NCBI GenBank assembly: GCA_016196755.1 | Contig: JACPXC010000059.1 | Location: forward strand, 1-64,000 | Source: Elusimicrobiota bacterium | Lineage (GTDB): Bacteria > Elusimicrobiota > Elusimicrobia > UBA1565 | Length of the DNA: 64,000 nucleotides | Reading direction: 5' to 3' | In this document: piece after piece, positions 1 to 64,000 of the stretch | Numbering within the stretch: position 1 is the first letter of the stretch | Layout of the letters: each line of letters opens with the position of its first letter | Made by a program: the position numbers and the translations under genes | Notes under the pieces: generated by a model | Database searches by the model: none | The model's input: only the letters and a program-made list of their open reading frames with translations | What the model was told of the DNA's origin: nothing

Positions 1-31
1 CGAAAGGAACGAGGGTCCGGCGCGGCGAGCT
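1..31 (-). repeat. 31-bp inverted repeat, copy 1
   Basis: The reverse complement of 1-31 matches 1291-1321 at 29 of 31 bases. The copy may extend beyond the left window edge. The two copies bracket the two small exported-protein genes. Confidence 0.6.
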
Positions 32-640
32 CGTGGGGAGGAGGCAACGCGCGAGATCTCGCGGGAAGCGCGCCAAGGCGAACGGCGGGGTTTGGCGAAC
101 GGGCTGAGCGGCGCTGTCGTCGGGGACGGCGAGGTCTTCACCGGGGAAACTGACCAGGGTATCGCGACCGGCCGGATTAAATCTCACGGCCTGCCCGGGG
201 GTGTTCACCGTGAGTACGGCGTCGAAATTGCCATCCGGCGCGTTCGGGCCGATGGTGTAGGCGACGACGAAGGTTTTTGCCTCGTCGAGCTCGAAGGAGG
301 TCGGCGGCAAATTCGCATCATTCTCAATCGTGATGCCAGTGATGGTGAAGTCGCTTTGGTACGCGGCGGGGACCGACACGGAGACGGTAAGATTCTCGAT
401 TTTTCCGGCGCTGACACCGGCGGCTGCATTTCGGAGCGGGAGTTCTATAGTCCCGGTGTCGCCGGGCTTCACGACAGTCTGAGCTGCCACCGGACCAGCG
501 AGCAAGCCCGCCGCGAGGGCCAAGACAACAGCCCCCAGCGTGGTCTTCGGAACAGCGGTATTGCCGACGCGGGCGGCGTGTCGCCCGCTCATCGCCGCGC
601 ACGGCCATTCTTCGCCGTGCCGGTCATGGAGTTCCTTCAT
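1..640 (-). CDS. Exported protein of unknown function, 3' end cut by window edge
   Basis: The frame stays open from the ATG at 640 to the left edge, so the C-terminus is outside the window. After an unusually long N-terminal region there is a hydrophobic stretch (about residues 35-52, ending AGPVAAQ) that looks like a signal peptide. The following 110 residues are rich in beta-prone T/V/I runs. The start is chosen because a purine-rich AAGGGGGG precedes it by three bases and the upstream gene's stop is only 12 bases away, which suggests one operon. A second ATG at 592 is possible. The last 40 visible residues change character to Pro/Arg-rich and enter a 31-base sequence repeated in inverted orientation at 1291-1321. 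No family recognised. Confidence 0.6.
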   Translation of the reverse strand, partial: MKELHDRHGEEWPCAAMSGRHAARVGNTAVPKTTLGAVVLALAAGLLAGPVAAQTVVKPGDTGTIELPLRNAAAGVSAGKIENLTVSVSVPAAYQSDFTITGITIENDANLPPTSFELDEAKTFVVAYTIGPNAPDGNFDAVLTVNTPGQAVRFNPAGRDTLVSFPGEDLAVPDDSAAQPVRQTPPFALARFPRDLARCLLPTSSPRRTLVPF

Positions 641-652
641 AGCCCCCCTTCT

Positions 653-1102
653 TTAAGGGCCGCCAATTGTGCAGGACTCTGTGCTGAACAGGTTCGCGAA
701 CTCGCTCGTGGGCACGAGGACGGTTCCGGCCAGCGTCCCGCCCACGACGGTCTTGTCCTTGACGTTTATGAGGAGGTTTGCCGACGAGGCGCATGCTGTC
801 GTCGTGCTTGCCTTTACCTGAATCGAGGAGAAGGAAGAATCTGGGCATGTTGCCGAACCGCCGAATTTGCCCTCCAACGAGCCCGCCGGGTTGCTCGCAA
901 ATACGACCTTGGGTTTGAAACGAACTGGCGGCTGAACTTTCATGCAAAACTCAGCAGTCTGGCCATAGCTCACCTGAAAGTTCGCACGATCAAAGGTAAT
1001 TTTTACCTTGGGTCGCTTCGCATTGGACGGCACTTCCTTGGCCGAAAGGTTCGCCGGGTATCCGACGACGAGAAAAGCGGCGAGGAAGTTCCGAGCCATC
1101 AT
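653..1102 (-). CDS. Small exported protein of unknown function
   Basis: A 149-residue protein beginning MMARNFLAAFLVV with a short hydrophobic signal sequence, probably cleaved near NLSAKE. The mature part is beta-rich with four spaced cysteines (in FCMKV, ATCPD, TACAS and SCTIG), compatible with two disulfides outside the cytoplasm. The start at 1102 is preceded by GAGAGGAG seven bases upstream; longer readings of the frame lack this. It lies just upstream of the edge gene (12-base gap) and downstream of a possible small gene whose stop overlaps its ATG, so the three probably form one leftward operon from the promoter at 1531-1558. No family recognised. Confidence 0.7.
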   Translation of the reverse strand: MMARNFLAAFLVVGYPANLSAKEVPSNAKRPKVKITFDRANFQVSYGQTAEFCMKVQPPVRFKPKVVFASNPAGSLEGKFGGSATCPDSSFSSIQVKASTTTACASSANLLINVKDKTVVGGTLAGTVLVPTSEFANLFSTESCTIGGP

Positions 1103-1437
1103 TGAGAACTCCTCTCGCGCTGTTGTGCGGTCTCGCGCATATGCGAGCCGCACGGCGCGGCCTGGGAAAGGGGGGGATCCTCGACGAGCCCTCCTAACCC
1201 TTCGTTCCCCGCCGAAGCCCCTCGACCCCCCCGAACTTCACCGGGCCGCGTTCTCTCCTTAGCGCGTGTCCTTGCCGGCCCTGCGGGGCCAGCTCGCCGC
1301 GCCGGACCCTCGTCCCCTTCGGCCGTTCCCCAGGACGTTCCCTCGCCGGCCCCGCCGCAGCTCGGCGTGGGCGTTGGGGTACCGCGGGGGACAAAAACAA
1401 AAGAAAGAGCCCGCAGGAGAAGCAAAGCATCCCTCAT
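1099..1437 (-). CDS. Possible small Pro/Gly/Arg-rich exported protein
   Basis: A candidate 112-residue frame starting MRDALLLLRALSFVFV, which resembles a signal sequence, followed by low-complexity Pro/Gly/Arg/Glu-rich sequence with no recognisable domain. Support: a GAGGAG motif seven bases before the ATG, a good promoter about 95 bases upstream, and a stop that overlaps the next gene's ATG (ATGA). Against: the composition is what random GC-rich DNA gives, a second leftward frame (start 1430) also begins with a hydrophobic run, and the inverted repeat 1291-1321 lies inside. It may be a frameshifted remnant or a leader region. Confidence 0.33.
   Translation of the reverse strand: MRDALLLLRALSFVFVPRGTPTPTPSCGGAGEGTSWGTAEGDEGPARRAGPAGPARTRAKERTRPGEVRGGRGASAGNEGLGGLVEDPPLSQAAPCGSHMRETAQQRERSSQ
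1291..1321 (+). repeat. 31-bp inverted repeat, copy 2
   Basis: Matches the reverse complement of 1-31 with two mismatches. No transposase lies between the copies. Confidence 0.6.
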
Positions 1438-1530
1438 GAAAGCTCCTCGTCCGACGTGCACATCCGCTCGCCTCTTCCCGCCTGTTCTTGGCGCCTGCCC
1501 AACGCCCGAGTCACCCAGCCGCTGTCGGCG

Positions 1531-1558
1531 AGTATAAGCCGCAACCTCCCCCTGTCAA
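1531..1558 (-). promoter_or_regulatory. Sigma-70-like promoter for the left-edge operon
   Basis: Leftward TTGACA (1558-1553), 16-base spacer, TATACT (1536-1531). Transcription would start near 1525 and run into the exported-protein genes at 1437, 1102 and 640. Confidence 0.6.
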
Positions 1559-1601
1559 TGACAGCGGGTGTCACATTGCCGAACTACCTACGCCCCCGCC
1601 G

Positions 1602-2324
1602 TTAAAGGTCCAGCCGGAGGCCTTTCCCGCGCACGGTCACGAGAATCCTGCGCAGCGTCGTCGGCAGTTTGCGCTTGAAGCGGGCGATCACCTGGTTCAG
1701 AAGCGTGTTGCTCGATTCGCTGGCCCCCGGCTCAAGCAGCAGCAGCTTCGCCTGCGTACGCCCTACGCCGGCCGCGCCGGCCGCGGCCAACTGGTACACG
1801 AAGTCGACCTCCCGTTCCGTGAGCGGCCGACTGGTTCGGCCGCCATGGAGCAGCCGCCCGTCGCGACGCCTGTACATCAGGCCAGGTCCGACATGATCCC
1901 AACCGGCGTGGTTGATCGCCTGCTGAACGAGGACGTCGACCCCCTGCAGGCCCTTCACGATGACTTCAGCCACCAAACCCGACAACAGTCCGGCCTCGAT
2001 CCCCCGACCCGCGTCGGCGGTCCAGAGGAGCACGGGCGGGCGATGGGGACCGAAGGCCGCCCTGAGCTTGGCCGCCAGCATGTCGCCGGAATCCCCCGGC
2101 ATGTGCCGGTCCAAAACGACGACGTCGGGCGTGCCGGCCCCGAGCCGTTCGAACAGAAGCCGCGGGTCGCTCAGCCCCTCGACCGCGAAGCCCGCCGCGG
2201 TCAGGGCGATGCAGGCGAGCTCCAGGCATTCTTGGTCGTCGTCGACCACCAGGACGCGCCCGAGACCCGGCACGCGGGTCGGTACGGTCAAAGCACGGCG
2301 CGAGGGAGCGGATTGGTCTTCCAT
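1602..2324 (-). CDS. Two-component response regulator (receiver + winged helix)
   Basis: A 240-residue regulator. The receiver domain (about residues 22-130) has the acidic cluster D28-D30, phospho-acceptor D72 in VVVLDRHMPG, T102 and K124 in VIVKG. The C-terminal 75 residues (from LTEREVDFVYQL to GKGLRLDL) fit an OmpR/PhoB-type winged helix, so it probably binds DNA when phosphorylated. No partner kinase gene is adjacent. Its ATG lies inside the 3' end of the vapC gene (37-base overlap), so it may be transcribed with the toxin-antitoxin pair, an unusual partnership. Confidence 0.85.
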   Translation of the reverse strand: MEDQSAPSRRALTVPTRVPGLGRVLVVDDDQECLELACIALTAAGFAVEGLSDPRLLFERLGAGTPDVVVLDRHMPGDSGDMLAAKLRAAFGPHRPPVLLWTADAGRGIEAGLLSGLVAEVIVKGLQGVDVLVQQAINHAGWDHVGPGLMYRRRDGRLLHGGRTSRPLTEREVDFVYQLAAAGAAGVGRTQAKLLLLEPGASESSNTLLNQVIARFKRKLPTTLRRILVTVRGKGLRLDL

Positions 2325-2740
2325 TTCGCTCGTTCAGTCCCGGGGAAAAGGGTGAACCCGGCCAAGCCGAAATGGCGGTCGAATGTGAACGCGCGCCTGA
2401 CACGATAGCGGCGCATCAAGGCGAACGAGACCGCGTCGGTGAAACCCACTCCCGCGTCGGCGAACTTCTCATAGAGCGCCAGCGCCGCGCGCTCGTCGTC
2501 GGCATCGGGACGCAGGACGGAAAGGACCTTGGACTCGAGGACGCCGCGGGCCTTGGAGGCCGCGAAAGTCGCGCCCGCTCGCCGACCGACGAAGGTGACG
2601 ACCTCGTCAAGTACAAAGTTGCTGGTGCAGAGGCGCCCTCCCTCTTCCTTAATTACCCCCAACGCCTTCGTCGCCGCGCCATGCTGGCCGTCCTGGGTCA
2701 GCCAGAGGGCGATGAAGGCCCCGGAGTCCAGAAAGGTCAC
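2288..2740 (-). CDS. vapC: VapC-type PIN-domain toxin
   Basis: A 150-residue PIN-domain protein; such toxins are usually Mg-dependent RNases. The conserved acidic residues are visible: D5 in FLDSGAFIALW, D45/E46 in FVLDEVV, D102 in GFTDAVSFALMRR, and D121 in FTFDRHF. The start is a GTG whose TG forms the antitoxin's TGA stop (GTGA overlap), the usual coupling of VapBC pairs. The 3' end overlaps the response-regulator start. The substrate RNA cannot be inferred. Confidence 0.85.
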   Translation of the reverse strand: MTFLDSGAFIALWLTQDGQHGAATKALGVIKEEGGRLCTSNFVLDEVVTFVGRRAGATFAASKARGVLESKVLSVLRPDADDERAALALYEKFADAGVGFTDAVSFALMRRYRVRRAFTFDRHFGLAGFTLFPGTERAKWKTNPLPRAVL

Positions 2741-2973
2741 GGCTTCTCGCCGTAGAGGTATTCGTCGAGATTCGTGGAACCGTCGACCGGGACCGGCCCC
2801 GAGTACACCGCTCCGTCATCGAGGAATGCGTCACCTCCGGAACGCGGCGAGCGCGTCAGCGCGGCGCGCATGGCCTCGCGGATAAACTCGCCCAGGGAGA
2901 TGCCCCGTCGGCGTGCCTCATCGAAGCCGCTCTGCCGCAATTCCTCGGGGAGCATCAAAGTCGTCCTAATCAT
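2737..2973 (-). CDS. vapB: VapB-type ribbon-helix-helix antitoxin
   Basis: A 78-residue protein starting MIRTTLMLPEELRQ, followed by a helical segment ISLGEFIREAMRAALTR: a ribbon-helix-helix DNA-binding N-terminus. The C-terminal tail (about residues 50-78, ending LDEYLYGEKP) would wrap and neutralise the PIN toxin. The start at 2973 is preferred because RHH proteins begin just before the beta strand; in-frame ATGs at 2979 and 2997 exist. There is no Shine-Dalgarno and the -10 box lies 8 bases upstream, so the mRNA is probably leaderless or nearly so. Confidence 0.75.
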   Translation of the reverse strand: MIRTTLMLPEELRQSGFDEARRRGISLGEFIREAMRAALTRSPRSGGDAFLDDGAVYSGPVPVDGSTNLDEYLYGEKP

Positions 2974-3010
2974 ATGCATACATAATGCTATATACATATA
3001 AATTTGTCAA
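2974..3010 (-). promoter_or_regulatory. vapBC promoter with imperfect palindromic operator
   Basis: Leftward TTGACA (3010-3005), 17-base spacer, CATTAT (2987-2982), then 8 bases to the vapB ATG. The AT-rich stretch 2972-2999 is an imperfect palindrome (20 of 28 positions symmetrical), a plausible autoregulatory site for VapB/VapBC. Confidence 0.6.
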
Positions 3011-3092
3011 GCCCTGACCAGCTCTGACCTTGCTCGGCTGGACATCGCGGGGATGAACTGTTATCAATAGCAAGGCGTTCGGAGGAGAAATC

Positions 3093-3605
3093 ATGCGCGT
3101 ACCCCTGATGGTCCTAGCGGTCCTCTTCGTGCTGTCTCCCGGCGCCCGCGCCGACGAGCAGCTCCCTCCCCCCGAGATCAAGGCGGAGTACGAGCGCATC
3201 CAGGCCCTCCCCGAGGCCGAGCGCGGCGCCGCCATGAAGGAACTCCGGGCCAAGCACGGCAAGGGGGAGGGCGAAGGGCGCTGGAAGAAGCGGGACCGTG
3301 GGATGACCCCCGAGATGAAGGCCGAGCGCGAGCGCATCAAGGCCCTGCCCGAGGGCGAGCGCCGCGAAGCCATCAAGGCGTTCAAGGCCAAGTACGACGT
3401 GGGACCGCGCGGGCATAGGGAACGGAACCCCGAGGAAAGGGCCGAACACAAGCGCGCCCCCAAGGGCGACGGCGGCCGCGCCTCGGCGATGAAGGAGGAG
3501 TACCGCCGCATCAAGGCCCTCCCCGAGGCCGAGCGCGGCGCGGCCATCTCGGCCTTCAAGGCCAAGCACGAGAAGCGCGAGGACGAGCCTAAGGCCGACC
3601 AGTAA
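3093..3605 (+). CDS. Exported charged protein with three copies of a helical repeat
   Basis: A 170-residue protein with a clear signal peptide (cleavage likely after GARADE) and a highly charged, helical mature part. A unit of about 27-30 residues occurs three times: residues 29-55, 72-99 and 130-157, each reading approximately (I/M)KAEYERIKALPEAERxxAIKAFKAKH. Linkers are basic and low in complexity. The start has a strong GGAGGAG six bases upstream and a TATCAA box further upstream, so this mRNA has a leader. Function unknown; the ExxRxxIKALPExER pattern resembles periplasmic helical-hairpin proteins, but no family is assigned. Its stop overlaps the end of the convergent SpoIID gene. Confidence 0.75.
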   Translation: MRVPLMVLAVLFVLSPGARADEQLPPPEIKAEYERIQALPEAERGAAMKELRAKHGKGEGEGRWKKRDRGMTPEMKAERERIKALPEGERREAIKAFKAKYDVGPRGHRERNPEERAEHKRAPKGDGGRASAMKEEYRRIKALPEAERGAAISAFKAKHEKREDEPKADQ

Positions 3606-5127
3606 GGCCGCCGCCCTCGAGCAGGCGCTCCACCGCCGCCGTCCCGCCGCGCTCGGCCACGCGCGCCACGCGCTCGCCGGCCTGCCGGTAGCTGAGCCGC
3701 ACGGCCCCGTCGGCGAGGATGGGCTCGTCTAAGGCCGGGTCCTCGCGCGCCAGCTCCCCGGCCCGCCACACGCAGACCCCCTCGGCGAGCCAGCGCGGCG
3801 CGCGGCCGCGCGAGACCCGGGCCGCCCACAGGTGGCTCATCTCGTGGCGCACCACGCTTTCCAAGATCCCACGCTCCTCGAGCGCCGCGGGCGGGGCCAG
3901 GTGCAGGATGCCGTCCCGCCAGCGCGCGGCGTGGCGCCCCGAGCCGCCGGCTGCGCGGAAGGAGTCGAAGTCGGGATGGGCGACGACGCGCACCGCCTCG
4001 GGCGCCCCGGACAGGGCCGCGCGCTCGCGCTCGAGCAGTTCGAGCAGGCGCGGCCCGCCGCCCTCGAGACAGGTCCCGCCCGCGCAGCGCGGTTGCGGCG
4101 GCAGCGCGCCCGGGTAATAGTGCTCGAGGATCTCGCGCGCCGAGGCGCCGCCCTTGGCCAGCGCCGCGGCCCCGGCCTGGCACATCCCCACCCCGTGCCC
4201 GAGCCCGCGGCCCTCGAACACGAAGTCCGCTCCCTCGCGGCGCAGCTCGAAGGCCGCGCTCTTGAGGACGTTCCAGCCCAGCGCGCGGCCGACGGCCGAG
4301 AGGAAGCGCTCGGCGCCTATCGCGGCGCCGTTGAGCTTCAGCGTCAAAGCGCGCCGCGCGGGGCTCCGTTCCGCGACGGCGAGATCGGTGAGCGGCTCGG
4401 CGGCACCCAGCCAGCCCGCGGCGCGGGCCAGGCGCTCGATACGGGCGGCCGGGACGGCGGCGCGCCAGCGCGCATGCGGACTGAGCGCGCACAGCGCGCG
4501 GCCGTCGCGGCCGGCGTCGGCGCGCGCGGGACCGCGCCCTTCCGTCCCCGGCCAGATCGAGCCCGGCGCGTCCAAGAGGCCCCCGCAGGCGGCGTGGTAG
4601 TGGCCGGGGAATATCCGTCCGCGCGCGCGCAGGAGCTGGCCGTCGGTGGCCGCGGCGGCCGCGCGGCCGGCGGCGCCGCCCAAGCCCGGGAAGACCTGGC
4701 AGTGGGTCAGGTCGCAGAACGCCCCCTCGTGCGGGGGACGCGTGCCCGCCGCCCAGGAGCGCGCGGCGACGGCTTGGGCCTTGAGCGCCTCGGCCGGCGC
4801 CCCGGCCCCGGCCTCGGCCTGGCTGACCCCCGCGGTGTAGGGCTCGAGCGGCGACGCGACGACGAGGACGAGGCGTCCCTCGCGGGTCGACGTCTCGAGC
4901 GAGCCGAGATACGCCCGCGGCGGCAGGCCGGGCACCGTCACCGTGAAGGTCGAGACGAAGCTCAGGCGCGCGGCCGGCTCCCCGGCCGCCAAGCGGCGGC
5001 GACGGCCGTTCTCCTCGACCACCGCCTCGACCGGCGCGTGTTTCGAGAACACGCGCACACGCACGGTCGTCGGCGGCTCAAGAGCCGCCGACGTCAGAGC
5101 GGCGAGGACGAGGAGCGGAACCACCAC
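3589..5127 (-). CDS. SpoIID/LytB-domain protein fused to a HExxH peptidase-like domain
   Basis: A 512-residue exported protein. Residues about 90-345 carry SpoIID/LytB hallmarks: LEPYTAGVSQAEAG (E105), EALKAQAVAARSW, YHAACGG and GLGHGVGMCQAGA. SpoIID-family enzymes are peptidoglycan lytic transglycosylases acting on glycan strands. The C-terminal 120 residues hold HEMSHLW (H428, E429, H432) and E449 in WLAEGV, a gluzincin-like zinc site resembling peptidase MA-type domains. The start is GTG, inside the 3' end of the transpeptidase gene (34-base overlap), so translation is likely coupled. It is the last gene of the DUF1175-macroglobulin-transpeptidase series. Confidence 0.8.
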   Translation of the reverse strand: MVVPLLVLAALTSAALEPPTTVRVRVFSKHAPVEAVVEENGRRRRLAAGEPAARLSFVSTFTVTVPGLPPRAYLGSLETSTREGRLVLVVASPLEPYTAGVSQAEAGAGAPAEALKAQAVAARSWAAGTRPPHEGAFCDLTHCQVFPGLGGAAGRAAAAATDGQLLRARGRIFPGHYHAACGGLLDAPGSIWPGTEGRGPARADAGRDGRALCALSPHARWRAAVPAARIERLARAAGWLGAAEPLTDLAVAERSPARRALTLKLNGAAIGAERFLSAVGRALGWNVLKSAAFELRREGADFVFEGRGLGHGVGMCQAGAAALAKGGASAREILEHYYPGALPPQPRCAGGTCLEGGGPRLLELLERERAALSGAPEAVRVVAHPDFDSFRAAGGSGRHAARWRDGILHLAPPAALEERGILESVVRHEMSHLWAARVSRGRAPRWLAEGVCVWRAGELAREDPALDEPILADGAVRLSYRQAGERVARVAERGGTAAVERLLEGGGLTGRP

Positions 5128-5876
5128 GCCAGCACCTCCCCGGCCGCGGCCGCCGCGTCGCGGCCCTGGCCGCGGTCGAGGAACACGACGACGACGGCGC
5201 GCGGGGCCTCGGCGGGCGCGAACCCCACGAACCAGCCCGACGTGGCCCCCGACCCGTCGGGGGCCGGGGCCGTGCCGGTCTTGCCGGCGACCGTCATGCC
5301 CGGCAGACGCGCCGGCGCGCAGGTACCCTCCGCCACGCAGGCCGAAAGCAGCGGCCGCAGGATGGGCCAGGCCGGGCCGGCCGGCCAGAGCGCCGCGGCC
5401 TCGAGCAGTTCCTCGGGCGTCAGCGCCAAGCCGGGCGAGAGCCCGAGGGCCAGTTCGCCCGCCGGCGCGCGGCGCAAGGCGGGCAGGGCCTCGGCGCGCG
5501 CCAGGCCCAGTTCGAGGCCCGCGGCCAGCAGGGTCTCGCGCTCGACGAGGCGCTCGCGGAAGAAGTTATTGCAGGAGTGCGCGAAAGCCGCGCGCAAGGA
5601 CACCGCCCCGTGCCCAGGCCGCCGCGAGCAGCCGCCCCGGCAGTAGACCGCCGCCGGCCGTCCCGCGCGAGCCAAGGCCAGGGCGTCGGCGATCTTAAAC
5701 AGCGAGGCCGGGGGCGCGGCGCCCGCGCCGCCCCCCCGGCTCTCGGTGAAGCGCCCTCCCGAGGCCAGGTCGGCCACCAGCACCACCCCGTCCCCCTTCT
5801 TAAGGAAGCGGCCCGGCCCGGTGTCAGCAGCGTAAGACGCCAACGCCAGCGCGGCGGCCATCTTAATCACCCACAT
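5094..5876 (-). CDS. Stand-alone penicillin-binding transpeptidase domain protein
   Basis: A 260-residue protein with all three serine-transpeptidase motifs: SxxK at S58-K61 (ASLFK), SxN at S101-N103 (HSCNN) and KTG at 199-201 (AGKTGTAP). A hydrophobic N-terminus (about residues 4-16) probably exports or anchors it. It is far shorter than class A or B PBPs and lacks glycosyltransferase and dimerisation modules. The ATG at 5876 overlaps the macroglobulin stop by 14 bases; an ATG at 5861 is an alternative. Bacterial alpha-2-macroglobulins are often linked with PBP1C; this small enzyme may fill that role. A penicillin-recognising hydrolase is the main alternative. Confidence 0.78.
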   Translation of the reverse strand: MWVIKMAAALALASYAADTGPGRFLKKGDGVVLVADLASGGRFTESRGGGAGAAPPASLFKIADALALARAGRPAAVYCRGGCSRRPGHGAVSLRAAFAHSCNNFFRERLVERETLLAAGLELGLARAEALPALRRAPAGELALGLSPGLALTPEELLEAAALWPAGPAWPILRPLLSACVAEGTCAPARLPGMTVAGKTGTAPAPDGSGATSGWFVGFAPAEAPRAVVVVFLDRGQGRDAAAAAGEVLAWWFRSSSSPL

Positions 5877-8800
5877 CGAGGCGCGCCTCGGCCGAGGACG
5901 CCCGCAGGTCCGGGGCGTAGGGCAGTTGGGCCACGGCCGGCAGGGCGTGCACCCGCCCCGCCGCCTCGGCGCGCAAGAGCGTCCGAAAGACGCTGCGGCC
6001 GGCCGGCAGGCGGCTGACGAAAAGCGCCACCCGGTCGTCGCGCCGCTCGCGCGCGTCGGCCCGGCCGTCCCAGTCCCGGCCCAGGCCCTCGAGCTCGGCC
6101 GACTCCAGGCCTTCGGCCGGCTCGAACCCGGAAGGCAGGAAGTCTTCGAGCATGAAGAACTCGCGCTCGGCGTCGGAGTCGACCTCGAGCGTGACGAGCA
6201 CCAGGTCGCCGCGGCGCAGGTCCTTGGCCGGCACGGCGCGGTAGCCTGGGCCATGGGGCAGGCGGACCGGCACCAACTTCTCGTAGCCGCGATGCACCCT
6301 GAGGCCCCGGCCCGCCTCCTCAGGCAGGTCCTCGCCGGCGTCGTGGTAGGTCAGCGCGGCCGTGTAGAAGACCTCCCCTCCGCCCGTAAGCGCCAGGTCC
6401 ACGCGGTTCTCGCCCGTACGCGCGCCCTTGAACGTCAGGGTCTGCGGCACGGCGCCCTGCCCGAGCTCGGCGTTGCGGGTCTCGCCGTTGAAGGCGGCCG
6501 ACAGCGACGCGCCGCTACCCGAGGGAGGCGCGCTCTTTAGGTAGTCGACTAGCGCGTAGGCGGCCGCCGCGGTGTCCTGCGTCGAGGCCCAGCCCGAGTC
6601 GCGCCGCGCGTTGAGCAGGCCCAAGACGGCCTCCGCGGCCAAAGCACCGCGCTCGCCGTCCTGGGGTGCCGCGGCCAGCACGGCGCGCAGGGCCGCGGCC
6701 GTGGTCTGCGTGTTGTCGGCGCGCCAGCCGTGGTCGAAGCTCTCGCCCTCCCAGCGCGCGGTCCCGCCGGCGCGCTGGGCGCCGGCCATCAGGCGCCGGG
6801 CCTCGTCGCGGGCGCGTTCCGCCATCCCCAGCTTCGAGAGCGCCAGCGCGTAGAGCGCGCGGGCCTGGGGCTTCATGCGCGCGGTGTCGGCCGCCATGCG
6901 CTCGGCGAGGGACCGCGTGGGGGCGTCGGCTGCCGCGTGGCTCAGGACGTAGAGCATGAAGGCGCGGATCGTCGGGCCGCCCGAGCCCGCGCCGTAGGAG
7001 CCGCCGGAGTCCTCGTCCTTGCCAGCGGCCAAGGAAGCTTCGAGCTGGCGCTCCACCGAGACGCGCCCGCGCTCGAGCACCGCGGCGTCGACCGCCCCGC
7101 CCTCGCGCTTGGCCTGCCAGAGGCCCCAGAGGGCGTAGGCGCTCATGAAGGGATGGGTGGCGTCCTCCTTCCACCAGCCCCAGCCGCCGTCCTCGTGCTG
7201 AAAGCCCACCAGGCGCTCGACGCCCTGGCCGACCATCTTGTCCAAATCCTTGGGCAGGGAGTCGGTGGGGAGCTTGAGCTCGCGGAACGCCCGCGACGCG
7301 GCCAGGGTCGGGCCGAAGCGGCTCATGGTCTGCTCGACGCAGCCGTACGGATAGCCCATGAGGGCGGGCAGCGACTGCATGAGCGCCGCGGCGGCCGAGG
7401 GCGCCAGGTGCAGCTCGAGGCGCGCCCCCGCGGGGTCGGCGGTGTCGGGAAGGCGCAGGCCCGCCGCGACTTTGTCGGTCAGCCGCCCGCCGACCGACAC
7501 GATGCGCTCGACCCCGTGCTCCTTGACGGGCACGGTAAGCTCGACGGCGTCGGACTCCGGCGCGCTCAGCGCGCGCACCGTCACCTTGGCCGCGCCGGGC
7601 GCCGCGGCGCGCACGCGCCAGGCCACGCGGACCTCGCCGCGCGCCGGGACGCTGACGACGCGCGTCGCGCCGCCCTCCATGAGGGACACCGGCCCCGCCA
7701 GCGCCAGCTCGACGCGCACCTCCTTGGCCTCGGGGAAGCGGTTCTGAACCACGGCGGCGAGCTCGGCCTCGTCGCCCTTGACCCAGAAGCGCGGCAGCTG
7801 CGGGCGCACGATGAGCTTCTTGGTCGTCACCAGGCGCCCCGCTCCCTGCCCGACCCGGCCGCGCGCGTCGGCGGCGCGGACGGTGGCCCGCCAGCCCGTG
7901 AGGTTGTCGGGGGTATGCAGGCGCAGGACCGTCGAACCGGACGGGCCGGTGGGCATGCGCGCGGTCCAGCTCATGGTGTCCTCGAAGCGCTTGCGTACCC
8001 GTCCCGGCGCGAGGCCCGCCTTCATGTCGTCGCCCTCGAAGTCCTCGGCCAGGGCCAGCGCGGCCTTGCCGCCGCGCCGCGAGCGGCCCTGCACCCAGAA
8101 CTGGGTCGAGTCGGAGGAGGCCACGCGCGGGGCGCGCCGGCCGTGGAAGAAGTCCTCGATCGGGGTCACGAGCTCGGGCACCACCGCGTAGACCGCCTCG
8201 TCGACGACCCCCAGCGAGACCTCGGCGTCGACCGGCTCGCCGCGCCAGTCCTTCGCGCTGATGGTGAAAGACACGTCCTCGTCGGGACCCGCCTCGGCGC
8301 GGTCGGGCGAGACCGACACCTTGATGAGCGAGCGCTCGGGGCTCACGCCCAGCGAGCGCCCGGCGCGATGCAGGCGTCCGCCCGAGAACGCCGTGGCGCT
8401 CAGCCGCACGCCCGGCGCCCAGTCCTCGGGGATGGGCAGGCGCACGGTGCCGTCGGCCTCGGCGCGCGCCAGCCAGCTCTTGTGCACGGTCCGGCCCTCC
8501 ACCGTCAAGCGCACCGGCGCGCCCTCCGGGCCGGCGACGACGATGCGCGCGGTCTCGCCGGGCTTGTAGGCCCGGCGGTCGGTGAGAAGGACCAGGCGCC
8601 CCTCGCCGGCCCGGGCGCTCTCCCCGGCCCCCGCGGCCCACAGCCACTCGGTGGCCTCGACGGCGCGCCCCGCGGCGTCGCGGCCGCGCACCTTCACGCG
8701 CCATGCCCCCGGCGCGGAGAGCGTCAGCGGCAGTTCGGCACCGCCCTTGGGGAGCGTCAGGGTACCGGCCATGGGGCCGGCGGCCAGGCGCCCCAGGACA

Positions 8801-10470
8801 CCGTCGTCGCGCTCGAGCCGCCACTCCACGACGGCGGCGACGGCCGCCCCGTCGTAGCCGGCCGCCGCCACGCCGAGCACGAAGGGCTCGCCGGCGGCGA
8901 CCACGGCGCGGTCCTTGGCCAGGCGCAGGTACCAGTCGCCCTGGGTGGCCAGCACCGCCCCCGTGCCGGCCTGCTGGCGCCCGCCCAGGTCGCTGACCCG
9001 GGCCGAGAGCCGGAACTTGAAATCGCGGGCCGACCACCACGAGCCGCCTTCCTCGGCCCTCAGCGGCAGGCGCACGGCCAAGCGTCCCTCCTCGTCGAGC
9101 GTCCCCGTGCCGCGCTCCACCTGGCGGCCGCCGTACTCGTAGCTCTGGGTCTCTTCTTCGTCGGCCAGGGGATCCTCGGGACGCCAGGTCCAGAACGGCG
9201 TGCGGGTCAGCGTCCATTCGACCGCCGCGCCCGCCACCGGCGCCCCGTGGAAGAACGCCGCGCCGATCGTGAAGGCGGCCGCCGCACCCAGCCGCGCGCT
9301 GGGCGACTCCGGCTCGACGGTGACCTTGAACTCCGGCTTGCGGTAGGCCTGCACCTCGAACGGCGCGCCCTCGCTGCGCCCGGCCACCGTCGCCGACAGC
9401 GTCCAGCGCCCCAGCGCCGGCGTCTCGGGCAGGCCCAGCTCCCCGTCGAAGGTCCCCGCCTGGCTCAGCGCGAGCGTCGCCTTGAAGTGCACGCCGCCCT
9501 TAGGGTCCTTGACCGCCACCTCGGCCGAGCCCGCTTCGGCGGCCCAGCCCGGCCCGTCGGCGCGCCGCGCTATCCCCTTGAAGAAGACCTTATGCCCCGG
9601 ACGGTAGACCGGCCGGTCGGTGTAGAGGTAGACCCGCGTCGGCGGGTCCTCGCCGTAAGGCGCGGCGGCGCGCGCGGCCGCGAAGTGCGTCCCCGCGCGA
9701 ACGAGGATGAGCCCCTCCGCCGCGGCCGGACCGCGCCAAAGCCCGTCGCCGTCGCTGCGCCCCGAGGCCAGTTCCGTCCCGCGCGGCCGCTCCGAGCCGC
9801 CCTCGGAGGCGAGCGACCAGACGCGCGCCCCGCGCCAGGGCTTGCCGGTCCGGCGGTCGGCGCAGTAGACCAGCGCCGCGCCCGAGGTGCGCTTGACCTC
9901 GAAGGCCAGGTCGCTGACCAGGACCAAGGTGCGCGCCGAATCGCGCCCCGAGGCGGCTTCGAGCACATAGGCGCCCGGCCCCGGGACCGGGACCGGCACG
10001 TCCTCATAGATCCATTCGCCGCGCGGGAAGCCCCGCCCCCAGGCCGCCACCAAGGGATGCTCGGTGGAGACCGGCACGCCGGCGCCGCCCGAGCGCGGCT
10101 CGAAGGGCGGCACCCATGCCAGGCCCAGCGTCTCGCGCAGGCGCAGGCGGGCCTTGGGGGAGGCCTTGTCGACGAGCTCGCGTGCGAAGCCCTTGCGCTC
10201 CACGGCCGCCGGCGCGGCCGCCGCGGGCACAGCCGCGGGGACCGCCGGCTTGGCCTCGGCCTCATCCTTCATGAAGAAGCGTTCCGGCTCGCTCAACCGG
10301 TAGAGCCGGAAGTGCAGGTGCTTGAAGCCGTAGCCCGACACCCGGACGGTGGGCGTGGAGCCGACGGCGAAGTTCTCGCCCGTGGTGAGGGAAAAATCGG
10401 CCGCTGCGGCCGGCAAGGCCCCAACGGCCATCAGCAGCGGCAAAGCCAGGGTCAGTCGAGGATTTTCCAT
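5863..10470 (-). CDS. Bacterial alpha-2-macroglobulin (YfaS/YfhM family)
   Basis: A 1535-residue exported protein with an N-terminal signal sequence (LPLLMAVGALPAAAADF). A macroglobulin-domain signature YTDRPVYRPGHKVFFKG is at about residue 280. The thioester motif is intact: CVEQ at C1044-Q1047 in YPYGCVEQTMS, followed by an alpha-helical thioester domain (GWGWW, then repeated helices) and a C-terminal receptor-binding-like domain. These proteins trap proteases in the periplasm by covalent capture after cleavage of a bait region. The start overlaps DUF1175 by 19 bases and the stop overlaps the transpeptidase, so one operon is likely. No lipobox is evident, so it is probably soluble. Confidence 0.9.
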   Translation of the reverse strand: MENPRLTLALPLLMAVGALPAAAADFSLTTGENFAVGSTPTVRVSGYGFKHLHFRLYRLSEPERFFMKDEAEAKPAVPAAVPAAAAPAAVERKGFARELVDKASPKARLRLRETLGLAWVPPFEPRSGGAGVPVSTEHPLVAAWGRGFPRGEWIYEDVPVPVPGPGAYVLEAASGRDSARTLVLVSDLAFEVKRTSGAALVYCADRRTGKPWRGARVWSLASEGGSERPRGTELASGRSDGDGLWRGPAAAEGLILVRAGTHFAAARAAAPYGEDPPTRVYLYTDRPVYRPGHKVFFKGIARRADGPGWAAEAGSAEVAVKDPKGGVHFKATLALSQAGTFDGELGLPETPALGRWTLSATVAGRSEGAPFEVQAYRKPEFKVTVEPESPSARLGAAAAFTIGAAFFHGAPVAGAAVEWTLTRTPFWTWRPEDPLADEEETQSYEYGGRQVERGTGTLDEEGRLAVRLPLRAEEGGSWWSARDFKFRLSARVSDLGGRQQAGTGAVLATQGDWYLRLAKDRAVVAAGEPFVLGVAAAGYDGAAVAAVVEWRLERDDGVLGRLAAGPMAGTLTLPKGGAELPLTLSAPGAWRVKVRGRDAAGRAVEATEWLWAAGAGESARAGEGRLVLLTDRRAYKPGETARIVVAGPEGAPVRLTVEGRTVHKSWLARAEADGTVRLPIPEDWAPGVRLSATAFSGGRLHRAGRSLGVSPERSLIKVSVSPDRAEAGPDEDVSFTISAKDWRGEPVDAEVSLGVVDEAVYAVVPELVTPIEDFFHGRRAPRVASSDSTQFWVQGRSRRGGKAALALAEDFEGDDMKAGLAPGRVRKRFEDTMSWTARMPTGPSGSTVLRLHTPDNLTGWRATVRAADARGRVGQGAGRLVTTKKLIVRPQLPRFWVKGDEAELAAVVQNRFPEAKEVRVELALAGPVSLMEGGATRVVSVPARGEVRVAWRVRAAAPGAAKVTVRALSAPESDAVELTVPVKEHGVERIVSVGGRLTDKVAAGLRLPDTADPAGARLELHLAPSAAAALMQSLPALMGYPYGCVEQTMSRFGPTLAASRAFRELKLPTDSLPKDLDKMVGQGVERLVGFQHEDGGWGWWKEDATHPFMSAYALWGLWQAKREGGAVDAAVLERGRVSVERQLEASLAAGKDEDSGGSYGAGSGGPTIRAFMLYVLSHAAADAPTRSLAERMAADTARMKPQARALYALALSKLGMAERARDEARRLMAGAQRAGGTARWEGESFDHGWRADNTQTTAAALRAVLAAAPQDGERGALAAEAVLGLLNARRDSGWASTQDTAAAAYALVDYLKSAPPSGSGASLSAAFNGETRNAELGQGAVPQTLTFKGARTGENRVDLALTGGGEVFYTAALTYHDAGEDLPEEAGRGLRVHRGYEKLVPVRLPHGPGYRAVPAKDLRRGDLVLVTLEVDSDAEREFFMLEDFLPSGFEPAEGLESAELEGLGRDWDGRADARERRDDRVALFVSRLPAGRSVFRTLLRAEAAGRVHALPAVAQLPYAPDLRASSAEARLDVGD

Positions 10471-11255
10471 CGGTAGGCTCCCAGGAAGTACGGGTTCGAC
10501 GCCAACGGCCGCCAGCGCGGGTCGGGGTGCTCGAAGAGCCGCTCGAGCTTCACCGCCTTGACGCGCCCCGGCCGGGCGTCGGAGGGCCCGGTGTGATAGA
10601 CCGCAAGATCGCCGCAGACCAGCATCCCGTGGTCGGGCAGGGACTGCCAGGGATGCTGGTAGAAGAGCAGGTCGCCGTCCTCGAGGACCGTCCGGTCGAG
10701 GCCCTTGGTCAAGCGGCGGGAATTGAGCTCGCGCAGGACCTCGGCGGTGGCGTAGGGTCCGAAGAGGTCGGGGTGGGCCGGGCCGGTCCCGGTCCGGAAG
10801 AGCCTGGTGCCGAGGACGGGGGCGGGATAGCCGAGCCCGGCGTCCCGGCCCGGGTCCCGCGCCGCGCGCGCCCCGCCCCAGCCCGCCGCGTCGCGCCAGC
10901 GCTGGTCGTGGCGCTTGAGCGCCTCGCGGTAGACGATGTTGAGCAGGTCCGCGCAGTCGACGGCCGCGCGGAAGGTGCCCGTGGAGGGCATCCCCCCTTC
11001 GGCCTGGCGCAGCGCCAAGGCGCAGGTCCAGTGCCGGAAGGCGGCACGGTCGCCGTGGGTGGCCAGCTCCGCCGGGTCGGGGAAGCCGTCGCCGTCGCGG
11101 TCCGGGAGCCCCGCCCAGGCCTCGGGCGCCACGTGGGCCGGGGGCCGGGGCTTGGCCGGGGGCCGCCGGAGCCTCAGGCGGTGCATGTCGGCGGCGGCGA
11201 CCGCCGCCAGCCCCACCGCCAGGCCCACCCCCGCCGCCCGCGCTCCCCAGCTCAT
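10452..11255 (-). CDS. DUF1175 family protein (YfaT-like)
   Basis: A 267-residue protein with one N-terminal membrane or signal segment (about residues 5-22). The body matches the DUF1175/YfaT pattern: DCADLLNIVYREALKRHDQRW, GDLLFYQHPWQ, DHGMLV, YHTGPS and a C-terminal NPYFLGAYRWKIL. The Cys followed by two His-containing motifs looks like an NlpC/P60-type papain fold, so a cysteine peptidase or amidase role is plausible but is inference. An extra DRDGDGFPDPAE motif (about residues 51-62) resembles a calcium-binding thrombospondin-3/dockerin loop. In E. coli yfaT lies next to yfaS; the same pairing here supports the assignment. Confidence 0.85.
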   Translation of the reverse strand: MSWGARAAGVGLAVGLAAVAAADMHRLRLRRPPAKPRPPAHVAPEAWAGLPDRDGDGFPDPAELATHGDRAAFRHWTCALALRQAEGGMPSTGTFRAAVDCADLLNIVYREALKRHDQRWRDAAGWGGARAARDPGRDAGLGYPAPVLGTRLFRTGTGPAHPDLFGPYATAEVLRELNSRRLTKGLDRTVLEDGDLLFYQHPWQSLPDHGMLVCGDLAVYHTGPSDARPGRVKAVKLERLFEHPDPRWRPLASNPYFLGAYRWKILD

Positions 11256-11318
11256 CCTGGGGATACGCCCGGCCGAGCGCTATTCTTTCAACTTCGGCCG
11301 AACGTCGTCATTACGCTT

Positions 11319-11516
11319 TCAGTTGACGGCGACGCAGACGCCGCGCTTCGAGCCGCGGGGCAGACAGACCGACCACTGGCCGTTCATGTAGACGGGGACG
11401 CCCTTGGCGGTGCCGTTGGTGATCTGCCGCGCCCAGCGCTTGCGCATCGCCATCGAGGGGGTCGTCATCTCCACGCCGCTCTCGTCCCGGTTCTCGTCGA
11501 TCTTGCTCATGTTCAT
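11319..11516 (-). CDS. Small 65-residue protein, unknown
   Basis: A 65-residue protein beginning MNMSKIDENRD. Its strongest support is a near-perfect GGAGGTGG six bases before the ATG at 11516. The C-terminal half is basic with two cysteines (VCLPRG, GVCVAVN). There is no signal peptide or membrane segment. It diverges from the AraC regulator, from which it is separated by 188 bases containing several short palindromes, so it may be controlled by that regulator. No family recognised. Confidence 0.65.
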   Translation of the reverse strand: MNMSKIDENRDESGVEMTTPSMAMRKRWARQITNGTAKGVPVYMNGQWSVCLPRGSKRGVCVAVN

Positions 11517-11704
11517 AAACCACCTCCAAGTGGTCCGTCTTCCTTCCCCCCTAGTCTAGCCGCGCAGTCGAAAAAGATATTGGACGAATCGGACAATCGA
11601 CGAGAAAATTCTCGAGTAGGCCCTAGGACCTAGTTTTAGCATGGGTCTTGGGCCATGTGTAGATTCCGGGTCCCCCCCTATCCTTTACGTAGAGGAACGA
11701 GATC
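11517..11704. promoter_or_regulatory. Divergent intergenic region between small protein and AraC regulator
   Basis: Contains a 6-2-6 hairpin CGAGAA-AA-TTCTCG near 11610 and CCTAGG/CTAGG repeats just downstream. A TATCCT box near 11681 probably serves the AraC gene, whose weak Shine-Dalgarno-like GAGG lies near 11692. The AT-richer composition contrasts with the neighbours and fits a regulator-bound segment. Confidence 0.4.
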
Positions 11705-12574
11705 ATGGGAATGAAACGCTACACCATACCGGTGCACGAGGCGCTCAAGCCCTACCTCCGCTACTGCGCGGTGAAGACCACCACGGTGGAAAAAGACGAG
11801 AGTATCGTCGAAAGCAGCACCCAGGCCGACATCTGGCCCTCCCTGGTGGTCCTCCGCGGGCCGGCCATCAAGATGACCGACGCCGGAGGGAAGCTGGTCC
11901 CCGTGCCCCGCGTCACCTTTATGGGCGCCTCCGAGATTTCAGGCGCCTACGAGGTCCCGGACGGCTCCCAGCTCATCGGCTTCAATTTCCACCCCGGCAA
12001 GGCCCATCCTTTCTTCGGGTCCTCTTTGGCCGAGTTCACCAACAAGATCGTCCCCCTCCACGACGCCTGGGGCAAGGAAGGCGCCCTATATGAGGAGCGC
12101 ATCGAGGCGGCCGAGTCCCCCTTGGCGGTCAAGAAGATCGTGGAGGAGGCGCTCCTGCACCGGCTCGCCGAGTTCCACGGCTTCCCGGACGCCCTGCCCG
12201 AGCCGCTGGGCGCGGCGATAGGCTCGAGCGGCTCCACCACGGTCGGGGAACTCGCCGCCCAGGGCGGCTGCAGCGAGCGGCACTTGAAGCGCCTCTTCGA
12301 CCAGTGGGTGGGCCTCTCGCCCAAGATCTTCAGCCGCATCGTGCGGTTCCAGGCCCTGGTCGAGGCGCTGACCCCGGCGGTCGAGCCCGATTGGGCCGGC
12401 CTGGCCTTCGAGCAGGGCTATTTCGACCAGTCGCACCTCATCCGCGATTTCAAGGACTTCGCGGGGACCTCGCCGGAGCGCTTCTACGACGGCGCGATGC
12501 GTCCGGCGACCTCCGACGCGGCGGCATGGAAGCACATGCAGCCCGAAGGGCTGAGCCTCACGCCGGCGCGCTAG
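11705..12574 (+). CDS. AraC-family transcriptional regulator
   Basis: A 289-residue regulator. The N-terminal 150 residues are a beta-rich sensory domain of the DUF6597 type often found in AraC proteins. The C-terminal 110 residues form the double helix-turn-helix: VGELAAQGGCSERHLKRLFDQWVGLSPKIFSRIVRF, then LAFEQGYFDQSHLIRDFKDFAGTSPERFY, the classic AraC signature. The start at 11705 has a GAGG-type Shine-Dalgarno; an ATG two codons later is an alternative. The ligand is unknown; the divergent small gene at 11516 is the nearest candidate target. It ends one base before the convergent gene at 12576. Confidence 0.88.
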   Translation: MGMKRYTIPVHEALKPYLRYCAVKTTTVEKDESIVESSTQADIWPSLVVLRGPAIKMTDAGGKLVPVPRVTFMGASEISGAYEVPDGSQLIGFNFHPGKAHPFFGSSLAEFTNKIVPLHDAWGKEGALYEERIEAAESPLAVKKIVEEALLHRLAEFHGFPDALPEPLGAAIGSSGSTTVGELAAQGGCSERHLKRLFDQWVGLSPKIFSRIVRFQALVEALTPAVEPDWAGLAFEQGYFDQSHLIRDFKDFAGTSPERFYDGAMRPATSDAAAWKHMQPEGLSLTPAR

Positions 12575-12575
12575 C

Positions 12576-14033
12576 CTACTCCACCATCCTCAGCAACGCC
12601 CCCGCCGGCGTGCGGTCGAAGGCGCGCGCCGCGGCCTGCGAGGGACCCAGCGCCGACGACCGCCCGACGCTCCCGGCCAGCGGCTCGGCGCGCACCGAGC
12701 TCCCTTCCAAGGCAAACGAGCGCGTCCCGTCGGTGGCCAGGCGCGGCCAACGTCCCTCCACGCCCAGCGCCTTCCAGCGCCCGGCCACCCCGCCCGAGAG
12801 CTCGTAGAGCGCCGCCGAGTTGCGCGCGCCGCGGGCCAGCAGCACGTAGCGCCCGCCCTCGGCCGAGAGCGACATCGGCCGGCCCGGCGGCGGCGGCACG
12901 CGCAGGACCGACCAGCCGCCGCGCGAGCTCAGGCGCAGGAGCGCCCCCGACTCGGTGTAGACGTGCAGCGCCCCGTCGCCGGCCGCGACGAGCAGCGGCG
13001 CGCCGGCCTCGACCGGCGGGTACTCCGAGCGGGTCACCTCCCCGTCGGACGCGATCCAGACCAGGCGCGCCCCCAGCGCGTCGACTGCCACGGTCGACTC
13101 GCCGTCGAGCGCATAATCGGCCACGAAGACGGTCTCGCGCGACGGCGCCCCGACGGCCACGGCGTCGGCGGTCCCGCGCGTCACGCGCCAGAGCCGGTCG
13201 CCCTCCGGGCGGATCTCCAGGGCCAGGACGCCGCCGGGCACCTTGCTCACCCGACCGAGGCGCAGGCCGGGCGGCAAGGACACCCGCTCCCAGCTGCCGC
13301 CCGCGCCGGCGTAGAACAAGTCGCCGGTGCGGTTGCGGGCGAAGCAGCCGCCCGCGCCGTCGACGCCGACGATGGCGCGCGGCGAGAGGCCCGCGGCGCG
13401 GTAGAGCGCCAGCGGGCGCAGGAAACCGTGCCAGGCCGTGCCGGCCGCGAGGGCGAGCACGCCGGGCAGGAGAGCCGGCCCGACGCGGGCGGCGAACTTC
13501 GCGGGAGGCCAGGCCAGCGCCGCGAGCAGGACGGCAGCCATGGCCGCGCACGGCGCCGTGGCCGCCAGCCCCAAGGTCGGCCCCAAACGGTCGAAGAGCC
13601 AGACAGGGACGTAGAAGCCGGCCGCGACGAGCGCCCCGGCGGCGGCCAAGGCATAGGCGAGGTGGACGCCGACCGAGAGCCCGAGCAGGGTGAGCGAACC
13701 CGCCGCACCCAGACCGAGTCCCAGCGCCGCCGCACCCACGGGCCCCAGCGAGCCGGACAGGGCCGCCGAGAGCAGCAGGGCTATGCCGAAGGACGCTGCC
13801 ATCGCCCGCGCCAGCTTCTCGCGCCGGACGCTGACACGCCAGGACAGCGGCAGCCAGAGGAGGTAGGACCCGGCTTGGAGCATGACTCCCGCGGCCGCCG
13901 CACCCACGAGGCCCGCCGCAAAAGGCGTCAGGGCGATTCCCCAGCCCGCCGCCCAATCAGAAAGCCCCCGGCCGTGGAGCCAGCCCCCGGCCAGGAGCAG
14001 CATCCACATCCACGACCGCCGCGCCTTTCCCAT
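12576..14033 (-). CDS. Integral membrane protein with C-terminal beta-propeller-like region
   Basis: A 485-residue protein. The first about 215 residues contain six or more hydrophobic Ala/Leu/Gly-rich segments. The remaining about 270 residues are soluble, with repeated short beta motifs (GGCFARNRTGDLFY, GDRLWRV, DGALHVYTESGALLRLS, GGRYVLL), like degenerate propeller blades reporting a measured value. No family is recognised, and sensing or transport cannot be separated. The start ATG follows GTATCAGGGGC without a Shine-Dalgarno. The upstream gene at 14066 runs the same way with a 32-base gap, so the two may be cotranscribed. Confidence 0.65.
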   Translation of the reverse strand: MGKARRSWMWMLLLAGGWLHGRGLSDWAAGWGIALTPFAAGLVGAAAAGVMLQAGSYLLWLPLSWRVSVRREKLARAMAASFGIALLLSAALSGSLGPVGAAALGLGLGAAGSLTLLGLSVGVHLAYALAAAGALVAAGFYVPVWLFDRLGPTLGLAATAPCAAMAAVLLAALAWPPAKFAARVGPALLPGVLALAAGTAWHGFLRPLALYRAAGLSPRAIVGVDGAGGCFARNRTGDLFYAGAGGSWERVSLPPGLRLGRVSKVPGGVLALEIRPEGDRLWRVTRGTADAVAVGAPSRETVFVADYALDGESTVAVDALGARLVWIASDGEVTRSEYPPVEAGAPLLVAAGDGALHVYTESGALLRLSSRGGWSVLRVPPPPGRPMSLSAEGGRYVLLARGARNSAALYELSGGVAGRWKALGVEGRWPRLATDGTRSFALEGSSVRAEPLAGSVGRSSALGPSQAAARAFDRTPAGALLRMVE

Positions 14034-14065
14034 GCCCCTGATACGCCCGGGCGGGGCGCGGTCTT

Positions 14066-15073
14066 TCAGTCCGGCAATTCGAGCCAGACCGCCGCGCGGC
14101 CGGTGGCGACGGTGAAGAACGGGGCCGGAGAGCCCGGCTTGTAGACCTTGGGCTTGGCGCCCGAGTACTCCTCGGTGACGAGCAGGTGCTCGTCCCAGGG
14201 CGAGACGGAGAGCTGGCCGGCGGGGACGCCCTCGAGGCGGGTGGGCGTCTTGCAGCCCTTGGGGCAGTAGGAGACCGGGCCCTGGGCGTGGGCGGTGTCG
14301 CCGCGCACCACGCGGAAGAACACCGTTCCCTTGCCGGCCGCGAACCAGCCCAGCTCCTCATCGTCCTTGAGGGTCTTCTGCACCGCCGCGGCCGCGGCCT
14401 TGTCGGTCTTGCGCAGGGGCTCCGTGCAATCGCCGGCCGCGCAGGTGGCCGACTCGAGCGTGCGCTTGAGCGACACGAGTCCGGTCGCCGCGTCCTGGTC
14501 CTCGGAGAGGTCCTCGGGGATGACCGAGAGCCCCGGCGTGTCGCCGGCCGCGGTCTTGGTGGGGAACACGCCGAGCCGCGTCCAGCCGCCGTCGGCGTCG
14601 AGCTCCTCGACGACGGCCACGGCCGGCTCGCCCCACTCGGGCAGGCCGGCGGCGGGGGCCTTGTAGCTGACGCCCTCGAATCGGAACAGCATGGCGTCGG
14701 ACGGACCGGTCACGGCCGAGGGCGCCAGGACGACCAGGCGCGCGGAGCGCGGGCGCAGGCTGCCGGCGCTCAGCCACAGGCTCAGGCCCTCGTCCTCGGA
14801 GCCCGGCAGGGCGGCCAGGCGGATGATCCGTTTTTCGGGGCCCCAGACCCGCTCGCAGAGCGCCGCGCCGCAGGTGAAGATGCTGCGCTTGGCGGCCATG
14901 TCGAAGAGGATCTCGGCGGGACAGACCTCGGAGCGGGCCAGCTCCTCGTCCCCGGCTCGCTCGGTCCAGCGCATCCAGCGGCAGAAGCCCTTGTCGGGCT
15001 CGAGGTAGAACAGCGTCCCCGCCGCGCGGACGGGGGCGGCTGACAGAAGGACGAGGATCATGGCGCTCAGCAT
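14066..15073 (-). CDS. Exported protein of unknown function
   Basis: A 335-residue protein starting MLSAMILVLLSAAPVRAAG, a clear signal peptide cleaved after VRAA. The mature part has several cysteines, many in pairs suited to disulfides (CAAGDC, CPKGCK), and ends in beta-rich sequence. The open frame continues upstream into the tRNA-Ser gene, but those codons are tRNA sequence, so the start is placed at 15073 (or 15061), only 8 bases past the tRNA. There is no Shine-Dalgarno. It may be expressed by read-through from the tRNA promoter. Confidence 0.65.
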   Translation of the reverse strand: MLSAMILVLLSAAPVRAAGTLFYLEPDKGFCRWMRWTERAGDEELARSEVCPAEILFDMAAKRSIFTCGAALCERVWGPEKRIIRLAALPGSEDEGLSLWLSAGSLRPRSARLVVLAPSAVTGPSDAMLFRFEGVSYKAPAAGLPEWGEPAVAVVEELDADGGWTRLGVFPTKTAAGDTPGLSVIPEDLSEDQDAATGLVSLKRTLESATCAAGDCTEPLRKTDKAAAAAVQKTLKDDEELGWFAAGKGTVFFRVVRGDTAHAQGPVSYCPKGCKTPTRLEGVPAGQLSVSPWDEHLLVTEEYSGAKPKVYKPGSPAPFFTVATGRAAVWLELPD

Positions 15074-15081
15074 CAGAAGCT

Positions 15082-15168
15082 CGGAGGGGGTGGGATTCGA
15101 ACCCACGAGACGGTTTCCCGTCTAACGCTTTTCAAGAGCGTCGCCTTAAACCGCTCGGCCACCCCTCC
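15082..15168 (-). tRNA. tRNA-Ser (UGA)
   Basis: A class II tRNA. The acceptor stem GGAGGGG (15168-15162) pairs with CCCCTCC (15089-15083), with discriminator G at 15082. The anticodon stem ACGCT/AGCGT encloses loop CTTGAAA, giving anticodon UGA. A variable arm (GACGGGAAACCGTC) and T-loop TTCGAAT are present. The CCA end is not encoded. Confidence 0.95.
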
Positions 15169-15188
15169 TCAATCGGGAGTATAGCGGC

Positions 15189-16694
15189 CTAGGCGCTTGA
15201 CGGCCAGCCGCCGATGCCCGCCCAGGAGCGCTGGGGGGTGTAGCCGTAGACCTCGCGCAGGGGTTTGAACAGGCCCGGACCGGCGCTGACCTCGATGTCG
15301 TCGGACGTGAACTGGCTCGGGTGCTCATAGCCGCAGGCGTGGGTCACGGCCAACAGCTCGTTGCGGAACGACTGGCAGTAGCGCATGAAGCGCGCGGCGG
15401 CCAGCTCGGGCTTGAGGCCGCGCTGGAGCCAGGCGTTGTGGGTGGCCACCCCGGTCGGGCAGAAATCCGTGTGGCAGCGCTGGGCTTGGATGCAGCCGAT
15501 CGCTATCATCGCCTCGCGGGCGACGTTGATGAGGTCGGCCCCGAGGCTGAAGGCCACGACGGCGCGGTCCGGAAAGCCCAACTTCGCCGAGCCGATCCAG
15601 ACCACCCGCTCGGCGGCCTTCGCGTCGACGAAGATCTTGTAGACCCGGGTGAACCCCACGCGGAACGGCAGCGACACGTGGTCGGCGAAGGTCATCGGCG
15701 CCGCACCCGTGCCGCCCTCCCCTCCGTCGATCGTGATCCAATCCGGGCCGCGGCCGGTCTCGACCATCGCGGCGGCGAGCTCCTTCCAGAAGCCCTCCTG
15801 GCCCACGGCCGACTTGATGCCGACCGGAAGGCCCGTGGCTTCGGCGATGCGCTCGACGAAGTCGATGAGGCCGCGCACGTCCTTGAACGCCGCGTGGCCG
15901 TTGGGGCTGACGCAGTCGCGCCCCTCCTTGACCCCACGGATGCCCGCTATCTCCGCCGTGACTTTTCGGCCGGGCAGCACGCCTCCCTTGCCGGGTTTGG
16001 CGCCCTGGGAGAGCTTGACCTCGATGCCGCGCACGGTAGGACAGGTCGCCACGGTCTCGAGCAGCTTCTCCATCGAGAAGCCTCCCTCCTCCGCGCGGCT
16101 GCCGAAGTAGCCGGTGCCGATCTGATAGATGACGTCGGCCCCATGGCGGTGGTGCGGGGCCAGCCCCCCCTCGCCGGTGTTGTGCCAGCAGCCGGCGAGC
16201 TTGGCGCCCTTGTTCATCGCGATCACGGCCGGCGCCGAGAGCGAGCCGAAGCTCATCGCCGATATGTTCACGATCGAGGCCGGCCGCCAGGCCTTCTTGC
16301 GGCCGCGGACCTCGCCCAGGACCTTCGCGCAGGGCAAGGCAAGGGCCTTGTCGTGCACCGAAGCCGTGAAGCTGACCTCGCCGTGAGGGAAGGCCGAGTG
16401 CTTGATGATCGGGTAGCCGATCTGGAGCACGTTGTCGTCGGTGCCGAAGCCGAAGTAGTTGTTGCCGCCCTTGGCCGAGCGGTCGATCCAGTCGCGGTCG
16501 TCGCGGTTGAAAGGGAACTCCTCATGGTTGGCGGCGACGATGTACTGGCGCAGCTCGGGTCCGATCTCGATGAGCAGGTAGCGCAGGTGGCCGATGATGG
16601 GGAAGTTGCGGATGATGTTGTCGTCCGAGAGCCAGCGGTCGCGCGCGGCGAGGAGGAGCAGGGCGGCGGCGAGCGCCGCAAGGGCGACGATCAT
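15189..16694 (-). CDS. FMN-binding glutamate synthase-like protein, membrane-anchored
   Basis: A 501-residue protein with an N-terminal transmembrane anchor (about residues 2-18) followed by a glutamate-synthase (GltS) FMN-barrel domain. Visible hallmarks are SAMSFGSLSAPAV, HNTGEGGLAPHH, GIEVKLSQGAKPGKGG, DGGEGGTGAAP and the cysteine motif CIQAQRCHTDFCPTGVAT that holds an Fe-S cluster in the family. It lacks the amidotransferase domain, so it is not a complete glutamate synthase; a GOGAT-like oxidoreductase using ferredoxin or quinone is likely. The start overlaps the upstream lipoprotein stop (ATGA), so translation is coupled. Confidence 0.88.
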   Translation of the reverse strand: MIVALAALAAALLLLAARDRWLSDDNIIRNFPIIGHLRYLLIEIGPELRQYIVAANHEEFPFNRDDRDWIDRSAKGGNNYFGFGTDDNVLQIGYPIIKHSAFPHGEVSFTASVHDKALALPCAKVLGEVRGRKKAWRPASIVNISAMSFGSLSAPAVIAMNKGAKLAGCWHNTGEGGLAPHHRHGADVIYQIGTGYFGSRAEEGGFSMEKLLETVATCPTVRGIEVKLSQGAKPGKGGVLPGRKVTAEIAGIRGVKEGRDCVSPNGHAAFKDVRGLIDFVERIAEATGLPVGIKSAVGQEGFWKELAAAMVETGRGPDWITIDGGEGGTGAAPMTFADHVSLPFRVGFTRVYKIFVDAKAAERVVWIGSAKLGFPDRAVVAFSLGADLINVAREAMIAIGCIQAQRCHTDFCPTGVATHNAWLQRGLKPELAAARFMRYCQSFRNELLAVTHACGYEHPSQFTSDDIEVSAGPGLFKPLREVYGYTPQRSWAGIGGWPSSA

Positions 16695-16903
16695 TGATCC
16701 ATCGCCGCCTGCCGCTCCGCCTGGGCCGCATTGGCGGTCGCGGCGACGGCCTGAGCATCCTTGATCAGGTTTGCCGCGCCTTGCGCTCTCTCCTTGGCCT
16801 GGGTCTCGAGCGGCTTGGCCGTCTCCACCTTCTCCTCCATCTTAGGCGTCTTCTGGCAGGCGGTCAGGGACAGGACGGCTAGGAGAGCCATGGCTCGCTT
16901 CAT
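16691..16903 (-). CDS. Small lipoprotein
   Basis: A 70-residue protein MKRAMALLAVLSLTACQK with a lipobox (LTAC), so it is predicted to be lipidated and membrane-anchored. The mature part is Ala/Gln/Glu/Lys-rich and helical. Longer upstream frames read through the permease promoter and are rejected. The stop overlaps the next gene's ATG by four bases, implying joint expression with the GltS-like enzyme. There is no Shine-Dalgarno; a weak -10 (near 16914) may serve it. Confidence 0.7.
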   Translation of the reverse strand: MKRAMALLAVLSLTACQKTPKMEEKVETAKPLETQAKERAQGAANLIKDAQAVAATANAAQAERQAAMDQ

Positions 16904-16961
16904 AAGGAGGAGGATGTATCGGATTCCCCAAACGGTCAAGGGGATGTCATAATCTACCCCC

Positions 16962-18398
16962 ATGAGCGACACCGCCCGCCACGACGACGCCGCGCAGCTC
17001 AAAGCCCTCGGCATCACCTCCGGCTTCGAGCGCAGCATGAGCTTCTGGGAGAACTTCTCGCTGGGATTCACCTACCTCTCCCCCGTCGTCGGCGTCTACT
17101 CGGTCTTCGCGATGGCGCTCAAGGCCGGCGGACCGCCGATGTTCTGGAACTACCTGCTCGTCGGCCTCGGGCAGTTTCTCGTCTGTCTCATCTTCGGCGA
17201 GGTGGTCTCCCAGTACCCGATCGCCGGCGGCCTCTATCCCTGGACCCTGCGCCTGACGGGGAAGAAGACGGCCTGGATGGCGGCCTGGGTGTACGGCTGG
17301 GCGCTATTTACGACCGTGGCCGCCGTCGCCGTCGGCGGGGCGCCGTTCTTGGCCCAGCTCCTGGGCATCGAGCTCGGCAACTCGGCCTGCATCTGGATCG
17401 CCGTGGCGATGATAGCGGCCAGCACCGCGCTCAACGTCAGCGGCACCAAGCTCCTCGGCCGCGTGGCGATGTTCGGCTTCGTCTGCGAGCTGGCCGGCGC
17501 CATCGTCGTCGGCGGCTACCTCCTGCTCGTCGCGCGCCAACAGCCCCTGAGCATCCTCTTCGACACCGCTCCGTTCGGCTCCGGCATGGGCTACCTGCCC
17601 GCCTTCCTGGCCTCCTCGGTGGCCGCGATGTTCTGCTACTACGGCTTCGAGGCCTGCGGCGACCTGGCCGAGGAGACCCCCAACGCCGGCGTGGCCATCC
17701 CGCGCTCGATGCGCATGACGATCTATGTGGGCGGGGGCGCGGCCACCTTCGTCTGCCTGGCCCTGCTCCTGGCCCTGCCCGACCTCCAGGCCGCAATCTC
17801 GGGCGCCGACAAGGACCCGGTGGCGACGACCCTCAAGACCGCGATGGGAGAGATGGGCTTCCGGGCCGTCATCGCCGTCGTCATGGTGTCCTTCTTGTCC
17901 TGCCTCCTGAGCCTGCAGGCCGCGGCCAGCCGCCTGGTCTACGCCTTCGCGCGCGACGGGATGATCTTCGCCAGCGCCCCGCTGGCCAAGCTCTCGCCCA
18001 ACACCAAGGTCCCGGTCAACGCCCTGCTCGTCACCGGCCTGATCCCGGTCTTCATCGCCTCGATCGGCCACTGGCTGCAGGACGCGGTCAACACCATCAT
18101 CAGCTTCGCGGCCATCGGCATCTACATCGCCTTCCAGATGGTGGTGGCCTCGGCCCTGATCGCCCGCCTCAAGGGCTGGAAGCCGGCCGGCAAGTTCACG
18201 CTTGGGAGCCTCGGCACGCCGATCAACGTCGCCGCCCTGGTCTACGGCACCGGCGCCGTCGTCAACATGATCTGGCCGCGCTCGCCCAACGACCCCTGGT
18301 ACGTTAACTACGCCATGCTTGTGACGACCGCATTCGTGGTCCTCACCGGCCTGGCCTACCTGACGATGGGAAAGCCTCATAGACCCGAGTCCGCCTAG
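16962..18398 (+). CDS. APC-superfamily amino-acid/amine permease
   Basis: A 478-residue protein with about 12 hydrophobic segments. The N-terminal region FERSMSFWENFSLGFTYLSPVVGVYS, the GGLYPW motif and FCYYGFEACGDLAEETPNA are typical of amino-acid/GABA permeases of the APC superfamily. The substrate cannot be read from sequence. There is no Shine-Dalgarno; the box TAATCT (16950-16955) lies six bases from the ATG, predicting a leaderless message. It is divergent from the lipoprotein/GltS pair and followed by a small membrane protein 6 bases later. Confidence 0.88.
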   Translation: MSDTARHDDAAQLKALGITSGFERSMSFWENFSLGFTYLSPVVGVYSVFAMALKAGGPPMFWNYLLVGLGQFLVCLIFGEVVSQYPIAGGLYPWTLRLTGKKTAWMAAWVYGWALFTTVAAVAVGGAPFLAQLLGIELGNSACIWIAVAMIAASTALNVSGTKLLGRVAMFGFVCELAGAIVVGGYLLLVARQQPLSILFDTAPFGSGMGYLPAFLASSVAAMFCYYGFEACGDLAEETPNAGVAIPRSMRMTIYVGGGAATFVCLALLLALPDLQAAISGADKDPVATTLKTAMGEMGFRAVIAVVMVSFLSCLLSLQAAASRLVYAFARDGMIFASAPLAKLSPNTKVPVNALLVTGLIPVFIASIGHWLQDAVNTIISFAAIGIYIAFQMVVASALIARLKGWKPAGKFTLGSLGTPINVAALVYGTGAVVNMIWPRSPNDPWYVNYAMLVTTAFVVLTGLAYLTMGKPHRPESA

Positions 18399-18404
18399 CC
18401 GGTC

Positions 18405-18746
18405 ATGGACTCTAACGACATCATCTGGAAAACGTTCACATTTGGCTCCTTTCTCTTAATGGCCGTCATAGCCGGCATCCCGCTCGTCGCCGGCGTACTC
18501 GGCGGCTGGAAAGGAGGTCTGCGCGCCGGCCTCATCATGGGCGCGCTCTTCGTCGTCTTCGGTCTTATCCCGACTCTCACCGTTACCCCTGGGGCCGTCA
18601 CACCACTCTCCGCCAGCAACTGGGTAGGCCTTGTGCTCTTCCTAGCCGCGGTCCTTGCCGGCTCCGCCGTGCTCGGCGCGATGCTCGGCGGCGTCGGCTC
18701 GCTCCTCCGCCGTCTCCCTCTTTTCGATTCCCGTCCAAAGGGCTAA
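18405..18746 (+). CDS. Small membrane protein, unknown
   Basis: A 113-residue protein with three hydrophobic segments (about residues 13-33, 41-60 and 73-98), so it is probably an inner-membrane protein. The gap to the upstream permease stop is only 6 bases, so the two are likely cotranscribed. No motif allows a functional call. Confidence 0.6.
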   Translation: MDSNDIIWKTFTFGSFLLMAVIAGIPLVAGVLGGWKGGLRAGLIMGALFVVFGLIPTLTVTPGAVTPLSASNWVGLVLFLAAVLAGSAVLGAMLGGVGSLLRRLPLFDSRPKG

Positions 18747-18767
18747 CATCGCCCATCCGGAGGAACC

Positions 18768-18854
18768 ATGCTGAACCTTCTCCTTTCCGCCGTCCTCGCC
18801 GCCCCCGCCTTCGCGACCACCCGGCGCCGCCTGACGCTCCGCCTCGGGCCCTAA
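18768..18854 (+). CDS. Micro-ORF with signal-peptide-like start (28 residues)
   Basis: A 28-residue reading frame MLNLLLSAVLAAPAFATT followed by RRRLTLRLGP. It has a strong CGGAGGAA six bases upstream and an upstream GGGCTAACAT box, the same arrangement as at the copper amine oxidase (GGGCTACCAT then CCGGAGGG). It looks like an intact expression signal and secretion signal whose mature protein has been lost, or a genuine secreted micropeptide. Its stop overlaps the end of the convergent DUF2079 gene. Confidence 0.4.
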   Translation: MLNLLLSAVLAAPAFATTRRRLTLRLGP

Positions 18855-21001
18855 CGCAGGTTTTTCAGATTCTCCCGCGCGTCGGCGAGACCGGGATCGA
18901 GGACCAGCGCCTGCTTGAACGCGGCTTTCGCCGGCTCCTTTCGCCCGGCGAGCATATAGGCCGCCCCCAAGCTGTTGAAGACCCGCGGGTCGGCGATCAG
19001 GGAGGACACCTCGTCGAGGACCTCGACGGCCTCCCCGGGCCGGCCGGCCCGGATCAGCACGTTCCCAAGGTTGTAGCCGGCCAACGGCAGGCGCGCCAAG
19101 AGCCACGCCGCCCGCAGGTGCTGCTCGGCTCCGGCAAGCTCCCCGGCGGCCGCCAAGGCGTTGCCGAGGTTGTTGTGCCCTTGGGCCATCCCCGGACGGA
19201 GCGTTATCGCCGCACGGCCATGCTCGATCGCCGGCCCCAGCATGCCCCGCTGCATGAGGACCAGCGCGAAGGCGGCCTTCTGTTCGGCGGACTCGGGCTC
19301 GTAGCGCAGGTCGGCGGGATAGGCGGCTAAGCGCTCCCGCGCTCGAGGTGAGTCCAGGATGCGCGCGAGGTAGGGTCGGACCAGAGCGGCGCCGTCGGCG
19401 GCCGCCGGGAGCACCGCCTCCGGCGAGCGGCCGCCGCGCGGCGCGCGGGGGTCCCGCAGCAGGATCAGGGTCCCCGCCTCGGCGACCTTCTCGTAGGCCT
19501 CCCGCGCCAGAAAACCGATGAGCCGGGCTTGCTGCGCAGACGGCATGAAGATCAGCATCCCTTTGTCGACTAGGACGTATTCGGGCCGGAAAAGCATCCG
19601 GTCGAAACGGAAGGGCAGGTCCGAGAATGTGAAGAACTTCGCCTGGCTGCGGGCCGAGAGCCAGACCCCTACGTTTTCATTGGCCCAGACGCTGGCGTCC
19701 CGAGGGATCCGGGACAGCAGGGGCGGCCCGTCGTCTATGAAGTGCATGCCCAAGAACGGATTAATCCCGCGGTTGGCGTCGTGGAAGCCCCAGCTCGCCG
19801 CCGCGAGGACCAAGACGAGCAGCCAGACAACCCTCCCGCCCTCCAACATCCGTCGCCGGACGAGCGCGGCCAGGCCGCACGCCGTCGCGAAAGCCAGCGC
19901 CCCGAACGCATACGAGGCCGTCTGACCGAAGAAGATGATGTTCGGCTTGAGCAGCTGGTGCGCCGCCCCGCTGAGCAGGACGGCGAGGCCGGCGGGATCG
20001 GCCAGAGGCAGAAAGGCCATGCCGGCCAGAAGCTTCAGGACCGGGAGCAGGCGGGCGGGAGGCCAGAATATCTGGCGTAGGACCAGCTCGGGGTGGGTCA
20101 AGACGGTCGCAATCACCTCGGTCTTCGAGGCTCCAAAATGGGCGTATTGGTCCCAATAGGCCTTGTTGAGGGCGTCGCTGTGCGCGCCGACGATCCGCAT
20201 CAAGACGGCCCACAGCGCGGCGGACGCGAACACCGCGGCGGCCCCTTGAAGAAGGCGCCGGCGGTCGCGGCGGCCTTCCGAGATCATGACATAGAGGCCC
20301 ATTCCAGCCAGGAGGAAAGGAAACTGCTCCCGGGTCGTGAGGCCGAGCGCCCAGCACAGCGCCGTCCCACCCGGCCTCCCGCGATCCCAGAGCACCAGCC
20401 CCCAGAGGAACAACGGGGGGCCGAAGACGGCGTTCTCGAGCGTGGCGGCTTGGAGCTCGTGGAACGAGGGATGGGACGCCAACAGCAGCAGCGTCACCCA
20501 GCCGAGCAGGTTGGAGCCGGTCCGCCGGCGGGCGATCAGGTACGCGGCCAGAGGGGTCGACCCGACGGCCAGAGCCTGGATGAAGAGCAGCGGCAGGGCG
20601 CTCTCCCAGAGGAGGAACAGAGGCGACAAGAACAGGGGGATGAAGAACGCGAAATGAACGGTCAAGACGCTGGGCGTTCCGTCGACCGTGCAGGATAGCC
20701 AGCGGCCGCGCAGCGTCTCGGAAGCGGTGTTCGCCAGGATGGAGGTGTCCACGTGGAGCTGGAAGGCCCGGTACATGCAGGCTCTGAGGACGCAGAACCA
20801 AAGGCCGACGGCGAGCGCCGCGGCGGCCGCGGCCCGGCTCGAGCGCCGGCTCTCCAGCGAATCTATGGCGCCGGCCCATGCCGCCGCGCGGCCGCGCGCC
20901 GCCCTCGTCAGCAGCGCCGCCGCTCCCAGCCCGCAAACGACGGAGGCCGCGGTCAACAGCAGCTCATGCGCCGACCGGATGCCGCTGATGAGCCGCTCCA
21001 C
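18851..21001 (-). CDS. DUF2079 membrane protein with C-terminal TPR domain
   Basis: A 716-residue protein (738 from the ATG at 21067). The first about 420 residues contain around 11 membrane spans with the DUF2079 pattern (VDTSILANTASETLRGRWL, TREQFPFLLAGMGLYV, FFGQTASYAFGALAF), a family resembling membrane glycosyltransferases. The last about 140 residues are tetratricopeptide repeats (AIEHGRAAITLRPGMAQGHNNLGNALAAAG and following). The start is placed at GTG 21001 because TACAAT (21014-21009) lies 7 bases upstream and falls inside the longer frame. Function is uncertain; polyprenyl-linked sugar transfer is the main idea from the fold. Confidence 0.75.
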   Translation of the reverse strand: MERLISGIRSAHELLLTAASVVCGLGAAALLTRAARGRAAAWAGAIDSLESRRSSRAAAAAALAVGLWFCVLRACMYRAFQLHVDTSILANTASETLRGRWLSCTVDGTPSVLTVHFAFFIPLFLSPLFLLWESALPLLFIQALAVGSTPLAAYLIARRRTGSNLLGWVTLLLLASHPSFHELQAATLENAVFGPPLFLWGLVLWDRGRPGGTALCWALGLTTREQFPFLLAGMGLYVMISEGRRDRRRLLQGAAAVFASAALWAVLMRIVGAHSDALNKAYWDQYAHFGASKTEVIATVLTHPELVLRQIFWPPARLLPVLKLLAGMAFLPLADPAGLAVLLSGAAHQLLKPNIIFFGQTASYAFGALAFATACGLAALVRRRMLEGGRVVWLLVLVLAAASWGFHDANRGINPFLGMHFIDDGPPLLSRIPRDASVWANENVGVWLSARSQAKFFTFSDLPFRFDRMLFRPEYVLVDKGMLIFMPSAQQARLIGFLAREAYEKVAEAGTLILLRDPRAPRGGRSPEAVLPAAADGAALVRPYLARILDSPRARERLAAYPADLRYEPESAEQKAAFALVLMQRGMLGPAIEHGRAAITLRPGMAQGHNNLGNALAAAGELAGAEQHLRAAWLLARLPLAGYNLGNVLIRAGRPGEAVEVLDEVSSLIADPRVFNSLGAAYMLAGRKEPAKAAFKQALVLDPGLADARENLKNLR

Positions 21002-21148
21002 GAGCAGGATTGTATCAAAGGAGCTTCTGAGGCCCTGTACGGGATGGCCTGGGCGCCCCCCAAGCACTGGCGGTCGGCAAACCGCACCGCGACTTCGCCT
21101 GAGGATTCGCCTCGTTGCATCTCCCTTGCGGGAGTCCGTCCCGGGGCT

Positions 21149-21160
21149 TATACTCGAACC
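21149..21160 (+). promoter_or_regulatory. -10 box six bases from start codon
   Basis: TATACT (21149-21154) followed by six bases then the ATG at 21161. TTGCGG at 21126-21131 is 17 bases upstream and fits a -35 box. No Shine-Dalgarno, so a leaderless message is predicted. Confidence 0.55.
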
Positions 21161-21652
21161 ATGGCCGAACTGCCGCAGATCGGCGTCCGCGACTCCAGAC
21201 CGTCCGCTACGGCCGGAGGCTCGAGAGTTTGGAAGGCTGTCTGGAAGGGAGTGGGCGCCGGCTTTCTGGTGTGGCTCGGCTGCCGGATGCTCTCGCTGGG
21301 AATCATCTTAAGATATGGGGTCGTCGTTTTCGCCGGCGCGTTCTACTCTGGCGCGTCGGCTGGCTGGACGGCCGGTATGTATGCGGGACTGCTCACCGGC
21401 CTCCTCGTCGGCGGCCTGCTCTTGCTGGGAGCTCTGCGCGCCTCCGCCTTCTTCGCCTTCGCTCTCATCATCGCGGCGATCGCGGCCTATAGCGCCGCAG
21501 ACGCCTACGCAGGCTCTAGGTTCTGGCGGTTGGAGGACCAGCCCGGAGCGGAGATCGACGCGCCCCCCTCCCAGGGTTGGAGCCCGACCGGAGTTCTGAA
21601 CGTGCTGGTCTTTGTCCGGGATTGTCTGCGCTGGAAAAGCTGGTTTCCCTGA
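21161..21652 (+). CDS. Membrane protein, unknown
   Basis: A 163-residue protein with three to four hydrophobic segments between residues about 30 and 120, and a soluble C-terminus with Trp-rich ends. No family recognised. It starts at 21161 with a -10 box exactly six bases upstream and no Shine-Dalgarno. It lies between the divergent DUF2079 gene and the amine-oxidase operon, with 118 bases before the latter, and is probably expressed separately. Confidence 0.65.
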   Translation: MAELPQIGVRDSRPSATAGGSRVWKAVWKGVGAGFLVWLGCRMLSLGIILRYGVVVFAGAFYSGASAGWTAGMYAGLLTGLLVGGLLLLGALRASAFFAFALIIAAIAAYSAADAYAGSRFWRLEDQPGAEIDAPPSQGWSPTGVLNVLVFVRDCLRWKSWFP

Positions 21653-21770
21653 TCGGCCGCGAGCCGTAAGACGGTCCGGAACCTGTTTGCCATTCCTCTA
21701 ACGACTCCGGCAGCCCAGCCCTTTTCCACCCCCGCGCAATGGGCTACCATCCCTCCTCCGGAGGGATTCC

Positions 21771-23714
21771 ATGAAGAGCCTCGTCGTCATCATCGCCCTG
21801 GCCGCCCCCGCCTTCGCCGCCCCCCACCCCCTCGATCCCTTGAGCGCCGCCGAGTACGCCAAGGCCGTCGAAATCCTCTCGAAGGCCGGCAAGCTCAAGA
21901 GCGAGGTGCTCTTCCCGAACATGGCGCTCAACGAGCCGCCGAAGGCCGAGGTCCTGGCCTGGAAGGCCGGCGAGCCCTACCGCCGCGAGGCCTTCGCCTC
22001 GCTCTACGACCGCAAGGCCGGCAAGGCCTACGAGGCCGTCGTCGACCTGGTCAAGGGGACCGTGGCCTCGTGGAAAGCCCTGCCGGGCGTCCAGCCGCCG
22101 GTCATGTTCAGCGAGTTCGAGGAGTTGCCGAAGGTCGTCGCCGCCGACCCGCGCTGGCAGAAGGCCATGGCGCGGAGGGGCCTTACGGACATGTCGGAGG
22201 TGGCCATCGACATCTGGGCCTACGGCTCACCCGTGGAGCCAAAGGCCAAGGCCCGCCTCCTGCGCGCGCTGGCCTACTTCCGCGGCAAGGGCAAGAACTT
22301 CTACGCCCGCCCCATCGAGGGCGTCTCAGCCGTGCTCGACGCCGACGCCCGCAAGGTCCTCGAGGTCATCGACGGCGATCTCTTCCCCCTGCCGCCGAAC
22401 GCCTCGGAGCTCGACGCCGCCTCCCTGGCCCCGGCGCGCGCCGCGCTCAAGCCCCTGACCATCGCCCAGCCCGAGGGCGCCTCGTACACGCTCGACGGCC
22501 ACGAGGTGCGCTGGGACCGCTGGCGCTTCCGCTGGTCGATGCACCCGCGCGAGGGCCTGGTCCTCCACCAGGTCGCCTACGACGACAACGGCACCGTGCG
22601 GCCGGTCATGTACCGCGCCTCGCTCTCGGAGATGATGGTGCCCTACGGCCACCCCGACGGTAACTGGACCTGGCGCGCGGCCTTCGACGAGGGCGAGTAC
22701 GGCATCGGCCGCTACTCGGGCGGCCTCAAGCGCGGCGTCGAGGTCCCCGAGAACGCTCAGCTCCTCGACGCGGACTTCGTCGACGACTTCGGCAAGCCGC
22801 TCCTCAACAAGGAGGTCGTGGCCCTCTACGAGCGCGACGGCGGCATGCTCTGGAAGCACTACGACATGTACAAAGGCGGCCAGTACGGACGCCGCGGGCG
22901 CGAGCTCGTCATCGGCTTTGTGACCACCATCTCGAACTACGACTACGGCATGAGCTGGGTGTTCCGCCAGGACGGCACCCTCCGGCTCGAGGCCGACCTG
23001 ACCGGGATAATGCTGGCCAAGGGCGTCAAGGAGGCCGCCGAGGGGGCCCACGCCCACGAGGGCACCGACGCCCGCCACGCCCACCTCGTAGCCCCCAACG
23101 TGGCGGCACCCCACCACCAGCACTTCTTCAACTTCCGTCTTGACCTGGACGTCGACGGCGCCGACGGCAACCGCGCCTGGGAGCTCGACTCGCGCGCGCT
23201 CCCGCCGGGACCGTCGAACCCGGCGCTCAACGCCTTCGAGATGACCGAGACCCCCATCGCAAGCGAGCGCGAATCGGCGCGCGACCTCTCTTTCGCGGCC
23301 CAGCGCAAATGGAAGGTGACCGGCACGCGCCGCAACGGCTTGGGCGGGGCCTCGGGCTACCTCCTCATCCCGGGCGAGAACGCCCCGCCATACCTCTCGC
23401 CGGGCTCGCCGCTGTTGACCCGCGGCGGCTTCGTCAGCCGTCCGGTCTGGTTCACGCGCTACGCCGAAGGCGAGGTCTTCGCCGCGGGCTCCTATCCCAA
23501 CCTGCGGGCGAGCTCCGACGGCCTGCCGGAATGGACCAAGGCCGGCCGCTCGCTAGACGGCGTCGACCTCGTGCTCTGGCACAACGTCTGCGTCACCCAC
23601 GCCCCGCGCCCCGAGGAGTGGCCGGTCATGGCCGTCCACAAGACCGGCTTCTCGCTGATGCCCGCCGGGTTCTTCGACCGCAACCCGGCCCTCGACCTGC
23701 CGGGAGGCGAGTGA
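21771..23714 (+). CDS. Copper-containing primary-amine oxidase, exported
   Basis: A 647-residue enzyme with a signal peptide MKSLVVIIALAAPAFAAP, so it acts outside the cytoplasm. It oxidises primary amines to aldehydes with release of ammonia and hydrogen peroxide. Catalytic features are intact: catalytic base D306 in AFDEGEYG, TPQ-precursor Y390 in ISNYDYG, copper ligands H449 and H451 in HHQHFF, and H610 in CVTHAPRPEEWPVM. Length fits the family. It has a leadered start: GGGCTACCAT box at 21741-21750 and CGGAGGG before the ATG. The stop overlaps the next gene's ATG (ATGA). Preferred amine unknown. Confidence 0.92.
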   Translation: MKSLVVIIALAAPAFAAPHPLDPLSAAEYAKAVEILSKAGKLKSEVLFPNMALNEPPKAEVLAWKAGEPYRREAFASLYDRKAGKAYEAVVDLVKGTVASWKALPGVQPPVMFSEFEELPKVVAADPRWQKAMARRGLTDMSEVAIDIWAYGSPVEPKAKARLLRALAYFRGKGKNFYARPIEGVSAVLDADARKVLEVIDGDLFPLPPNASELDAASLAPARAALKPLTIAQPEGASYTLDGHEVRWDRWRFRWSMHPREGLVLHQVAYDDNGTVRPVMYRASLSEMMVPYGHPDGNWTWRAAFDEGEYGIGRYSGGLKRGVEVPENAQLLDADFVDDFGKPLLNKEVVALYERDGGMLWKHYDMYKGGQYGRRGRELVIGFVTTISNYDYGMSWVFRQDGTLRLEADLTGIMLAKGVKEAAEGAHAHEGTDARHAHLVAPNVAAPHHQHFFNFRLDLDVDGADGNRAWELDSRALPPGPSNPALNAFEMTETPIASERESARDLSFAAQRKWKVTGTRRNGLGGASGYLLIPGENAPPYLSPGSPLLTRGGFVSRPVWFTRYAEGEVFAAGSYPNLRASSDGLPEWTKAGRSLDGVDLVLWHNVCVTHAPRPEEWPVMAVHKTGFSLMPAGFFDRNPALDLPGGE

Positions 23715-25012
23715 TGAAGGCCCTGGCCCTCCTCCTGGCGCTTAGCGCTCCGGCGTCAGCCGCTCCTGATTGGGCGGCGCTCGGCCGCGAGACCAAGGAG
23801 CACCTGGTCAACCTCATCCGCATCGACACCTCGAACCCGCCCGGCAACGAGATCGCCGCCGCGTACTACCTCAAGGGCGTCCTCGACCCGGCCGGGATCG
23901 CCAATGAGATCCTGGTCGCCACCGGAACCCGCGCCTCGCTGGTCGCCCGCGTCAAGGGCGCCGGGAGCAAGAGGCCGCTCCTGCTCATCTGCCACACCGA
24001 CGTCGTGCCGGCCGAGGCCAAGGACTGGAGCGTCCCTCCGTTCGCCGCCGTCGAGAAGGACGGCTACCTCTATGGCCGCGGCGCCGGCGACATCAAGTCC
24101 ATGTGCGCGGCCGAGCTCGTCGTCCTGCTCGAGCTCAAGCGTCAGAACGCCGCCCTGGCGCGCGACGTCATCTTCCTCGCCCAGGCCGACGAGGAGAGCG
24201 GGGCCGCCGACAGCCACGCCCTTTGGCTGACCAAGAACCACGCCGCGAAGATCTCCGCCGAGCTCGGCATCAACGAGGGCGGCTTCACGCTCTGGAAGGA
24301 CGGGCGGATCGCCTCCTTCGAGCTCCAGGTGGCCGAGAAGCGCTACGTCGACCTCAAGCTCGTCGCCAGGGGCCCGACGGGCCACTCCTCGCTGCCCAAC
24401 GACAAGAACGCCGTCCACGCCCTCGTTCGCGCCGCCGCGCGGCTCTCCGAGTGGAAGGCTCCGCGCGAGCTGACTCCGGCCGCCGCCGCCACCCTCGCGG
24501 GCGGCGCCATGACGGCTGGCTCGCCCGAAGCCGAGGCGCTTCAGCGCGACACCTGCGCGGTGACCATCCTCAAGGCCGGCTACAAGTCGAACGTCGTCCC
24601 GGCCGAGGCCCAGGCCGAGGTCAACTGCCGCCTGCTCCCCGGGCGCGCGCTGGCCCCGTTCCTAGCCGAGATCAAGCGCGTCATCGCCGAGCCCGCCGTC
24701 GAGGTGCGCTACGAGGGCCCGGCGTTCGGCACGCTGGCCGACATGCCCTTCGACCACCCCTTCGTGGCCGACATCCAGGCCGCCGCGCGCGAAGCCGCCC
24801 CCGGAGCCCCGGTGCGGCCCTACATGTCGATATGGTCGACCGACGCCGGCGCCTACCGCTCGCTGGGGATCAAGGTATACGGCCTCGACCCGCCCCTGAC
24901 CCTGGAAGACGTCGAGGGCGTGCACGGCAACGACGAGCGCATCCCGCTCGCCGCGATCGAGCCCTACACGAAGCTGCTTTATCTCCTGACCCAGCGCTCG
25001 GCTGGGCGCTGA
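23714..25012 (+). CDS. M20-family metallopeptidase, exported
   Basis: A 432-residue enzyme with a signal peptide MKALALLLALSAPASAAP. M20 hallmarks: H94 and D96 in LLICHTDVVPAE, the bridging D126 in RGAGDIKSM, the catalytic E160/E161 in ADEESG, plus a lid domain from VDLKLVARGPTGHSS. These enzymes release amino acids from peptides or N-acyl amino acids with two zinc ions. It overlaps the amine oxidase stop by four bases, so the pair is translationally coupled; exported peptide or acyl-amine breakdown followed by amine oxidation would make sense but is inference. Confidence 0.9.
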   Translation: MKALALLLALSAPASAAPDWAALGRETKEHLVNLIRIDTSNPPGNEIAAAYYLKGVLDPAGIANEILVATGTRASLVARVKGAGSKRPLLLICHTDVVPAEAKDWSVPPFAAVEKDGYLYGRGAGDIKSMCAAELVVLLELKRQNAALARDVIFLAQADEESGAADSHALWLTKNHAAKISAELGINEGGFTLWKDGRIASFELQVAEKRYVDLKLVARGPTGHSSLPNDKNAVHALVRAAARLSEWKAPRELTPAAAATLAGGAMTAGSPEAEALQRDTCAVTILKAGYKSNVVPAEAQAEVNCRLLPGRALAPFLAEIKRVIAEPAVEVRYEGPAFGTLADMPFDHPFVADIQAAAREAAPGAPVRPYMSIWSTDAGAYRSLGIKVYGLDPPLTLEDVEGVHGNDERIPLAAIEPYTKLLYLLTQRSAGR

Positions 25013-25013
25013 C

Positions 25014-25427
25014 ATGAACGGGTTGATCAGCCTGGTCGCGATCGTAGTCGCGCTGGCCGCGACGGCCGCCGGCGCCGGCGAGAACGCGGAGATGCTGAAG
25101 AGGCTCTCCCGCCTTTGGGCCCAGAGCATCCCTCAGGTCGATTGCGAAGTCAACGGCGCGCCCGAGAGCCAAGACGGGATGTTGGCTTACAAGCCCGTCA
25201 CAGTCGGCGATTTCATCGCCAGCTATGTCGCGTGGTCGCTGGATGCCGGCGAGCGGAGCCGGCGTTCGATGAAATGCGAGGGGAAGGATACTTTGGAATG
25301 CACGCTTTCGTATGGGCGACTGCATAGCGACCAGGACCCGGGCTGGGACAGGATTCTATTGTTCCACGCGGATAGGAAGACGAAGAGGATCGACCCCAAG
25401 AGCCTTAGATGCGTGGATGTCCCTTGA
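25014..25427 (+). CDS. Small exported protein, unknown
   Basis: A 137-residue protein with a signal peptide (LVAIVVALAATAAGAGEN). The mature part holds four cysteines (DCEV, MKCEG, LECTL, RCVDV), probably disulfide-bonded. It starts one base after the M20 stop, third gene of the amine-oxidase operon, which ends at the terminator at 25442. No family recognised. Confidence 0.65.
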   Translation: MNGLISLVAIVVALAATAAGAGENAEMLKRLSRLWAQSIPQVDCEVNGAPESQDGMLAYKPVTVGDFIASYVAWSLDAGERSRRSMKCEGKDTLECTLSYGRLHSDQDPGWDRILLFHADRKTKRIDPKSLRCVDVP

Positions 25428-25441
25428 CCCTCGAAGCAAGA

Positions 25442-25479
25442 GGGCCGGGGGCCCTGGCGGCCCCCGGCCCTTTCTCTTT
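25442..25479 (+). terminator. Intrinsic terminator after the amine-oxidase operon
   Basis: A perfect 12-bp stem (25442-25453 with 25459-25470) closes a CTGGC loop and is followed by TTTCTCTTT. It may also end the convergent rhodanese gene. Confidence 0.85.
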
Positions 25480-25488
25480 CCGGTCCCC

Positions 25489-25842
25489 TTAGAGCGTGAC
25501 GACGGGGAAGCCGGCCTCGGTCCACTCCTGCAGTCCGCCCTCGAAGGCGAAGACGTTGGTGTAGCCTAGGGAGACGAGCTTGTCGGCCGCCTGCTTCGAC
25601 GACGGGCACTTGAGCCCGCCGCAGTAGGTCACGATGAGGGCGTCCTTCGTGGGCGCCTTCTCGTTGATCAGCGTCTCGGTCAGCGAGTCGACGGGGAGCC
25701 ACTGCGAGCCGGGGATGTTCGCCTCGGCCTTGTAGTACTCCTTGGTCAGCACGTTCCAGAGCTGGAACGTCTCCTTGTTGTCGAGCTTGTCCTTGAGGGC
25801 CTTCGCGTCGATCAGCCGGTACTTCATCGCGGTCGTAGTCAT
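25489..25842 (-). CDS. Rhodanese-like protein
   Basis: A 117-residue single-domain rhodanese. The likely active-site loop is VTYCGGLKCPSS with C74 (and C79 close by), and the N-terminal FQLWNVLTKEYYKAEANIPGS replaces the usual DVR motif. Such proteins transfer sulfane sulfur or sense sulfur and redox species. The ATG has AAGGAG nine bases upstream and a TATAAA -10 box (25869-25864). A TetR-type operator (25870-25885) sits directly upstream of the -10, so the neighbouring regulator probably represses it. Confidence 0.85.
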   Translation of the reverse strand: MTTTAMKYRLIDAKALKDKLDNKETFQLWNVLTKEYYKAEANIPGSQWLPVDSLTETLINEKAPTKDALIVTYCGGLKCPSSKQAADKLVSLGYTNVFAFEGGLQEWTEAGFPVVTL

Positions 25843-25869
25843 GTTGATTCTCCTTGCTTTATTTTTATA

Positions 25870-25885
25870 CGTACCAGTCGGTACG
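25870..25885. promoter_or_regulatory. TetR-type operator in front of rhodanese gene
   Basis: CGTACC-AGTC-GGTACG, a perfect 6-bp inverted repeat with a 4-base centre, abutting the TATAAA -10 box. The core TACCAGTCGGTA recurs at the tetR promoter. Confidence 0.7.
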
Positions 25886-25903
25886 CCTTTCCGTCAAAAA
25901 AAA

Positions 25904-26506
25904 TCAACCCTTCCTCAGCATCGCCCCCAGATACGCCTTGAACTGCTCGACCGAGCGCCCGATGACCGCGGCGTCCTGGTTGGCCTTGGCCAAGAGGATG
26001 GCGCCCTCGATGGCGGCGATGAAGTGCTCGGCCGCCGCCTTGGGGTCGAGGGCGGCCTTCGGAGCGTGCGTCTGCTTGGCCTTCGCGATCTCCCGCGCCA
26101 GATGCGCGGCCCAGGCGTTGAAGGCGGCGGCCACAGCCTCGCGGATCGGCTTTATGGCGGTCAGTTCCTGAGAGAAAGTCCCCAAAAGGCAGCCTTTCCC
26201 GAGGGAGCCGTCCTTGGCCATGCGCGCGTAGCTGTCGGCGTAGTGGTAGACCCGCTCGAGCGCATCGTCCGAGTTGCCGAACATCGCCGCGTGGATCTCT
26301 TGGCGTGCGGCGGTCCAGCGCTCGATCAGGGCCTTGCCGAGCTCGTCTTTGCTGTCGAAATAGTGGAAGAAGCAGCCCTTGGTGACTCCGGCGTTCTCGC
26401 AGATCTCATCGACGCTGGTGGCCGGGAAGCCCTTGGCCAGCATGAGCTCGCGCGCGGCGTCGAGGAGCCGGGTGCGGGTCGGGGGGTTGGGGGTCGCCGT
26501 TCTCAT
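25904..26506 (-). CDS. TetR/AcrR-family repressor
   Basis: A 200-residue regulator. The N-terminal helix-turn-helix reads RLLDAARELMLAKGFPATSVDEICENAGVTKGCFFHYFDSKDELGKAL, typical of TetR proteins. The C-terminal 130 residues are the ligand-binding/dimerisation helices, of the TetR_C group found near redox and sulfur genes. The operator sequence occurs at its own start and at the rhodanese promoter, so autoregulation plus control of rhodanese is predicted. A -10 TATAAT (26529-26524) lies 17 bases upstream of the ATG. Confidence 0.88.
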   Translation of the reverse strand: MRTATPNPPTRTRLLDAARELMLAKGFPATSVDEICENAGVTKGCFFHYFDSKDELGKALIERWTAARQEIHAAMFGNSDDALERVYHYADSYARMAKDGSLGKGCLLGTFSQELTAIKPIREAVAAAFNAWAAHLAREIAKAKQTHAPKAALDPKAAAEHFIAAIEGAILLAKANQDAAVIGRSVEQFKAYLGAMLRKG

Positions 26507-26507
26507 A

Positions 26508-26529
26508 CCTACCAGTCGGTATTATTATA
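26508..26529 (-). promoter_or_regulatory. tetR promoter with overlapping operator
   Basis: TATAAT (26529-26524) followed by the operator core TACCAGTCGGTA (26510-26521), directly before the ATG at 26506. Repressor binding would cover the transcription start. Confidence 0.65.
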
Positions 26530-26534
26530 GGCTC

Positions 26535-28130
26535 TCAAGCGCCTTTTGTCAAGACCGTCAACGCGCCCTCCGCGGCTTTGATCCCGCGGTACTGCGCCTC
26601 TTCGAAGAGCGAGAAGCCCGACAGGTCGGAGTGCCCGAAGTGGATGCGCCCGCGCGGCCGCAAGGCCGCCAGCCGCTCTTTCCCGAACATGAACCCCGGC
26701 GCGGGCCGGATCATCCCATGGCCCCATGTCCAGACGTCCAGACGTCTGACGCTGGAAGAGACCCCCGGCAGGGCGCGCTCCAGGTCATCGAGCACACGGT
26801 CGCGGTGAGCCGCCCACGGCGTCTTCTCCAGAGAAGCTCTCTGCGCCGCCGGCTCGCCGTCGGCGTAGGCATGATAGTGCGTCCACACGGTGCTCCGTCC
26901 ACGCGGCCCCATCTTCTGGTGCGTGGCCACGACGTAGCCGAGCGACTCGCCCTTGTAGAAGACGTTGTCCCAGGCCGGCTCCGCGCCGATGCCGCTCGGC
27001 GGATCCTCGAGAGTCAGGTTGCTCACGGTCCAGGGGGCATATTGGAACGCCGCGCTGACCCCGAGTCCGGCGACGACGCGCGCCGCCACGAAACGCGGCA
27101 GAGCGATCACGGCCGACTTAGCCGTCACACGGGTCACGGAACCCGTATCGACGTCCATAAGATCGGCCTCGACGCCCGAGCGGGTCTCTTCGACCCGGAT
27201 GACCAGCACGCCGGTCTTGAGCCGTTGCTCGAGAGGCTCCGCCAGCCTTTTCACCAGCCAGCCGTTCCCCTCCGGCCAGGTCAGGACCGAGTCGTCGGCC
27301 CCGCGCGCGGCGAAGTAGTGGATGCCGGCCCAGGCCGAGGTCGACTCGAGGCGCGCGCCGAAGTCGTCGCGGCAGGCGTAGTCGGCGTACCAGCGGATGC
27401 GCTCCCCCGTGAAGCCCTCGCGCGTCAGCCAATCGCCGAAAGAGAGGGCGTCCAGCGCCAGGAGCTCAGGGTCGCTCGAGGAGCGCACCATGGGGACGGC
27501 GAACGCCGGACGGCCGTCCTTGGTCTTGAGGCGCCTAAACGACTCCATGCGCGCCTCGAACCGGCCGCGCTCCTCCTCCTCGACGGAGCTAATCCCGACG
27601 CTCGGGTAGAGCCCGCTCTCCCAGCGGCCATGCGAGAAGATGCGCTCCTCGGGGTCGTGGCAGAGCCAGCGCTCATCGAAGACCGGACGGCCGGCGGCGT
27701 CGCTTCCGGTGACGACGCCGTATTCTTTGAGGAGCTCGACGACGGCGTTCGAGCCGGCGTCCGGCAGCGGGAGATAATGCGCGCCCCAAGGGTAGGCGCT
27801 GACCGGACCCTCCCCCCAGCGCGCGTTGCCGCCGGCCTGCGGCTCGAGCTCCGTGACGAGGAAGTCCTCGACTCCGGCCTGACGCAGGCGCCGCGCGGCG
27901 GAAAGCCCCGCGGCGCCGCCGCCGGCGATCAGGACTGCGCTCTTTCGGAAAGCGGACGGAGCGGGAAGCGAGCCGGCGCGCAGCTTGTGGCCGGCCGTCT
28001 TGTTGGGACCGAGGAGGGAGCCCTCTATATGGCCGCGCGCGTCGCGCCACGGCCATACCGCGGCGCCCACCGCGGCGGCGCCGGCGGCCAGGAGCGCCCG
28101 CCGCGTCAGTCGGGGGCTATCTTGCGCCAT
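26535..28130 (-). CDS. Tat-exported FAD-dependent amine-oxidase-like oxidoreductase
   Basis: A 531-residue flavoprotein. The N-terminus TRRALLAAG (R10-R11) plus hydrophobic region is a twin-arginine signal, so it is probably folded with FAD and exported. The dinucleotide fold is GGGAAG (70-75) with acidic E94 in TELEPQAGG; the C-terminal FAD motif is RIHFGHSDLSGFSLFEEAQYRG. The family includes polyamine and monoamine oxidases, but the substrate is not known here. The start at 28130 is chosen for the Tat motif; it overlaps the upstream spermidine-synthase-like gene by 25 bases. Last gene of the eight-gene operon. Confidence 0.82.
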   Translation of the reverse strand: MAQDSPRLTRRALLAAGAAAVGAAVWPWRDARGHIEGSLLGPNKTAGHKLRAGSLPAPSAFRKSAVLIAGGGAAGLSAARRLRQAGVEDFLVTELEPQAGGNARWGEGPVSAYPWGAHYLPLPDAGSNAVVELLKEYGVVTGSDAAGRPVFDERWLCHDPEERIFSHGRWESGLYPSVGISSVEEEERGRFEARMESFRRLKTKDGRPAFAVPMVRSSSDPELLALDALSFGDWLTREGFTGERIRWYADYACRDDFGARLESTSAWAGIHYFAARGADDSVLTWPEGNGWLVKRLAEPLEQRLKTGVLVIRVEETRSGVEADLMDVDTGSVTRVTAKSAVIALPRFVAARVVAGLGVSAAFQYAPWTVSNLTLEDPPSGIGAEPAWDNVFYKGESLGYVVATHQKMGPRGRSTVWTHYHAYADGEPAAQRASLEKTPWAAHRDRVLDDLERALPGVSSSVRRLDVWTWGHGMIRPAPGFMFGKERLAALRPRGRIHFGHSDLSGFSLFEEAQYRGIKAAEGALTVLTKGA

Positions 28131-29605
28131 TCCGACTCGTAGTAGCGCACCAGGGACTGCGTGCCGAGGCGGTTGGGTTCCGCGTCGAGGCGCGCCATGT
28201 CGGCCGGGAACTTGAACAGGCTGGGCGCTGTGGCGGCGTCGAGGAACTTGAGCCCCGGCGGGAACACCCTGGGCACCCGGTACGGGGAGGTCGCCCCGAG
28301 CACGTAGCCCCATTCCCCGAAGGACGGGACGTAGGCGTGGTAGGGATGGGTGTCAAAGCCCGCCTCGCGCATCGTGCGCTCCACGCACCAGAACGAACGC
28401 CGCGCAAAAAGCGGCGAGGTGGCCTGGACCACCAGCGAGCCGCCGGGAGCCAGTCGCCGGCGAGCCATCGTAAAGAAGGTCTCGGAGTAGAGCTTGCCGA
28501 TCGAGTAGTTCGAAGGGTCCGGAAAGTCCGCCACCATGAAGTCGAAGGGGCCCTCGTTGTCCTCCAGCCATTGGAAAGCGTCGGCGTTGACGATCGTGAC
28601 CTTGGGCGAGCGCAGGGCGCCGGCGTTTAGGCTGGCAAGGGCGTCGTTGTCGCGGAACAGGCGCGTCATCTCGGGGTCGAGGTCGACTAAGGTCACCGAC
28701 CCGACCCGCGGGTCCTTGAGGATCTCGCGCACCGCCATCCCGTCGCCGCCGCCCATGACGAGGACCCTCTCCGGCGCGCGGAGGGCTCCCAAGCCCGGAT
28801 GGACCAGCGCCTCGTGGTAGCGGTACTCGTCGCGCGAGGCGAACTGCAGGTGGCCGTTGAGGAAAAGGCGCATGTCGTCCTTCCAGCGGGTGAGGACGAT
28901 GCGCTGGTAGCCGCTGGAGCGCGCCAGCACCACCTCGTCCGAGTAGAGCCCCGCCTCCGCAAACGAGGTGATCTCGCCCGAGAAGACCAGCCCCGCCACA
29001 AGCGCCGCCAGGGCTGCCAGGCACTGACCGCGCAGGGAGTCGCGTCCCGGCAGCTGCTCGCGAAAGACGTGGACGCCCCAGAGCCCCACCGCGGCGTTGG
29101 CGATGCCGAAGACGAAGCTCGTGGCCAACAGCCCCAGCTTCGGGATGAGGACCAGCGGGAACAGGACCGAGGCCACCAGCGCCCCCGCGTAGTCGAGGGC
29201 CAGGACCTGCCCGACCAGGTCCTTGAACTGGAGCCGCTCCTTGAGCAGGCGCATGAGCAGGGGGATCTCCATGCCCACCAGCGCCCCGATGGCGGCCACG
29301 ACGAGGTAGAGCAGGATCCGGAACCCCGCCACGTGGGGGAAGGCGGCAAACAGCAGGGCCGCCGAGAACCCGCCCGTGACGCCGAGCAGGGCCTCGATCT
29401 GGATGAAGCGCGCCGCCAGGCCCCGGCCGATGAAGCGCGAGAGCCAGGAGCCCACCCCCATCGCGCAGAGGTAGGTCCCGATCACCGTCGAGAACTGCAG
29501 GACGCTGTCGCCCAGCAGATAGCTCGCCAAGGCGCCGGCCACGAGCTCGTAGACGAGCCCGCAGACGGCGATGACGACGATGGAGGCGTAGAGCGCCAGC
29601 GTCAC
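28106..29605 (-). CDS. Membrane spermidine-synthase-like protein
   Basis: A 499-residue protein: seven or so membrane spans (residues about 1-215), then a spermidine-synthase/aminopropyltransferase fold. Motifs include GYQRIVLTRW, the SAM/dcSAM site VMGGGDGMAVREIL, acidic VDLDPEM, NADAFQWL and DFPDPSNYSIGKLYS. It therefore belongs to the polyamine aminopropyltransferase group with membrane N-terminus. The start is set at GTG 29605, since the longer frame overlaps DUF350 with unlike sequence. It may aminopropylate a membrane or envelope substrate; that is inference from the operon. Confidence 0.82.
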   Translation of the reverse strand: MTLALYASIVVIAVCGLVYELVAGALASYLLGDSVLQFSTVIGTYLCAMGVGSWLSRFIGRGLAARFIQIEALLGVTGGFSAALLFAAFPHVAGFRILLYLVVAAIGALVGMEIPLLMRLLKERLQFKDLVGQVLALDYAGALVASVLFPLVLIPKLGLLATSFVFGIANAAVGLWGVHVFREQLPGRDSLRGQCLAALAALVAGLVFSGEITSFAEAGLYSDEVVLARSSGYQRIVLTRWKDDMRLFLNGHLQFASRDEYRYHEALVHPGLGALRAPERVLVMGGGDGMAVREILKDPRVGSVTLVDLDPEMTRLFRDNDALASLNAGALRSPKVTIVNADAFQWLEDNEGPFDFMVADFPDPSNYSIGKLYSETFFTMARRRLAPGGSLVVQATSPLFARRSFWCVERTMREAGFDTHPYHAYVPSFGEWGYVLGATSPYRVPRVFPPGLKFLDAATAPSLFKFPADMARLDAEPNRLGTQSLVRYYESEWRKIAPD

Positions 29606-29610
29606 GGTCG

Positions 29611-29847
29611 CTAGCCCGAGATCGCGGCCGCGATGATGAGGGCCAAGGCCAGCGTACCGGCGCCGACCACGGTCGCCAGGGCGCGGTTCTGCTTCTCGAT
29701 GAGCTCGCGCCAAAGGTCGTAGGGCGTGAGCTTGTCGACCACGAGGAAGGCGGCCGCAAAGACCACGGTACCTAGGAGCGAATAGACGACGGCGGCGGCG
29801 AGGTGGTTCGGGTCGAGGACGGTGCGCATGGAGGCCTCCGGATTCAT
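29611..29847 (-). CDS. DUF350 small membrane protein
   Basis: A 78-residue protein with two membrane spans (about residues 15-37 and 58-76) separated by a polar loop LTPYDLWRELIEKQNRA, the DUF350 (YjfL-like) pattern. DUF350 proteins often stand next to DUF4178 and spermidine-synthase-like genes. The ATG overlaps the upstream stop (ATGA). The role is probably structural or channel-like; unproven. Confidence 0.8.
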   Translation of the reverse strand: MNPEASMRTVLDPNHLAAAVVYSLLGTVVFAAAFLVVDKLTPYDLWRELIEKQNRALATVVGAGTLALALIIAAAISG

Positions 29848-30026
29848 TTTCCTGTATGGGTGCGATAGTGATATTGGTAGTGCGAACGATACGAACCGGG
29901 GTTGCTGCGCACGCTCCTGGGCACGGACTTCACCTCGTCGGTGCCGGTGAAGGTGAACCCGAACAGGCAGGCCCAGCCCAGCCAGCCTAGCACAGCCAAC
30001 GCCCAGAGCGGGTACCAGCGCTTCAT
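29844..30026 (-). CDS. Small single-TM protein (60 residues)
   Basis: A 60-residue protein beginning MKRWYPLWALAVLGWLGWACLF, one transmembrane span, then a Ser/Tyr/His-rich tail ending YRTHTGK. It joins its neighbours by 4-base ATGA overlaps on both sides, which is the main evidence that it is real. The Tyr/His tail could bind metal or membrane surfaces. No family recognised. Confidence 0.7.
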   Translation of the reverse strand: MKRWYPLWALAVLGWLGWACLFGFTFTGTDEVKSVPRSVRSNPGSYRSHYQYHYRTHTGK

Positions 30027-31363
30027 TCGTCGTCGTCCTCGGAGGTGACCATCGGGTGGTCGCTCTCGGCCCAGCGCGCCATCTCGAAGGAACGGCGGCG
30101 CAGGTAGACCCAGGCGAAGGGCAGGAGCAGGAACGCCCAAGCCCACGCCAGATGGTCCGGGCGCGGATGGTCCCACATCACCTGGACGTTGTAGCCGACG
30201 CCCCCGGTCGGGACCTCGGGGTCGATGACCAGGTAGTAGCGCCCGGGCGGCACGCGCGAAAGATAGGCGACGTCGCTCTGAGAGCCCTCGCTCCAGCTCT
30301 CGCCGTCCTCGCGTCCCCAGTAGTAGCTGAGCTCGCGCTCGAAGTGAAGCGCGGCGTCGGTCTCGTCGTTGACCAGCGCCATGCGGAAGAAGGCCCAGGA
30401 GTTGCCGATGTTGGTGTCGAGGCGCACGCGCACCGAGGCCGGACGGCTCCCGTCGAACGTGAAGACCGGCGTCACGACCGCCTTCTCGGCCACGGCCGGG
30501 TCGGCCGTGAAGGTGCCCGTATAGACGACGCTGCGCTTGGAGAACATCATCGCGGCGACGAACACGGCCAGCGCCGCCGCCGCGGCCAGGCTCCCCCAGA
30601 GCCCGACGACCGACCAGGCCTCGTCGTGCGGGTTGGGCTGGGCCGGCGCCGCGGAGCGCCGGGCGGGCGGCTCGCCCTCGAGGCCGAAGCCCGCCCAGAC
30701 CTCGGAGGGCTCCAGGTAGACCCCGTGGGTCCAGGTGCGGTCCGAGCCGGTGCGCTCCTCGGAGAGCAAAAACGGCGGGGCGATGAAGTCGCGGGTCTGG
30801 GCCTCGTCGCCGACCCTGACGCGCCAGGGGAACTCGCCGAGCACGAAGCCGACCTTGGGCCAGCCGGTCTGGAAGTGCGCGTAGCTGCGCTCCAAGTGCT
30901 CGATGCGCGGCGACAGCGACTCGTCGGAATTGTTCTCGTAGGCCGAATCGCGCGGGTCGGCGGCGATACCCTCGAAGGCCTCCTTCACGCGCCGGGCCGG
31001 GGCCGCCGTCGAGGCGCCGGGCCGCGGCAGCGGCGGCGGAGCCTGGCTCGCGCCCTTGCCGATGAGGCTGTCGACCTTGAGCTCGGCGCGCAGCTTTTGG
31101 ACCTCGCCGGCGTCGAGCCACAATCCGCCGCAGGCCGGGCAGCGGTCGGCCGTGACGATGGTCCCGGCGGCCGCCCCGCGCACGAGCTGTTGGCCGTCGC
31201 GCGGGCAGAGGCGCTCGGTCGGCCCCTCGCCGGCGACGGCCACCGTCAGCGACATGTCGGCCAGGTCGTACCAGACCCCGTGGCAGGCCGGGCAGAAGTC
31301 GACCTCGGTGCCGTCCTCGAAGCGGCGGGTCTCGAGCGGGGCGCGGCAGGCGGGACAGTTCAC
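30023..31363 (-). CDS. Zinc-ribbon membrane protein with DUF4178-associated C-terminal region
   Basis: A 446-residue protein starting with GTG. Two TFIIB-type zinc ribbons are at the N-terminus (C3/C6...C24/C27 and C53...C75/C78). The middle region contains FVLGEFPWRVRVGDEAQTRDFIAPPFLLS and WTHGVYLEPSEVWAGFGL then QPNP, a pattern I associate with the end of DUF4178 proteins. Two transmembrane segments lie near residues 250-275 and 405-425. It overlaps the upstream gene by GTGA. The protein seems to be part of a DUF4178 machine divided over several genes; zinc ribbons may bind other subunits. Confidence 0.72.
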   Translation of the reverse strand: MNCPACRAPLETRRFEDGTEVDFCPACHGVWYDLADMSLTVAVAGEGPTERLCPRDGQQLVRGAAAGTIVTADRCPACGGLWLDAGEVQKLRAELKVDSLIGKGASQAPPPLPRPGASTAAPARRVKEAFEGIAADPRDSAYENNSDESLSPRIEHLERSYAHFQTGWPKVGFVLGEFPWRVRVGDEAQTRDFIAPPFLLSEERTGSDRTWTHGVYLEPSEVWAGFGLEGEPPARRSAAPAQPNPHDEAWSVVGLWGSLAAAAALAVFVAAMMFSKRSVVYTGTFTADPAVAEKAVVTPVFTFDGSRPASVRVRLDTNIGNSWAFFRMALVNDETDAALHFERELSYYWGREDGESWSEGSQSDVAYLSRVPPGRYYLVIDPEVPTGGVGYNVQVMWDHPRPDHLAWAWAFLLLPFAWVYLRRRSFEMARWAESDHPMVTSEDDDE

Positions 31364-31752
31364 GGCGGCGCCTTCCCCGGCGGCTCGGTCAGGGTCTCAT
31401 AGAACATCCAATGGCCGTCCGACTCGGTCAGCCAGCGAAAGCCCTTGAGGGGGTTGTGCAGGAGGTACTCGCCCCAGGCGTAGTCCACGCCGTAGTAGCG
31501 CACCGCGCGGCGCATGAAGCCGATGCACTCCCACTTCTCGCCGCGCAGGACCCCCCTGGTCCCGAGCCCGATGAGCGGAGTGAACGTCATGGCCGACGTG
31601 TAGCGCGAGAGCAGCTTGTGGGCGGGGTCCTGGGCGTCGGCCACCGAGCCGCAGAACTCGCAGGCCACCGCCTCGCTGCGCCCCGGGGCGCGCACGGTCA
31701 GCGGGGCGCCGCAGCCGGGACAGGGAAACGCCGCGGCCTGCGGCGCGCTCAC
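31360..31752 (-). CDS. DUF4178 protein with zinc ribbon
   Basis: A 130-residue protein starting with GTG. A zinc ribbon (CPGCGAP at C11/C14, CEFCGS at C31/C34) precedes a DUF4178 domain (LIGLGTRGVLRGEKWECIGFMRRAVRYYGVDYAWGEYLLHNPLKGFRWL). It overlaps both neighbours by four bases. Cellular role unknown. It probably acts with the second DUF4178 protein and the zinc-ribbon membrane protein. Confidence 0.75.
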   Translation of the reverse strand: MSAPQAAAFPCPGCGAPLTVRAPGRSEAVACEFCGSVADAQDPAHKLLSRYTSAMTFTPLIGLGTRGVLRGEKWECIGFMRRAVRYYGVDYAWGEYLLHNPLKGFRWLTESDGHWMFYETLTEPPGKAPP

Positions 31753-32378
31753 CAGCCCTCGGGCATGCGCAGGTTGGTCAGAGCCAGTTCCTCGGCCTTG
31801 ACGTAGCGGCCGAGAAACAGGAGCGGCTTCTCCTCGGAGTAGTCGAGCGTGGCGAAGCCCCCGCCCTCGGCGGCCAGGTCCGCCAGCGGCGCCTTCTCGC
31901 CCAGCGGCGGCCTAAACGGCAACTCGCCCTGCGCCGAGAGGTAGCTCGCCGTGCGCAGGTCGGCCACCTCGAAGCGCTGGCCCATGAGGGCCAGGCGCTT
32001 GCCGACCGCGAGCTCGGAGAAGGCCGGCAGGGGCTTGTCGGGCTCGCGGCGGAAGCTCACCGCATAGGTGCCCTGCGCCTCGCCGAGCCAGCCCTGGTCC
32101 TGGTTGTCGAAGAGCAGGAACCACTCGTTCCAGAGCCCATCGTCGAAGCGCATCTGCAGCCGGCCGGCCGCCGTGAACGGAACGCCCTGCCAGCGTCCCT
32201 CGGTGCCGACCTGGATCACGCTGCCGTCCTCGATGAGCGCGGCCGCCTTGCCGAGCGCCTCGAAGTCCAAGTCCTTGCGGAAGAGCTGGCTCTTGCAGTT
32301 GGGGCAGACGCTGAGCAGGGACACGCTCGAACGGAAAGTAACGGGCGCCCCGCAGGAGGGGCAGGCGGCTTCACGCAT
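31749..32378 (-). CDS. DUF4178 protein with N-terminal zinc ribbon
   Basis: A 209-residue protein: zinc ribbon CPSCGAP (C6/C9) with CPNCKS (C25/C28), then a DUF4178 domain centred on GSVIQVGTEGRWQGVPFTAAGRLQMRFDDGLWNEWFLLFDNQDQGWLGEAQG. It has no membrane segment. DUF4178 proteins recur with DUF350 and SpeE-like genes in other bacteria. It starts 8 bases inside the upstream membrane-protein gene, the usual tight spacing of this operon. Confidence 0.75.
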   Translation of the reverse strand: MREAACPSCGAPVTFRSSVSLLSVCPNCKSQLFRKDLDFEALGKAAALIEDGSVIQVGTEGRWQGVPFTAAGRLQMRFDDGLWNEWFLLFDNQDQGWLGEAQGTYAVSFRREPDKPLPAFSELAVGKRLALMGQRFEVADLRTASYLSAQGELPFRPPLGEKAPLADLAAEGGGFATLDYSEEKPLLFLGRYVKAEELALTNLRMPEGW

Positions 32379-33453
32379 GGGCGGGGGATTGTCCCTTTAG
32401 CGCCGGCCCTCGGTCAACGCCGAGCGCCCCCCGCAGGCCCGGGCTCGAGCCGTCGAGGCGCCAGATGTAGGCGTCGAGGACGTAGTGCGTGGCCTGCGGC
32501 AGGGCCAACAGCGGCACAAGCACGGCGAGCGCCGCCGCCCCGAGGCCCGGCTCGCCGAAGACGCTTAAGGCCGGGAACTGCGCGCCGTGCTCGCGCCAGA
32601 CGAGCAGGTCCCAGAGCCCCTCCTCCCCGTAGGCCAAGGCCAGCGGCAGGAGCAGGAAGAGCGCCCCCCAGACCGCCGCGGGCGCGGCGCGCAGGGGCCG
32701 CGGGCGCGCGGCGCTGACCCAGACCAAGGCGAAGTACGGCGCGCCATGGGCGACGACGTTGGTCAGCGTGAAGGCCAGGTCCGAGTCGCAGGCGACGATG
32801 CCGGTCCACCAGGCCGCGGCCGTGCCGAGAACGACGCCGAGCCGGCCTGGATGGGAGGGACGGGCGCGGACCGCTTGGCGCAGGACCCAAGCGGCGAGGA
32901 TCCCCGCGTACAGCAGGCCGGCCGGCGCGGCCAAGCCGGCGGGAAGGCGCAGGAAGTCGCCGGCCACGAACCACTCGAAAGGACGCGGGGTGGCATGCCA
33001 ATAGACCAGCGGGTAGAGCATCCCGCCGTAGAGCGCGGCCCGGTCGAGGAGGTCGTCGGCACGCGGGGCGGGCCCTTCCAAACGCTGATAGAGTCGCAAG
33101 AACCCATACTGCTGGCGCACGAAATGGAATACCGCCAGGTAGGCCAGGACCCGCCAAAAGCCCAGCGGCCCGGTGAAGCGATAGAGCAGGGCCCCCGCCG
33201 CCCAACACAGCACCGGCACCCCGGCGTAGAGTCCCGGCCGGCGGCGCAGCTCCGCGCCGTCGAGATAGGTGCGCCAGAGCGAGGACCAGACGTGGGCCAC
33301 GTCGACGCCGACGACGAGGAAGAGCCAGGCCCAGGGCGGAACCTCGCCCGAGCGCAGGGCCGGAAAAAGCGCCACGGCTGCCGCTGCCGCGGCCGGCGGC
33401 CCGACGATGAAGGTCAGGTCGAAGCCGCGCGAGCGGACCCACGGATACGCCAT
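32371..33453 (-). CDS. Polytopic membrane protein with His motifs, first gene of the operon
   Basis: A 360-residue protein with about nine hydrophobic segments. Conserved-looking motifs are VGVDVAHVWSSLWRTYLD, FHFVRQQYGFLRLY and, near the C-terminus, LPQATHYVLDAYIWRLDG; the spaced histidines could form a metal site, as in membrane hydroxylases or desaturases, but no family is assigned. The start at 33453 has TACAAT exactly six bases upstream and no Shine-Dalgarno, so the whole eight-gene message probably begins at its start codon. Confidence 0.7.
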   Translation of the reverse strand: MAYPWVRSRGFDLTFIVGPPAAAAAAVALFPALRSGEVPPWAWLFLVVGVDVAHVWSSLWRTYLDGAELRRRPGLYAGVPVLCWAAGALLYRFTGPLGFWRVLAYLAVFHFVRQQYGFLRLYQRLEGPAPRADDLLDRAALYGGMLYPLVYWHATPRPFEWFVAGDFLRLPAGLAAPAGLLYAGILAAWVLRQAVRARPSHPGRLGVVLGTAAAWWTGIVACDSDLAFTLTNVVAHGAPYFALVWVSAARPRPLRAAPAAVWGALFLLLPLALAYGEEGLWDLLVWREHGAQFPALSVFGEPGLGAAALAVLVPLLALPQATHYVLDAYIWRLDGSSPGLRGALGVDRGPALKGQSPAHA

Positions 33454-33465
33454 GGGCCCATTGTA
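33454..33465 (-). promoter_or_regulatory. -10 box of the eight-gene operon, six bases from start
   Basis: Leftward GGC TACAAT (33465-33460) then six bases to the ATG at 33453. The divergent gene at 33525 has the same design 60 bases away. Confidence 0.5.
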
Positions 33466-33512
33466 GCCCAAAGCCTAGGCCCCTAGGCCCAACCACCTTC
33501 GGGGGAGCCCGC

Positions 33513-33524
33513 TATCCTTAATAG
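33513..33524 (+). promoter_or_regulatory. -10 box six bases from start codon
   Basis: GC TATCCT (33513-33518) then six bases (TAATAG) to the ATG at 33525. No Shine-Dalgarno. Confidence 0.5.
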
Positions 33525-35351
33525 ATGCGGGTGGTGGCAGCGGTCTTGAGCCTGATTTTGGGCGCCTCCGGAGCCTCGGCAGCCGGCCGGGCAGTGGCGC
33601 CCGTCGTCGTGCCGGTGGCGCCGGGCGGCGGCGCCTCGCTGGCCGCCCCCGTGGCGCCGACCCTGGCGCCGATCACACCGGCGCTGACCCTGGCCGCCCC
33701 CTCCGCCCAGCCCACACTATCGGCCGTTGCCATGCCGACACCCGTCGCGCCGAATCCGGCTCCCCTCGCCGCGGCGGCAGTCCCCACAGCATTCGCCGCG
33801 CCGCGCGCCGCGCTCAACGCCGTGGCCCAGCCGCAGACGCCCGGCAACGAGCCCGAAAAACAGACCCTGCTGCAGACCCTGTCCGCTCCGGCTGCCGACC
33901 TCTCGGGCGGACTCGGCGACGCTTCCGGCGCCGCGCGGTCGGACTTCGAGTCGCGCGCCCAACTAGGCCGCTCTGCCGGTGGAGCCGGCGCCGTCGAGAC
34001 CGGCGGCGCCCAGGTCAGAGGCCGCTCGCTCCGCCTCCTCCAGCCCGCCCAGGCCAAGCCGGCCCCCGCCGCGGCCAAGCCCGCGGCCCGGCCGCTAGAC
34101 GCCGACGGCTCGCGGATGTCCGCCGTCCTGCGCGAGGTCTCCGGCCGCGCCGCCGTCGAGCCGCGCACCCTCGACTTCATCCCCTCCCCGGCCAGCCTTC
34201 GCGCGATGTCGACGCTCGACACCGAGGTGTTCCTCTACCGCGAGCGCGGCACCGGCGTCTGGCGGCTTACCGCCGGCGAGCCGGACGGCGTCTCGGGGGA
34301 CTTCGGCGACTACGACCTGGGCCTGCACAATCATCCCACCCGGCGCCTCGGCATGTATTCGGCGCACTCCGCCTACCCCTCGCCCACCGACCTGGTGACC
34401 GCCGCGGGCAAGGACGCCCGGGTCTTCGTCGTCTCCGAGGAGGGCGTCGTCGAGTGGAACTCCACGGTCCCCTTCCTCGACGAGCCGGGCCGCTACCTCG
34501 AGCGGGACGCGTCGGACGCCGACCAGAACGAGTGGCTGCGCCGCCTCCACGACGGGTCCTTCTGGCGCCGCCTGGTCATGAAGCTGACGTTCCCCTCCGG
34601 CTACCCGACCCTGGCCGGGTCGCTGGGCCTGGCGATGGAGCTCAAGCCCTGGAAGAAGGTCAGCCAGGAATGGCTCGAGTCCGGCACGGCCCCGCAGAGC
34701 GCGCAGACCTGGGAGCGACGCCTGGCCCCCGCCCTGGCCGAGGAGGCGGTCCTGGCCGCTGAGCGCGTCGGCGGCCGGGCCCTCGGCGCCGCGGAGCGCG
34801 CCGACGTGGTCCGCCGCACCCGCGTCATCGCGGTGGGCTGGGCCAAGACCCTCGTCAACGAGTTCGGGGTCATGGCCTCCTACCCGGACGGTGTGGCGCG
34901 GCCGGACCGCTCCATCGAGCTGACGATGAAGCCTCTGGCCGGCCTTCCCGATCCCGCGCTCTACTACCGGGTGCTGTTCGCGCATGAATACACCCATCGT
35001 CTCCAACACGAGGGCGACGTGACGACCCGCTGGGGCGTCGAGATCCCGGCGGTAGCCGTCGAACTGGTCCGCGCCGCGGAGCTGGTCGGCGTCTCGGCTC
35101 TGCGAAAGGGAGCAGTCCCGTTCATCACCCCGAACACGCTCAACGGGATGGACGACGGCCGCGGATGGGCGAAGAGCGGACGCTCCAACGACGCGGCCCT
35201 TTATCGTAGGGGAGCCCTGGCCGGCGCGGCGTTGGAGCTCGCCGCCCAGACCGGTCGGATGCAGGACGCCTGGGAGTTCGTCCGCCGGGTGTCCTCGGCC
35301 CGCAAGACCGAGAGCCCGGCCGCGGTCTACGCCGACATCGTCGGTCGCTAG
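33525..35351 (+). CDS. Exported protein with a JAMM-like site and a HExxH metallopeptidase domain
   Basis: A 608-residue protein. A signal peptide (LGASGASAAG) is followed by a long Ala/Pro/Val low-complexity stretch to about residue 195. Residues 260-290 read GLHNHPTRRLGMYSAHSAYPSPTDL, with H268, H270 and S286-x-x-D289, the metal-binding pattern of JAB/JAMM deubiquitinase-type domains. A second site HEYTH (H487, E488, H491) sits in FAHEYTHRLQHEGD, with E506 or E513 as possible third ligand. A protein with both sites is unusual. The function is probably proteolytic, outside the cytoplasm. Its stop touches the convergent TerC gene. Confidence 0.72.
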   Translation: MRVVAAVLSLILGASGASAAGRAVAPVVVPVAPGGGASLAAPVAPTLAPITPALTLAAPSAQPTLSAVAMPTPVAPNPAPLAAAAVPTAFAAPRAALNAVAQPQTPGNEPEKQTLLQTLSAPAADLSGGLGDASGAARSDFESRAQLGRSAGGAGAVETGGAQVRGRSLRLLQPAQAKPAPAAAKPAARPLDADGSRMSAVLREVSGRAAVEPRTLDFIPSPASLRAMSTLDTEVFLYRERGTGVWRLTAGEPDGVSGDFGDYDLGLHNHPTRRLGMYSAHSAYPSPTDLVTAAGKDARVFVVSEEGVVEWNSTVPFLDEPGRYLERDASDADQNEWLRRLHDGSFWRRLVMKLTFPSGYPTLAGSLGLAMELKPWKKVSQEWLESGTAPQSAQTWERRLAPALAEEAVLAAERVGGRALGAAERADVVRRTRVIAVGWAKTLVNEFGVMASYPDGVARPDRSIELTMKPLAGLPDPALYYRVLFAHEYTHRLQHEGDVTTRWGVEIPAVAVELVRAAELVGVSALRKGAVPFITPNTLNGMDDGRGWAKSGRSNDAALYRRGALAGAALELAAQTGRMQDAWEFVRRVSSARKTESPAAVYADIVGR

Positions 35352-36289
35352 GGCTTCTTCTCAGGGGCGATCGGCTCAGGCGGCTCGCCGCGCGTCAGCA
35401 AAAGCGACGTGATGACGCCCACGGCCAGCGCGGCGACGATGACGGCCAGCGACACGGCCGTCGGGACGTGGTAGTGGTGCATGATCAGCATCTTCACGCC
35501 GACGAAGGCGAGCACGAAGATGACGGCCGGCTTGAGGTAGCGGAACCGCCCCAGCATCCAGGAAAGCGCGAAATAGAGCGCGCGCAGGCCCAGGATGGCG
35601 AAGACGTTCGACGTGAAGACGAGGAAGGGGTCGGTCGTGATGCCGAAGATGGCCGGGATGGAGTCGACCGCGAAGATGACGTCGCTGGTCTCGACGACGA
35701 CCAGCGCCAGCGCCATCGGCGTCAGGTACGTGACGCCGTCCTTGACGACCGTGAAGTGCTCGCCGTGCATCTCATGGGTCACCGGGAACCAGCGCTTGGC
35801 CAGGTTGACGACGGGGTTGGCCTCCGGATGGACCTCCTCGTCGCCTTGCTTGGTCATCTTCCAAGCGGTCCAGATGAGCAGCGCGCCGAAAAAGTACATC
35901 GTCCAGTCGAAGGAGCGCACCAGCGCCGCGCCGGCGGCGATCATAACGCCGCGCAGGACCAGAGCACCCATGATGCCGTAGAAGAGCAGGCGGTGCTGGT
36001 TCTCGGGCGGGATGCGGAAGTACTGGAAGATCATGGCGATGACGAAGATGTTGTCGAGGGACAGGGACTTCTCGACCAGATAGCCCGCGAGGTAGTTCAT
36101 CCCCGCCTCGTGCCCCATGTAATGGAACACGCCGGCGCCGAACAGGAGGGACACCACGATCCAGACCGCGGTCCAGGTGAGGGCGTCGCGCAGCGTGGGC
36201 GCCTCGGCCTTGCGGTGGAACACACCCAGGTCGAGGGCGAGGCAGAACAGGATGAAGGCGATGAAGCCGACCCAGACTATGAGGGGCAT
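35348..36289 (-). CDS. TerC-family integral membrane protein
   Basis: A 313-residue protein with seven or eight membrane spans. TerC hallmarks are ALDLGVFHR (D21 region), EKSLSLDNIFVIAMIF, and ETSDVIFAVDSIPAIFGI, acidic residues in the membrane thought to handle metal ions such as manganese. The start ATG has TAGAAT nine bases upstream, within the end of the acetate-kinase gene region (17 bases after its stop), and no Shine-Dalgarno. Close to full family length. Confidence 0.92.
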   Translation of the reverse strand: MPLIVWVGFIAFILFCLALDLGVFHRKAEAPTLRDALTWTAVWIVVSLLFGAGVFHYMGHEAGMNYLAGYLVEKSLSLDNIFVIAMIFQYFRIPPENQHRLLFYGIMGALVLRGVMIAAGAALVRSFDWTMYFFGALLIWTAWKMTKQGDEEVHPEANPVVNLAKRWFPVTHEMHGEHFTVVKDGVTYLTPMALALVVVETSDVIFAVDSIPAIFGITTDPFLVFTSNVFAILGLRALYFALSWMLGRFRYLKPAVIFVLAFVGVKMLIMHHYHVPTAVSLAVIVAALAVGVITSLLLTRGEPPEPIAPEKKP

Positions 36290-36306
36290 CGGGCGGGTAT
36301 TCTAGC

Positions 36307-37554
36307 TTACCAGCGTCGGGGAGCGCCTTTGACCGCGCGTACGGCGTCGCGCGCGATCAGGAGCTCCTCGTTGGTGGGGATGACCCAGGCTTTGAGGCGG
36401 GAGCCCGGCGCGGAGACCTCGCCTTCCTTGCCGGCCGTCATGGCCTTGTTGCGCGCGGCGTCCAGGGAGAGGCCCATCCACTCGAGGCCCTTGAGGATGC
36501 GGCCGCGGACCTCGGCCGAGTTCTCGCCGATGCCGCCGGTGAACACCACGGCGTCCGCCCCGCCCATCGCCGCCAGATAGGCGCCGATGTACTTCCGGGC
36601 CCGGGCGCAGAACATGTCGATGGCCAGGCGCGCGCGCCGGTCGCCGTTCTCGCGCTCCTCCTCGAGCAGCTCGCGCATGTCGTTGGTGAGGCCGGACACG
36701 CCGAGGAGCCCGGACTGCTTGTTGAGCAGGGTATCGATCTGGTCGAGCGTGAGGCCCTCGCGGTCGTGGAGGAACTCGATGATCGACGGGTCGATATCGC
36801 CGCCGCGCGTGCCCATGACCAGGCCCTCGAGCGGGGTCAGGCCCATCGAGGTGTCGACCGACGCGCCGCCCTTGATCGCGCAGGCCGAGGCCCCGTTGCC
36901 GAGGTGCAGGGCGACGACGTTGACGTCCTTGGGCTTGAGGCCGGCGAGCTGACGGTAGCGGTAGGCCACGTAGCGGTAGGAGGTGCCGTGGAAGCCGTAG
37001 CGCCGCAGCTTGTAGCGCCGGTAGAGCTGGTAGGGCAGGGCGTAGAGATAGGCGGTCTCGGGCAGCGTGGAGTGGAAGGAGGTGTCGAAGACCGCGCACT
37101 GCGGCACCCCTGGCCCCAGGAGCTCGCGCGCGGCGAGGATGCCCTTGATGTTGGCCGGGTTGTGCAGGGGGGCGAGCTCGATGGTGTCCTCGATGCCGTC
37201 GAGGACCTCCGAGTCTATGACGACGCATTTGGTGAACTTCTCCCCGCCATGGACGACGCGGTGGCCCACGGCCTGGATGTCGGCCAACGACGACACCCCC
37301 GGGACCTTGGCCTCCGGGGAGACAACCCAGCGCAGGATACGGTCGATGGCCGCGCGGTGGTCGCGCAGCGGCTCGGCCGTGCGCAGCTTGGCGCCCCCCT
37401 CCACCGCGAAGGAGACCAGCGCCTCGCTGCCGACCCGCTCGATGACGCCCCGGGCCAGGCGCCGGTCGGCGTTCTTGGCGATGAGGTCGAGGTCGGTCGC
37501 GATGAGCTGGAACTTGACCGAGGACGAGCCGCAGTTGAGGACGAGGACGTTCAT
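36307..37554 (-). CDS. ackA: Acetate kinase
   Basis: A 415-residue enzyme that interconverts acetate plus ATP and acetyl phosphate. The N-terminus [17 protein letters not shown] is the ATP-sugar-kinase fold P-loop; [51 protein letters not shown]-like [19 protein letters not shown] and [14 protein letters not shown] are the acetate-kinase signatures. The start is at 37554; the longer frame crosses the promoter. No Shine-Dalgarno; TATGAT lies six bases upstream. Divergent with sixA by only 17 bases. A phosphotransacetylase gene is not seen here. Confidence 0.96.
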
Positions 37555-37571
37555 GGTGCTATCATACAAGT
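37555..37571. promoter_or_regulatory. 17-bp bidirectional promoter of ackA and sixA
   Basis: Rightward TATCAT (37560-37565) and leftward TATGAT (37566-37561) overlap by five bases. Each lies exactly six bases from its start codon. Neither gene has a Shine-Dalgarno, so both messages are predicted leaderless and only one promoter could be used at a time. Confidence 0.65.
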
Positions 37572-38060
37572 ATGCGCCTTCTCCTCTTCCGGCACGGCCC
37601 CGCCGGCGACCGCCAAGCCTGGGCGAAGGCCGGAAAAGACGACGCGGTCCGGCCGCTGACCGCCGACGGGCGCGAGAAGACCCGCAAGGCGGCCAAAGGC
37701 CTAGCCAAGCAGTTCGGCCGGCTCGACCTCATCATCTCGAGCCCGCTCAAGCGCGCGGTGCAGACCGCCACCTATCTGGCCGAGCGGTTCCCTAAGGCGG
37801 CGCGCCTGGAGCGCGACGAACTCTCGCCCTCCTCCGATCCCGCGCTGGCGGCGAAGTGGCTGGCGTCATTAAAAGAGGACGCGGTGGCGGTCGTCGGCCA
37901 CGAACCCCACCTTTCGCGTCTGGCGGCCCACCTCCTCACCGGCAAGGCCGCCCCGGTCTTCGAGCTCAAGAAGGCCGGGGCCGCGCTCATCGAGCTGGGA
38001 AGGCCCAACGCGCTGGCCGCCCTGTTGGCGCCGAAGGTCCTTCGCCGCCTCGGGCGCTAG
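37572..38060 (+). CDS. sixA: SixA-type phosphohistidine phosphatase
   Basis: A 162-residue histidine-phosphatase-superfamily protein. The RHG motif [10 protein letters not shown] and the second catalytic His in VGHEPHL are present, with [14 protein letters not shown] characteristic of SixA. SixA removes phosphate from histidine residues of phosphotransfer proteins. The start is at 37572, divergent from ackA and sharing its 17-base promoter. The pairing of an acetyl-phosphate enzyme with a phosphohistidine phosphatase is interesting, since both affect phosphorelays. Confidence 0.9.
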
Positions 38061-38134
38061 ACCGAAGGGCCCACCGCGCCTTGACCCGTTGGCCCTATTA
38101 CGTTAGCATCGCGCGGTCGGCCCATGGAGGTTTC

Positions 38135-38815
38135 ATGAAACTGTTTTGCGCGCTGCTGCTGTTATCCGCTGGAACGGTCCGGGCCGCCGGCCCCGCCGTC
38201 ACGCCCGAGGCGATCCGGACGGCCGGGCAGGCAGGCTTCGGCTTCTCCGGACTCAAAGAGATCCAAAAGGGCCGAGGGGAAGTGCCGGGGATCGAGAAGA
38301 CCTCGCCCGCAGCCCCGGTCGACCCCGCCGTTCCCGCGGGCCGCTATACCGAAATCTTCGGAGGCGGGGAACGGATCATCATCGACGCGGACGGACGCCT
38401 GCGCACGAACATCGGGGTCCTGACGGCCAACGGCGTCATGGGAGCGCTCAAGATCCCGGGCGTCCTGCGCTGGGACGACCTCAACGGGCGCTTCACGGGC
38501 AAGGCCGGCTTCAGCGTGAATTTCACCTTGCTCGACGGCCGGCGGCTCACCTGCACCTGGCGCGACATCACGCTCGAGGCGGAGTTCAGCCGCCAGGGAG
38601 ACGCGCTCGACGTCAACTTCAACCACGCGCAGTCCTACTACCTGGACGTCTACGACCGCTGCCTGGCCGTGGGACGCAACCGCACGGAATTCAGCTTCGA
38701 GCGGTCGGAGCAGGCCGGCGACGCGCGCGACACTCAGGCGGCGCCGAGCATCCGCGCCTCGACGCTCCCCGCAGGGGTCCGGGCGTCGCAGTTGCCAACG
38801 ACTTCGATCGACTAG
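38135..38815 (+). CDS. Exported protein, unknown
   Basis: A 226-residue protein with a signal peptide (LFCALLLLSAGTVRAAG). The mature region is beta-rich with YTEIFGGGERIIIDADGRLRTN and DGRRLTCTWRDITLEAEFSR, compatible with a small barrel or lipocalin-like fold, but no family is recognised. A TGGAGG Shine-Dalgarno lies five bases before the ATG and a TAGCAT box near 38104, so this mRNA has a leader. It stands alone between sixA and the polyphosphate kinase. Confidence 0.65.
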   Translation: MKLFCALLLLSAGTVRAAGPAVTPEAIRTAGQAGFGFSGLKEIQKGRGEVPGIEKTSPAAPVDPAVPAGRYTEIFGGGERIIIDADGRLRTNIGVLTANGVMGALKIPGVLRWDDLNGRFTGKAGFSVNFTLLDGRRLTCTWRDITLEAEFSRQGDALDVNFNHAQSYYLDVYDRCLAVGRNRTEFSFERSEQAGDARDTQAAPSIRASTLPAGVRASQLPTTSID

Positions 38816-38861
38816 AAGGAGGCGCCTCTTCGAGGGCGCCCTCTTCGCACGCGGGAACCCC

Positions 38862-40319
38862 ATGTTCGAATCCGTAGAGATCCAGGCCAAGGTCGACAAG
38901 GCCGCCTACAAGAAGGAGTCCGAGCGCCTGCGCACGGAGCTCCTCGCCGTCCAGAAGACCCTGCCCGAGGGCAAGGTCCCGGTCGTCGTCCTAGTCTCCG
39001 GCGTGGAGACCGCCGGCAAGACCACTTTTGTCAACACCCTGCTCGAGTGGCTCGACGCCCGCGGGGTGCAGGTCCACGCTCCCCACCTCCCTTCCGACGA
39101 GGAGTCGGAGCGCCCCGACTTCTGGCGCTGGTGGCGCGCCCTGCCCGCCGCCGGCCGCGCGGGGATCTTCCTCGGGTCCTGGTACTCGGACCCCATCGTC
39201 GCGCGCGCCTTCAAGAAGTCCGACGACGACGAACTCGACGCGGCGCTCGCGCGCATCGAGCGCTTCGAGCGCATGCTGACCGACGAAGGCGTCGTCGTCG
39301 TCAAGCTCTGGCTCCATATCACGAAGAAGGAGCAGAAGAAGCGCCTCGAGTCGCTCGAGTCCGACCCCGAGACGCGCTGGCGCGTCACCGCCCAGGATTG
39401 GAAGTTCCACAAACGCTACGAGCGGTTCCTCAAGGCGTCGGAGCGCGCTCTGCGCCGCACGTCGACGGCCAACGCGCCGTGGACCCTCATCGAGGCTTTC
39501 GACAGGCGCCACATGACCCTGGCCGCCGCGCGCGCCGTCATCGCCGCCATCAAGAGCCGGCCTATCGAAGAGAAAAAGCCTTCCGCCGTCAAAGTGATGC
39601 CGGCCAAGAAGAACGTCCTGCGGTCGATCGACTATTCCCTGAAGCTCGGCGCCAAGGAGTACGACGAGCGCCTCGACGCGGCCCAAGGCCGGATCGGCAC
39701 GCTCACCCGCAAGCTGCGCCAAAAAGGCCGCTCGATGATCCTCGTCTTCGAAGGCGCCGACGCCGCCGGCAAGGGCGGCGCCATCCGCCGCCTCACGCGG
39801 GCGATGGACGCGCGGCTCTACCGGGTCATCTCCACCGCCGCCCCGTCCGACGAGGAGAAGGCCCATCCCTACCTGTGGCGCTTCTGGCGCGAGCTGCCGC
39901 GCACCGGCCGCATCACCGTCTATGACCGCTCCTGGTACGGCCGCGTCCTCGTCGAGCGGCTCGAGGGCTTCTGCTCCGTCGCCGATTGGAAGCGCGCCTA
40001 CGCCGAGATCAACGACTTCGAGGAGCAACTCATAGAGGCCGGCACGGTCGTGAGGAAGTTCTGGCTGGCCCTGACACCCGAGGAGCAGCTCAGGCGCTTC
40101 AAGGACCGGCAGACCACGCCCTATAAGCAGTACAAGATCGGCCCTGATGACTGGCGCAACCGCGCTAAGTGGGACGGCTACCAAGCGGCGGCCTGCGAGA
40201 TGATCGAGAAGACCGGGACCGAGGACGCGCCGTGGGTCTTGGTGGCGGCCGACGACAAGCGCTGGGCGCGGGTCAAGGTCGCCGAGGCCGTGGCCGAGGC
40301 CCTGACCGAAGAGCTTTAA
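38862..40319 (+). CDS. Polyphosphate:AMP phosphotransferase (two-domain PPK2)
   Basis: A 485-residue enzyme made of two PPK2 domains. The first has GVETAGKTT (47-55) and WRWWRALP; the second has FEGADAAGKGGAIRRL (about 293-308), WRFWRELP and YDRSWYGRVLVERLEGF. Two-domain PPK2 proteins use polyphosphate to phosphorylate AMP to ADP. Both halves keep a Walker A motif; in some family members only one is active. No clear Shine-Dalgarno. Confidence 0.92.
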   Translation: MFESVEIQAKVDKAAYKKESERLRTELLAVQKTLPEGKVPVVVLVSGVETAGKTTFVNTLLEWLDARGVQVHAPHLPSDEESERPDFWRWWRALPAAGRAGIFLGSWYSDPIVARAFKKSDDDELDAALARIERFERMLTDEGVVVVKLWLHITKKEQKKRLESLESDPETRWRVTAQDWKFHKRYERFLKASERALRRTSTANAPWTLIEAFDRRHMTLAAARAVIAAIKSRPIEEKKPSAVKVMPAKKNVLRSIDYSLKLGAKEYDERLDAAQGRIGTLTRKLRQKGRSMILVFEGADAAGKGGAIRRLTRAMDARLYRVISTAAPSDEEKAHPYLWRFWRELPRTGRITVYDRSWYGRVLVERLEGFCSVADWKRAYAEINDFEEQLIEAGTVVRKFWLALTPEEQLRRFKDRQTTPYKQYKIGPDDWRNRAKWDGYQAAACEMIEKTGTEDAPWVLVAADDKRWARVKVAEAVAEALTEEL

Positions 40320-40362
40320 GACATTTCTTCTGGAGCCAAACGAGAAGTTTGTATAAATCGCC

Positions 40363-40965
40363 ATGGCAATTAAACGCAATCGCGTAGAGACAGGGAAGTT
40401 CAACCCGCAGCCGCGCCTTCCCTATAATCTGAGAACCAAGGACTTTGAAAGCGCCATGCAGGATGTCTACGACTTTTTCTTTGACGTAAATTCCCATTTG
40501 GCCGGAAATGATCTGGAACGGCTCGATGAAATGCTTCGACCAGCGATTATGTCGGGAGTCATCTCTGACATGCTTACCGCTAGCCTCTCTAAACATTCCC
40601 GCTCTCTAATTGAGAATCGGCATTTTAACGGCCACCCTGACCTGGTCGTCAAAGGCGTCTATCCGGGCAACAAGGCCAAAGCCGGGGACCAAGGCATCGA
40701 AATCAAGACGACACGAAAGGCTGGCGGAGCAGTCGATACCCACGGAGCACGCAATCAGTGGATGTGCGTGTTCGTCTACAGCGTCGACAATGAAACGGAG
40801 CCGGCCCGCTCACGGCGTCCAATGACCTTCACTGAAGCCTATTTAGGCGAGGTCACTATCGATGATTTCCGTCGCAACGCCCGAGGGGAACTTGGGACGC
40901 GAACGGCCACTCTTCACAAGGAAGGTATCAAGAAACTACGGCAGAACTGGTTATACAGGCTCTAA
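40363..40965 (+). CDS. Restriction endonuclease (PD-(D/E)xK)
   Basis: A 200-residue protein. D93 in GHPDLVVKG, E113 and K115 in GIEIKTTRK form a PD...ExK nuclease site. It lies convergent to and overlaps a DNA methyltransferase by 15 bases, which supports a type II restriction-modification pair. Base composition is clearly more AT-rich than the surroundings, implying recent transfer. TATAAA (40352-40357) lies five bases before the ATG, without Shine-Dalgarno. Target sequence unknown. Confidence 0.8.
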   Translation: MAIKRNRVETGKFNPQPRLPYNLRTKDFESAMQDVYDFFFDVNSHLAGNDLERLDEMLRPAIMSGVISDMLTASLSKHSRSLIENRHFNGHPDLVVKGVYPGNKAKAGDQGIEIKTTRKAGGAVDTHGARNQWMCVFVYSVDNETEPARSRRPMTFTEAYLGEVTIDDFRRNARGELGTRTATLHKEGIKKLRQNWLYRL

Positions 40966-42099
40966 CCCCGACCCCTTAATACTCGCCAAACGCATCACGG
41001 CCTTCTTGGCAACGTCGAAATAGTAGGGGTCCTTCTCAATCCCAATGCTCTTGTAGCCGACAGCTTCGGCCGCAGCAAGAGTCGACCCCCCGCCAGCAAA
41101 GGGATCCAAGATTACTCCTTCCCCCAAAGGCAAGACACCGCGGACGAGCTGACGCAAGAAAGCTTGGGGCTTCAAGCTCGGGTGCGGCGCGAAAGCCCGT
41201 TCCGCTTTCCGAGTCGGAGAAGAAACGATTACATCACCGAATGGCCGCTCTGCCGAAGGCCGCCGAAATCCACCCGTCTTCCATTTTCGGAGGTTGTCTT
41301 GCACTCTCCCCTCGATGGGCCGGCGGAAAAGTACCCAAGGCTCCCACATCGACCGGGGCATGACGCTAACATCAGGGAACTCCTGATGGGCGTGCTTCGG
41401 GCGATCCCCTCCCCGCATTGTCATCACCAAACGAATGACTTCCCCACGTCGCTCAAGACCGGCCTCCGCGAGGGCTGACGACACGATAAAAGACAAGAGC
41501 GGATTGGACGCCACAATTACGTTAGCGCCAGGCACCAATTTTGGCAGCAACAGACGCCCGAGGCCCAAGAAAAAAGTCTGGAGCTCAGCCAACTGATCGT
41601 CCGTAAGCGTTGTAAAACGCGGCAATGGTGCCCGCTGATTACCATCAAACGACGGTGGCACACGCCACACGCCGCCCTTCCCGCTTCTGAGCTTCTCTTG
41701 CTGCTCCACCGAATACTCAAAGAGACCATAAGGCGGATCAGTGACTACAGCATGAATCGAACAATCAGGTTGGCGCTCTATCCAGTCGAAGCAGTCTGCA
41801 TGGAACAACTTCGCATTCCCGACGGATGCCGGCTCCTTCCAAAGCAGACTCGGCTTTTCACGCGCGTTACCACCCAAGACCGTGGGATTGACACTGTAAA
41901 TACCCCGCCCTTCTTTAACAAAGGTCCGCGGCGAATTGAGCCTCAGATAGGAACGAATCGAGGACTTAGGGGTAGGTCCAATTACTTGGTTAACCCTTTG
42001 TTCAATTTGGCGCACAGACATTCTCCCTGTGACTTTCAGGACCCGAACAATCGCATCGCGAACACGGCCAGGGGCATACCGCCGGGGCACTGTGCGCAT
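40951..42099 (-). CDS. DNA methyltransferase (N4-cytosine or N6-adenine)
   Basis: A 382-residue enzyme. The catalytic motif is TDPPYGLFEY (DPPY 121-124) and the SAM-binding motif DPFAGGGSTLAAAEAVG (332 on), in the order DPPY then FxGxG of the beta group. The first about 75 residues look like a helix-turn-helix fused ahead (MSVRQIEQRVNQVIG), suggesting it can bind DNA to regulate itself. The start at 42099 is set by TATACT six bases upstream; the longer frame crosses the operator. Cognate enzyme of the endonuclease; protects host DNA. Confidence 0.88.
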   Translation of the reverse strand: MRTVPRRYAPGRVRDAIVRVLKVTGRMSVRQIEQRVNQVIGPTPKSSIRSYLRLNSPRTFVKEGRGIYSVNPTVLGGNAREKPSLLWKEPASVGNAKLFHADCFDWIERQPDCSIHAVVTDPPYGLFEYSVEQQEKLRSGKGGVWRVPPSFDGNQRAPLPRFTTLTDDQLAELQTFFLGLGRLLLPKLVPGANVIVASNPLLSFIVSSALAEAGLERRGEVIRLVMTMRGGDRPKHAHQEFPDVSVMPRSMWEPWVLFRRPIEGRVQDNLRKWKTGGFRRPSAERPFGDVIVSSPTRKAERAFAPHPSLKPQAFLRQLVRGVLPLGEGVILDPFAGGGSTLAAAEAVGYKSIGIEKDPYYFDVAKKAVMRLASIKGSGLEPV

Positions 42100-42134
42100 C
42101 GCAGAAGTATAGACGTCTAGACGTCTTTCGTCAA
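42100..42134 (-). promoter_or_regulatory. Methyltransferase promoter with 16-bp palindromic operator
   Basis: TTGACG (42134-42129), 17-base spacer, TATACT (42111-42106), six bases to the ATG. A perfect 16-bp palindrome AGACGTCTAGACGTCT (42111-42126) fills the spacer. A fused helix-turn-helix in the methyltransferase makes autoregulation likely. Confidence 0.7.
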
Positions 42135-42192
42135 GTTTCCAGTACGCACTCCCGACCGGCAGAGCCCCATACCTCAAGTACGCTTACCCCCC

Positions 42193-42213
42193 TGAAAAAG
42201 TTCCCTAGAACTT
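42193..42213 (-). terminator. Weak intrinsic terminator after DUF3892 gene
   Basis: Leftward hairpin AAGTTC-TAGG-GAACTT (42213-42198) followed by a T-rich run (42197-42193). It starts seven bases past the DUF3892 stop. Confidence 0.5.
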
Positions 42214-42220
42214 AAGGGTT

Positions 42221-42505
42221 TTAGCGCAACGGGCATTGATCCAAGGACAACAAATTATTGTTCCACACGCCGTCTGCATATGTGCGTAGAAATGGCGCCC
42301 TCCCTTCCGCGCGCACAACACCGACATTAGACCGCAGTCCGGTCCCGGGATCCAGAACATAGAATGTATTCGTCCTGCTTTCGATACTCTCGATTACTTG
42401 CTCACGAGCCCAAGTCCAAGTCGGAGGATTGCCGACATGGGAAATGTGTTCGTGCGGGCTAGATGGATTAGGCTTCACGATACAGGTAATTCGGCAGTCG
42501 GCCAT
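42221..42505 (-). CDS. DUF3892 family protein
   Basis: A 94-residue protein: ADCRITCIVKPNPSSPHEHISHVG, then TWTWAREQVIESIESRTNTFYVLDPGTG and YLRTYADGxWNNNLLSL-like end, which fits DUF3892. The start at 42505 has GGGAGG six bases upstream. It is in the AT-richer island with the restriction genes, upstream of the methyltransferase on the same strand. DUF3892 proteins often appear near defence and plasmid genes; role unknown. Confidence 0.72.
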   Translation of the reverse strand: MADCRITCIVKPNPSSPHEHISHVGNPPTWTWAREQVIESIESRTNTFYVLDPGTGLRSNVGVVRAEGRAPFLRTYADGVWNNNLLSLDQCPLR

Positions 42506-42582
42506 AACGCCTCCCTTGGAATCTTGTATTGGACATTTGTACACAAAAAAGGCAAGACCCAGGACTTCGCGCCGAATAGGGC

Positions 42583-43083
42583 CTAGATTAGCTCGTCGTC
42601 CTTCTCGAGCTCGTCCTGTTCGGTCACGTCGTACTCGTCGACCGCGAAGACCGCCCTCCCTTCCGCGCAGCCCACGTGGACCAGGTAGAGGATGACCCGG
42701 TCGCCGGGCAGGAGGTCCATCTCCATGAAGGCCAACAGCCCCTCGGGCGCGGCCAGGCGCTCGAAACGCCGGCCCTCGGAGAAGCTCACGAGCTGGGCGT
42801 ACTTGGCGACCGCCTCCGGGTCGCCGATGTCCTTGGTCCAGCGCCGCAGGAGCTCGACGTCGGGCGCCGGGGTAGGCGCCACCTCTCCGTGCCAGCGCAG
42901 CTCGGCCGAGAACAGCACGTCTTTGAGCTCGCCGCCCTTGCCGCAGGGGTCGCGCCGGCGCCGGGCGTGGAGCGTCTCGAGCGGATAGTTCTTGGCGTCG
43001 AAAGGGACCAGGTCGTCCTTGACGGTGCTCGTCGAAGGCGCGGGAGCCGCAACAAGGAACGCCCCGAGGACCAGGCTATTCAT
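42583..43083 (-). CDS. Exported protein, unknown
   Basis: A 166-residue protein with a short N-terminal hydrophobic stretch (NSLVLGAFLVAAPAP) that may be a signal sequence, followed by mixed alpha/beta sequence and a very acidic C-terminus (TEQDELEKDDELI). Its ATG overlaps the end of the upstream HEAT lipoprotein gene by eight bases, so the two are probably coexpressed. No family recognised. Confidence 0.6.
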   Translation of the reverse strand: MNSLVLGAFLVAAPAPSTSTVKDDLVPFDAKNYPLETLHARRRRDPCGKGGELKDVLFSAELRWHGEVAPTPAPDVELLRRWTKDIGDPEAVAKYAQLVSFSEGRRFERLAAPEGLLAFMEMDLLPGDRVILYLVHVGCAEGRAVFAVDEYDVTEQDELEKDDELI

Positions 43084-43966
43084 GGACGCCTCGGAAAGCC
43101 AAGCCGCGCTTGGCCGCCTCGCGCACGCCGGCGTCGGCGTCCTTGGCGAGGGCCCGGAGACCTCCCAGGGCCTTGCCGCCCGGCAGGCGGCCATAGGCCA
43201 GCGCCGCCTCGCGCCGCAGACCGGGCTCCGCCTCGCGGGCCAGGCGCTCGAGCATGGCCCAGCCGTTGGGCCGGCCGAACTCGGCCAGATAGCGCGCCGC
43301 GAGGATGAGCTCGGGCGCCAACTCGGTCGACTCCTCCAGGAATCCGTCAAGATGGAGGATCCCGCCTACGCGTCCCATGCGCGCCAGGCCGTAGGCGGCC
43401 GCCGCGCGCCGCGTCGGCTCCTCGGCGCTCAGACCCTTCCGGAGCGCGGCCTCCGCCTCAAGACCGCCCAACGCGCCCAGCGCCTCGAAGGCGGCGCAAG
43501 CCCCGGCCGCGTCGGATCCCTCGGCCAGGCGGATAAGATAGGGCAGGGAGGCCGCGTCGCCTAGGCCGGCCAGCGCCGCGGCCGAGACCGCCGCGACGCG
43601 CGCGTCATCGTCGATGAGCCCGCGCCGCAGCGCCGGCACGCCCTTGATATCGCCCAGGCGGCCCAGGGCCTCGGCGATATCCGCCCGCAGCGACTCGAGC
43701 TCCGGGGCGAGTCCCTGGAGCCGGAACTTGCGCGCGAGCAGGGTGTTCCAGAGGGACAAGAGCGGCTCGACCGCCTCCTCGCGCCCCGACCAGCCCAGCT
43801 CCCGCACCACGGCCGCGGCGGCCGCGGGGTCCGGCAGTTTGGGGTCGAGCCGCGCGCCCAGGAGCCGCACGGCCTCCTTGGACGCGGAGGGCCCGCGCAG
43901 CCCGGGTTTCGCGCAGGCCAGGGCGGCCAGCGCGAGGACCCATAGGACCCTCCGGGAAGCGCTCAT
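43076..43966 (-). CDS. HEAT-repeat lipoprotein
   Basis: A 296-residue protein. The lipobox LAALAC (Cys about residue 18) predicts lipidation. About six HEAT-like helical repeats follow, with the pattern DDDARVAAVSAAALAGLGD, EPTRRAAAAYGLARMG and EPGLRREAALAYGRLPGG, a scaffold for protein binding in the envelope. TAAAAT lies nine bases before the ATG at 43966, without Shine-Dalgarno. Divergent from the histidine-kinase operon with only 23 bases between. Confidence 0.78.
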   Translation of the reverse strand: MSASRRVLWVLALAALACAKPGLRGPSASKEAVRLLGARLDPKLPDPAAAAAVVRELGWSGREEAVEPLLSLWNTLLARKFRLQGLAPELESLRADIAEALGRLGDIKGVPALRRGLIDDDARVAAVSAAALAGLGDAASLPYLIRLAEGSDAAGACAAFEALGALGGLEAEAALRKGLSAEEPTRRAAAAYGLARMGRVGGILHLDGFLEESTELAPELILAARYLAEFGRPNGWAMLERLAREAEPGLRREAALAYGRLPGGKALGGLRALAKDADAGVREAAKRGLAFRGVHE

Positions 43967-43989
43967 TTTCGTGCTATTTTATCCCTAAT
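43967..43989. promoter_or_regulatory. 23-bp bidirectional promoter between HEAT lipoprotein and histidine kinase
   Basis: Rightward TGC TATTTT (43975-43980) and leftward TAAAAT (43981-43976) overlap, each nine bases from its start codon. Confidence 0.5.
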
Positions 43990-45549
43990 ATGGGCATGGC
44001 CGAACAGCAGGCCGAGCACTTCGAGCTGCTCCTCGAGGTCGGGCGCCTGCTCTCCTCCAAGATCGAGCTCGACGAGCTCCTGACCTCGGTCATGCAGTTG
44101 GCCGCCCGAGTCGTCAACGCCGAGACCGCCTCCCTGCTCTTAGTCGACCCGGCCACCGACGAGCTCTACTTCCACGTCGCGCTCGGCCTCGACCCCGCGC
44201 TGGCCAAGATCCGTCTCAAAAAGGGCCAAGGGATCGCCGGCGCCGTGGCGCTCGACGAGAAGCCGATGATCATAAACGACGTCCGCAAGGACGCGCGCTG
44301 GAACTCCAAGATGGATAAGGACTCCGGCTTCATCACGCGCTCGATCCTGGCCGCCCCCATCGTCCTCAAGGGCCGCTGCATCGGCGTGGTCGAGGCCATC
44401 AACCACGTCGAGGGCGACTTCACCCTGACCGACCTGCGGGTCTTCGAGGCCTTCGCCTCGCAGGCCGGCGTGGCCATCGAGAACGCCCGCCTCTTCGCCT
44501 CGCTCAAGGAGCAGAACCAGACCCTCGACACCCTGCTCGACGAGATCCGCGACGCGGCGCTCCTGACCGACGGCAAGGGCCGGGTCGTGCTCGCCAACGC
44601 GGCCGCGCGCCAGTTCCTCGGCGACGCCGCCCGTCTCGACGCCGCCTTCCAGGACATGGTCATGACGCCGCCGCTCTCCGACATGCCCGACTCGCCGGCC
44701 GCGCTGACCGGCTTCGAGGCCGTGCGCGAGCAGCCCCGCCTGGTGCTGGCCGGCTCGGTGTCGCTCATCCGGGACGCCCAGGCCGGCCACGTCAAGGCGC
44801 GCGTCGTCGTGTTCCGCGACGTCACCGAGGAGCGCCGCGAGGAGAACCTCAAGCGCAACTTCCTCTCGCTGATCTCCCACAAGCTCAAGACCCCGCTCTC
44901 GTCGATCACCGGCTACTCCCAACTTCTCTTCGAGGACTCGCGCAAGAAGCCCGAGGCGGGATTTCTGACCTCCTCGCTCAGGACCATCCTGACCCAGGGC
45001 CAGAAGCTCACCGGCCTCGTCGACAAGCTGCTCAACTACACCGTCATGGAGGAGCTCGACCAGACCGCCCCGGAGAGCCGGCCCTTCGACCTGGCCCCGG
45101 TCTTCGCGCAGGCCGTCGAGGCGATGGAGCCCTGGGTCACCGAACGCCAGGCACAGATCGAGACCAGCATCGCCCCGGGCCCGCAGCCGGTCGGCGACCC
45201 CAGCCTCGTGCGCGACGTCTTGAAGAACCTCATCGAGAACGGGATAAAGTTCTCGAAGGCCAAGCCGCCCTCGGTGTCGGTCTCGGCCGTCGCGGCGCCC
45301 GGCGCCGTCGAGCTGCGCGTCACCGACAACGGCCCCGGCATCCCCCCCGAGGAGCGCTCCCGGATCTTCGGGAAGTTCTACCAGATCGACGCCTCCTTCA
45401 CCGGCCAGATCGACGGCTGGGGCCTGGGCCTGCCCTTCGTCAGAAAGGTCGTCGAGCGGCTCGGCGGCACGGTGCGCGTCGAATCCCCCCCGGCCGGCGG
45501 GCCCGGCAGCGTCTTCGTCGTCTCCCTTCCGGCGGCTCCCGCCCCATGA
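43990..45549 (+). CDS. GAF-PAS sensor histidine kinase (soluble)
   Basis: A 519-residue kinase without membrane segments. A GAF domain spans about residues 20-165 and a PAS-like domain about 175-285. The phospho-acceptor H297 is in FLSLISHKLKTPLSSITGYSQ. The ATPase region has N-box LKNLIENGIKF, DNGPGIPPEERSRIFGKFYQ and GWGLGLPFVRKVVERLGG. It senses a cytoplasmic signal; no response regulator lies beside it. Its stop overlaps the tldD ATG, so kinase and TldD-family protease are cotranslated. Confidence 0.9.
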   Translation: MGMAEQQAEHFELLLEVGRLLSSKIELDELLTSVMQLAARVVNAETASLLLVDPATDELYFHVALGLDPALAKIRLKKGQGIAGAVALDEKPMIINDVRKDARWNSKMDKDSGFITRSILAAPIVLKGRCIGVVEAINHVEGDFTLTDLRVFEAFASQAGVAIENARLFASLKEQNQTLDTLLDEIRDAALLTDGKGRVVLANAAARQFLGDAARLDAAFQDMVMTPPLSDMPDSPAALTGFEAVREQPRLVLAGSVSLIRDAQAGHVKARVVVFRDVTEERREENLKRNFLSLISHKLKTPLSSITGYSQLLFEDSRKKPEAGFLTSSLRTILTQGQKLTGLVDKLLNYTVMEELDQTAPESRPFDLAPVFAQAVEAMEPWVTERQAQIETSIAPGPQPVGDPSLVRDVLKNLIENGIKFSKAKPPSVSVSAVAAPGAVELRVTDNGPGIPPEERSRIFGKFYQIDASFTGQIDGWGLGLPFVRKVVERLGGTVRVESPPAGGPGSVFVVSLPAAPAP

Positions 45550-46940
45550 GCGGCCTGAGCCCGGCCGGCCTGCGCTGGGACGACTGGGCGCCATGCCTGG
45601 GCGCCGGCGACCACGCCGAGGTCTTCCTCGAGGACGGACGCTCGCTGTCGTTGGGCTTCGAGGACGGGCGGCTCTCCGACGCCTCCGAGACCTCCGACGC
45701 CGGCGCCGGCCTGCGCCTGCTCCTGCGCGGACCCGGCGGACGCGTGGAGACGCGCTTCGGCTCCCTGAGCGGCTTCGACGCCGCCGCCGCCCGCGCCCTG
45801 GCCGGGCGGCTCTCCGCGGGCCTTCCGGCCCGCAAGGCCCCGCCCGCGCCGCGCCTCGACGCGCGCCGGACCGTGCCGCGCGTGCCGCCCGCGGAGGTCT
45901 CCCTCGAGCGCAAGGCCGCGCTCCTGGCCCGTCTCGACGCCGCGGTGCGCGCCGAGTTCCCGCTGGCCAGCCAGGTCCAGCTCAGCTACTCCGAACGCGA
46001 CCGAACGGTGGCCGTCCTCGACTCCGCGGGCACCTTCAGCCTCAGCGCGCGCTCGGCCGTGCTGTTTGCGGTGTCGGTCACCGCTCGCAAAGGCGCGGTG
46101 CTGCAGACCGGCAGCGACGTCGTCGGCGGCCTGCGCGGCTGGGAGGCCCTCGCGGGCGGCGCGCCGCTGGCCGCCTGCCGGCGCGCCGCGCGCCTGGCCG
46201 TAGCCAAGCTCACCGCCCCGCTGGCCAAGCCCGGCGAGTTCCCGGTCGTCCTGGCCGCCTCGGCCGGCGGGACCTTCGTCCACGAGGCCATCGGCCACTC
46301 GCTCGAGGCCGACCACGTCCAGGAGGGCACCTCTCCCGCCTTCGCGGGCAAGATCGGCCGCCGGGTGGCCGCGGAGAGCCTGACCATCATCGACGACCCG
46401 ACCCTGCCGTTCGCGCGCGGCTCCTACCCCTTCGACGACGAGGGCTGCCCGGCCCAGCCGGTGAGCCTCGTCGAGCGCGGTGTCCTGCGCGGCTACCTCC
46501 ACGACCGGGTCAGCGCCCTGCGCGGCGGCGGCGCCGTCAACGGCCACGGCCGCCGCCAGTCCTACCGCTCGCGCCCCATCCCGCGCATGTCGAACATCTA
46601 CATCGCCCCCGGCCCCGACGACCCCGCGGCGATCCTCGGCGGCCTCAAGAAGGGCCTGCTCGTCACCCGGATGGGCGGCGGCGAGGTCAACACCGCCACC
46701 GGCGAGTTCATCTTCGGCGTCGACGAAGGCTTCTGGGTCGAGGACGGCCGTCCCAAGCACATGGTCCGCGACGCCAATATCCTCGGCGTCGGCCCCGAGG
46801 TGCTGCGCTCGATCGACCGCGTCGGCTGGGACATCGGCTGGGGGCTGGGCACCTGCGGCAAGCAGGGACAGGGCGTGCCGGTCTCGGACGGCCAGCCCAC
46901 CCTGCGCATCCCGAAGCTCCTCGTCGGGGGGCGCTCGTGA
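45546..46940 (+). CDS. tldD: TldD/PmbA-family metalloprotease
   Basis: A 464-residue protein of the TldD/PmbA family. The zinc motif HExxxH is FVHEAIGHSLEADHV (H246, E247, H251), with YRSRPIPRMSNIYI and GGGEVNTATGEFIFGVDEGF matching the family core and a Cys near the end (GTCGKQGQ). TldD with TldE degrades peptides and matures some natural-product or toxin peptides; the partner TldE is not seen here. GTGA overlap with the next gene. Confidence 0.87.
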   Translation: MSGLSPAGLRWDDWAPCLGAGDHAEVFLEDGRSLSLGFEDGRLSDASETSDAGAGLRLLLRGPGGRVETRFGSLSGFDAAAARALAGRLSAGLPARKAPPAPRLDARRTVPRVPPAEVSLERKAALLARLDAAVRAEFPLASQVQLSYSERDRTVAVLDSAGTFSLSARSAVLFAVSVTARKGAVLQTGSDVVGGLRGWEALAGGAPLAACRRAARLAVAKLTAPLAKPGEFPVVLAASAGGTFVHEAIGHSLEADHVQEGTSPAFAGKIGRRVAAESLTIIDDPTLPFARGSYPFDDEGCPAQPVSLVERGVLRGYLHDRVSALRGGGAVNGHGRRQSYRSRPIPRMSNIYIAPGPDDPAAILGGLKKGLLVTRMGGGEVNTATGEFIFGVDEGFWVEDGRPKHMVRDANILGVGPEVLRSIDRVGWDIGWGLGTCGKQGQGVPVSDGQPTLRIPKLLVGGRS

Positions 46941-47401
46941 ACCGCCGGCTCCTTCTGGCCGCCGCCGTCCTCGCCGCCCTGGGCATGGCCCGCCGTCCCC
47001 CGGAGAAGAAGATGACCGACCCCGCCGCCTTGGCCGCCGTCGACGTGATCCCCGCCGAGTGGCGCGGCGCGCAGTGCGCCGTCACCGAGCCCGGCGCGCG
47101 CGTCATCAACGACGCGGCGGCCTGGGCGGCGCTCTGGACGTCGGCGTTCGGCACCACTGCCCCGGCTGTGGACTTCAAGGACTACGTGGCGGTGGCGGTC
47201 TTCGCCGGCCTTAAGCCCAGCGGCGGCTGGTCGCCGGAGTTCCTCCTGCCCGAGGCGGCCGCGCCCGGCGCCGTGGTGGTCCCGTACCAGATCAAGGGCC
47301 CGGGACCGGGCGCCTTCGTCACCATGGCCTTCACGAAGCCCTACGCCGTGCGGCTCTACCGCCGTCCGGCCCTGCCGCTGCGGGCCGAGGAACGCAAGTG
47401 A
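46937..47401 (+). CDS. PrcB C-terminal-domain exported protein
   Basis: A 154-residue protein starting with GTG. An N-terminal hydrophobic stretch (RRLLLAAAVLAALG) is followed by a PrcB-type domain: AAWAALWTSAFG, DYVAVAVFAGLKPSGGWS, VPYQIKGPGPGAFVTMAFTKPYAVRLY. PrcB was named as a protease-complex component. It lies one stop-overlap after tldD and one before the next gene. The exact role is unclear. Confidence 0.72.
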   Translation: MNRRLLLAAAVLAALGMARRPPEKKMTDPAALAAVDVIPAEWRGAQCAVTEPGARVINDAAAWAALWTSAFGTTAPAVDFKDYVAVAVFAGLKPSGGWSPEFLLPEAAAPGAVVVPYQIKGPGPGAFVTMAFTKPYAVRLYRRPALPLRAEERK

Positions 47402-48240
47402 CGCCCGAGGCCGTCCTCCTCTTGGCCCTCCTGGCCAAGCATCCGCCGGAGCGCGAGCTGCCCACCGAACCCGAGCGGCCGCCGGTGGAGGTCTACTTCG
47501 GCGCCGAACTGCCCTCCCCCTTCCTCCCGGTCCTGCCCCCCAGCGCGGCCTGGGAGCTGCCGCGCGACCTCAAGGACGCGCCGACCGCCTTCACCGGCGG
47601 CCCCGTGGCGACGGGCTGGATCACCGCCCCTTCCTCCCTGCTCCTGCTCACTCCCTCCGGCTCGCTGGTACACGAGCTGGGCCTCGGGCGCTTCAGCGAA
47701 GAGGACGGGGCCGTCCGCCGCGAGATGCGCGGTGCCTCTTCCGCCGACGGGCGCTTCGCCTGGCACTGGCAGAGCGTCTTGCGCCGTCCCGCGGGCCGCG
47801 TCGAGAAGGCCCCCGAGCCGCGCACGGCGCTGGTCTATCTCGGCTCGCGCGGCCAGATCCTCGGCAAGGTCGAGGACGCCGACGCCCCCGCGGGCCTGCC
47901 GCCGGCCGTCATCAGCGCCGACGGCGAGACCCTGCTGGCCGCGCGCCGCGAGGGCGGGGCCTGGACCGCGGCGGCGCTGTCGTTTACCGGCAAGGAGCTG
48001 GCCGCGGTGGCCAAGGCCCACCGCCTCGAGGCCATGGCCCTGACCCCGGACGGACGCCGGGCTCTGGTGGTCTGGGCCGGGCTCGACAGGCCGCTGATGG
48101 TCACGATCCTCGACCTGCGCTCCGACCAGCGTCTCGACCTGCCAGCCGACGGCCTGCCCAACGGGCCCTGGAGCCTGGGGCCCGACGGCGCCCTGCTCGC
48201 CGCGGGCAAGCCCGTCCCCCGGGTGCCGCGGCTTCCGTGA
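47398..48240 (+). CDS. Unknown protein with propeller-like repeats
   Basis: A 280-residue protein starting with GTG, with an N-terminal hydrophobic stretch (AVLLLALLA) that is short for a signal peptide. Beta-rich segments with SSADGRFAWHWQ, SADGETLLAARREGG, TPDGRRALVVWAG and GPDGALLAAG at regular spacing resemble beta-propeller blades. It is the fourth gene of the kinase-tldD operon, by GTGA overlaps at both ends. No family recognised. Confidence 0.6.
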   Translation: MTPEAVLLLALLAKHPPERELPTEPERPPVEVYFGAELPSPFLPVLPPSAAWELPRDLKDAPTAFTGGPVATGWITAPSSLLLLTPSGSLVHELGLGRFSEEDGAVRREMRGASSADGRFAWHWQSVLRRPAGRVEKAPEPRTALVYLGSRGQILGKVEDADAPAGLPPAVISADGETLLAARREGGAWTAAALSFTGKELAAVAKAHRLEAMALTPDGRRALVVWAGLDRPLMVTILDLRSDQRLDLPADGLPNGPWSLGPDGALLAAGKPVPRVPRLP

Positions 48241-49640
48241 GGGCGTCCGCCCTCGTCCTTTTCCTCGCCGCGCCGGCCCCGGCCCTGGCCACCGACGTGC
48301 CCTCCGCGACGGCGCGTGAGCTCGAGCAGAAGCGGACCGACGCCGAGCGCCGCATGGAGGCCGAGCTGGCGAGGGACCCCGCCCGTGTCGAGGCTCTGGC
48401 CGAGCGCGTCCTGCGCTCGAGCGTCGGGCCCGCGCTGACCGGGTCGGCCGAGCCCGAGCTCGCGCGCGCCAAACTGACCGCCTGGATCCGCAAGGACCCC
48501 GCGGCGGCGGCCTCGCTGGCGCTCGGCTTCGCGCGCGACGACGCCGAGGGCTCGGACCGCTTCGAGCGCTCGCTGACCCTCGAAAACGAGCGCTTCCTCG
48601 AGCGCAACCCCGACGACCCCGGCGGGCTCTTCGCGCGCCTCTCCCGCCTCGGCGCGAGCCTGCGCGGCATCAAATCCGGCGAGGGACTCTCGGAGGACGA
48701 GCGCAAGCGCCTGGCGAAGGAAGCCTTCGAGGGGCGCTCGAGCATCGACGCCGACGCCAAGGAAGACGGCCCGCGCGGCGGCGCCGACTCCGCCCGGCCG
48801 AGCGGCGCCCCGGCGGTCACCGACGGCGGGATCTACGACCGACTGAGCGCCGCCAACCCCACCGGCTACTCGCCCCAGGTCCAGGCCCTGCAGAACGAGC
48901 TCAACCGCCAGGCCCCGCCCGGCGCCCCGCGCCTGGCCGAGAGCGGCAAGCTCGACCACCCCACCTTGGTCTTCCCGTCCCACTCCCTGCGCTACGACGT
49001 CGAGCGGCTCGAGAAGGCCTCCGGACCCGAACGCTCAGAATCGCTCATCAAGGCGCGCGCGGCGCTCGAGGAGTTCCTCGCCGCGGCCGAGCCGGCGCGC
49101 GCCGCGAAAGCCATCACCCCGGCGCTCCTCAAGAAGCTGGCCGCCAAGCGCCGCGAAGCGGCGCGCTGGGTCATCCTGGCCTCGATGGAGACGCCGCTAA
49201 GGCGCCTCGAGGCGGTCAAGGTCCTCGACCGCCCCGCCCTGCGCGCCGCCTTGGAACGCGCGCCGGCCTCCGAGGACGAGAAGCGCCGCTTCCTCGCCGG
49301 TGGCGCGGCGCTCGAGGCGCGCGCCGCGGAGGCCCTGACCCACGGCCGCGGCGCCGTGCGCCTCCTGCGCGAGCGCGAGGACGCGCCGTCCTGGGCCGAG
49401 GCCGAGCGCCTCATAGGCAAGACCCGGGCGGCGGCCCGCTCCCTCCCGGAGGAAGCCGAGCTCTACGTCACGGCCCCCGAGCGCCTTGCGGCTGCCGCCC
49501 AACCGGTGCCGCGCTGGCGCGCCATCCTCGAGGACCTGGCCCTGCGCTGGGCGCCGAGCTCCTCGTTCGCCAAGGCCGCCGCCGCCAGGCGCAAAGCCGC
49601 CGCCGCCGCGCGCGGCGACTTCGCCCGCTTCCTTAAGTAG
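48237..49640 (+). CDS. Exported helical protein, unknown
   Basis: A 467-residue protein starting with GTG. A signal sequence (RASALVLFLAAPAPALATD) precedes mostly charged helical sequence with coiled-coil-like runs of Glu/Arg/Ala (residues 30-200 and 290-467), and a less ordered Gly/Pro/Asp middle. Last gene of the five-gene operon. No family recognised. Confidence 0.6.
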   Translation: MRASALVLFLAAPAPALATDVPSATARELEQKRTDAERRMEAELARDPARVEALAERVLRSSVGPALTGSAEPELARAKLTAWIRKDPAAAASLALGFARDDAEGSDRFERSLTLENERFLERNPDDPGGLFARLSRLGASLRGIKSGEGLSEDERKRLAKEAFEGRSSIDADAKEDGPRGGADSARPSGAPAVTDGGIYDRLSAANPTGYSPQVQALQNELNRQAPPGAPRLAESGKLDHPTLVFPSHSLRYDVERLEKASGPERSESLIKARAALEEFLAAAEPARAAKAITPALLKKLAAKRREAARWVILASMETPLRRLEAVKVLDRPALRAALERAPASEDEKRRFLAGGAALEARAAEALTHGRGAVRLLREREDAPSWAEAERLIGKTRAAARSLPEEAELYVTAPERLAAAAQPVPRWRAILEDLALRWAPSSSFAKAAAARRKAAAAARGDFARFLK

Positions 49641-49673
49641 CGCTTCCCCCTGGCGAAACGAATGCCGGGAGGC

Positions 49674-49717
49674 TATAATGAGTTATACGTAGATTATCTA
49701 ACTCCTACGTATAACTC
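49674..49717 (+). promoter_or_regulatory. Promoter with perfect 13-bp inverted repeat upstream of nucleotidyltransferase
   Basis: GC TATAAT (49674-49679) followed by GAGTTATACGTAG (49680-49692), a 12-base spacer and its exact reverse complement (49705-49717), ending at the ATG at 49718. The transcription start would fall in the left arm, so either a repressor operator or a 5' RNA hairpin is likely. Confidence 0.7.
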
Positions 49718-50761
49718 ATGGAAGCCATCCCCCTCCAGACGCGCACGCTCTACGCCGAGCTCCTCGACCGCCTGCGCGCCCGTCAAGCCTCGCGCGGCCT
49801 CAAGGATCTGCCGGGCTCATTCATCGATAAGACCGTCAAAGGACGGCGCTACATCTACTTCCAGCACTCGGAACCCGGCGGGCGCACGCGCCAGACCTAC
49901 GTCGGCCCGTTCGGAGAACGCCTGGCCGCCCTTCTCCACCGCCACCGGGACGAGCGTACCGACGCACTGCGCGAGGCGGCCGCCGATGAGCGTCTATGCG
50001 CCCAAATCCGGGCCGGTGGAACGGCGGCGCCGGACGGCGCCACGGCTCGCGTGCTGGGCGCTTTCGCCGACGCCGGGGTTTTCGCCGCGGACGCGGTCCT
50101 AGTCGGAACGCACGCCTTCGCCGCACTTGGGACGGCTCTCGGCTGGCGCTGGGACCGGGAGGCCGCCCGGACTCTCGACATCGACCTGGCTTCAGTACAG
50201 CTGGCCGTGGAGAACGCGCCGCGGGCGAACCTCCCCGATGCCTTGGCCCGGCTCGAGATGGGTTTCCTCCCGGTCCCGGCGCTCGACCCACGCTCGCCCG
50301 AGACATCCTTCAAGGTCCGCGGCGACGCCCTGCGCGTCGATCTGGTGGCGCCGCTCGTCGGCCGTCCGCATACGAAACCGGTCTACATCCCGGCCCTCGG
50401 CGCCCACGCCGCCCCGCTGCCGTTCTTGGACTATCTCATCGCGGAAGCGATGGAGGCCGCCGTGCCAAGCGGCTCGGGCATCCTGGTCAGAATCCCTCAA
50501 CCCGCCCGCTTCGCGGTCCACAAACTGATCGTCGCCGTCGAGCGCCCGCGGGCGGAGCATGCCAAGGCGGCCAAGGACCTGCGCCAAGCCGCGGCTCTGG
50601 CCGCAGTCCTCGACTCCGAAGGGTTGCGGGGCGACGTCTCTCTCGCGGTCGAGTCGTTCGTGTCGAAAGGGCGAGGCTGGGCAGGCCGATTTCGCTCCGG
50701 CCTAGCCCGGCTGGCGAAGGCCCACCCCGAAGCGGCAAGGCACTTCGAAGCGGGCGCTTAA
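49718..50761 (+). CDS. Nucleotidyltransferase-fold protein (GSU2403/NTP_transf_8 type)
   Basis: A 347-residue protein. The nucleotidyltransferase signature is VLVGTHAFAALG (G130-T131) followed by TLDIDLA (D154, D156), as in this family. The first about 100 residues are a helical N-terminal domain and the end (VRIPQPARFAVHKLIVAVERP) a conserved C-terminal part. Substrate unknown; relatives are associated with toxin-antitoxin-like modules. A perfect inverted repeat abuts the start, so tight regulation is likely. It sits alone. Confidence 0.78.
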   Translation: MEAIPLQTRTLYAELLDRLRARQASRGLKDLPGSFIDKTVKGRRYIYFQHSEPGGRTRQTYVGPFGERLAALLHRHRDERTDALREAAADERLCAQIRAGGTAAPDGATARVLGAFADAGVFAADAVLVGTHAFAALGTALGWRWDREAARTLDIDLASVQLAVENAPRANLPDALARLEMGFLPVPALDPRSPETSFKVRGDALRVDLVAPLVGRPHTKPVYIPALGAHAAPLPFLDYLIAEAMEAAVPSGSGILVRIPQPARFAVHKLIVAVERPRAEHAKAAKDLRQAAALAAVLDSEGLRGDVSLAVESFVSKGRGWAGRFRSGLARLAKAHPEAARHFEAGA

Positions 50762-50877
50762 CCGCCGCCTTCCGCGCCACTGATACTTTCTGAATTAGTT
50801 GCTAGGATGGGCGCTCCTACGGCCGCCGAGGCGCCACTTCCTCGCGATAGCGCTCGGTCGGCCGCTCGGAGGAAACC
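50762..50877 (+). promoter_or_regulatory. Promoter and leader of the lysine-dehydrogenase-like gene
   Basis: A GC TAGGAT box (50802-50807) precedes a leader of about 65 bases with GC-rich inverted segments near 50812-50850, ending in CGGAGGAAACC before the ATG. No known riboswitch class recognised. Confidence 0.4.
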
Positions 50878-52026
50878 ATGAGATTCATGATCATCGGCGC
50901 CGGCATGCAGGGCCGCGCCTGCGCGTTCGACCTGCTGCGCCAAGGCGGCGTGGAGGAGCTCATCCTCGCCGACGCCTCCGCGGCCACCCTGGCCTCGGCC
51001 AAGGCCTTCCTCAAGTCCAAGAAGGCGCGCTTCAAGAAGGTCGACGCCTCCAAGCCCGCCGCCGTCATCAAGCTCGCCGCCGGCTGCTCCACCGTGGTCA
51101 GCTGCGTGCCCTACTTCTTCAACCTGCCGCTGGCCAAGGCCGCGGTGGCGGCCAAGGTCAACTTCGTCGACCTCGGGGGCTCGACTGCCATCGTCTTAAA
51201 GGAGCTCGAGCTCGACCGGGCCGCGAAGAAAGCCGGGGTCGGCGTGGTGCCCGACGTGGGCCTCGGCCCGGGCATGACCAACATCATCGCCGCCCACGCG
51301 ATCGCCTCGCTCGACCGCGCCGACGAGGTCCTCATCCGCGACGGCGGCCTGCCCCAGGACCCGCGCCCGCCGATGAACTACCTGCTGACCTTCTCCGAGC
51401 ACGGCCTCATCAACGAGTACGTCGGCGAGGGCACGGCGCTCAAGGACGGCCGGCTCATCACGGTCCAGGGCTGCTCCGAGATCGAGCCCGTGGCGCTGCC
51501 GGGCCTGGGCCTCTGCGAGGCCGGCCACGCCGCCGGCGGGCTCTCGACGATGGCGCGCACCTTCGCCGGCAAGGTCAAGACCCTCGACAACAAGTTCGTG
51601 CGCTACCCCGGCCACATGGGGGTGGTCAACACGATGAACGCGATGGGCTTCTTCGATCTAGAGCCCATCAAGGTCGGCAAGGCCATGGTCTCGCCGCGCG
51701 CGCTGGCCGCCGAGCTCTTCCGCCGCCACTTCGACCGCCCGGGCGAGAAGGACATCGTCGTCATCCGCGTCACCGCCACCGGGGTCAAGGACCGCAAGCC
51801 CGCGCGGGTCGTCTACGACATGACCGACCTCTACGACGACACCCACAAGATGACCGCGATGATGCGCACGACGGGCTTCCCGGCGGCCATCGTCGCGCGG
51901 ATGCTGGCCGACGGACGCATAAAGCCCGGCGCCCACACCGTCGAGGCCGGGGTCCCGGCCGAGGAGTTCTTCGCCGAGATCAAGGCGCGGGGCTTCTCGC
52001 TGCGGCGGCGCTTCGACTGGCTTTGA
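50878..52026 (+). CDS. Saccharopine/lysine-dehydrogenase-family oxidoreductase
   Basis: A 382-residue enzyme with an N-terminal NAD(P)-binding fold GAGMQGRACAFDLL (G8-G13) and a saccharopine-dehydrogenase C-terminal domain (GLGPGMTNIIAAHA, DGGLPQDPRPPMNY, FSEHGLINEYVGEG, GGLSTMARTFAGKVKTLDNKFVRYPGH). The pattern resembles lysine 6-dehydrogenase more than saccharopine dehydrogenase. That enzyme oxidises the epsilon-amino group of lysine. Strong CGGAGG Shine-Dalgarno. It ends 37 bases before a convergent operon. Confidence 0.8.
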   Translation: MRFMIIGAGMQGRACAFDLLRQGGVEELILADASAATLASAKAFLKSKKARFKKVDASKPAAVIKLAAGCSTVVSCVPYFFNLPLAKAAVAAKVNFVDLGGSTAIVLKELELDRAAKKAGVGVVPDVGLGPGMTNIIAAHAIASLDRADEVLIRDGGLPQDPRPPMNYLLTFSEHGLINEYVGEGTALKDGRLITVQGCSEIEPVALPGLGLCEAGHAAGGLSTMARTFAGKVKTLDNKFVRYPGHMGVVNTMNAMGFFDLEPIKVGKAMVSPRALAAELFRRHFDRPGEKDIVVIRVTATGVKDRKPARVVYDMTDLYDDTHKMTAMMRTTGFPAAIVARMLADGRIKPGAHTVEAGVPAEEFFAEIKARGFSLRRRFDWL

Positions 52027-52063
52027 TTGGAGGCCGGACCGCCCCATATTAGGGAAGCGCGGC

Positions 52064-54298
52064 CTACTTCAACAACGGCAAGAGGCTCGAGAACGAGTCC
52101 GTCCACAGGGGATCGCCGGCCATCGGCACCATCCCCTGCCAGTTCCCCAGCTCCGCCAGGGGCTGGAGCGCCTCGGCGTCCGTCGCCAGCACCACCCATT
52201 CCGAGGTCAGCTTCCCATAAGACGTGTTGTCCGTGTCGCGCCGCCGGGCCACCGCCATGCCGGACTCCGCGGCCAGGCGCGCGAACGCCCGGGCCAGGCG
52301 CAGGTGGCGGTTGGTCACGTGGAAGGCGATCAGGCCCTTCTCCGACACGCGCCGGCGATAGAGCTCCAGGGCCTCTTGCGTGACGAGGTGGACCGGGATC
52401 GAGTCCGACGAGAACGCGTCGACCATCAGGAGGTCGTAGCGCTCGCCCTCCTCGCGTGCCAGGCTCAGCCGCGCGTCCCCGCAGACGACGCTTACCGAGG
52501 CGCCGCGGTACTCGGCGTCGGCGAGGTAGGTGAAGTGCTTCCGGGCCAGGCGCTCGACGGCGGGGTCGAGCTCGTAGAACGTGATCGAGTCCCCGCGCCG
52601 CGGATAGGCGGCCAGGGACCCGGCACCCAAGCCCACGACGGCCATGCGCGCCGGCGCCTTCCCGCGTCCCGCGAGCATCGCCGCGACCAGGTCCCCGGAC
52701 GGGCCCTTTCGGTGGAAATAGGTCAGCGGCTCCTCGCGCATGGCCGGATCGAGCGACTGGCGGCCGTGGATCGTGTTGCCGTGGGTCAGCGTCGTCCAGC
52801 GGCCGGTGCGGTCCTCCTTGACGGTGAGGACCCCATAAAAGTCGCGCTCGCGCGTGATGACGAGGCGGCTGTCGATCGCCACGCCGCGCAGCGCGAAGAA
52901 GCCCATCAGCGCCGCGACCCCGGCGCGCAGCTCAGCCGGACGGCGCGCCAGGTGGTAGACCAGCGCCGAGGGGACCAGGATCAGGTAGACGGCACCCAGC
53001 ATGTCGAAGAACGGCTCGTCGAGCCGGCCGCCGGTGGCCTCGGTGACGCGCGCGAACAACGCCGACACCGGACCCCACTCGACGAGCAGGCCCAGGGCCG
53101 CCGCCCCGACCGCGCCGGCCACGACGCCGGCCGACACCAGCCAGGGCCGGCGAGCGGGCGCGGGCTCGCCGGGCGGCTGGGTCGGCAGGGCCTCGTCGGG
53201 CAGAAGCAGCATCGCGGCGACCATCGCCAGGCCGTACTCGCGCAGGCCCGAGAAGACCAGCGGGGCGAGAACGCCGTTGAAGAGCCCTCCGACCACCCCG
53301 CCGGCCGCCGTGCAGAGGTAATACTCGGTCAGGCGCGCGGGCCCCGGCCGCGCGCCGGCCAGGCGCCCGTGAAGCGCCCCGGCGAGGACGGCGAGCACGC
53401 CGAGATGCAGCGCGAGGTTCGTCTTCGTCATGAGGTCGAAGATGCCCGCGAAGGCCCAGCCCATGCCGATGAGCGGCGACGCTACGGCGCACCAGCGCGT
53501 GAACGCGGGGCCGGCGCCCGAGAAGGCGGCGATGTAGGTGGCCAGGTAGACGGCCAGCGGCACGACCCACAGGAGCGGCACCGGGGCGATGTCGATGGTG
53601 ATGTGGGCGGTCACGGCCAGCATCAGGCTCGAGGGCACCGCGGCCAGAGCACCCCAGAGCAGGCGCTCGCGCCAGACTCCAACGGCGGCCGGAGGTGCGG
53701 CGGGCTCCGCGGCCTTCGCCGATGCCGAGTATCTTGCGCAAGCGGCCCACAAGAGCCACAGCGCGCCGTAGCCCCACGACCAGACCCGGCCCTGGCCGCC
53801 CAGGTCGAGCAGGGGCTCGACGGCGAACGGGTAGGCCAAGAGGGCCATGAGGCTCCCGGCGTTGCTGGCCGCGTAGAGGAAATAGGGGTCGCCCGAGCGG
53901 CGCGCGCCGGCGCGCGCGTACCAGCGCTGCAAAAGCGGCGCGCCGGCCGCCAGCGCCAACAGCGGCAAGCCCACCGCGCGGGTCAGCACGAGGAGCAGGG
54001 CTCCCACACCCGCCCCGGGCTCCGGGCTCCAGCCGGCCGGCGGCCCGGGCGGCAGGGCCAGCGCCGCCGCCGCCAGGAGGCCGAGGTGCGCCGCGGCCTG
54101 GACGCGCGGCGGCAGGCGGCCGAGACGGTGGGCGTAAGCGTAGCCGGCCAGGAGGACCGCCTGGTAGAAGAGCATGCAGGCCGTCCACACCGCGGCGGTC
54201 CCGCCGAAGAACGGCAGGAGCGCCTTGGCCGTCATCGGCTGGACGAGGAAGAGCAGCAGGGCGTTGGCCAAGGACGCGGCGGCAAACAGAGCGGTCAC
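52064..54298 (-). CDS. Fused membrane protein/spermidine-synthase-like protein
   Basis: A 744-residue protein starting with GTG. The first about 440 residues contain around 12 membrane spans (FLVQPMTAKALLPFFGGTAAVWTACMLFYQAVLL is a strongly conserved opening of this family). The C-terminal part is spermidine-synthase-like: MAVVGLGAGSLAAYPRRGDSITFYELDPAVERLA, CGDARLSL, YDLLMVDAFSSDSIPVHLVTQEALELY. It is related in architecture to the protein at 28106 but is longer. Reaction unknown. Last of the patatin-glycosyltransferase operon, by GTGA overlap. Confidence 0.85.
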   Translation of the reverse strand: MTALFAAASLANALLLFLVQPMTAKALLPFFGGTAAVWTACMLFYQAVLLAGYAYAHRLGRLPPRVQAAAHLGLLAAAALALPPGPPAGWSPEPGAGVGALLLVLTRAVGLPLLALAAGAPLLQRWYARAGARRSGDPYFLYAASNAGSLMALLAYPFAVEPLLDLGGQGRVWSWGYGALWLLWAACARYSASAKAAEPAAPPAAVGVWRERLLWGALAAVPSSLMLAVTAHITIDIAPVPLLWVVPLAVYLATYIAAFSGAGPAFTRWCAVASPLIGMGWAFAGIFDLMTKTNLALHLGVLAVLAGALHGRLAGARPGPARLTEYYLCTAAGGVVGGLFNGVLAPLVFSGLREYGLAMVAAMLLLPDEALPTQPPGEPAPARRPWLVSAGVVAGAVGAAALGLLVEWGPVSALFARVTEATGGRLDEPFFDMLGAVYLILVPSALVYHLARRPAELRAGVAALMGFFALRGVAIDSRLVITRERDFYGVLTVKEDRTGRWTTLTHGNTIHGRQSLDPAMREEPLTYFHRKGPSGDLVAAMLAGRGKAPARMAVVGLGAGSLAAYPRRGDSITFYELDPAVERLARKHFTYLADAEYRGASVSVVCGDARLSLAREEGERYDLLMVDAFSSDSIPVHLVTQEALELYRRRVSEKGLIAFHVTNRHLRLARAFARLAAESGMAVARRRDTDNTSYGKLTSEWVVLATDAEALQPLAELGNWQGMVPMAGDPLWTDSFSSLLPLLK

Positions 54299-55929
54299 GC
54301 CCCCGGCCCCTTGAGCCCGTAGAGGAATATCCGGCGCTCACCGCGCGCGAACGGCGTGCGGTAGGGGACGCTGTCGACCGGCACGAAATCCGGGCGCGGC
54401 GGGCGCGGCGAGAACGAGCTCAGCGCGACGATGCGGTTGAGCGCCATCCAGTCCCACGGCCCGATCTCCTCGGGCCGCCGGCGCGACAGAAGCTCCTTCA
54501 TGTTCCGGTCGAGCGTCAAGCGGCCGTCCCAGTCGAACCCGTTCTCGACCTGGGCGGGCGGCGCGCCGCGCGACACCGCCAGCGCGCCGGCCTCCCAGCG
54601 CGCGCGGTTCCAGGCGAAATAGTCGCGCAGGCCCGCGGCCGACCAGGCCCCCATGGCCAGAGCCGCGCCCAGGCCCAGCGCCGGGACCGCGCGCCCTTCG
54701 GGGGCCCAGACCGCGGCGAGCAGTCCCAGCGGCAGCCAAGCCAGCAGATAGCGGTCGTGGTTGTGGGTTAGTAGCGCCGTGGCCAGGACAGGCCCCGCCG
54801 CCATGGCCAGCGCGGCCCGGGCCCGCCGCGCCCCGAGCCCGTCGCCCACGCGCGCCCAGAAGAGACGGATGAGGACGGCGGTAGAGAAGAGCGCCGCGGC
54901 GCTGGCCGCATGCCAAAGCGCGACCGAGCCCCACCAGCCCACCTCCTTGAAGCCGGGGTCGTTGAGGGTGACCACGCCCAAGCCCACGCGGGTCAGGGTG
55001 TTGCCCATGAGCGGCATCCCGCCGCGCCAGAGCGCGTCGACGGCCAGCGCCGCCGCCGCCGCCAGCGCGGCCGCCTCGCGCCGGCCGGGCCGCGGCAGAC
55101 GCTTGACGGCGGGCAGGGCCGCCAAAGCCAGCGGGGAAGCGAGGAAGGCCGCGGTGAGCACGGCGTCGGCCATCCGGCGCAGCGCGGCCGCCAAAGCCGC
55201 GGGCCGCAGGAGGTCGGCCGGGACGAAGGCCGGCGTCAGGGCCAGCGAGCCCCAGGTCGGGCCGTGGTCGAGGACGAACCAGGCGCGCCAGGCCGCCAGC
55301 ATCAAGCCGAGCGGGATGAGCAGCGCCGCGGCCTCGCGGCGGCCCAGGCGGCCCCGCGCGGCCAGGGTGCCGGCCATCCCCAGCACGGCGACCGCGGCGG
55401 TCTGGCGCGTCAACGCCGCGGCCCCCAGAGCCGCCGAGGCCGCCGCGAGGTGGCGGAGCGAACCCGACTGCAGGAAGGCGAGCAGGCCCCAGACGGCGAG
55501 CAGGACCGCCGCCAGCATCGTCACCTCGAGGTGGAAGCTGGCGCTCATGGTCAAATGCAGCGGGTCGGCGGCCAACGCGCAGGCGCCGGCCAGGGCCGCG
55601 CCGGCCCCGGCGCCGAAGCGCCGGGCCAGCAGATACGCGCCGCCGGCGGCCGCCGAGCCCCAGGCCATCGTCCATACCCGCAGGACCCAATCCGAGCAGC
55701 CGAAGAGCAGGGCCGGCAAACTGCCGAAGAAGATGTGAGTCAGCGCCGAGGCGTAGACCCATTCGCCCAGGCGCAGACCTCCCCCGGAGACCAGCCGGAA
55801 GACGGCGTCCGACCACTGGAAGTCGTCGTTGAGCGGGAAGTCGCCGCGCGGGTCCGCCGCGGCCAGGAGCAGAGCGCAGAGCACGACGGGGACGAGGGCC
55901 AGCAGGGCGTCCCTGCGGCCGACTACCAA
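54295..55929 (-). CDS. Integral membrane glycosyltransferase-like protein
   Basis: A 544-residue protein starting with TTG overlapping the patatin stop. About 11 membrane spans; the periplasmic N-terminal loop DPRGDFPLNDDFQWSDAVFRL carries acidic DD motifs, as in polyprenyl-phosphate-dependent (GT-C) glycosyltransferases. The substrate is unknown. It lies in the patatin operon, suggesting a role in envelope lipid or glycoconjugate metabolism; inference. Confidence 0.72.
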   Translation of the reverse strand: MVVGRRDALLALVPVVLCALLLAAADPRGDFPLNDDFQWSDAVFRLVSGGGLRLGEWVYASALTHIFFGSLPALLFGCSDWVLRVWTMAWGSAAAGGAYLLARRFGAGAGAALAGACALAADPLHLTMSASFHLEVTMLAAVLLAVWGLLAFLQSGSLRHLAAASAALGAAALTRQTAAVAVLGMAGTLAARGRLGRREAAALLIPLGLMLAAWRAWFVLDHGPTWGSLALTPAFVPADLLRPAALAAALRRMADAVLTAAFLASPLALAALPAVKRLPRPGRREAAALAAAAALAVDALWRGGMPLMGNTLTRVGLGVVTLNDPGFKEVGWWGSVALWHAASAAALFSTAVLIRLFWARVGDGLGARRARAALAMAAGPVLATALLTHNHDRYLLAWLPLGLLAAVWAPEGRAVPALGLGAALAMGAWSAAGLRDYFAWNRARWEAGALAVSRGAPPAQVENGFDWDGRLTLDRNMKELLSRRRPEEIGPWDWMALNRIVALSSFSPRPPRPDFVPVDSVPYRTPFARGERRIFLYGLKGPGA

Positions 55930-57932
55930 GGACGGCTCCCGAGGTCGGGAGCCGCGCGCGCCGCGAAGATCGGCAGCAGCGCCCGAACCTTGGGCAGCAC
56001 CGCCTCGGCCACCTTCTCACCCGCCTCGATGATCTCCTTGGCGCGGTGCAGCTCCGTCCACGAGAAGCCGGTGAGGTCCGGGTGGATGCTGACGTGGGCG
56101 AGCTGGGCGCGCGACTTGGCGATCTCGTACTCCATCGTGTAGATCATCTGGAAGAAGACCTGGGTCATGTTAGGCGCCTGCAGGGCCTTGGGCAGGGTCA
56201 GCTCCTTTAAGCGCTGCAGGTCGAGCTCTAGCACGGCCTCGCCGAGCCGGCGGTCGCGCAGCTGGCTCTTGCGCTTTCCGGCCGGCATCGTGAGGTTGAC
56301 CGCGATGAGGATGTCGGCCCCCATCTGGCTGACCACGCGGATCGGCACGGGGTCGACGAGTCCGCCGTCGACCAAAAAGCGCCCCTGATGCGCGAAGGGC
56401 TGGAAGACCAGAGGGATCCCGCAGGAGGCGCGCACCGCGTCGGCCACGCGGCCCTCGCGGAACACCACTTCCTCGCCGGTCTCGATGTCGGCGGCCACGC
56501 AGCCGAAGGGGATCGCCAGCTCGTGGAACTCCTTCTCGCCGAAGTAGGACTTGAGGAAGCGGTGCAGGGTCGTCCCGGCGAATAGCCCCGAGCGCGGCAC
56601 GGTCAGGTCCCAGAAGAGGTTTTCCCAGACCCAAGCCCTGTCGACGCCGATGGCGATCTTCTCGATGTCGGTCCCCGAAAGCCCCAGCGCGTGGAACCCC
56701 CCGATGACCGAGCCGATCGAGGTGCCGGCCAGGCAGTCGACCGGGATGCCGGCCTTCTCGAAGGCCTTGATGATGCCGATGAGGGCGTAGCCGAGCGCCG
56801 CGCCGGTGCCCAGGGCGACCCCGACGCGCAGGCGCGCGAAGCGCCGGGCCAGCCCCTCGATCCCGGCCCGCGACGGGCCGGCCGGAGGGACCCCGTGCGT
56901 CCACGGGATCCGCGTCCACTCCCTACCTTGCGAGTAGACCAGTTCGCTGGGTGCGGCGGCGCCGAGCCAGACCTCGAGCGTGCGCGCCGCGGCCGGCGTA
57001 AATCCCGCGAGCTCGGAGCGCAGGCGCAGGAACTCGTCCTTGCGCGCGTCGCTCCCGGTGAGCACCCAGAGCTCGGCCTCGGCCAGCGCGGCGCGCTCGA
57101 CGTCGCCCTTGGCGTCGCGCAGCGAGAGCAGGACGAAGTCGGAGTTGTCGCGCAGGAGGTTGAAGAGCAAAAACAGGCTGCGGTAGAGCCGGCCCGAGAG
57201 CGCGGCCGGGGCGACGCTCATGACCCCCAGGCCGCAGGGGTGGACCTCGAGGATCTCGCCGAGCACCTTGGGGTCGCGCAGGTCGCGGCCGTGGAGCTCC
57301 TCCTCGGTGAGCGGCTTGCCGGGCAGGCCCAGCGCCTTGGCGGCCTGGCCGGCCCGCGGGTCGAGGTCGACGAGGATCACGCGCCGGCCGCTCTGCTCGG
57401 CCAAGGCCTGGGCCAGGGAGGCGGCGAAGGCGCAGCGGTCGTCCTCGGAGAGCGCCCCGACCAGGGCCAGGAGCCTCGGCGTCGGGCGCTTGCCGCGCCC
57501 GAGGCGCGCCTCCTGGGAGAGCCGCGTCGAGAGCGCGCGCGAGAGCTGCAGGAGCAGCGCCGGGCTCTCGGCCAGGGCGGTGGCGAAGTCGGCCTTGGCC
57601 AGGACCAGGAACTCGCAGGTCGTGTCGAGCACCGCCGAGAAGGCGCGCGGCTCGCCGGAGAGCAGCGCGGTCTCGCCTACGGTGTCGCCGCGGGCGCGGT
57701 AGCCCAGCACGTGGGTGCGCCCCCCGCGCTCGGTGCGCAGCTGGACGTGTCCCGAGGTGATGACGTAGAAGGCGTCGGGGGCGTCGGCCTGCTGGAAGAG
57801 GGTGGCCCCGCGCGGCAAGGAGAGCGGCTTCATCATCGCCGCGATCTTGTCCAAGTCCGCGGCCGAGAGGTCCTTGAACAGCGGGATCCGGCTCAGGAAC
57901 GGCTTGAAGGAGCGGATTTCCTCGGGGGTCAT
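55923..57932 (-). CDS. Patatin-like phospholipase with cNMP-binding and MinD-like regions
   Basis: A 669-residue three-part protein. Residues about 15-130 are a cyclic-nucleotide-binding domain (FKDLSAADLDKIAAMMKPLSLPRGATLFQQADAPDAFYVI). Residues about 150-370 look like a degenerate MinD/ParA ATPase (RRVILVDLDPRAGQAAKALG, no clear Walker A). Residues about 375-600 are patatin: GTSIGS with nucleophile Ser near 404, and catalytic Asp in VDGGLVDPVP near 522. Such proteins are lipid hydrolases. The start ATG has TATAAC 18 bases upstream; the gap to the NUDIX stop is 19 bases. Confidence 0.85.
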   Translation of the reverse strand: MTPEEIRSFKPFLSRIPLFKDLSAADLDKIAAMMKPLSLPRGATLFQQADAPDAFYVITSGHVQLRTERGGRTHVLGYRARGDTVGETALLSGEPRAFSAVLDTTCEFLVLAKADFATALAESPALLLQLSRALSTRLSQEARLGRGKRPTPRLLALVGALSEDDRCAFAASLAQALAEQSGRRVILVDLDPRAGQAAKALGLPGKPLTEEELHGRDLRDPKVLGEILEVHPCGLGVMSVAPAALSGRLYRSLFLLFNLLRDNSDFVLLSLRDAKGDVERAALAEAELWVLTGSDARKDEFLRLRSELAGFTPAAARTLEVWLGAAAPSELVYSQGREWTRIPWTHGVPPAGPSRAGIEGLARRFARLRVGVALGTGAALGYALIGIIKAFEKAGIPVDCLAGTSIGSVIGGFHALGLSGTDIEKIAIGVDRAWVWENLFWDLTVPRSGLFAGTTLHRFLKSYFGEKEFHELAIPFGCVAADIETGEEVVFREGRVADAVRASCGIPLVFQPFAHQGRFLVDGGLVDPVPIRVVSQMGADILIAVNLTMPAGKRKSQLRDRRLGEAVLELDLQRLKELTLPKALQAPNMTQVFFQMIYTMEYEIAKSRAQLAHVSIHPDLTGFSWTELHRAKEIIEAGEKVAEAVLPKVRALLPIFAARAAPDLGSRPW

Positions 57933-57951
57933 ACCGACGGAGGGATTTCTG

Positions 57952-58506
57952 TTATAATCGGCCCCGGCCTCTATTTTCCAGGGCGCAGGCCAAGAGGCCT
58001 ATCGTCGTCTTGGCGTCCCGGATCTTGCCGGACCGGATCCAGGCCAGGGCCGCCGCAAATGGCACAGGCTTGGCTTCTATGAACTCGTCTTCGTCGGGAG
58101 AGACCGGGCCGGCGGTCAGACCGTCGGCCCTATAGACATGGAGCCGCTCATTGGAGAAGGCCGGCGCCGGCCAGAAGCTCACCAGCCTGCGCAGGCGGCG
58201 CGCGCGATAGCCGGTCTCCTCGCGCAGTTCCCGTACGAGGCAGGCGCGCGGCTCCTCGCCCTTGTCGAGTTTGCCGGCCGGGACCTCCCAGGTGGTCTCG
58301 CCGACGGGATAACGGAATTGGCGCACCAGGATGACGGTCTTAGGGTCGAGGAACGGGACGACCGCCACCGCCCCCGGGTGGTCGACGTATTCGCGGACCG
58401 CGCGCTTGCCGTCCGGGAGCCGGACCTCGTCGACGAAGAAATTGATGGCCCGTCCCTTGTGCACGGGACGGCGGCGGACGACGGTCTCGACGAAGCTTTT
58501 TGGCAC
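57952..58506 (-). CDS. NUDIX hydrolase (ADP-ribose pyrophosphatase-like)
   Basis: A 184-residue enzyme starting with GTG. The NUDIX box spans 78-100 (G78, E84, R92-E93, E96-E97, G99), matching Gx5Ex7REUxEExGU. Its other motifs (VDHPGAVAVVPFLDPKTVILVRQFRYPVG) fit ADP-ribose or GDP-mannose pyrophosphatases. TATAAT lies six bases upstream of the GTG, with no Shine-Dalgarno. Divergent with dnaE by 20 bases. Substrate needs assay. Confidence 0.88.
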   Translation of the reverse strand: MPKSFVETVVRRRPVHKGRAINFFVDEVRLPDGKRAVREYVDHPGAVAVVPFLDPKTVILVRQFRYPVGETTWEVPAGKLDKGEEPRACLVRELREETGYRARRLRRLVSFWPAPAFSNERLHVYRADGLTAGPVSPDEDEFIEAKPVPFAAALAWIRSGKIRDAKTTIGLLACALENRGRGRL

Positions 58507-58526
58507 GAGCGGATTATAGCACTAGC
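58507..58526. promoter_or_regulatory. 20-bp bidirectional promoter of NUDIX gene and dnaE
   Basis: Leftward TGC TATAAT (58518-58513) and rightward TATAGC (58515-58520) overlap. Each ends six bases before its start codon (GTG 58506, ATG 58527). No Shine-Dalgarno on either side. Confidence 0.6.
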
Positions 58527-61500
58527 ATGAGCGGCCCCCAGTTCGTCCACCTCCACAACCACTCGGAGTACTCGCTCCTGGACGGGACGATCCGCATCAC
58601 CGACCACAAAGGCAAGCCTTCGGCGGCGCTCGAGGCCCTGGCCGCCTCCGGCACCAAGGCCTTGGCCCTGACCGACCACGGCAACCTCTACGGGGCGCTC
58701 GAGTTCTACACCAACTGCAAGAAGGTCGGCATCAAGCCCATCGTCGGCTGCGAGATGTACCTGGCCAAGAAGTCCCGCCTCGAGAAGAGCGGGTCGCAGA
58801 AGGACAACTGCCACCTGACCGTCCTGGCCCGCAACTTCGAGGGCTACCAGAACCTCATGGCCCTCTCCTCGAAGGGCTTCCTCGAGGGCTACTACTACGA
58901 CCCGCGCATCGACAAGGAGCTCCTGGCCAGCCACGCCAAAGGCCTGATCGTCCTCTCGGGCTGCCTCAAGAGCGAGATCAACCAGCTCATCACCGGCGGC
59001 GACGTGCAGGGCGCCACGAAACTCGTCATGGAGTACCGCGACCTGCTCGAGCCCGGCGCCTTCTTCCTCGAGATCATGGACCACGGCCTCGAGAAGCAGA
59101 AACAGGTCGTCAAGGCGATGCTGGAGATCCACGAGAAGACCAAGCTCCCGCTCGTGGCCACCAACGACTGCCACTACGCCGGCAAGGACGACTTCGCGGC
59201 CCACGACGCCCGAGTCTGCATCTCCACCGGCAAGAAGCTGACCGACACCCAGCGCCTGCGCTTCGAGAGCCACGAGTTCTGGTTCAAGAGCGCCGCCGAG
59301 ATGGCCAAGATCTTCCACTTCGCCCCCGAGGCCATCGACAACACGGTCAAGATCGCCGAGATGTGCTCGCTCGAGATCCCCATGAAGACCTCGATGCCGC
59401 GCTTCCCGACGCCCGAAGGCCTGAGCGAGGACGCCTACCTCGAACACCTCACCGCCGAGGGCCTCGTGCGGCTCGGCAAGGCCGGCGACCCCGTCTACGA
59501 AGAGCGCCGCACCTACGAGCTCTCGGTCATCAAGAAGATGGGCTTCTCGGGCTACTTCCTGATCGTCTGGGACTTCATCAAGTACGCCAAGGAGAACGGC
59601 GTGCCGGTGGGCCCCGGCCGCGGCTCGGGCGCCGGGGCGCTCATCTGCTACAGCCTCGGCATCACCGCCGTCGACCCCATCCTGCACAAGCTGCTCTTCG
59701 AGCGCTTCCTCAACCCCGACCGCATCTCGATGCCCGACATCGACATCGACTTCTCCGACCGCGGCCGCCCGCAGGTCATCGAGTACGTGCGCCGCAAGTA
59801 CGGCGCGGCCAACGTGGCCCAGATCATCACCTTCGGCTCGCTGGGGGCCAAGACCGCCATCCGGGACGTGGGCCGCATCCTCGACCACCCGCTCTCCGAG
59901 GTCGACAAGATCGCCAAGATGATCCCCGGCGTCGTCGACATGACGATCCACAAGGCGCTGACGACGGTGCCCGAGCTGCAGGAGGCCATGAAGGACCCGG
60001 CCACCAAGAAGCTCCTCGACCTCGCCCAGAAGCTCGAGGGCCTCAAGCGCCACACCGGAGTCCATGCCGCGGGCGTGGTCATCACGCCCGAGGCGGTGGT
60101 CAAGTACGCGCCGCTGTCGGTCGGGGCCAAGAACAAGGACGAAGTCACGACGCAGTACGACGGCGACTGGCTCCCCAAGCTCGGCCTGCTCAAGATGGAC
60201 TTCCTCGGCCTGCGCAACCTCTCCATCCTCGAGGACGCCGTGGCCCTCATCCGCAAGCGCCACGACCCGGAGTTCGACCCCTACGACGCGCCGCTTAACG
60301 AGGAGAAGACCTACAAGCTGCTCCAGTCCGGCCGCGCGCTCGGCGTGTTCCAGCTCGACTCCGAGGGCATGCGCGACCTCCTGCGCCGCCTGCGGCCCAC
60401 CACCTTCGAGGACATCTCGGCCTGCATCGCGCTCTACCGCCCCGGCCCGATGCAGAGCGGCATGCTCGACGACTTCGTCTCGCGCAAGCACGGCACCACC
60501 AAGGTCAAGTACGACCACCCGCTCCTCGAGCCGGTGCTCCAGGACACCTACGGCTGCATGGTCTACCAAGAGCAGGTCATGGAGATCTCCAAGCGCCTGG
60601 CCGGCTTTACGGCCGGCATGGCCGACGGCCTGCGCAAGGCCATGGGCAAGAAGGTCCCCGAGGAGATCGAGAAGCTGCGCGGCGACTTCGTCAAGGGCTG
60701 CGAGAAGAACAAGATCGCCGCCAAGCTCGCCGACAAGATCTACGACCAGATCCTGCAGTTCGGCGGCTACGGGTTCAACAAGTCCCACACCGTGGCCTAC
60801 GGGATGCTGTCCTTCCAGACCGCCTACCTCAAGGCCAACTACACGCTAGAGTACTTCGCGGCCCTGCTGACCTCGGAGATCGGGCACAGCGCCGTCGACG
60901 TCGAGGGCAAGGAGAACAAGCTCGTCACCTACCTCGACGACGCCGAGGCCTTCGACATCAAGGTACTCCCCCCCGACGTCCAGTCCTCCGAGCCCACCTT
61001 CGCCATCGAGGACGCCGGGCTGCGCTTCGGGCTCAACGCCATCAAGAACGTCGGCGCGCTGGCCGCCGAGTCGATCGTCAAGACGCGCGTCGAGGCGGGG
61101 CCCTTCGTCTCGCTCGACGACCTCTGCCGGCGCGTGGACCTCAAGGCGGTCAACAAGCGCACCCTCGAGTCGCTGGTCAAGGCCGGGGCGATGGACTCGC
61201 TGATGCCCGGCATCCCGATCACCGAGTCGCGCGCGCGCCTGACCCACTCGATCGACGCGGCGATCAGCCGCCAGGCCTCGGTCAAGGAGGACCTCTCGCG
61301 CGGCCAAGGCCTGCTCTTCGGCACCGACCTGCCCGCGGCGCGCGAGGCGGAGACTCCGGCCAACGGCAACGGCGCGCTCGAGCCCTGGCACGAGCACGAC
61401 CTGCTCAAGGCAGAGCGCGAGGTCCTCGGCTTTTACATGTCGGGCCACCCGCTGGTGCGCTGCAAGGACCTCCTGGCCGCCGTCGCCACCCACACCATCG

Positions 61501-62108
61501 CCGCCCTCTCGCTCGCCGCCCCCAAGGCCGACGAGGTAGCGGCCGCCCTCCCCGGCCGCGGCGGCCGCGACGCCCAGCCCCGGGTGCGCCTGGCCGGGAT
61601 GATCGCCACGGTCAAGAAGGTCATCACGCGCAAGGGCGACCCGATGGCGCGCTGCGTGCTCGAGGACCTTTCCGGCGAGCTGCCGCTCATCGTCTTCCCC
61701 AAGGCCTTCGCCCAGGTCCAGGACCAGCTGCGCTCGAGCGCCATCGTCTGCGTCTCGGGCCGCATCCAGGCCGCCCAGGAGCTGGGCGCCGAGGAAGGCG
61801 CCCCCGGCCGGCCGGAGATGGTCGTCGAGGAGGTCATGCCCCTGGCCATGGCCGTCAACCGCTTCGCGCGCTCCCTGACCCTGCGTCTGTCGAAGGCCGG
61901 CCTCGAGGAGCGCCTGCTGGCGGACGTCAAGCGCGCGCTCGACCGCAGCCCCGGCCGCATCCCGGTGCTTTTGCGCCTTGAGGCCCCCGCGACCGCTCCA
62001 ACTTTGATAGAAATAGACGAGCGCGTCGAGCTCAGCGACGGGCTCTTCGAGCAGCTGGGCCGCCTCTTGGGAGATAAAGCATGGAAGATCGAAAGCGCAT
62101 CATCCTAG
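58527..62108 (+). CDS. dnaE: DNA polymerase III alpha subunit
   Basis: An 1193-residue replicative polymerase. It begins with a PHP domain ([19 protein letters not shown]), has the palm catalytic triad region [15 protein letters not shown] (D404, D406) and [17 protein letters not shown], then helix-hairpin-helix ([25 protein letters not shown]) and OB-fold ([22 protein letters not shown]) segments. The start at 58527 is supported by homology to the PHP start and by the -10 box six bases upstream; no Shine-Dalgarno. The end overlaps a CheY-like gene by 28 bases. Confidence 0.97.
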   Translation: [1193 protein letters not shown]

Positions 62109-62461
62109 TCGCCGACGACGACCCGGACCTCCTCGAGCTCCTCAAGATGGACCTGGCGTTCCAGGGCTACGAGGTCGTCGCGGCCACCAACGGCAAGGAG
62201 GCCCTGGATCTGGCCACCGTCCAGAAGGTCGACCTCGTGCTGCTCGACGTCATGATGCCCTACATCGACGGCTACCACGTGGCCGCCGAGCTCTCCGCCA
62301 AGATGGGCAAGAACGTGCCCAAGATCATGATCATGACCAGCCGCGACACCGTGCGCGAGAAGGGCATCGCGCTGATGTCGGGAGCCGTCTCGGTCCTCCA
62401 GAAGCCCTTCGAGATGAAGCTGCTCCATGAGCGCATCAAGGAAATCCTTGAGAAGCCGTGA
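62081..62461 (+). CDS. CheY-like single-domain response regulator
   Basis: A 126-residue receiver domain alone: acidic D12/D13 in VADDDPDLLELL, phospho-acceptor D56 in LVLLDVMMPYIDGY, T near 90 in IMTSRD and K in LQKPFEM. No output domain. It overlaps the dnaE 3' end by 28 bases in another frame, so it is cotranscribed with and probably coupled to dnaE. The link to replication is unexplained. Confidence 0.88.
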   Translation: MEDRKRIILVADDDPDLLELLKMDLAFQGYEVVAATNGKEALDLATVQKVDLVLLDVMMPYIDGYHVAAELSAKMGKNVPKIMIMTSRDTVREKGIALMSGAVSVLQKPFEMKLLHERIKEILEKP

Positions 62462-62471
62462 GCGTATTGGA

Positions 62472-62483
62472 TAGACTAGCGCC
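62472..62483 (+). promoter_or_regulatory. -10 box six bases from start codon
   Basis: TAGACT (62472-62477), six bases, then the ATG at 62484. Only 22 bases separate it from the CheY-like gene. Confidence 0.45.
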
Positions 62484-63539
62484 ATGACCTCTATCCTCGT
62501 CGTGACGACCCTGGCCGCGGCCGTGATGGCCGGCGAGCCCGCGAAGAAGGCCGCCCCGGCCGCCAAGCCGGCCGCGACCGCCCCCGCAAAGCGGACCGCC
62601 CCCAAGACCGCCCCCAAAACCGTCCCCAAGGCCGCCCCGCTGGCCGTGCCGAAACCGCCGCCTGACGACTTCGCCACCGCGCTGGCCGGCGTCAAGGACA
62701 AGAACCCGATGGCCCGGCGCAAGGCCTGCGACGAGTTCGCCCGCCTGCGCGACCCGCGCGGCGTGGCGCCGCTCTTGACCCTGCTCTCCGACGAGAACGG
62801 CTTCGTGCGCTCGGCCGCGGTCGACGCCCTGGGCCTGCTGCGCTCGCCCGAGGCCATCGCCCCGGTCACCAAGCGCCTCAAGGAGGACGCCGACGCCCAG
62901 GTCCGCCAGCAGGCCGCGATCGCCCTGGCCTACCTCGGCGCCCAGCAGGCCGAGGACGCCCTCATCGCCGCGCTCGAGGACTCCTCCGGCGGCGTGCGCT
63001 ACGCGGCCCTCAGGACCCTGGGTTCCTTGCGCTCCCAGAAATCCGCTCCCCGCCTCATCACCCTGCTCAAGGACGCCGACGCCGGCACGCGCCGTGCGGC
63101 GGCCGGGGCCCTGGCCCAGGTCCGCCCGCCCGAGGCGCTCGACGCCCTCCAGGCTGCCTTGAAAGACGAGGACGCCTCGGTCCGCCGCGAGGCGGTGCGC
63201 GCGATCGGCAACTTCTCCGGCGACGCCGTGAAGCCCGCCCTGCTCGAGGCGCTCAAGGACGCCGACCCGCTCGTCAAGATCGACGCCGCCAACGCCCTCA
63301 ACCGCTTCAATGACCCCGCCGGGGAGAAGGCCGTGGTCGGCCTCCTATCCCACGAGGACGCCGCCACGCGCGGGCGCGCCGCGGGCGTGCTGGGCTCGAT
63401 CGCCACCAAGGACGTCGGCCTGGAGGCCCTGGTGAAGGCCGCGGCCGCCGAGAAGGACGACACCATCAAGCGCCAGATCGAGTTCGCCGCCCAGCAGGCC
63501 CGCGCCCGCCTGGGGATCCCGGAGCCCGAGAAGAAGTGA
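62484..63539 (+). CDS. Exported HEAT-repeat protein
   Basis: A 351-residue protein. A signal sequence (LVVTTLAAAVMAG) is followed by a Lys/Ala/Pro-rich linker (residues 18-60) and then about eight HEAT/PBS-lyase-like helical repeats of about 31 residues (NGFVRSAAVDALGLLRSPEAI, DAQVRQQAAIALAYLG, SGGVRYAALRTLGSL, DASVRREAVRAIGNFSGD and so on). A scaffold for protein-protein contacts outside the cytoplasm is likely. GTGA overlap with the next gene. Confidence 0.82.
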   Translation: MTSILVVTTLAAAVMAGEPAKKAAPAAKPAATAPAKRTAPKTAPKTVPKAAPLAVPKPPPDDFATALAGVKDKNPMARRKACDEFARLRDPRGVAPLLTLLSDENGFVRSAAVDALGLLRSPEAIAPVTKRLKEDADAQVRQQAAIALAYLGAQQAEDALIAALEDSSGGVRYAALRTLGSLRSQKSAPRLITLLKDADAGTRRAAAGALAQVRPPEALDALQAALKDEDASVRREAVRAIGNFSGDAVKPALLEALKDADPLVKIDAANALNRFNDPAGEKAVVGLLSHEDAATRGRAAGVLGSIATKDVGLEALVKAAAAEKDDTIKRQIEFAAQQARARLGIPEPEKK

Positions 63540-64000
63540 GTCTGCGCATCCTCGCCCTTCTCCTGGCCGCCGGCCTGGCCGCGCCGGCATCGGCCGCTCC
63601 CAAGCGCCTGCGCCAGGGCGGCGCCGAGGGCGCCCCGACCACCGACGAGGACTCCCGGCCGGTCGGCCTCCTGCCGCCCGACACCGACCTCATCGACACC
63701 CCGACGGCCGCCGTCCTCGACGTGGGCGGCTTCTCCTCGCGCACCCGCTTCTTTAACCGCGGCGGCGTCCTCGAGTGGCTGGGCTTCGGGGTCTACCCGC
63801 GCGTCAACCTGGGCGCCTCCATGCATGTCGACCAGCTCCTGGGTTCGGGCTCCCCGACCCAGCTGACCCGCCCCGAGCTCCAGGTCAAATGGCGCTTCTT
63901 CGACGGCGACCGCCTGATCCCGGCCTTCGCGATAGGCTTCGACGGCCAGGGCACCTTCTACAACCGCCGGGTCAAGCGCTACAACAACAAGCAGCGCGGC
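63536..64000 (+). CDS. Exported beta-rich protein, cut by window edge
   Basis: The frame is open from GTG 63536 to the right edge (155 codons). It begins with a signal peptide (LRILALLLAAGLAAPASAAP) and continues with beta-strand-like alternation (RTRFFNRGGVLEWLGFGVYPRVNLG, ELQVKWRFFDGDRLIPAFAIGFDGQG), which resembles an outer-membrane beta-barrel. The start overlaps the HEAT gene stop, so the two are coupled. The C-terminus is outside the window, so no family is assigned. Confidence 0.65.
   Translation, partial: MSLRILALLLAAGLAAPASAAPKRLRQGGAEGAPTTDEDSRPVGLLPPDTDLIDTPTAAVLDVGGFSSRTRFFNRGGVLEWLGFGVYPRVNLGASMHVDQLLGSGSPTQLTRPELQVKWRFFDGDRLIPAFAIGFDGQGTFYNRRVKRYNNKQRG

Follow-up and report, generated by a model that had tools for sequence, protein, structure and literature searches.

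An exported-looking protein with two putative metal sites

The window – the whole stretch of 64,000 nucleotides that was analysed – carries an open reading frame at 33525-35351 on the plus strand that begins with ATG and encodes a protein of 608 amino acids in an Elusimicrobiota bacterium; all features of this protein given below lie on the same strand. By inspection, its N-terminus consists of MR, a hydrophobic core (Kyte-Doolittle 1.88 at residues 3-21) and an ASA/SAA-type cleavage motif: a signal-like arrangement from which we predict a Sec-type signal peptide at residues 1-20 (33525..33584). There follows, as read from the translation, an Ala/Pro-rich tether at residues 21-189 (33585..34091), a candidate JAMM-like core at residues 214-316 (34164..34472), an inter-domain region at residues 317-390 (34473..34694) and a gluzincin-like domain centred on the motif HEYTH at residues 391-608 (34695..35348). 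The inter-domain region, modelled mostly at low confidence, is also found in relatives with an intact JAMM domain.

The tether of 170 Ala/Pro-rich residues described in the first-pass annotation is present, but it is not featureless: residues 108-150 (33846..33974, ending in DFESRAQL) form a conserved module common to exported proteins (alignment A11, 8 sequences). The module, of about 43 residues, also precedes a CDO_I domain and a subtilase. The former is in L002, another exported-looking protein of the same genome, whose N-terminus is 56% identical to residues 1-171 of the window protein and whose later part matches the cysteine dioxygenase CDO_I; the carriers in two other genomes are of subtilase type, one by Pfam (L107) and one by look (L108). 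The module appears to be a front end shared by proteins that Elusimicrobiota export, and is possibly a sorting or anchoring element of this phylum.

The gene is neighboured by genes for TerC, acetate kinase, a spermine-synthase-like protein and DUF4178 proteins, among which neither a substrate nor a partner gene is apparent. Compared with the neighbours of the related gene L028 (VTT, a two-component system, a permease and MgtE), they suggest no common theme, and gene neighbourhood was set aside as a functional clue. The cluster at 26535-33471 on the minus strand of the window, which is conserved in part in the loci L029 and L030 of the same genus, comprises three DUF4178 proteins, of which one carries TFIIB-type zinc ribbons, together with the spermine-synthase-like protein, whose N-terminal part is hydrophobic, an FAD amine-oxidase-like protein and one polytopic-looking protein that Pfam does not match.

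Conservation and fold of the JAMM-like domain

The motif HNHP...SxxD, reported from the first reading of the sequence, is indeed intact at residues 268-289: H268-N-H270-P (34326..34337) would provide metal ligands, and S286-P-T-D289 (34380..34391) the serine and the aspartate ligand. The upstream glutamate of a JAMM site was sought as a check, and a candidate is present: Glu234 (34224..34226), the proposed catalytic residue, lies 34 residues before H268 and is identical in 6/6 JAMM rows of alignment A5 and 8/8 of A3. The latter is an alignment of eight JAMM-bearing sequences – the window protein, L028, L038, L037, L035, L036, L056 and L055 – in which the other rows share 26-63% identity with the core of the window protein. 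Fourteen columns are invariant, including E234, H268, H270, S286 and D289 (hypergeometric probability 2.3e-5); the proline after HxH is variable (7/8), L035 having HSHV. The pattern HxHP-x(4,20)-SxxD appeared in 8 of 20,000 shuffles of the mature region of the window protein. The motif alone is thus unusual yet possible by chance, and its conservation is the stronger argument.

Searches of the whole window protein against Pfam and NCBIfam returned no family up to E 10; the cut-off of the Pfam Prok-JAB family (PF14464) was reached neither by the whole protein nor by six members of A1, a profile of the JAMM half, with nothing listed up to E 10. In profile comparisons, A3 scored 25.2 against 7 Prok-JABs (maximum of 60 shuffles 20.3), 30.0 against 8 RadC-like sequences (maximum of 60 shuffles 14.4) and, using hhalign, 37.8 against 25 diverse Prok-JABs (Prob 88.6, pairwise E 2.6e-6), where 100 column shuffles reached at most 18.1 and the reversed query 10.4. 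These 25 were hand-picked from the search loci, what was omitted being mostly near-duplicates and weak partial matches. The match is confident from HxHP..PSxxD through the helix to the next strand, and the strand bearing the glutamate is aligned loosely and with low confidence.

In the structural model of the window protein, pLDDT falls below 50 over model residues 83-112 and 114-138, within the JAMM domain (around protein residues 272-327). Its predicted order of elements – helix (33-39), E strand (46-51), strand, HxH strand (74-80), helix (98-104), strand, strand – is that of small JAMM proteins. The paralogue L056 is better modelled (mean pLDDT 84.0), and its JAMM part aligns to JAMM1 of P. 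furiosus (5ld9_B) with Z 5.1 and rmsd 3.6 over 96 aligned residues, a modest Z that by the tool's own note is common for unrelated folds. Among the best 50 VIA-align matches listed for L056, 5ld9 was the sole one aligning to the JAMM part; the absence of RadC, CSN5, RPN11 and others from the matches listed was not counted as evidence against. Foldseek gave nothing significant against the PDB with either model, profile searches of the PDB with the JAMM region gave no JAMM chain, and a PDB sequence search with the window protein gave nothing credible. A glucuronyl hydrolase (E 0.024) and IFT122 (E 0.46), the best PDB profile matches of the JAMM region, were partial and were judged to be chance.

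Given that the window model is too poor around residues 272-327, the case for a JAB fold comes from the profile comparison and from the model of L056. Kinship of the first domain with the JAB family is supported by these profiles and models. The original proposal, an exported JAMM domain paired with a gluzincin-type site, holds in so far as the E/HxH/S/D set is complete, an HExxH domain is present and the protein looks exported, but the protein's own model cannot show the JAB fold.

The HEYTH domain

The second motif had likewise been described as intact, and H487-E-Y-T-H491 (34983..34997), a predicted zinc site, is found at residues 487-491; H, E and H are identical in 14/14 HEYTH rows of A5. 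A candidate third zinc ligand is Glu513 (35061..35063), which is likewise invariant (14/14), as are E496, E506 and E519; E513 lies 22 residues after H491, inside the next predicted helix (model residues 318-338). VIA-align of the window model against the PDB gave LTA4H as a match for this domain (Z 8.4, rmsd 4.6, 171 residues aligned), and the matches listed, from Z 8.4 to 7.0, are M1 aminopeptidases, thermolysin-like (M4) peptidases, reaching Z 7.6, and a single TFIID entry. A gluzincin (zincin) fold of the HEYTH domain is thus supported by the model.

A second pairing in reversed order

The JAMM-like domain is found in the company of an HExxH motif a second time in the same genome. The protein L056 (724-2049, plus strand; G000:C52:69825-71150) and its counterpart L055 from the same genus (1183-2514, minus strand) are both exported-looking and have the domain order reversed relative to the window protein, MFAHELEHARQ lying in the N-terminal half and the C-terminal half carrying a JAMM core (E, HNHP or HTHP, SSRD). 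Both are matched by profile A1 (E 2.8e-6 for L056, 1.2e-3 for L055); reciprocally, L056 as query finds the JAMM domain in G195 (2.9e-6). A third match of L056 in its own genome, L059 (E 0.037), is a frame that resembles an acyl-CoA carboxylase beta chain by inspection and was dismissed as chance. The best Foldseek match of L056 among viral models, a "minor capsid protein" (E 9.8e-4), has rmsd 24 over 569 columns and was not interpreted.

The HExxH domain of L056 and L055 appears, as far as profiles go, to belong to a different family from the HEYTH domain: profiles of the two types (A12 and A13) align over only 13 columns, at the motif. Its best fold matches are SjiH (Z 9.7) and the HExxH domain of ChlB (Z 9.5), the next match listed being at 6.0; these two are alpha-ketoglutarate HExxH oxygenases and not peptidases, enzymes of a kind that PMC12636437, in the passages that concern us, describes as formerly annotated as peptidases. 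There is also a weak match to DUF6782, a putative metallopeptidase family (PF20573; E 0.038 for L056 and 0.0091 for L055, below the cut-off), which does not match the window protein. Homologues of this HExxH domain without JAMM occur in L058, L066, L067 and L068. Different HExxH families and reversed order together mean that the JAMM domain seems to have been joined to exported HExxH enzymes at least twice. In L058 two adjacent genes (1-1357 and 1405-2265, plus strand; G000:C60) each encode an HExxH motif – HELRH with upstream hydrophobic segments, then HELEH – and neither has a JAMM domain.

JAMM in giant proteins

The same domain is found in two giant frames, both on the minus strand. In L035 (5850-20000; 4717 aa in the fetched stretch) it precedes GH15 and GGDEF domains. 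In L036 (1254-11495; 3414 aa) it stands directly before an ABC exporter: the JAMM domain, at residues 2212-2410, lies between a hydrophobic segment (2131-2149) and the first exporter segment (at 2454), with ABC_tran at 2787-2937. In peptidase-containing ABC transporters a C39 peptidase occupies the corresponding position. By the usual topology of ABC transporters this copy would be cytoplasmic, so that the JAMM clade would not always be extracytoplasmic. Elusimicrobiota are described as rich in huge proteins in the relevant passages of PMC11573180.

Distribution and loss

Whole-genome searches covered Elusimicrobiota, and beyond the phylum one pattern scan covered species genomes. Residues 191-608 of the window protein have matches in 19/340 Elusimicrobiota genomes at E 0.01, and the JAMM-half profile A1 in 10/340. 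The species-genome scan returned seven loci, six from Elusimicrobia/Elusimicrobiota and one from FW305_bin.15 ("bacterium"). Within this coverage, relatives came to light in Elusimicrobiota only. A mobile or phage origin was considered and rejected: relatives were absent from viral contigs (three queries), phages (JAMM core) and plasmids (window protein and L056), PADLOC gave 0 matches, and PHROGs gave one at E 0.54.

An intact JAMM domain with HEYTH behind it is seen in the window protein, L028, L038 and L037; the other intact copies are those of the giant frames and of L056 and L055. In L039, L040 and L044 the domain is eroded: first helix through last strand measures 65-66 residues (vs 93), the tether and the last JAMM strand are retained, and HxHP and SxxD are gone. 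That the two motifs vanish together indicates that the JAMM ligands are retained or lost jointly. In L039 and L040 HEYTH remains in frame, and the frame of L044 stops at the contig end. The HEYTH half is more widespread than the JAMM half, and is found without it in L029, L030 and L041. It is also found, in exported-looking proteins, ahead of a HAD phosphatase-like domain, identified as HAD by Pfam in L031 (5368-7197) and alike by sequence in L032 (5305-7353) and L042 (5634-7583).

In the loci L029 and L030 a short tether leads into the same peptidase, and both lie at the same genomic place as the window gene, with flanking genes that match. For L029 these are TerC (77%) and acetate kinase (82%); for L030 they are a DUF4178 gene (85%) and the spermine-synthase-like gene (80%); and both loci have a 72% match to the gene at 32374. 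In a tree of HEYTH domains these two group with the window protein (84/79, an open fork), and proteins with intact, eroded and absent JAMM domains are interleaved. The simplest reading of these sequence relationships is that JAMM and HEYTH were fused long ago and that JAMM was then lost repeatedly; alternatively, JAMM may have been gained in the lineage of the window protein.

What the two sites might do

The explanation towards which we lean, and which we hold to be somewhat probable, is that the window protein is an exported two-site metallo-hydrolase of Elusimicrobiota in which JAMM is an accessory second site. The signal-like N-terminus would direct export, and the tether would hold both sites near the envelope, where each would bind zinc and, outside the cytoplasm, split amide bonds. 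HEYTH would be the core peptidase, and JAMM an accessory hydrolase acting on the same class of substrate by cutting a bond that HEYTH cannot, perhaps an isopeptide or C-terminal amide in peptidoglycan cross-links or in a conjugate of a surface protein. Repeated loss of JAMM would then mean that only some lineages require the accessory cut. Outside the cytoplasm, the natural substrate of a JAMM would be an isopeptide or a C-terminal amide; peptidoglycan cross-links are the best-known such bonds there, and the data favour neither them nor surface proteins. A broader proposition, which we put forward tentatively as possible, is that Elusimicrobiota harbour a clade of JAMM isopeptidases that was fused on two or more occasions, and with opposite domain orders, to exported HExxH enzymes unrelated to each other, and in one case was set ahead of an ABC exporter.

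Several other accounts of the JAMM domain deserve consideration. It could be a processing domain that cuts its own polypeptide – the tether or the partner domain – thereby freeing or activating the enzyme next to it, or that cuts the cargo of a transporter. The copy directly before the ABC exporter, in a position comparable to that of C39, would suit such a role, as would the place of the window protein's domain between tether and peptidase; yet in L056 and L055 JAMM is C-terminal to the HExxH domain, the orthologues L029 and L030, which lack JAMM, keep the same peptidase, and no cleavage site is visible; we take a processing role to be rather unlikely. The loss or erosion of JAMM without loss of HEYTH would also be expected of a non-catalytic (MPN- or binding) domain that merely presents substrate to the HExxH site. 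Binding-only MPN- domains are usually without the catalytic-type residues, however, and five such residues are invariant in 8/8 sequences wherever the core is intact, so we regard this as quite unlikely. That HNHP...SPTD arose by chance, in an exported domain unrelated to JAMM, might be argued from the want of a curated family match and from the poor window model at JAMM, but the eightfold invariance, the shuffle controls, the order of secondary structure in the models of the window protein and L056, and the match of L056 to JAMM1 render it highly improbable.

The HExxH domains present a separate difficulty, for they could be iron- and alpha-ketoglutarate-dependent oxygenases, leaving JAMM as the sole hydrolase. 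The matches of L056 to SjiH and ChlB speak for this account, and passages of PMC12636437 relate that such enzymes were once called peptidases. The matches listed for the window protein are instead peptidases of the M1 and thermolysin-like kinds, apart from the TFIID entry, and an exported alpha-ketoglutarate enzyme would presumably find itself without cosubstrate outside the cytoplasm; we consider the account improbable. Finally, the protein might be secreted as a Tox-JAB-like effector or toxin for use against other cells. Tox-JAB-2/DUF4329, in the account of PMC3482391 as far as it treats these domains, is a secreted JAB with the same set of residues, and related genomes encode exported-looking stand-alone DUF4329 proteins. 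Against this, DUF4329 has no match in the source genome, the profile comparison did not exceed its shuffles (below), neither RHS nor an immunity-type partner was seen, and the HEYTH core is conserved and syntenic within the genus, unlike the variable tips of toxins. A toxin is the least probable of the readings considered here.

Relation to known systems

JAMM enzymes are read as peptidases of ubiquitin-like proteins inside cells. In common with Prok-JAB/Mec+-type JAMM proteins (PF14464) and RadC, the window protein has E, HxHP, S and D, a like order of strands and helix, and profile similarity above shuffles; it differs in looking exported, in its fusion to HExxH, in a longer stretch from HNHP to SxxD, in falling below every Pfam and NCBIfam threshold, and in that no ubiquitin-like partner is seen. 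With M1/M4 gluzincins (LTA4H, thermolysin) it shares HExxH, an invariant downstream glutamate and a fold match (Z 8.4 and 7.4, respectively); unlike them it gives no sequence match, has a HEYTH domain of about 220 residues and is fused to JAMM.

The first-pass annotation considered an exported JAMM domain unexpected. That view needs narrowing: secreted JABs and a fusion of JAB with a second peptidase have been described, whereas a description of the exported JAMM-HExxH pairing itself was not found in the open-licence literature searched. Passages of PMC3482391 describe two secreted types, Tox-JAB-1 and Tox-JAB-2/DUF4329, and state that prokaryotic JABs known earlier were intracellular. The phage tail protein TAPK, in the portion of PMC1779556 that deals with it, combines JAB with NlpC/P60 beside the ubiquitin-like TAPI. 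TAPK resembles the window protein as a JAB fused to a second peptidase; it differs in that the second peptidase is papain-like, that TAPI adjoins it and that it belongs to a phage tail assembly cluster. An NlpC/P60 second domain was not found in the window protein (no Pfam family up to E 10).

New here are the second pairing in the same genome, with reversed order and another HExxH domain, the presence of JAMM in giant proteins, once before an ABC exporter, and its repeated loss or erosion while HEYTH persists, in a JAMM-like clade that current family libraries miss. That JAMM and HExxH should have been joined twice raises the question of which extracytoplasmic amide or isopeptide bond needs an exported JAMM. 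Were a clade of JAMM isopeptidases borne out, these bacteria would have, outside the cytoplasm, a substrate of isopeptide type – cross-links of the cell wall or a surface-conjugated protein – that is cut by an enzyme with two metal sites. The window protein and L056 offer a small, testable pair.

The resemblance to Tox-JAB-2/DUF4329 (PF14220) extends to a secreted JAB with E, HxH, S and D (as given in part of PMC3482391); the window protein differs in having no toxin-type leader or partner. Kinship with DUF4329 was rejected: A3 scores 16.7 against nine DUF4329 sequences, not above the shuffle maximum of 18.8, and PF14220 has 0 matches in the source genome (G000). Among related genomes, 9/334 have a DUF4329 match, and several of the proteins evidently bear a signal sequence as well as the residues E, HTH and D. 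At the loci L095-L102, DUF4329 (Tox-JAB-2-like) stands alone in proteins of about 170-230 residues, several of which have a signal-like N-terminus, and in a related genome (L094; G230:C74) DUF4329 ends an RHS-repeat-like frame, an arrangement like that of polymorphic toxins.

Follow-up and report, generated by a model that had tools for sequence, protein, structure and literature searches.

How two divergent genes can be expressed from almost no intergenic DNA is the question raised by the 64,000-nucleotide stretch analysed here (the window), in which acetate kinase and a histidine phosphatase are separated by 17 bp. The whole intergenic region, read directly from the sequence, is GGTGCTATCATACAAGT (37555..37571). 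To its left, on the reverse strand, ackA encodes an acetate kinase of 415 aa (36307..37554, ATG at 37554-37552; TIGR00016, 494 bits). To its right, on the forward strand, lies a sixA-like histidine phosphatase gene of 162 aa (37572..38060, ATG at 37572), which exceeded the 74.5-bit cut-off of TIGR00249 with 79.5 bits. Alignments with homologues that begin at residue 1 support both starts, and direct reading of the upstream sequences revealed no Shine-Dalgarno motif before either gene. Positions 37552-37574 read CAT GGTGC TATCATA CAAGT ATG. Within TATCATA, a -10 element for sixA, TATCAT (37560..37565, + strand), and one for ackA, TATGAT (37561..37566, - strand), share five bases, and each ends 6 nt from its ATG. 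The original prediction had described this gap and this overlap between the same two genes, and its coordinates, hexamers, overlap and distances all proved correct.

The distance between each -10 element and its start codon carries a consequence that the original prediction overlooked. The transcription start is expected at the seventh base after the -10 hexamer. A -10 element ending six bases before the ATG therefore places the expected start on the A of the ATG, and from this spacing (PMC10268837) the predicted start sites are 37572 (+) for sixA and 37554 (-) for ackA. Both mRNAs would thus be leaderless, with starts 18 bp apart. In Escherichia coli, 18 bp is the commonest start-site spacing of bidirectional promoters, a class defined by divergent mapped start sites 7-25 bp apart, and it is explained by reciprocal -7T/-11A positions and by -18T complementing +1A (PMC12825309, PMC10268837). 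Here, the reciprocal -7T/-11A pairs are present at 37561 (A/T) and 37565 (T/A). Provided that transcription begins at the start codons, -18T also lies opposite +1A on both strands, the complement of the A at 37572 being -18T of the ackA promoter and the + strand T at 37554 being -18T of the sixA promoter, so that all key positions (-18T, -11A, -7T, +1A) match in both directions and each start codon would belong to the other gene's promoter. The element also agrees with the leaderless signal of Deinococcus-Thermus, in which a TANNNT placed some 6-7 bp ahead of the ORF acts as the -10 element for leaderless mRNA (PMC12340547); at ackA and sixA alike the distance is 6 nt.

Based on this geometry, it is likely that the 17-bp gap is one shared bidirectional promoter and that sixA and ackA are both leaderless. 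TATCATA would act as a pseudo-symmetrical -10 region of sigma70 type, which RNA polymerase could enter in either orientation, and initiation at the A that opens either start codon would yield leaderless sixA and ackA mRNAs from opposite strands, 18 bp apart. Each of these two bases would then have a triple role as part of the start codon, as +1, and as the base whose complement is -18T of the opposite promoter. Leaderless translation of the two genes is predicted here from one feature, the position of the -10 elements.

The two directions differ in their other promoter elements. In the sixA direction, an extended -10 TG (37557..37558, +; positions -15 and -14) contributes 2.58 bits and is enriched in the leaderless set, and the single -35 candidate is a weak TTGAGG (37535..37540, +; 4/6 matches, 19-bp spacer) within ackA codons. 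In the ackA direction, the locus has no recognisable -35 and no proper extended -10. The earlier expectation that any -35 box must fall within the opposite coding region was geometrically right. A promoter scan did not list the 37555-37571 site because it requires a -35, and in the neighbouring coding DNA it showed no promoter-like site that would serve ackA or sixA. A weight matrix was built from 96 leaderless promoters, from which the ackA/sixA locus and its recognisable orthologues were excluded. The sixA promoter scored 10.3 bits (rank 43 of 679 upstream regions) and the ackA promoter 4.7 bits (rank 96 of 679), well below the training-set median of 9.9 bits. TATCAT of sixA is preceded by TGC and, across a 19-bp spacer, by a poor TTGAGG; ackA has neither. 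A lopsided promoter is predicted, in which the sixA direction, aided by the extended -10, would be strong, and the ackA direction would depend on the -10 alone, so that ackA transcription from the shared promoter might be weak.

The same spacing recurs far beyond this locus. Genes were called on 813 kb of the window's genome (L091-L130, L147 and the window) and about 1.3 Mb of relatives, with starts assigned by a simple coding-score caller blind to upstream motifs. In the 813-kb sample, 351 genes had 15 bp or more of space upstream; in 47 of these the end of TANNNT lay precisely 6 nt from the start, over a background of 4.8 per position. These sites also show TG at -15/-14 and a weakly marked -35 TTG, both of which are traits of sigma70 promoters. 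The 6-nt peak was found as well in the class members G044 (25/195, background 1.1), G090 (18/113, background 3.8) and G205 (8/96, background 2.8) and in other family members (26/134, background 1.6); it was absent in G306, G311 and G334, which belong to the phylum and lie outside the class. Shine-Dalgarno motifs peak too, at their usual distance, in the 813-kb gene-start sample, indicating a mixed genome like that of Deinococcus. These counts point to widespread leaderless expression in the class; no previous account of leaderless genes in Elusimicrobiota came up in an incomplete literature search. A leadered promoter of classical type lies at 38081-38135 of the window (TTGACC, 17 bp, TAGCAT, then GGAGG, with the ATG at 38135) and contrasts with the adjoining pair, predicted to be leaderless. 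Two genes downstream of sixA, positions 38862-40319 encode a polyphosphate:AMP phosphotransferase (TIGR03708, 672 bits).

Comparison with relatives revealed different histories for the sixA element and for the pairing with ackA. Among named genomes, a search with SixA yielded a single relative. In 15 genomes from two families, comprising all three of the window's genus and twelve of another family, sixA is preceded by TATCAT(A) at a distance of 6-8 nt from its start. In those twelve the gene opposite sixA encodes a CYTH domain (PF01928), and so it does in a third family; the gaps range over 20-43 bp. ATGATATCAT is the combined form of the two promoters in genomes G018 and G023, with a register of about 23 bp between start sites; this spacing is also a common bidirectional class (PMC12825309). 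In genus g10 the sixA element lies inside a longer palindrome, GATATCATATC. On L004-L008, L010, L011, L013, L016, L019, L020 and L023, where sixA and the CYTH gene stand head to head across 23-29 bp (20-43 bp being the range in the third family), the gap carries a conserved (G)ATATCATA(TC) element, and the pairing suggests a link of sixA to polyphosphate or triphosphate metabolism.

A conserved ackA-sixA pairing, by comparison, was not found: it is limited to the three genomes of the window's genus, where the two genes are separated by 17 bp, by 70 bp and by a whole inserted gene, so that it is broken in two of the three, and in the other genomes compared they lie on different contigs. In the genome with the 70-bp gap (G002), ackA has an AGGAGG leader instead, which counts against the preferred reading. 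There (L003/L131), the ackA-ward transcript would open with a leaderless 18-codon frame that holds AGGAGG and whose end overlaps the ackA start as ATGA, possibly a leader peptide. In the genome with the insertion (G001, L002), a pcm-like gene (protein isoaspartate methyltransferase) separates ackA from sixA, and both have retained a TATNATA of their own 6 nt from the start; GCGCGTATNATAC is present as an inverted copy beside the ATG on each flank of the pcm-like gene. TATCAT/TATGAT at 6 nt before ackA occurs in this genome and also in five genomes of genus g5. Since the sixA promoter is kept opposite other genes, the head-to-head layout and the sixA promoter are older than the partnership with ackA. 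The spacing that the original prediction expected relatives to conserve is therefore only partly so, the exact ackA-sixA distance being variable and the position of the promoter before sixA being kept.

These data bear on whether the sixA promoter could be the only real one, with TATGAT a by-product of -10 symmetry and ackA transcribed weakly or from a promoter inside sixA. The difference between 10.3 and 4.7 bits is consistent with such a reading, as is the retention of TATCATA before sixA opposite a different neighbour or beyond an inserted gene. The ackA start, however, lies exactly 6 nt from TATGAT with no Shine-Dalgarno motif, and ackA of G001 retains TATGAT at 6 nt even though a gene separates it from sixA, which suggests that the element serves ackA. 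We consider a promoter for sixA only unlikely, and a shared promoter with two leaderless genes is preferred.

Pattern counts showed the layout to be more frequent than chance would give. The degenerate pattern CAH-N5-TANNNTA-N5-DTG occurred at 3 places in the 4.59 Mb genome, vs 0 for the reversed control, and 213 times in 57 related genomes, vs 119 for the reversed control (summed by hand). The strict pattern CAT-N5-TATNATA-N5-ATG, counted by hand, gave 6 vs 0 for the reversed control in the order and, across the phylum (341 genomes), 74 vs 40. The extra matches were mostly one-sided, with long open frames on both sides in a minority, and for that reason the excess was dropped as proof of bidirectionality. 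Among 162 divergent pairs from five class samples, 13 were leaderless on both sides, compared with about 10.6 expected if the sides were independent, so the class does not clearly favour two-sided leaderless pairs. Other exact 17-bp leaderless divergent pairs were seen on L071/L139, L145, L151 and L067/L133, where the genes resemble prfC, mnmA, ispH and ligA, as judged by eye from N-terminal sequence. We doubt that the class deliberately expresses close divergent genes from a single 17-bp leaderless bidirectional promoter with start codons as promoter elements. We regard the ackA/sixA locus as a compact coincidence of two ordinary features that probably works in both directions.

The original prediction had also proposed that a single direction would be open to RNA polymerase at any moment, which would link an acetyl-phosphate enzyme to a phosphohistidine phosphatase in the manner of a switch. 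Its first part holds in so far as the overlapping -10 elements fit the published 18-bp promoter, and use of both directions would necessarily entail steric exclusion; the switch itself is not supported. A shared -10 selected as a regulatory switch between acetate kinase and the phosphohistidine phosphatase would draw on the single occupancy of the site by polymerase, on the observation that in E. coli one direction can be repressed when its counterpart is activated (PMC12825309), and on the presence of Pta in the genome, through which acetyl phosphate can be made. Yet the ackA-sixA pairing does not extend beyond one genus and is broken within it, the two-sided leaderless pairs show no clear excess over chance, and in E. 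coli competition was unseen at basal activity and appeared only when one direction was strongly activated (PMC12825309). A selected switch is thus very improbable, and we saw no sign that this locus holds a dedicated switch linking acetyl phosphate with phosphohistidine. At ordinary activity, the two directions of the shared promoter would probably not disturb each other, and exclusion would matter only when one of them is strongly activated. Least probable of all is that TATCATA serves as an operator, or is A+T-rich merely by chance, and that leadered mRNAs devoid of Shine-Dalgarno motifs start at promoters inside the opposite genes, since the operator-like g10 palindrome around the sixA element is outweighed by the strict 6-nt spacing shared with the genome-wide leaderless class and by the lack of a promoter-like site for either gene in the neighbouring coding DNA.

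The proposed shared leaderless promoter resembles several known systems. The symmetrical -10 promoters of Warman et al. (2021), as described in PMC12825309 and PMC10268837, likewise have 18-bp start-site spacing, reciprocal -7T/-11A, -18T paired with +1A, and competition for one binding site. As presented there, they need not be leaderless, whereas the predicted ackA and sixA starts are the start codons, with no 5' UTR and no spare intergenic DNA; the word leaderless is absent from PMC12825309 and PMC10268837. The leaderless genes of Deinococcus-Thermus (PMC12340547) also have TANNNT adjacent to the ORF, but they belong to another phylum, and bidirectional or divergent use is unmentioned there. 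As predicted for ackA/sixA, the bidirectional promoters of E. coli produce two mRNAs from one promoter region with starts 10-23 bp apart (PMC12825309). In several of those pairs a regulator acts at the promoter. The ackA/sixA gap shows no sign of a regulator or operator, and in evolutionary terms its two genes are recent partners. Bidirectional promoters and leaderless genes are each already known, and ackA/sixA would be a very compact combination of them; no bacterial report joining the two was found in an incomplete literature search.

The locus would bring these two phenomena to their natural minimum, with two complete promoters in 17 bp and zero leader. If, as seems doubtful, the class used such promoters deliberately, the ratio of the two proteins would depend on how symmetrical one hexamer is and could be altered only by touching a start codon. 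For the class, leaderless expression matters for the annotation of gene starts and for the regulation of divergent genes that have no room for operators.
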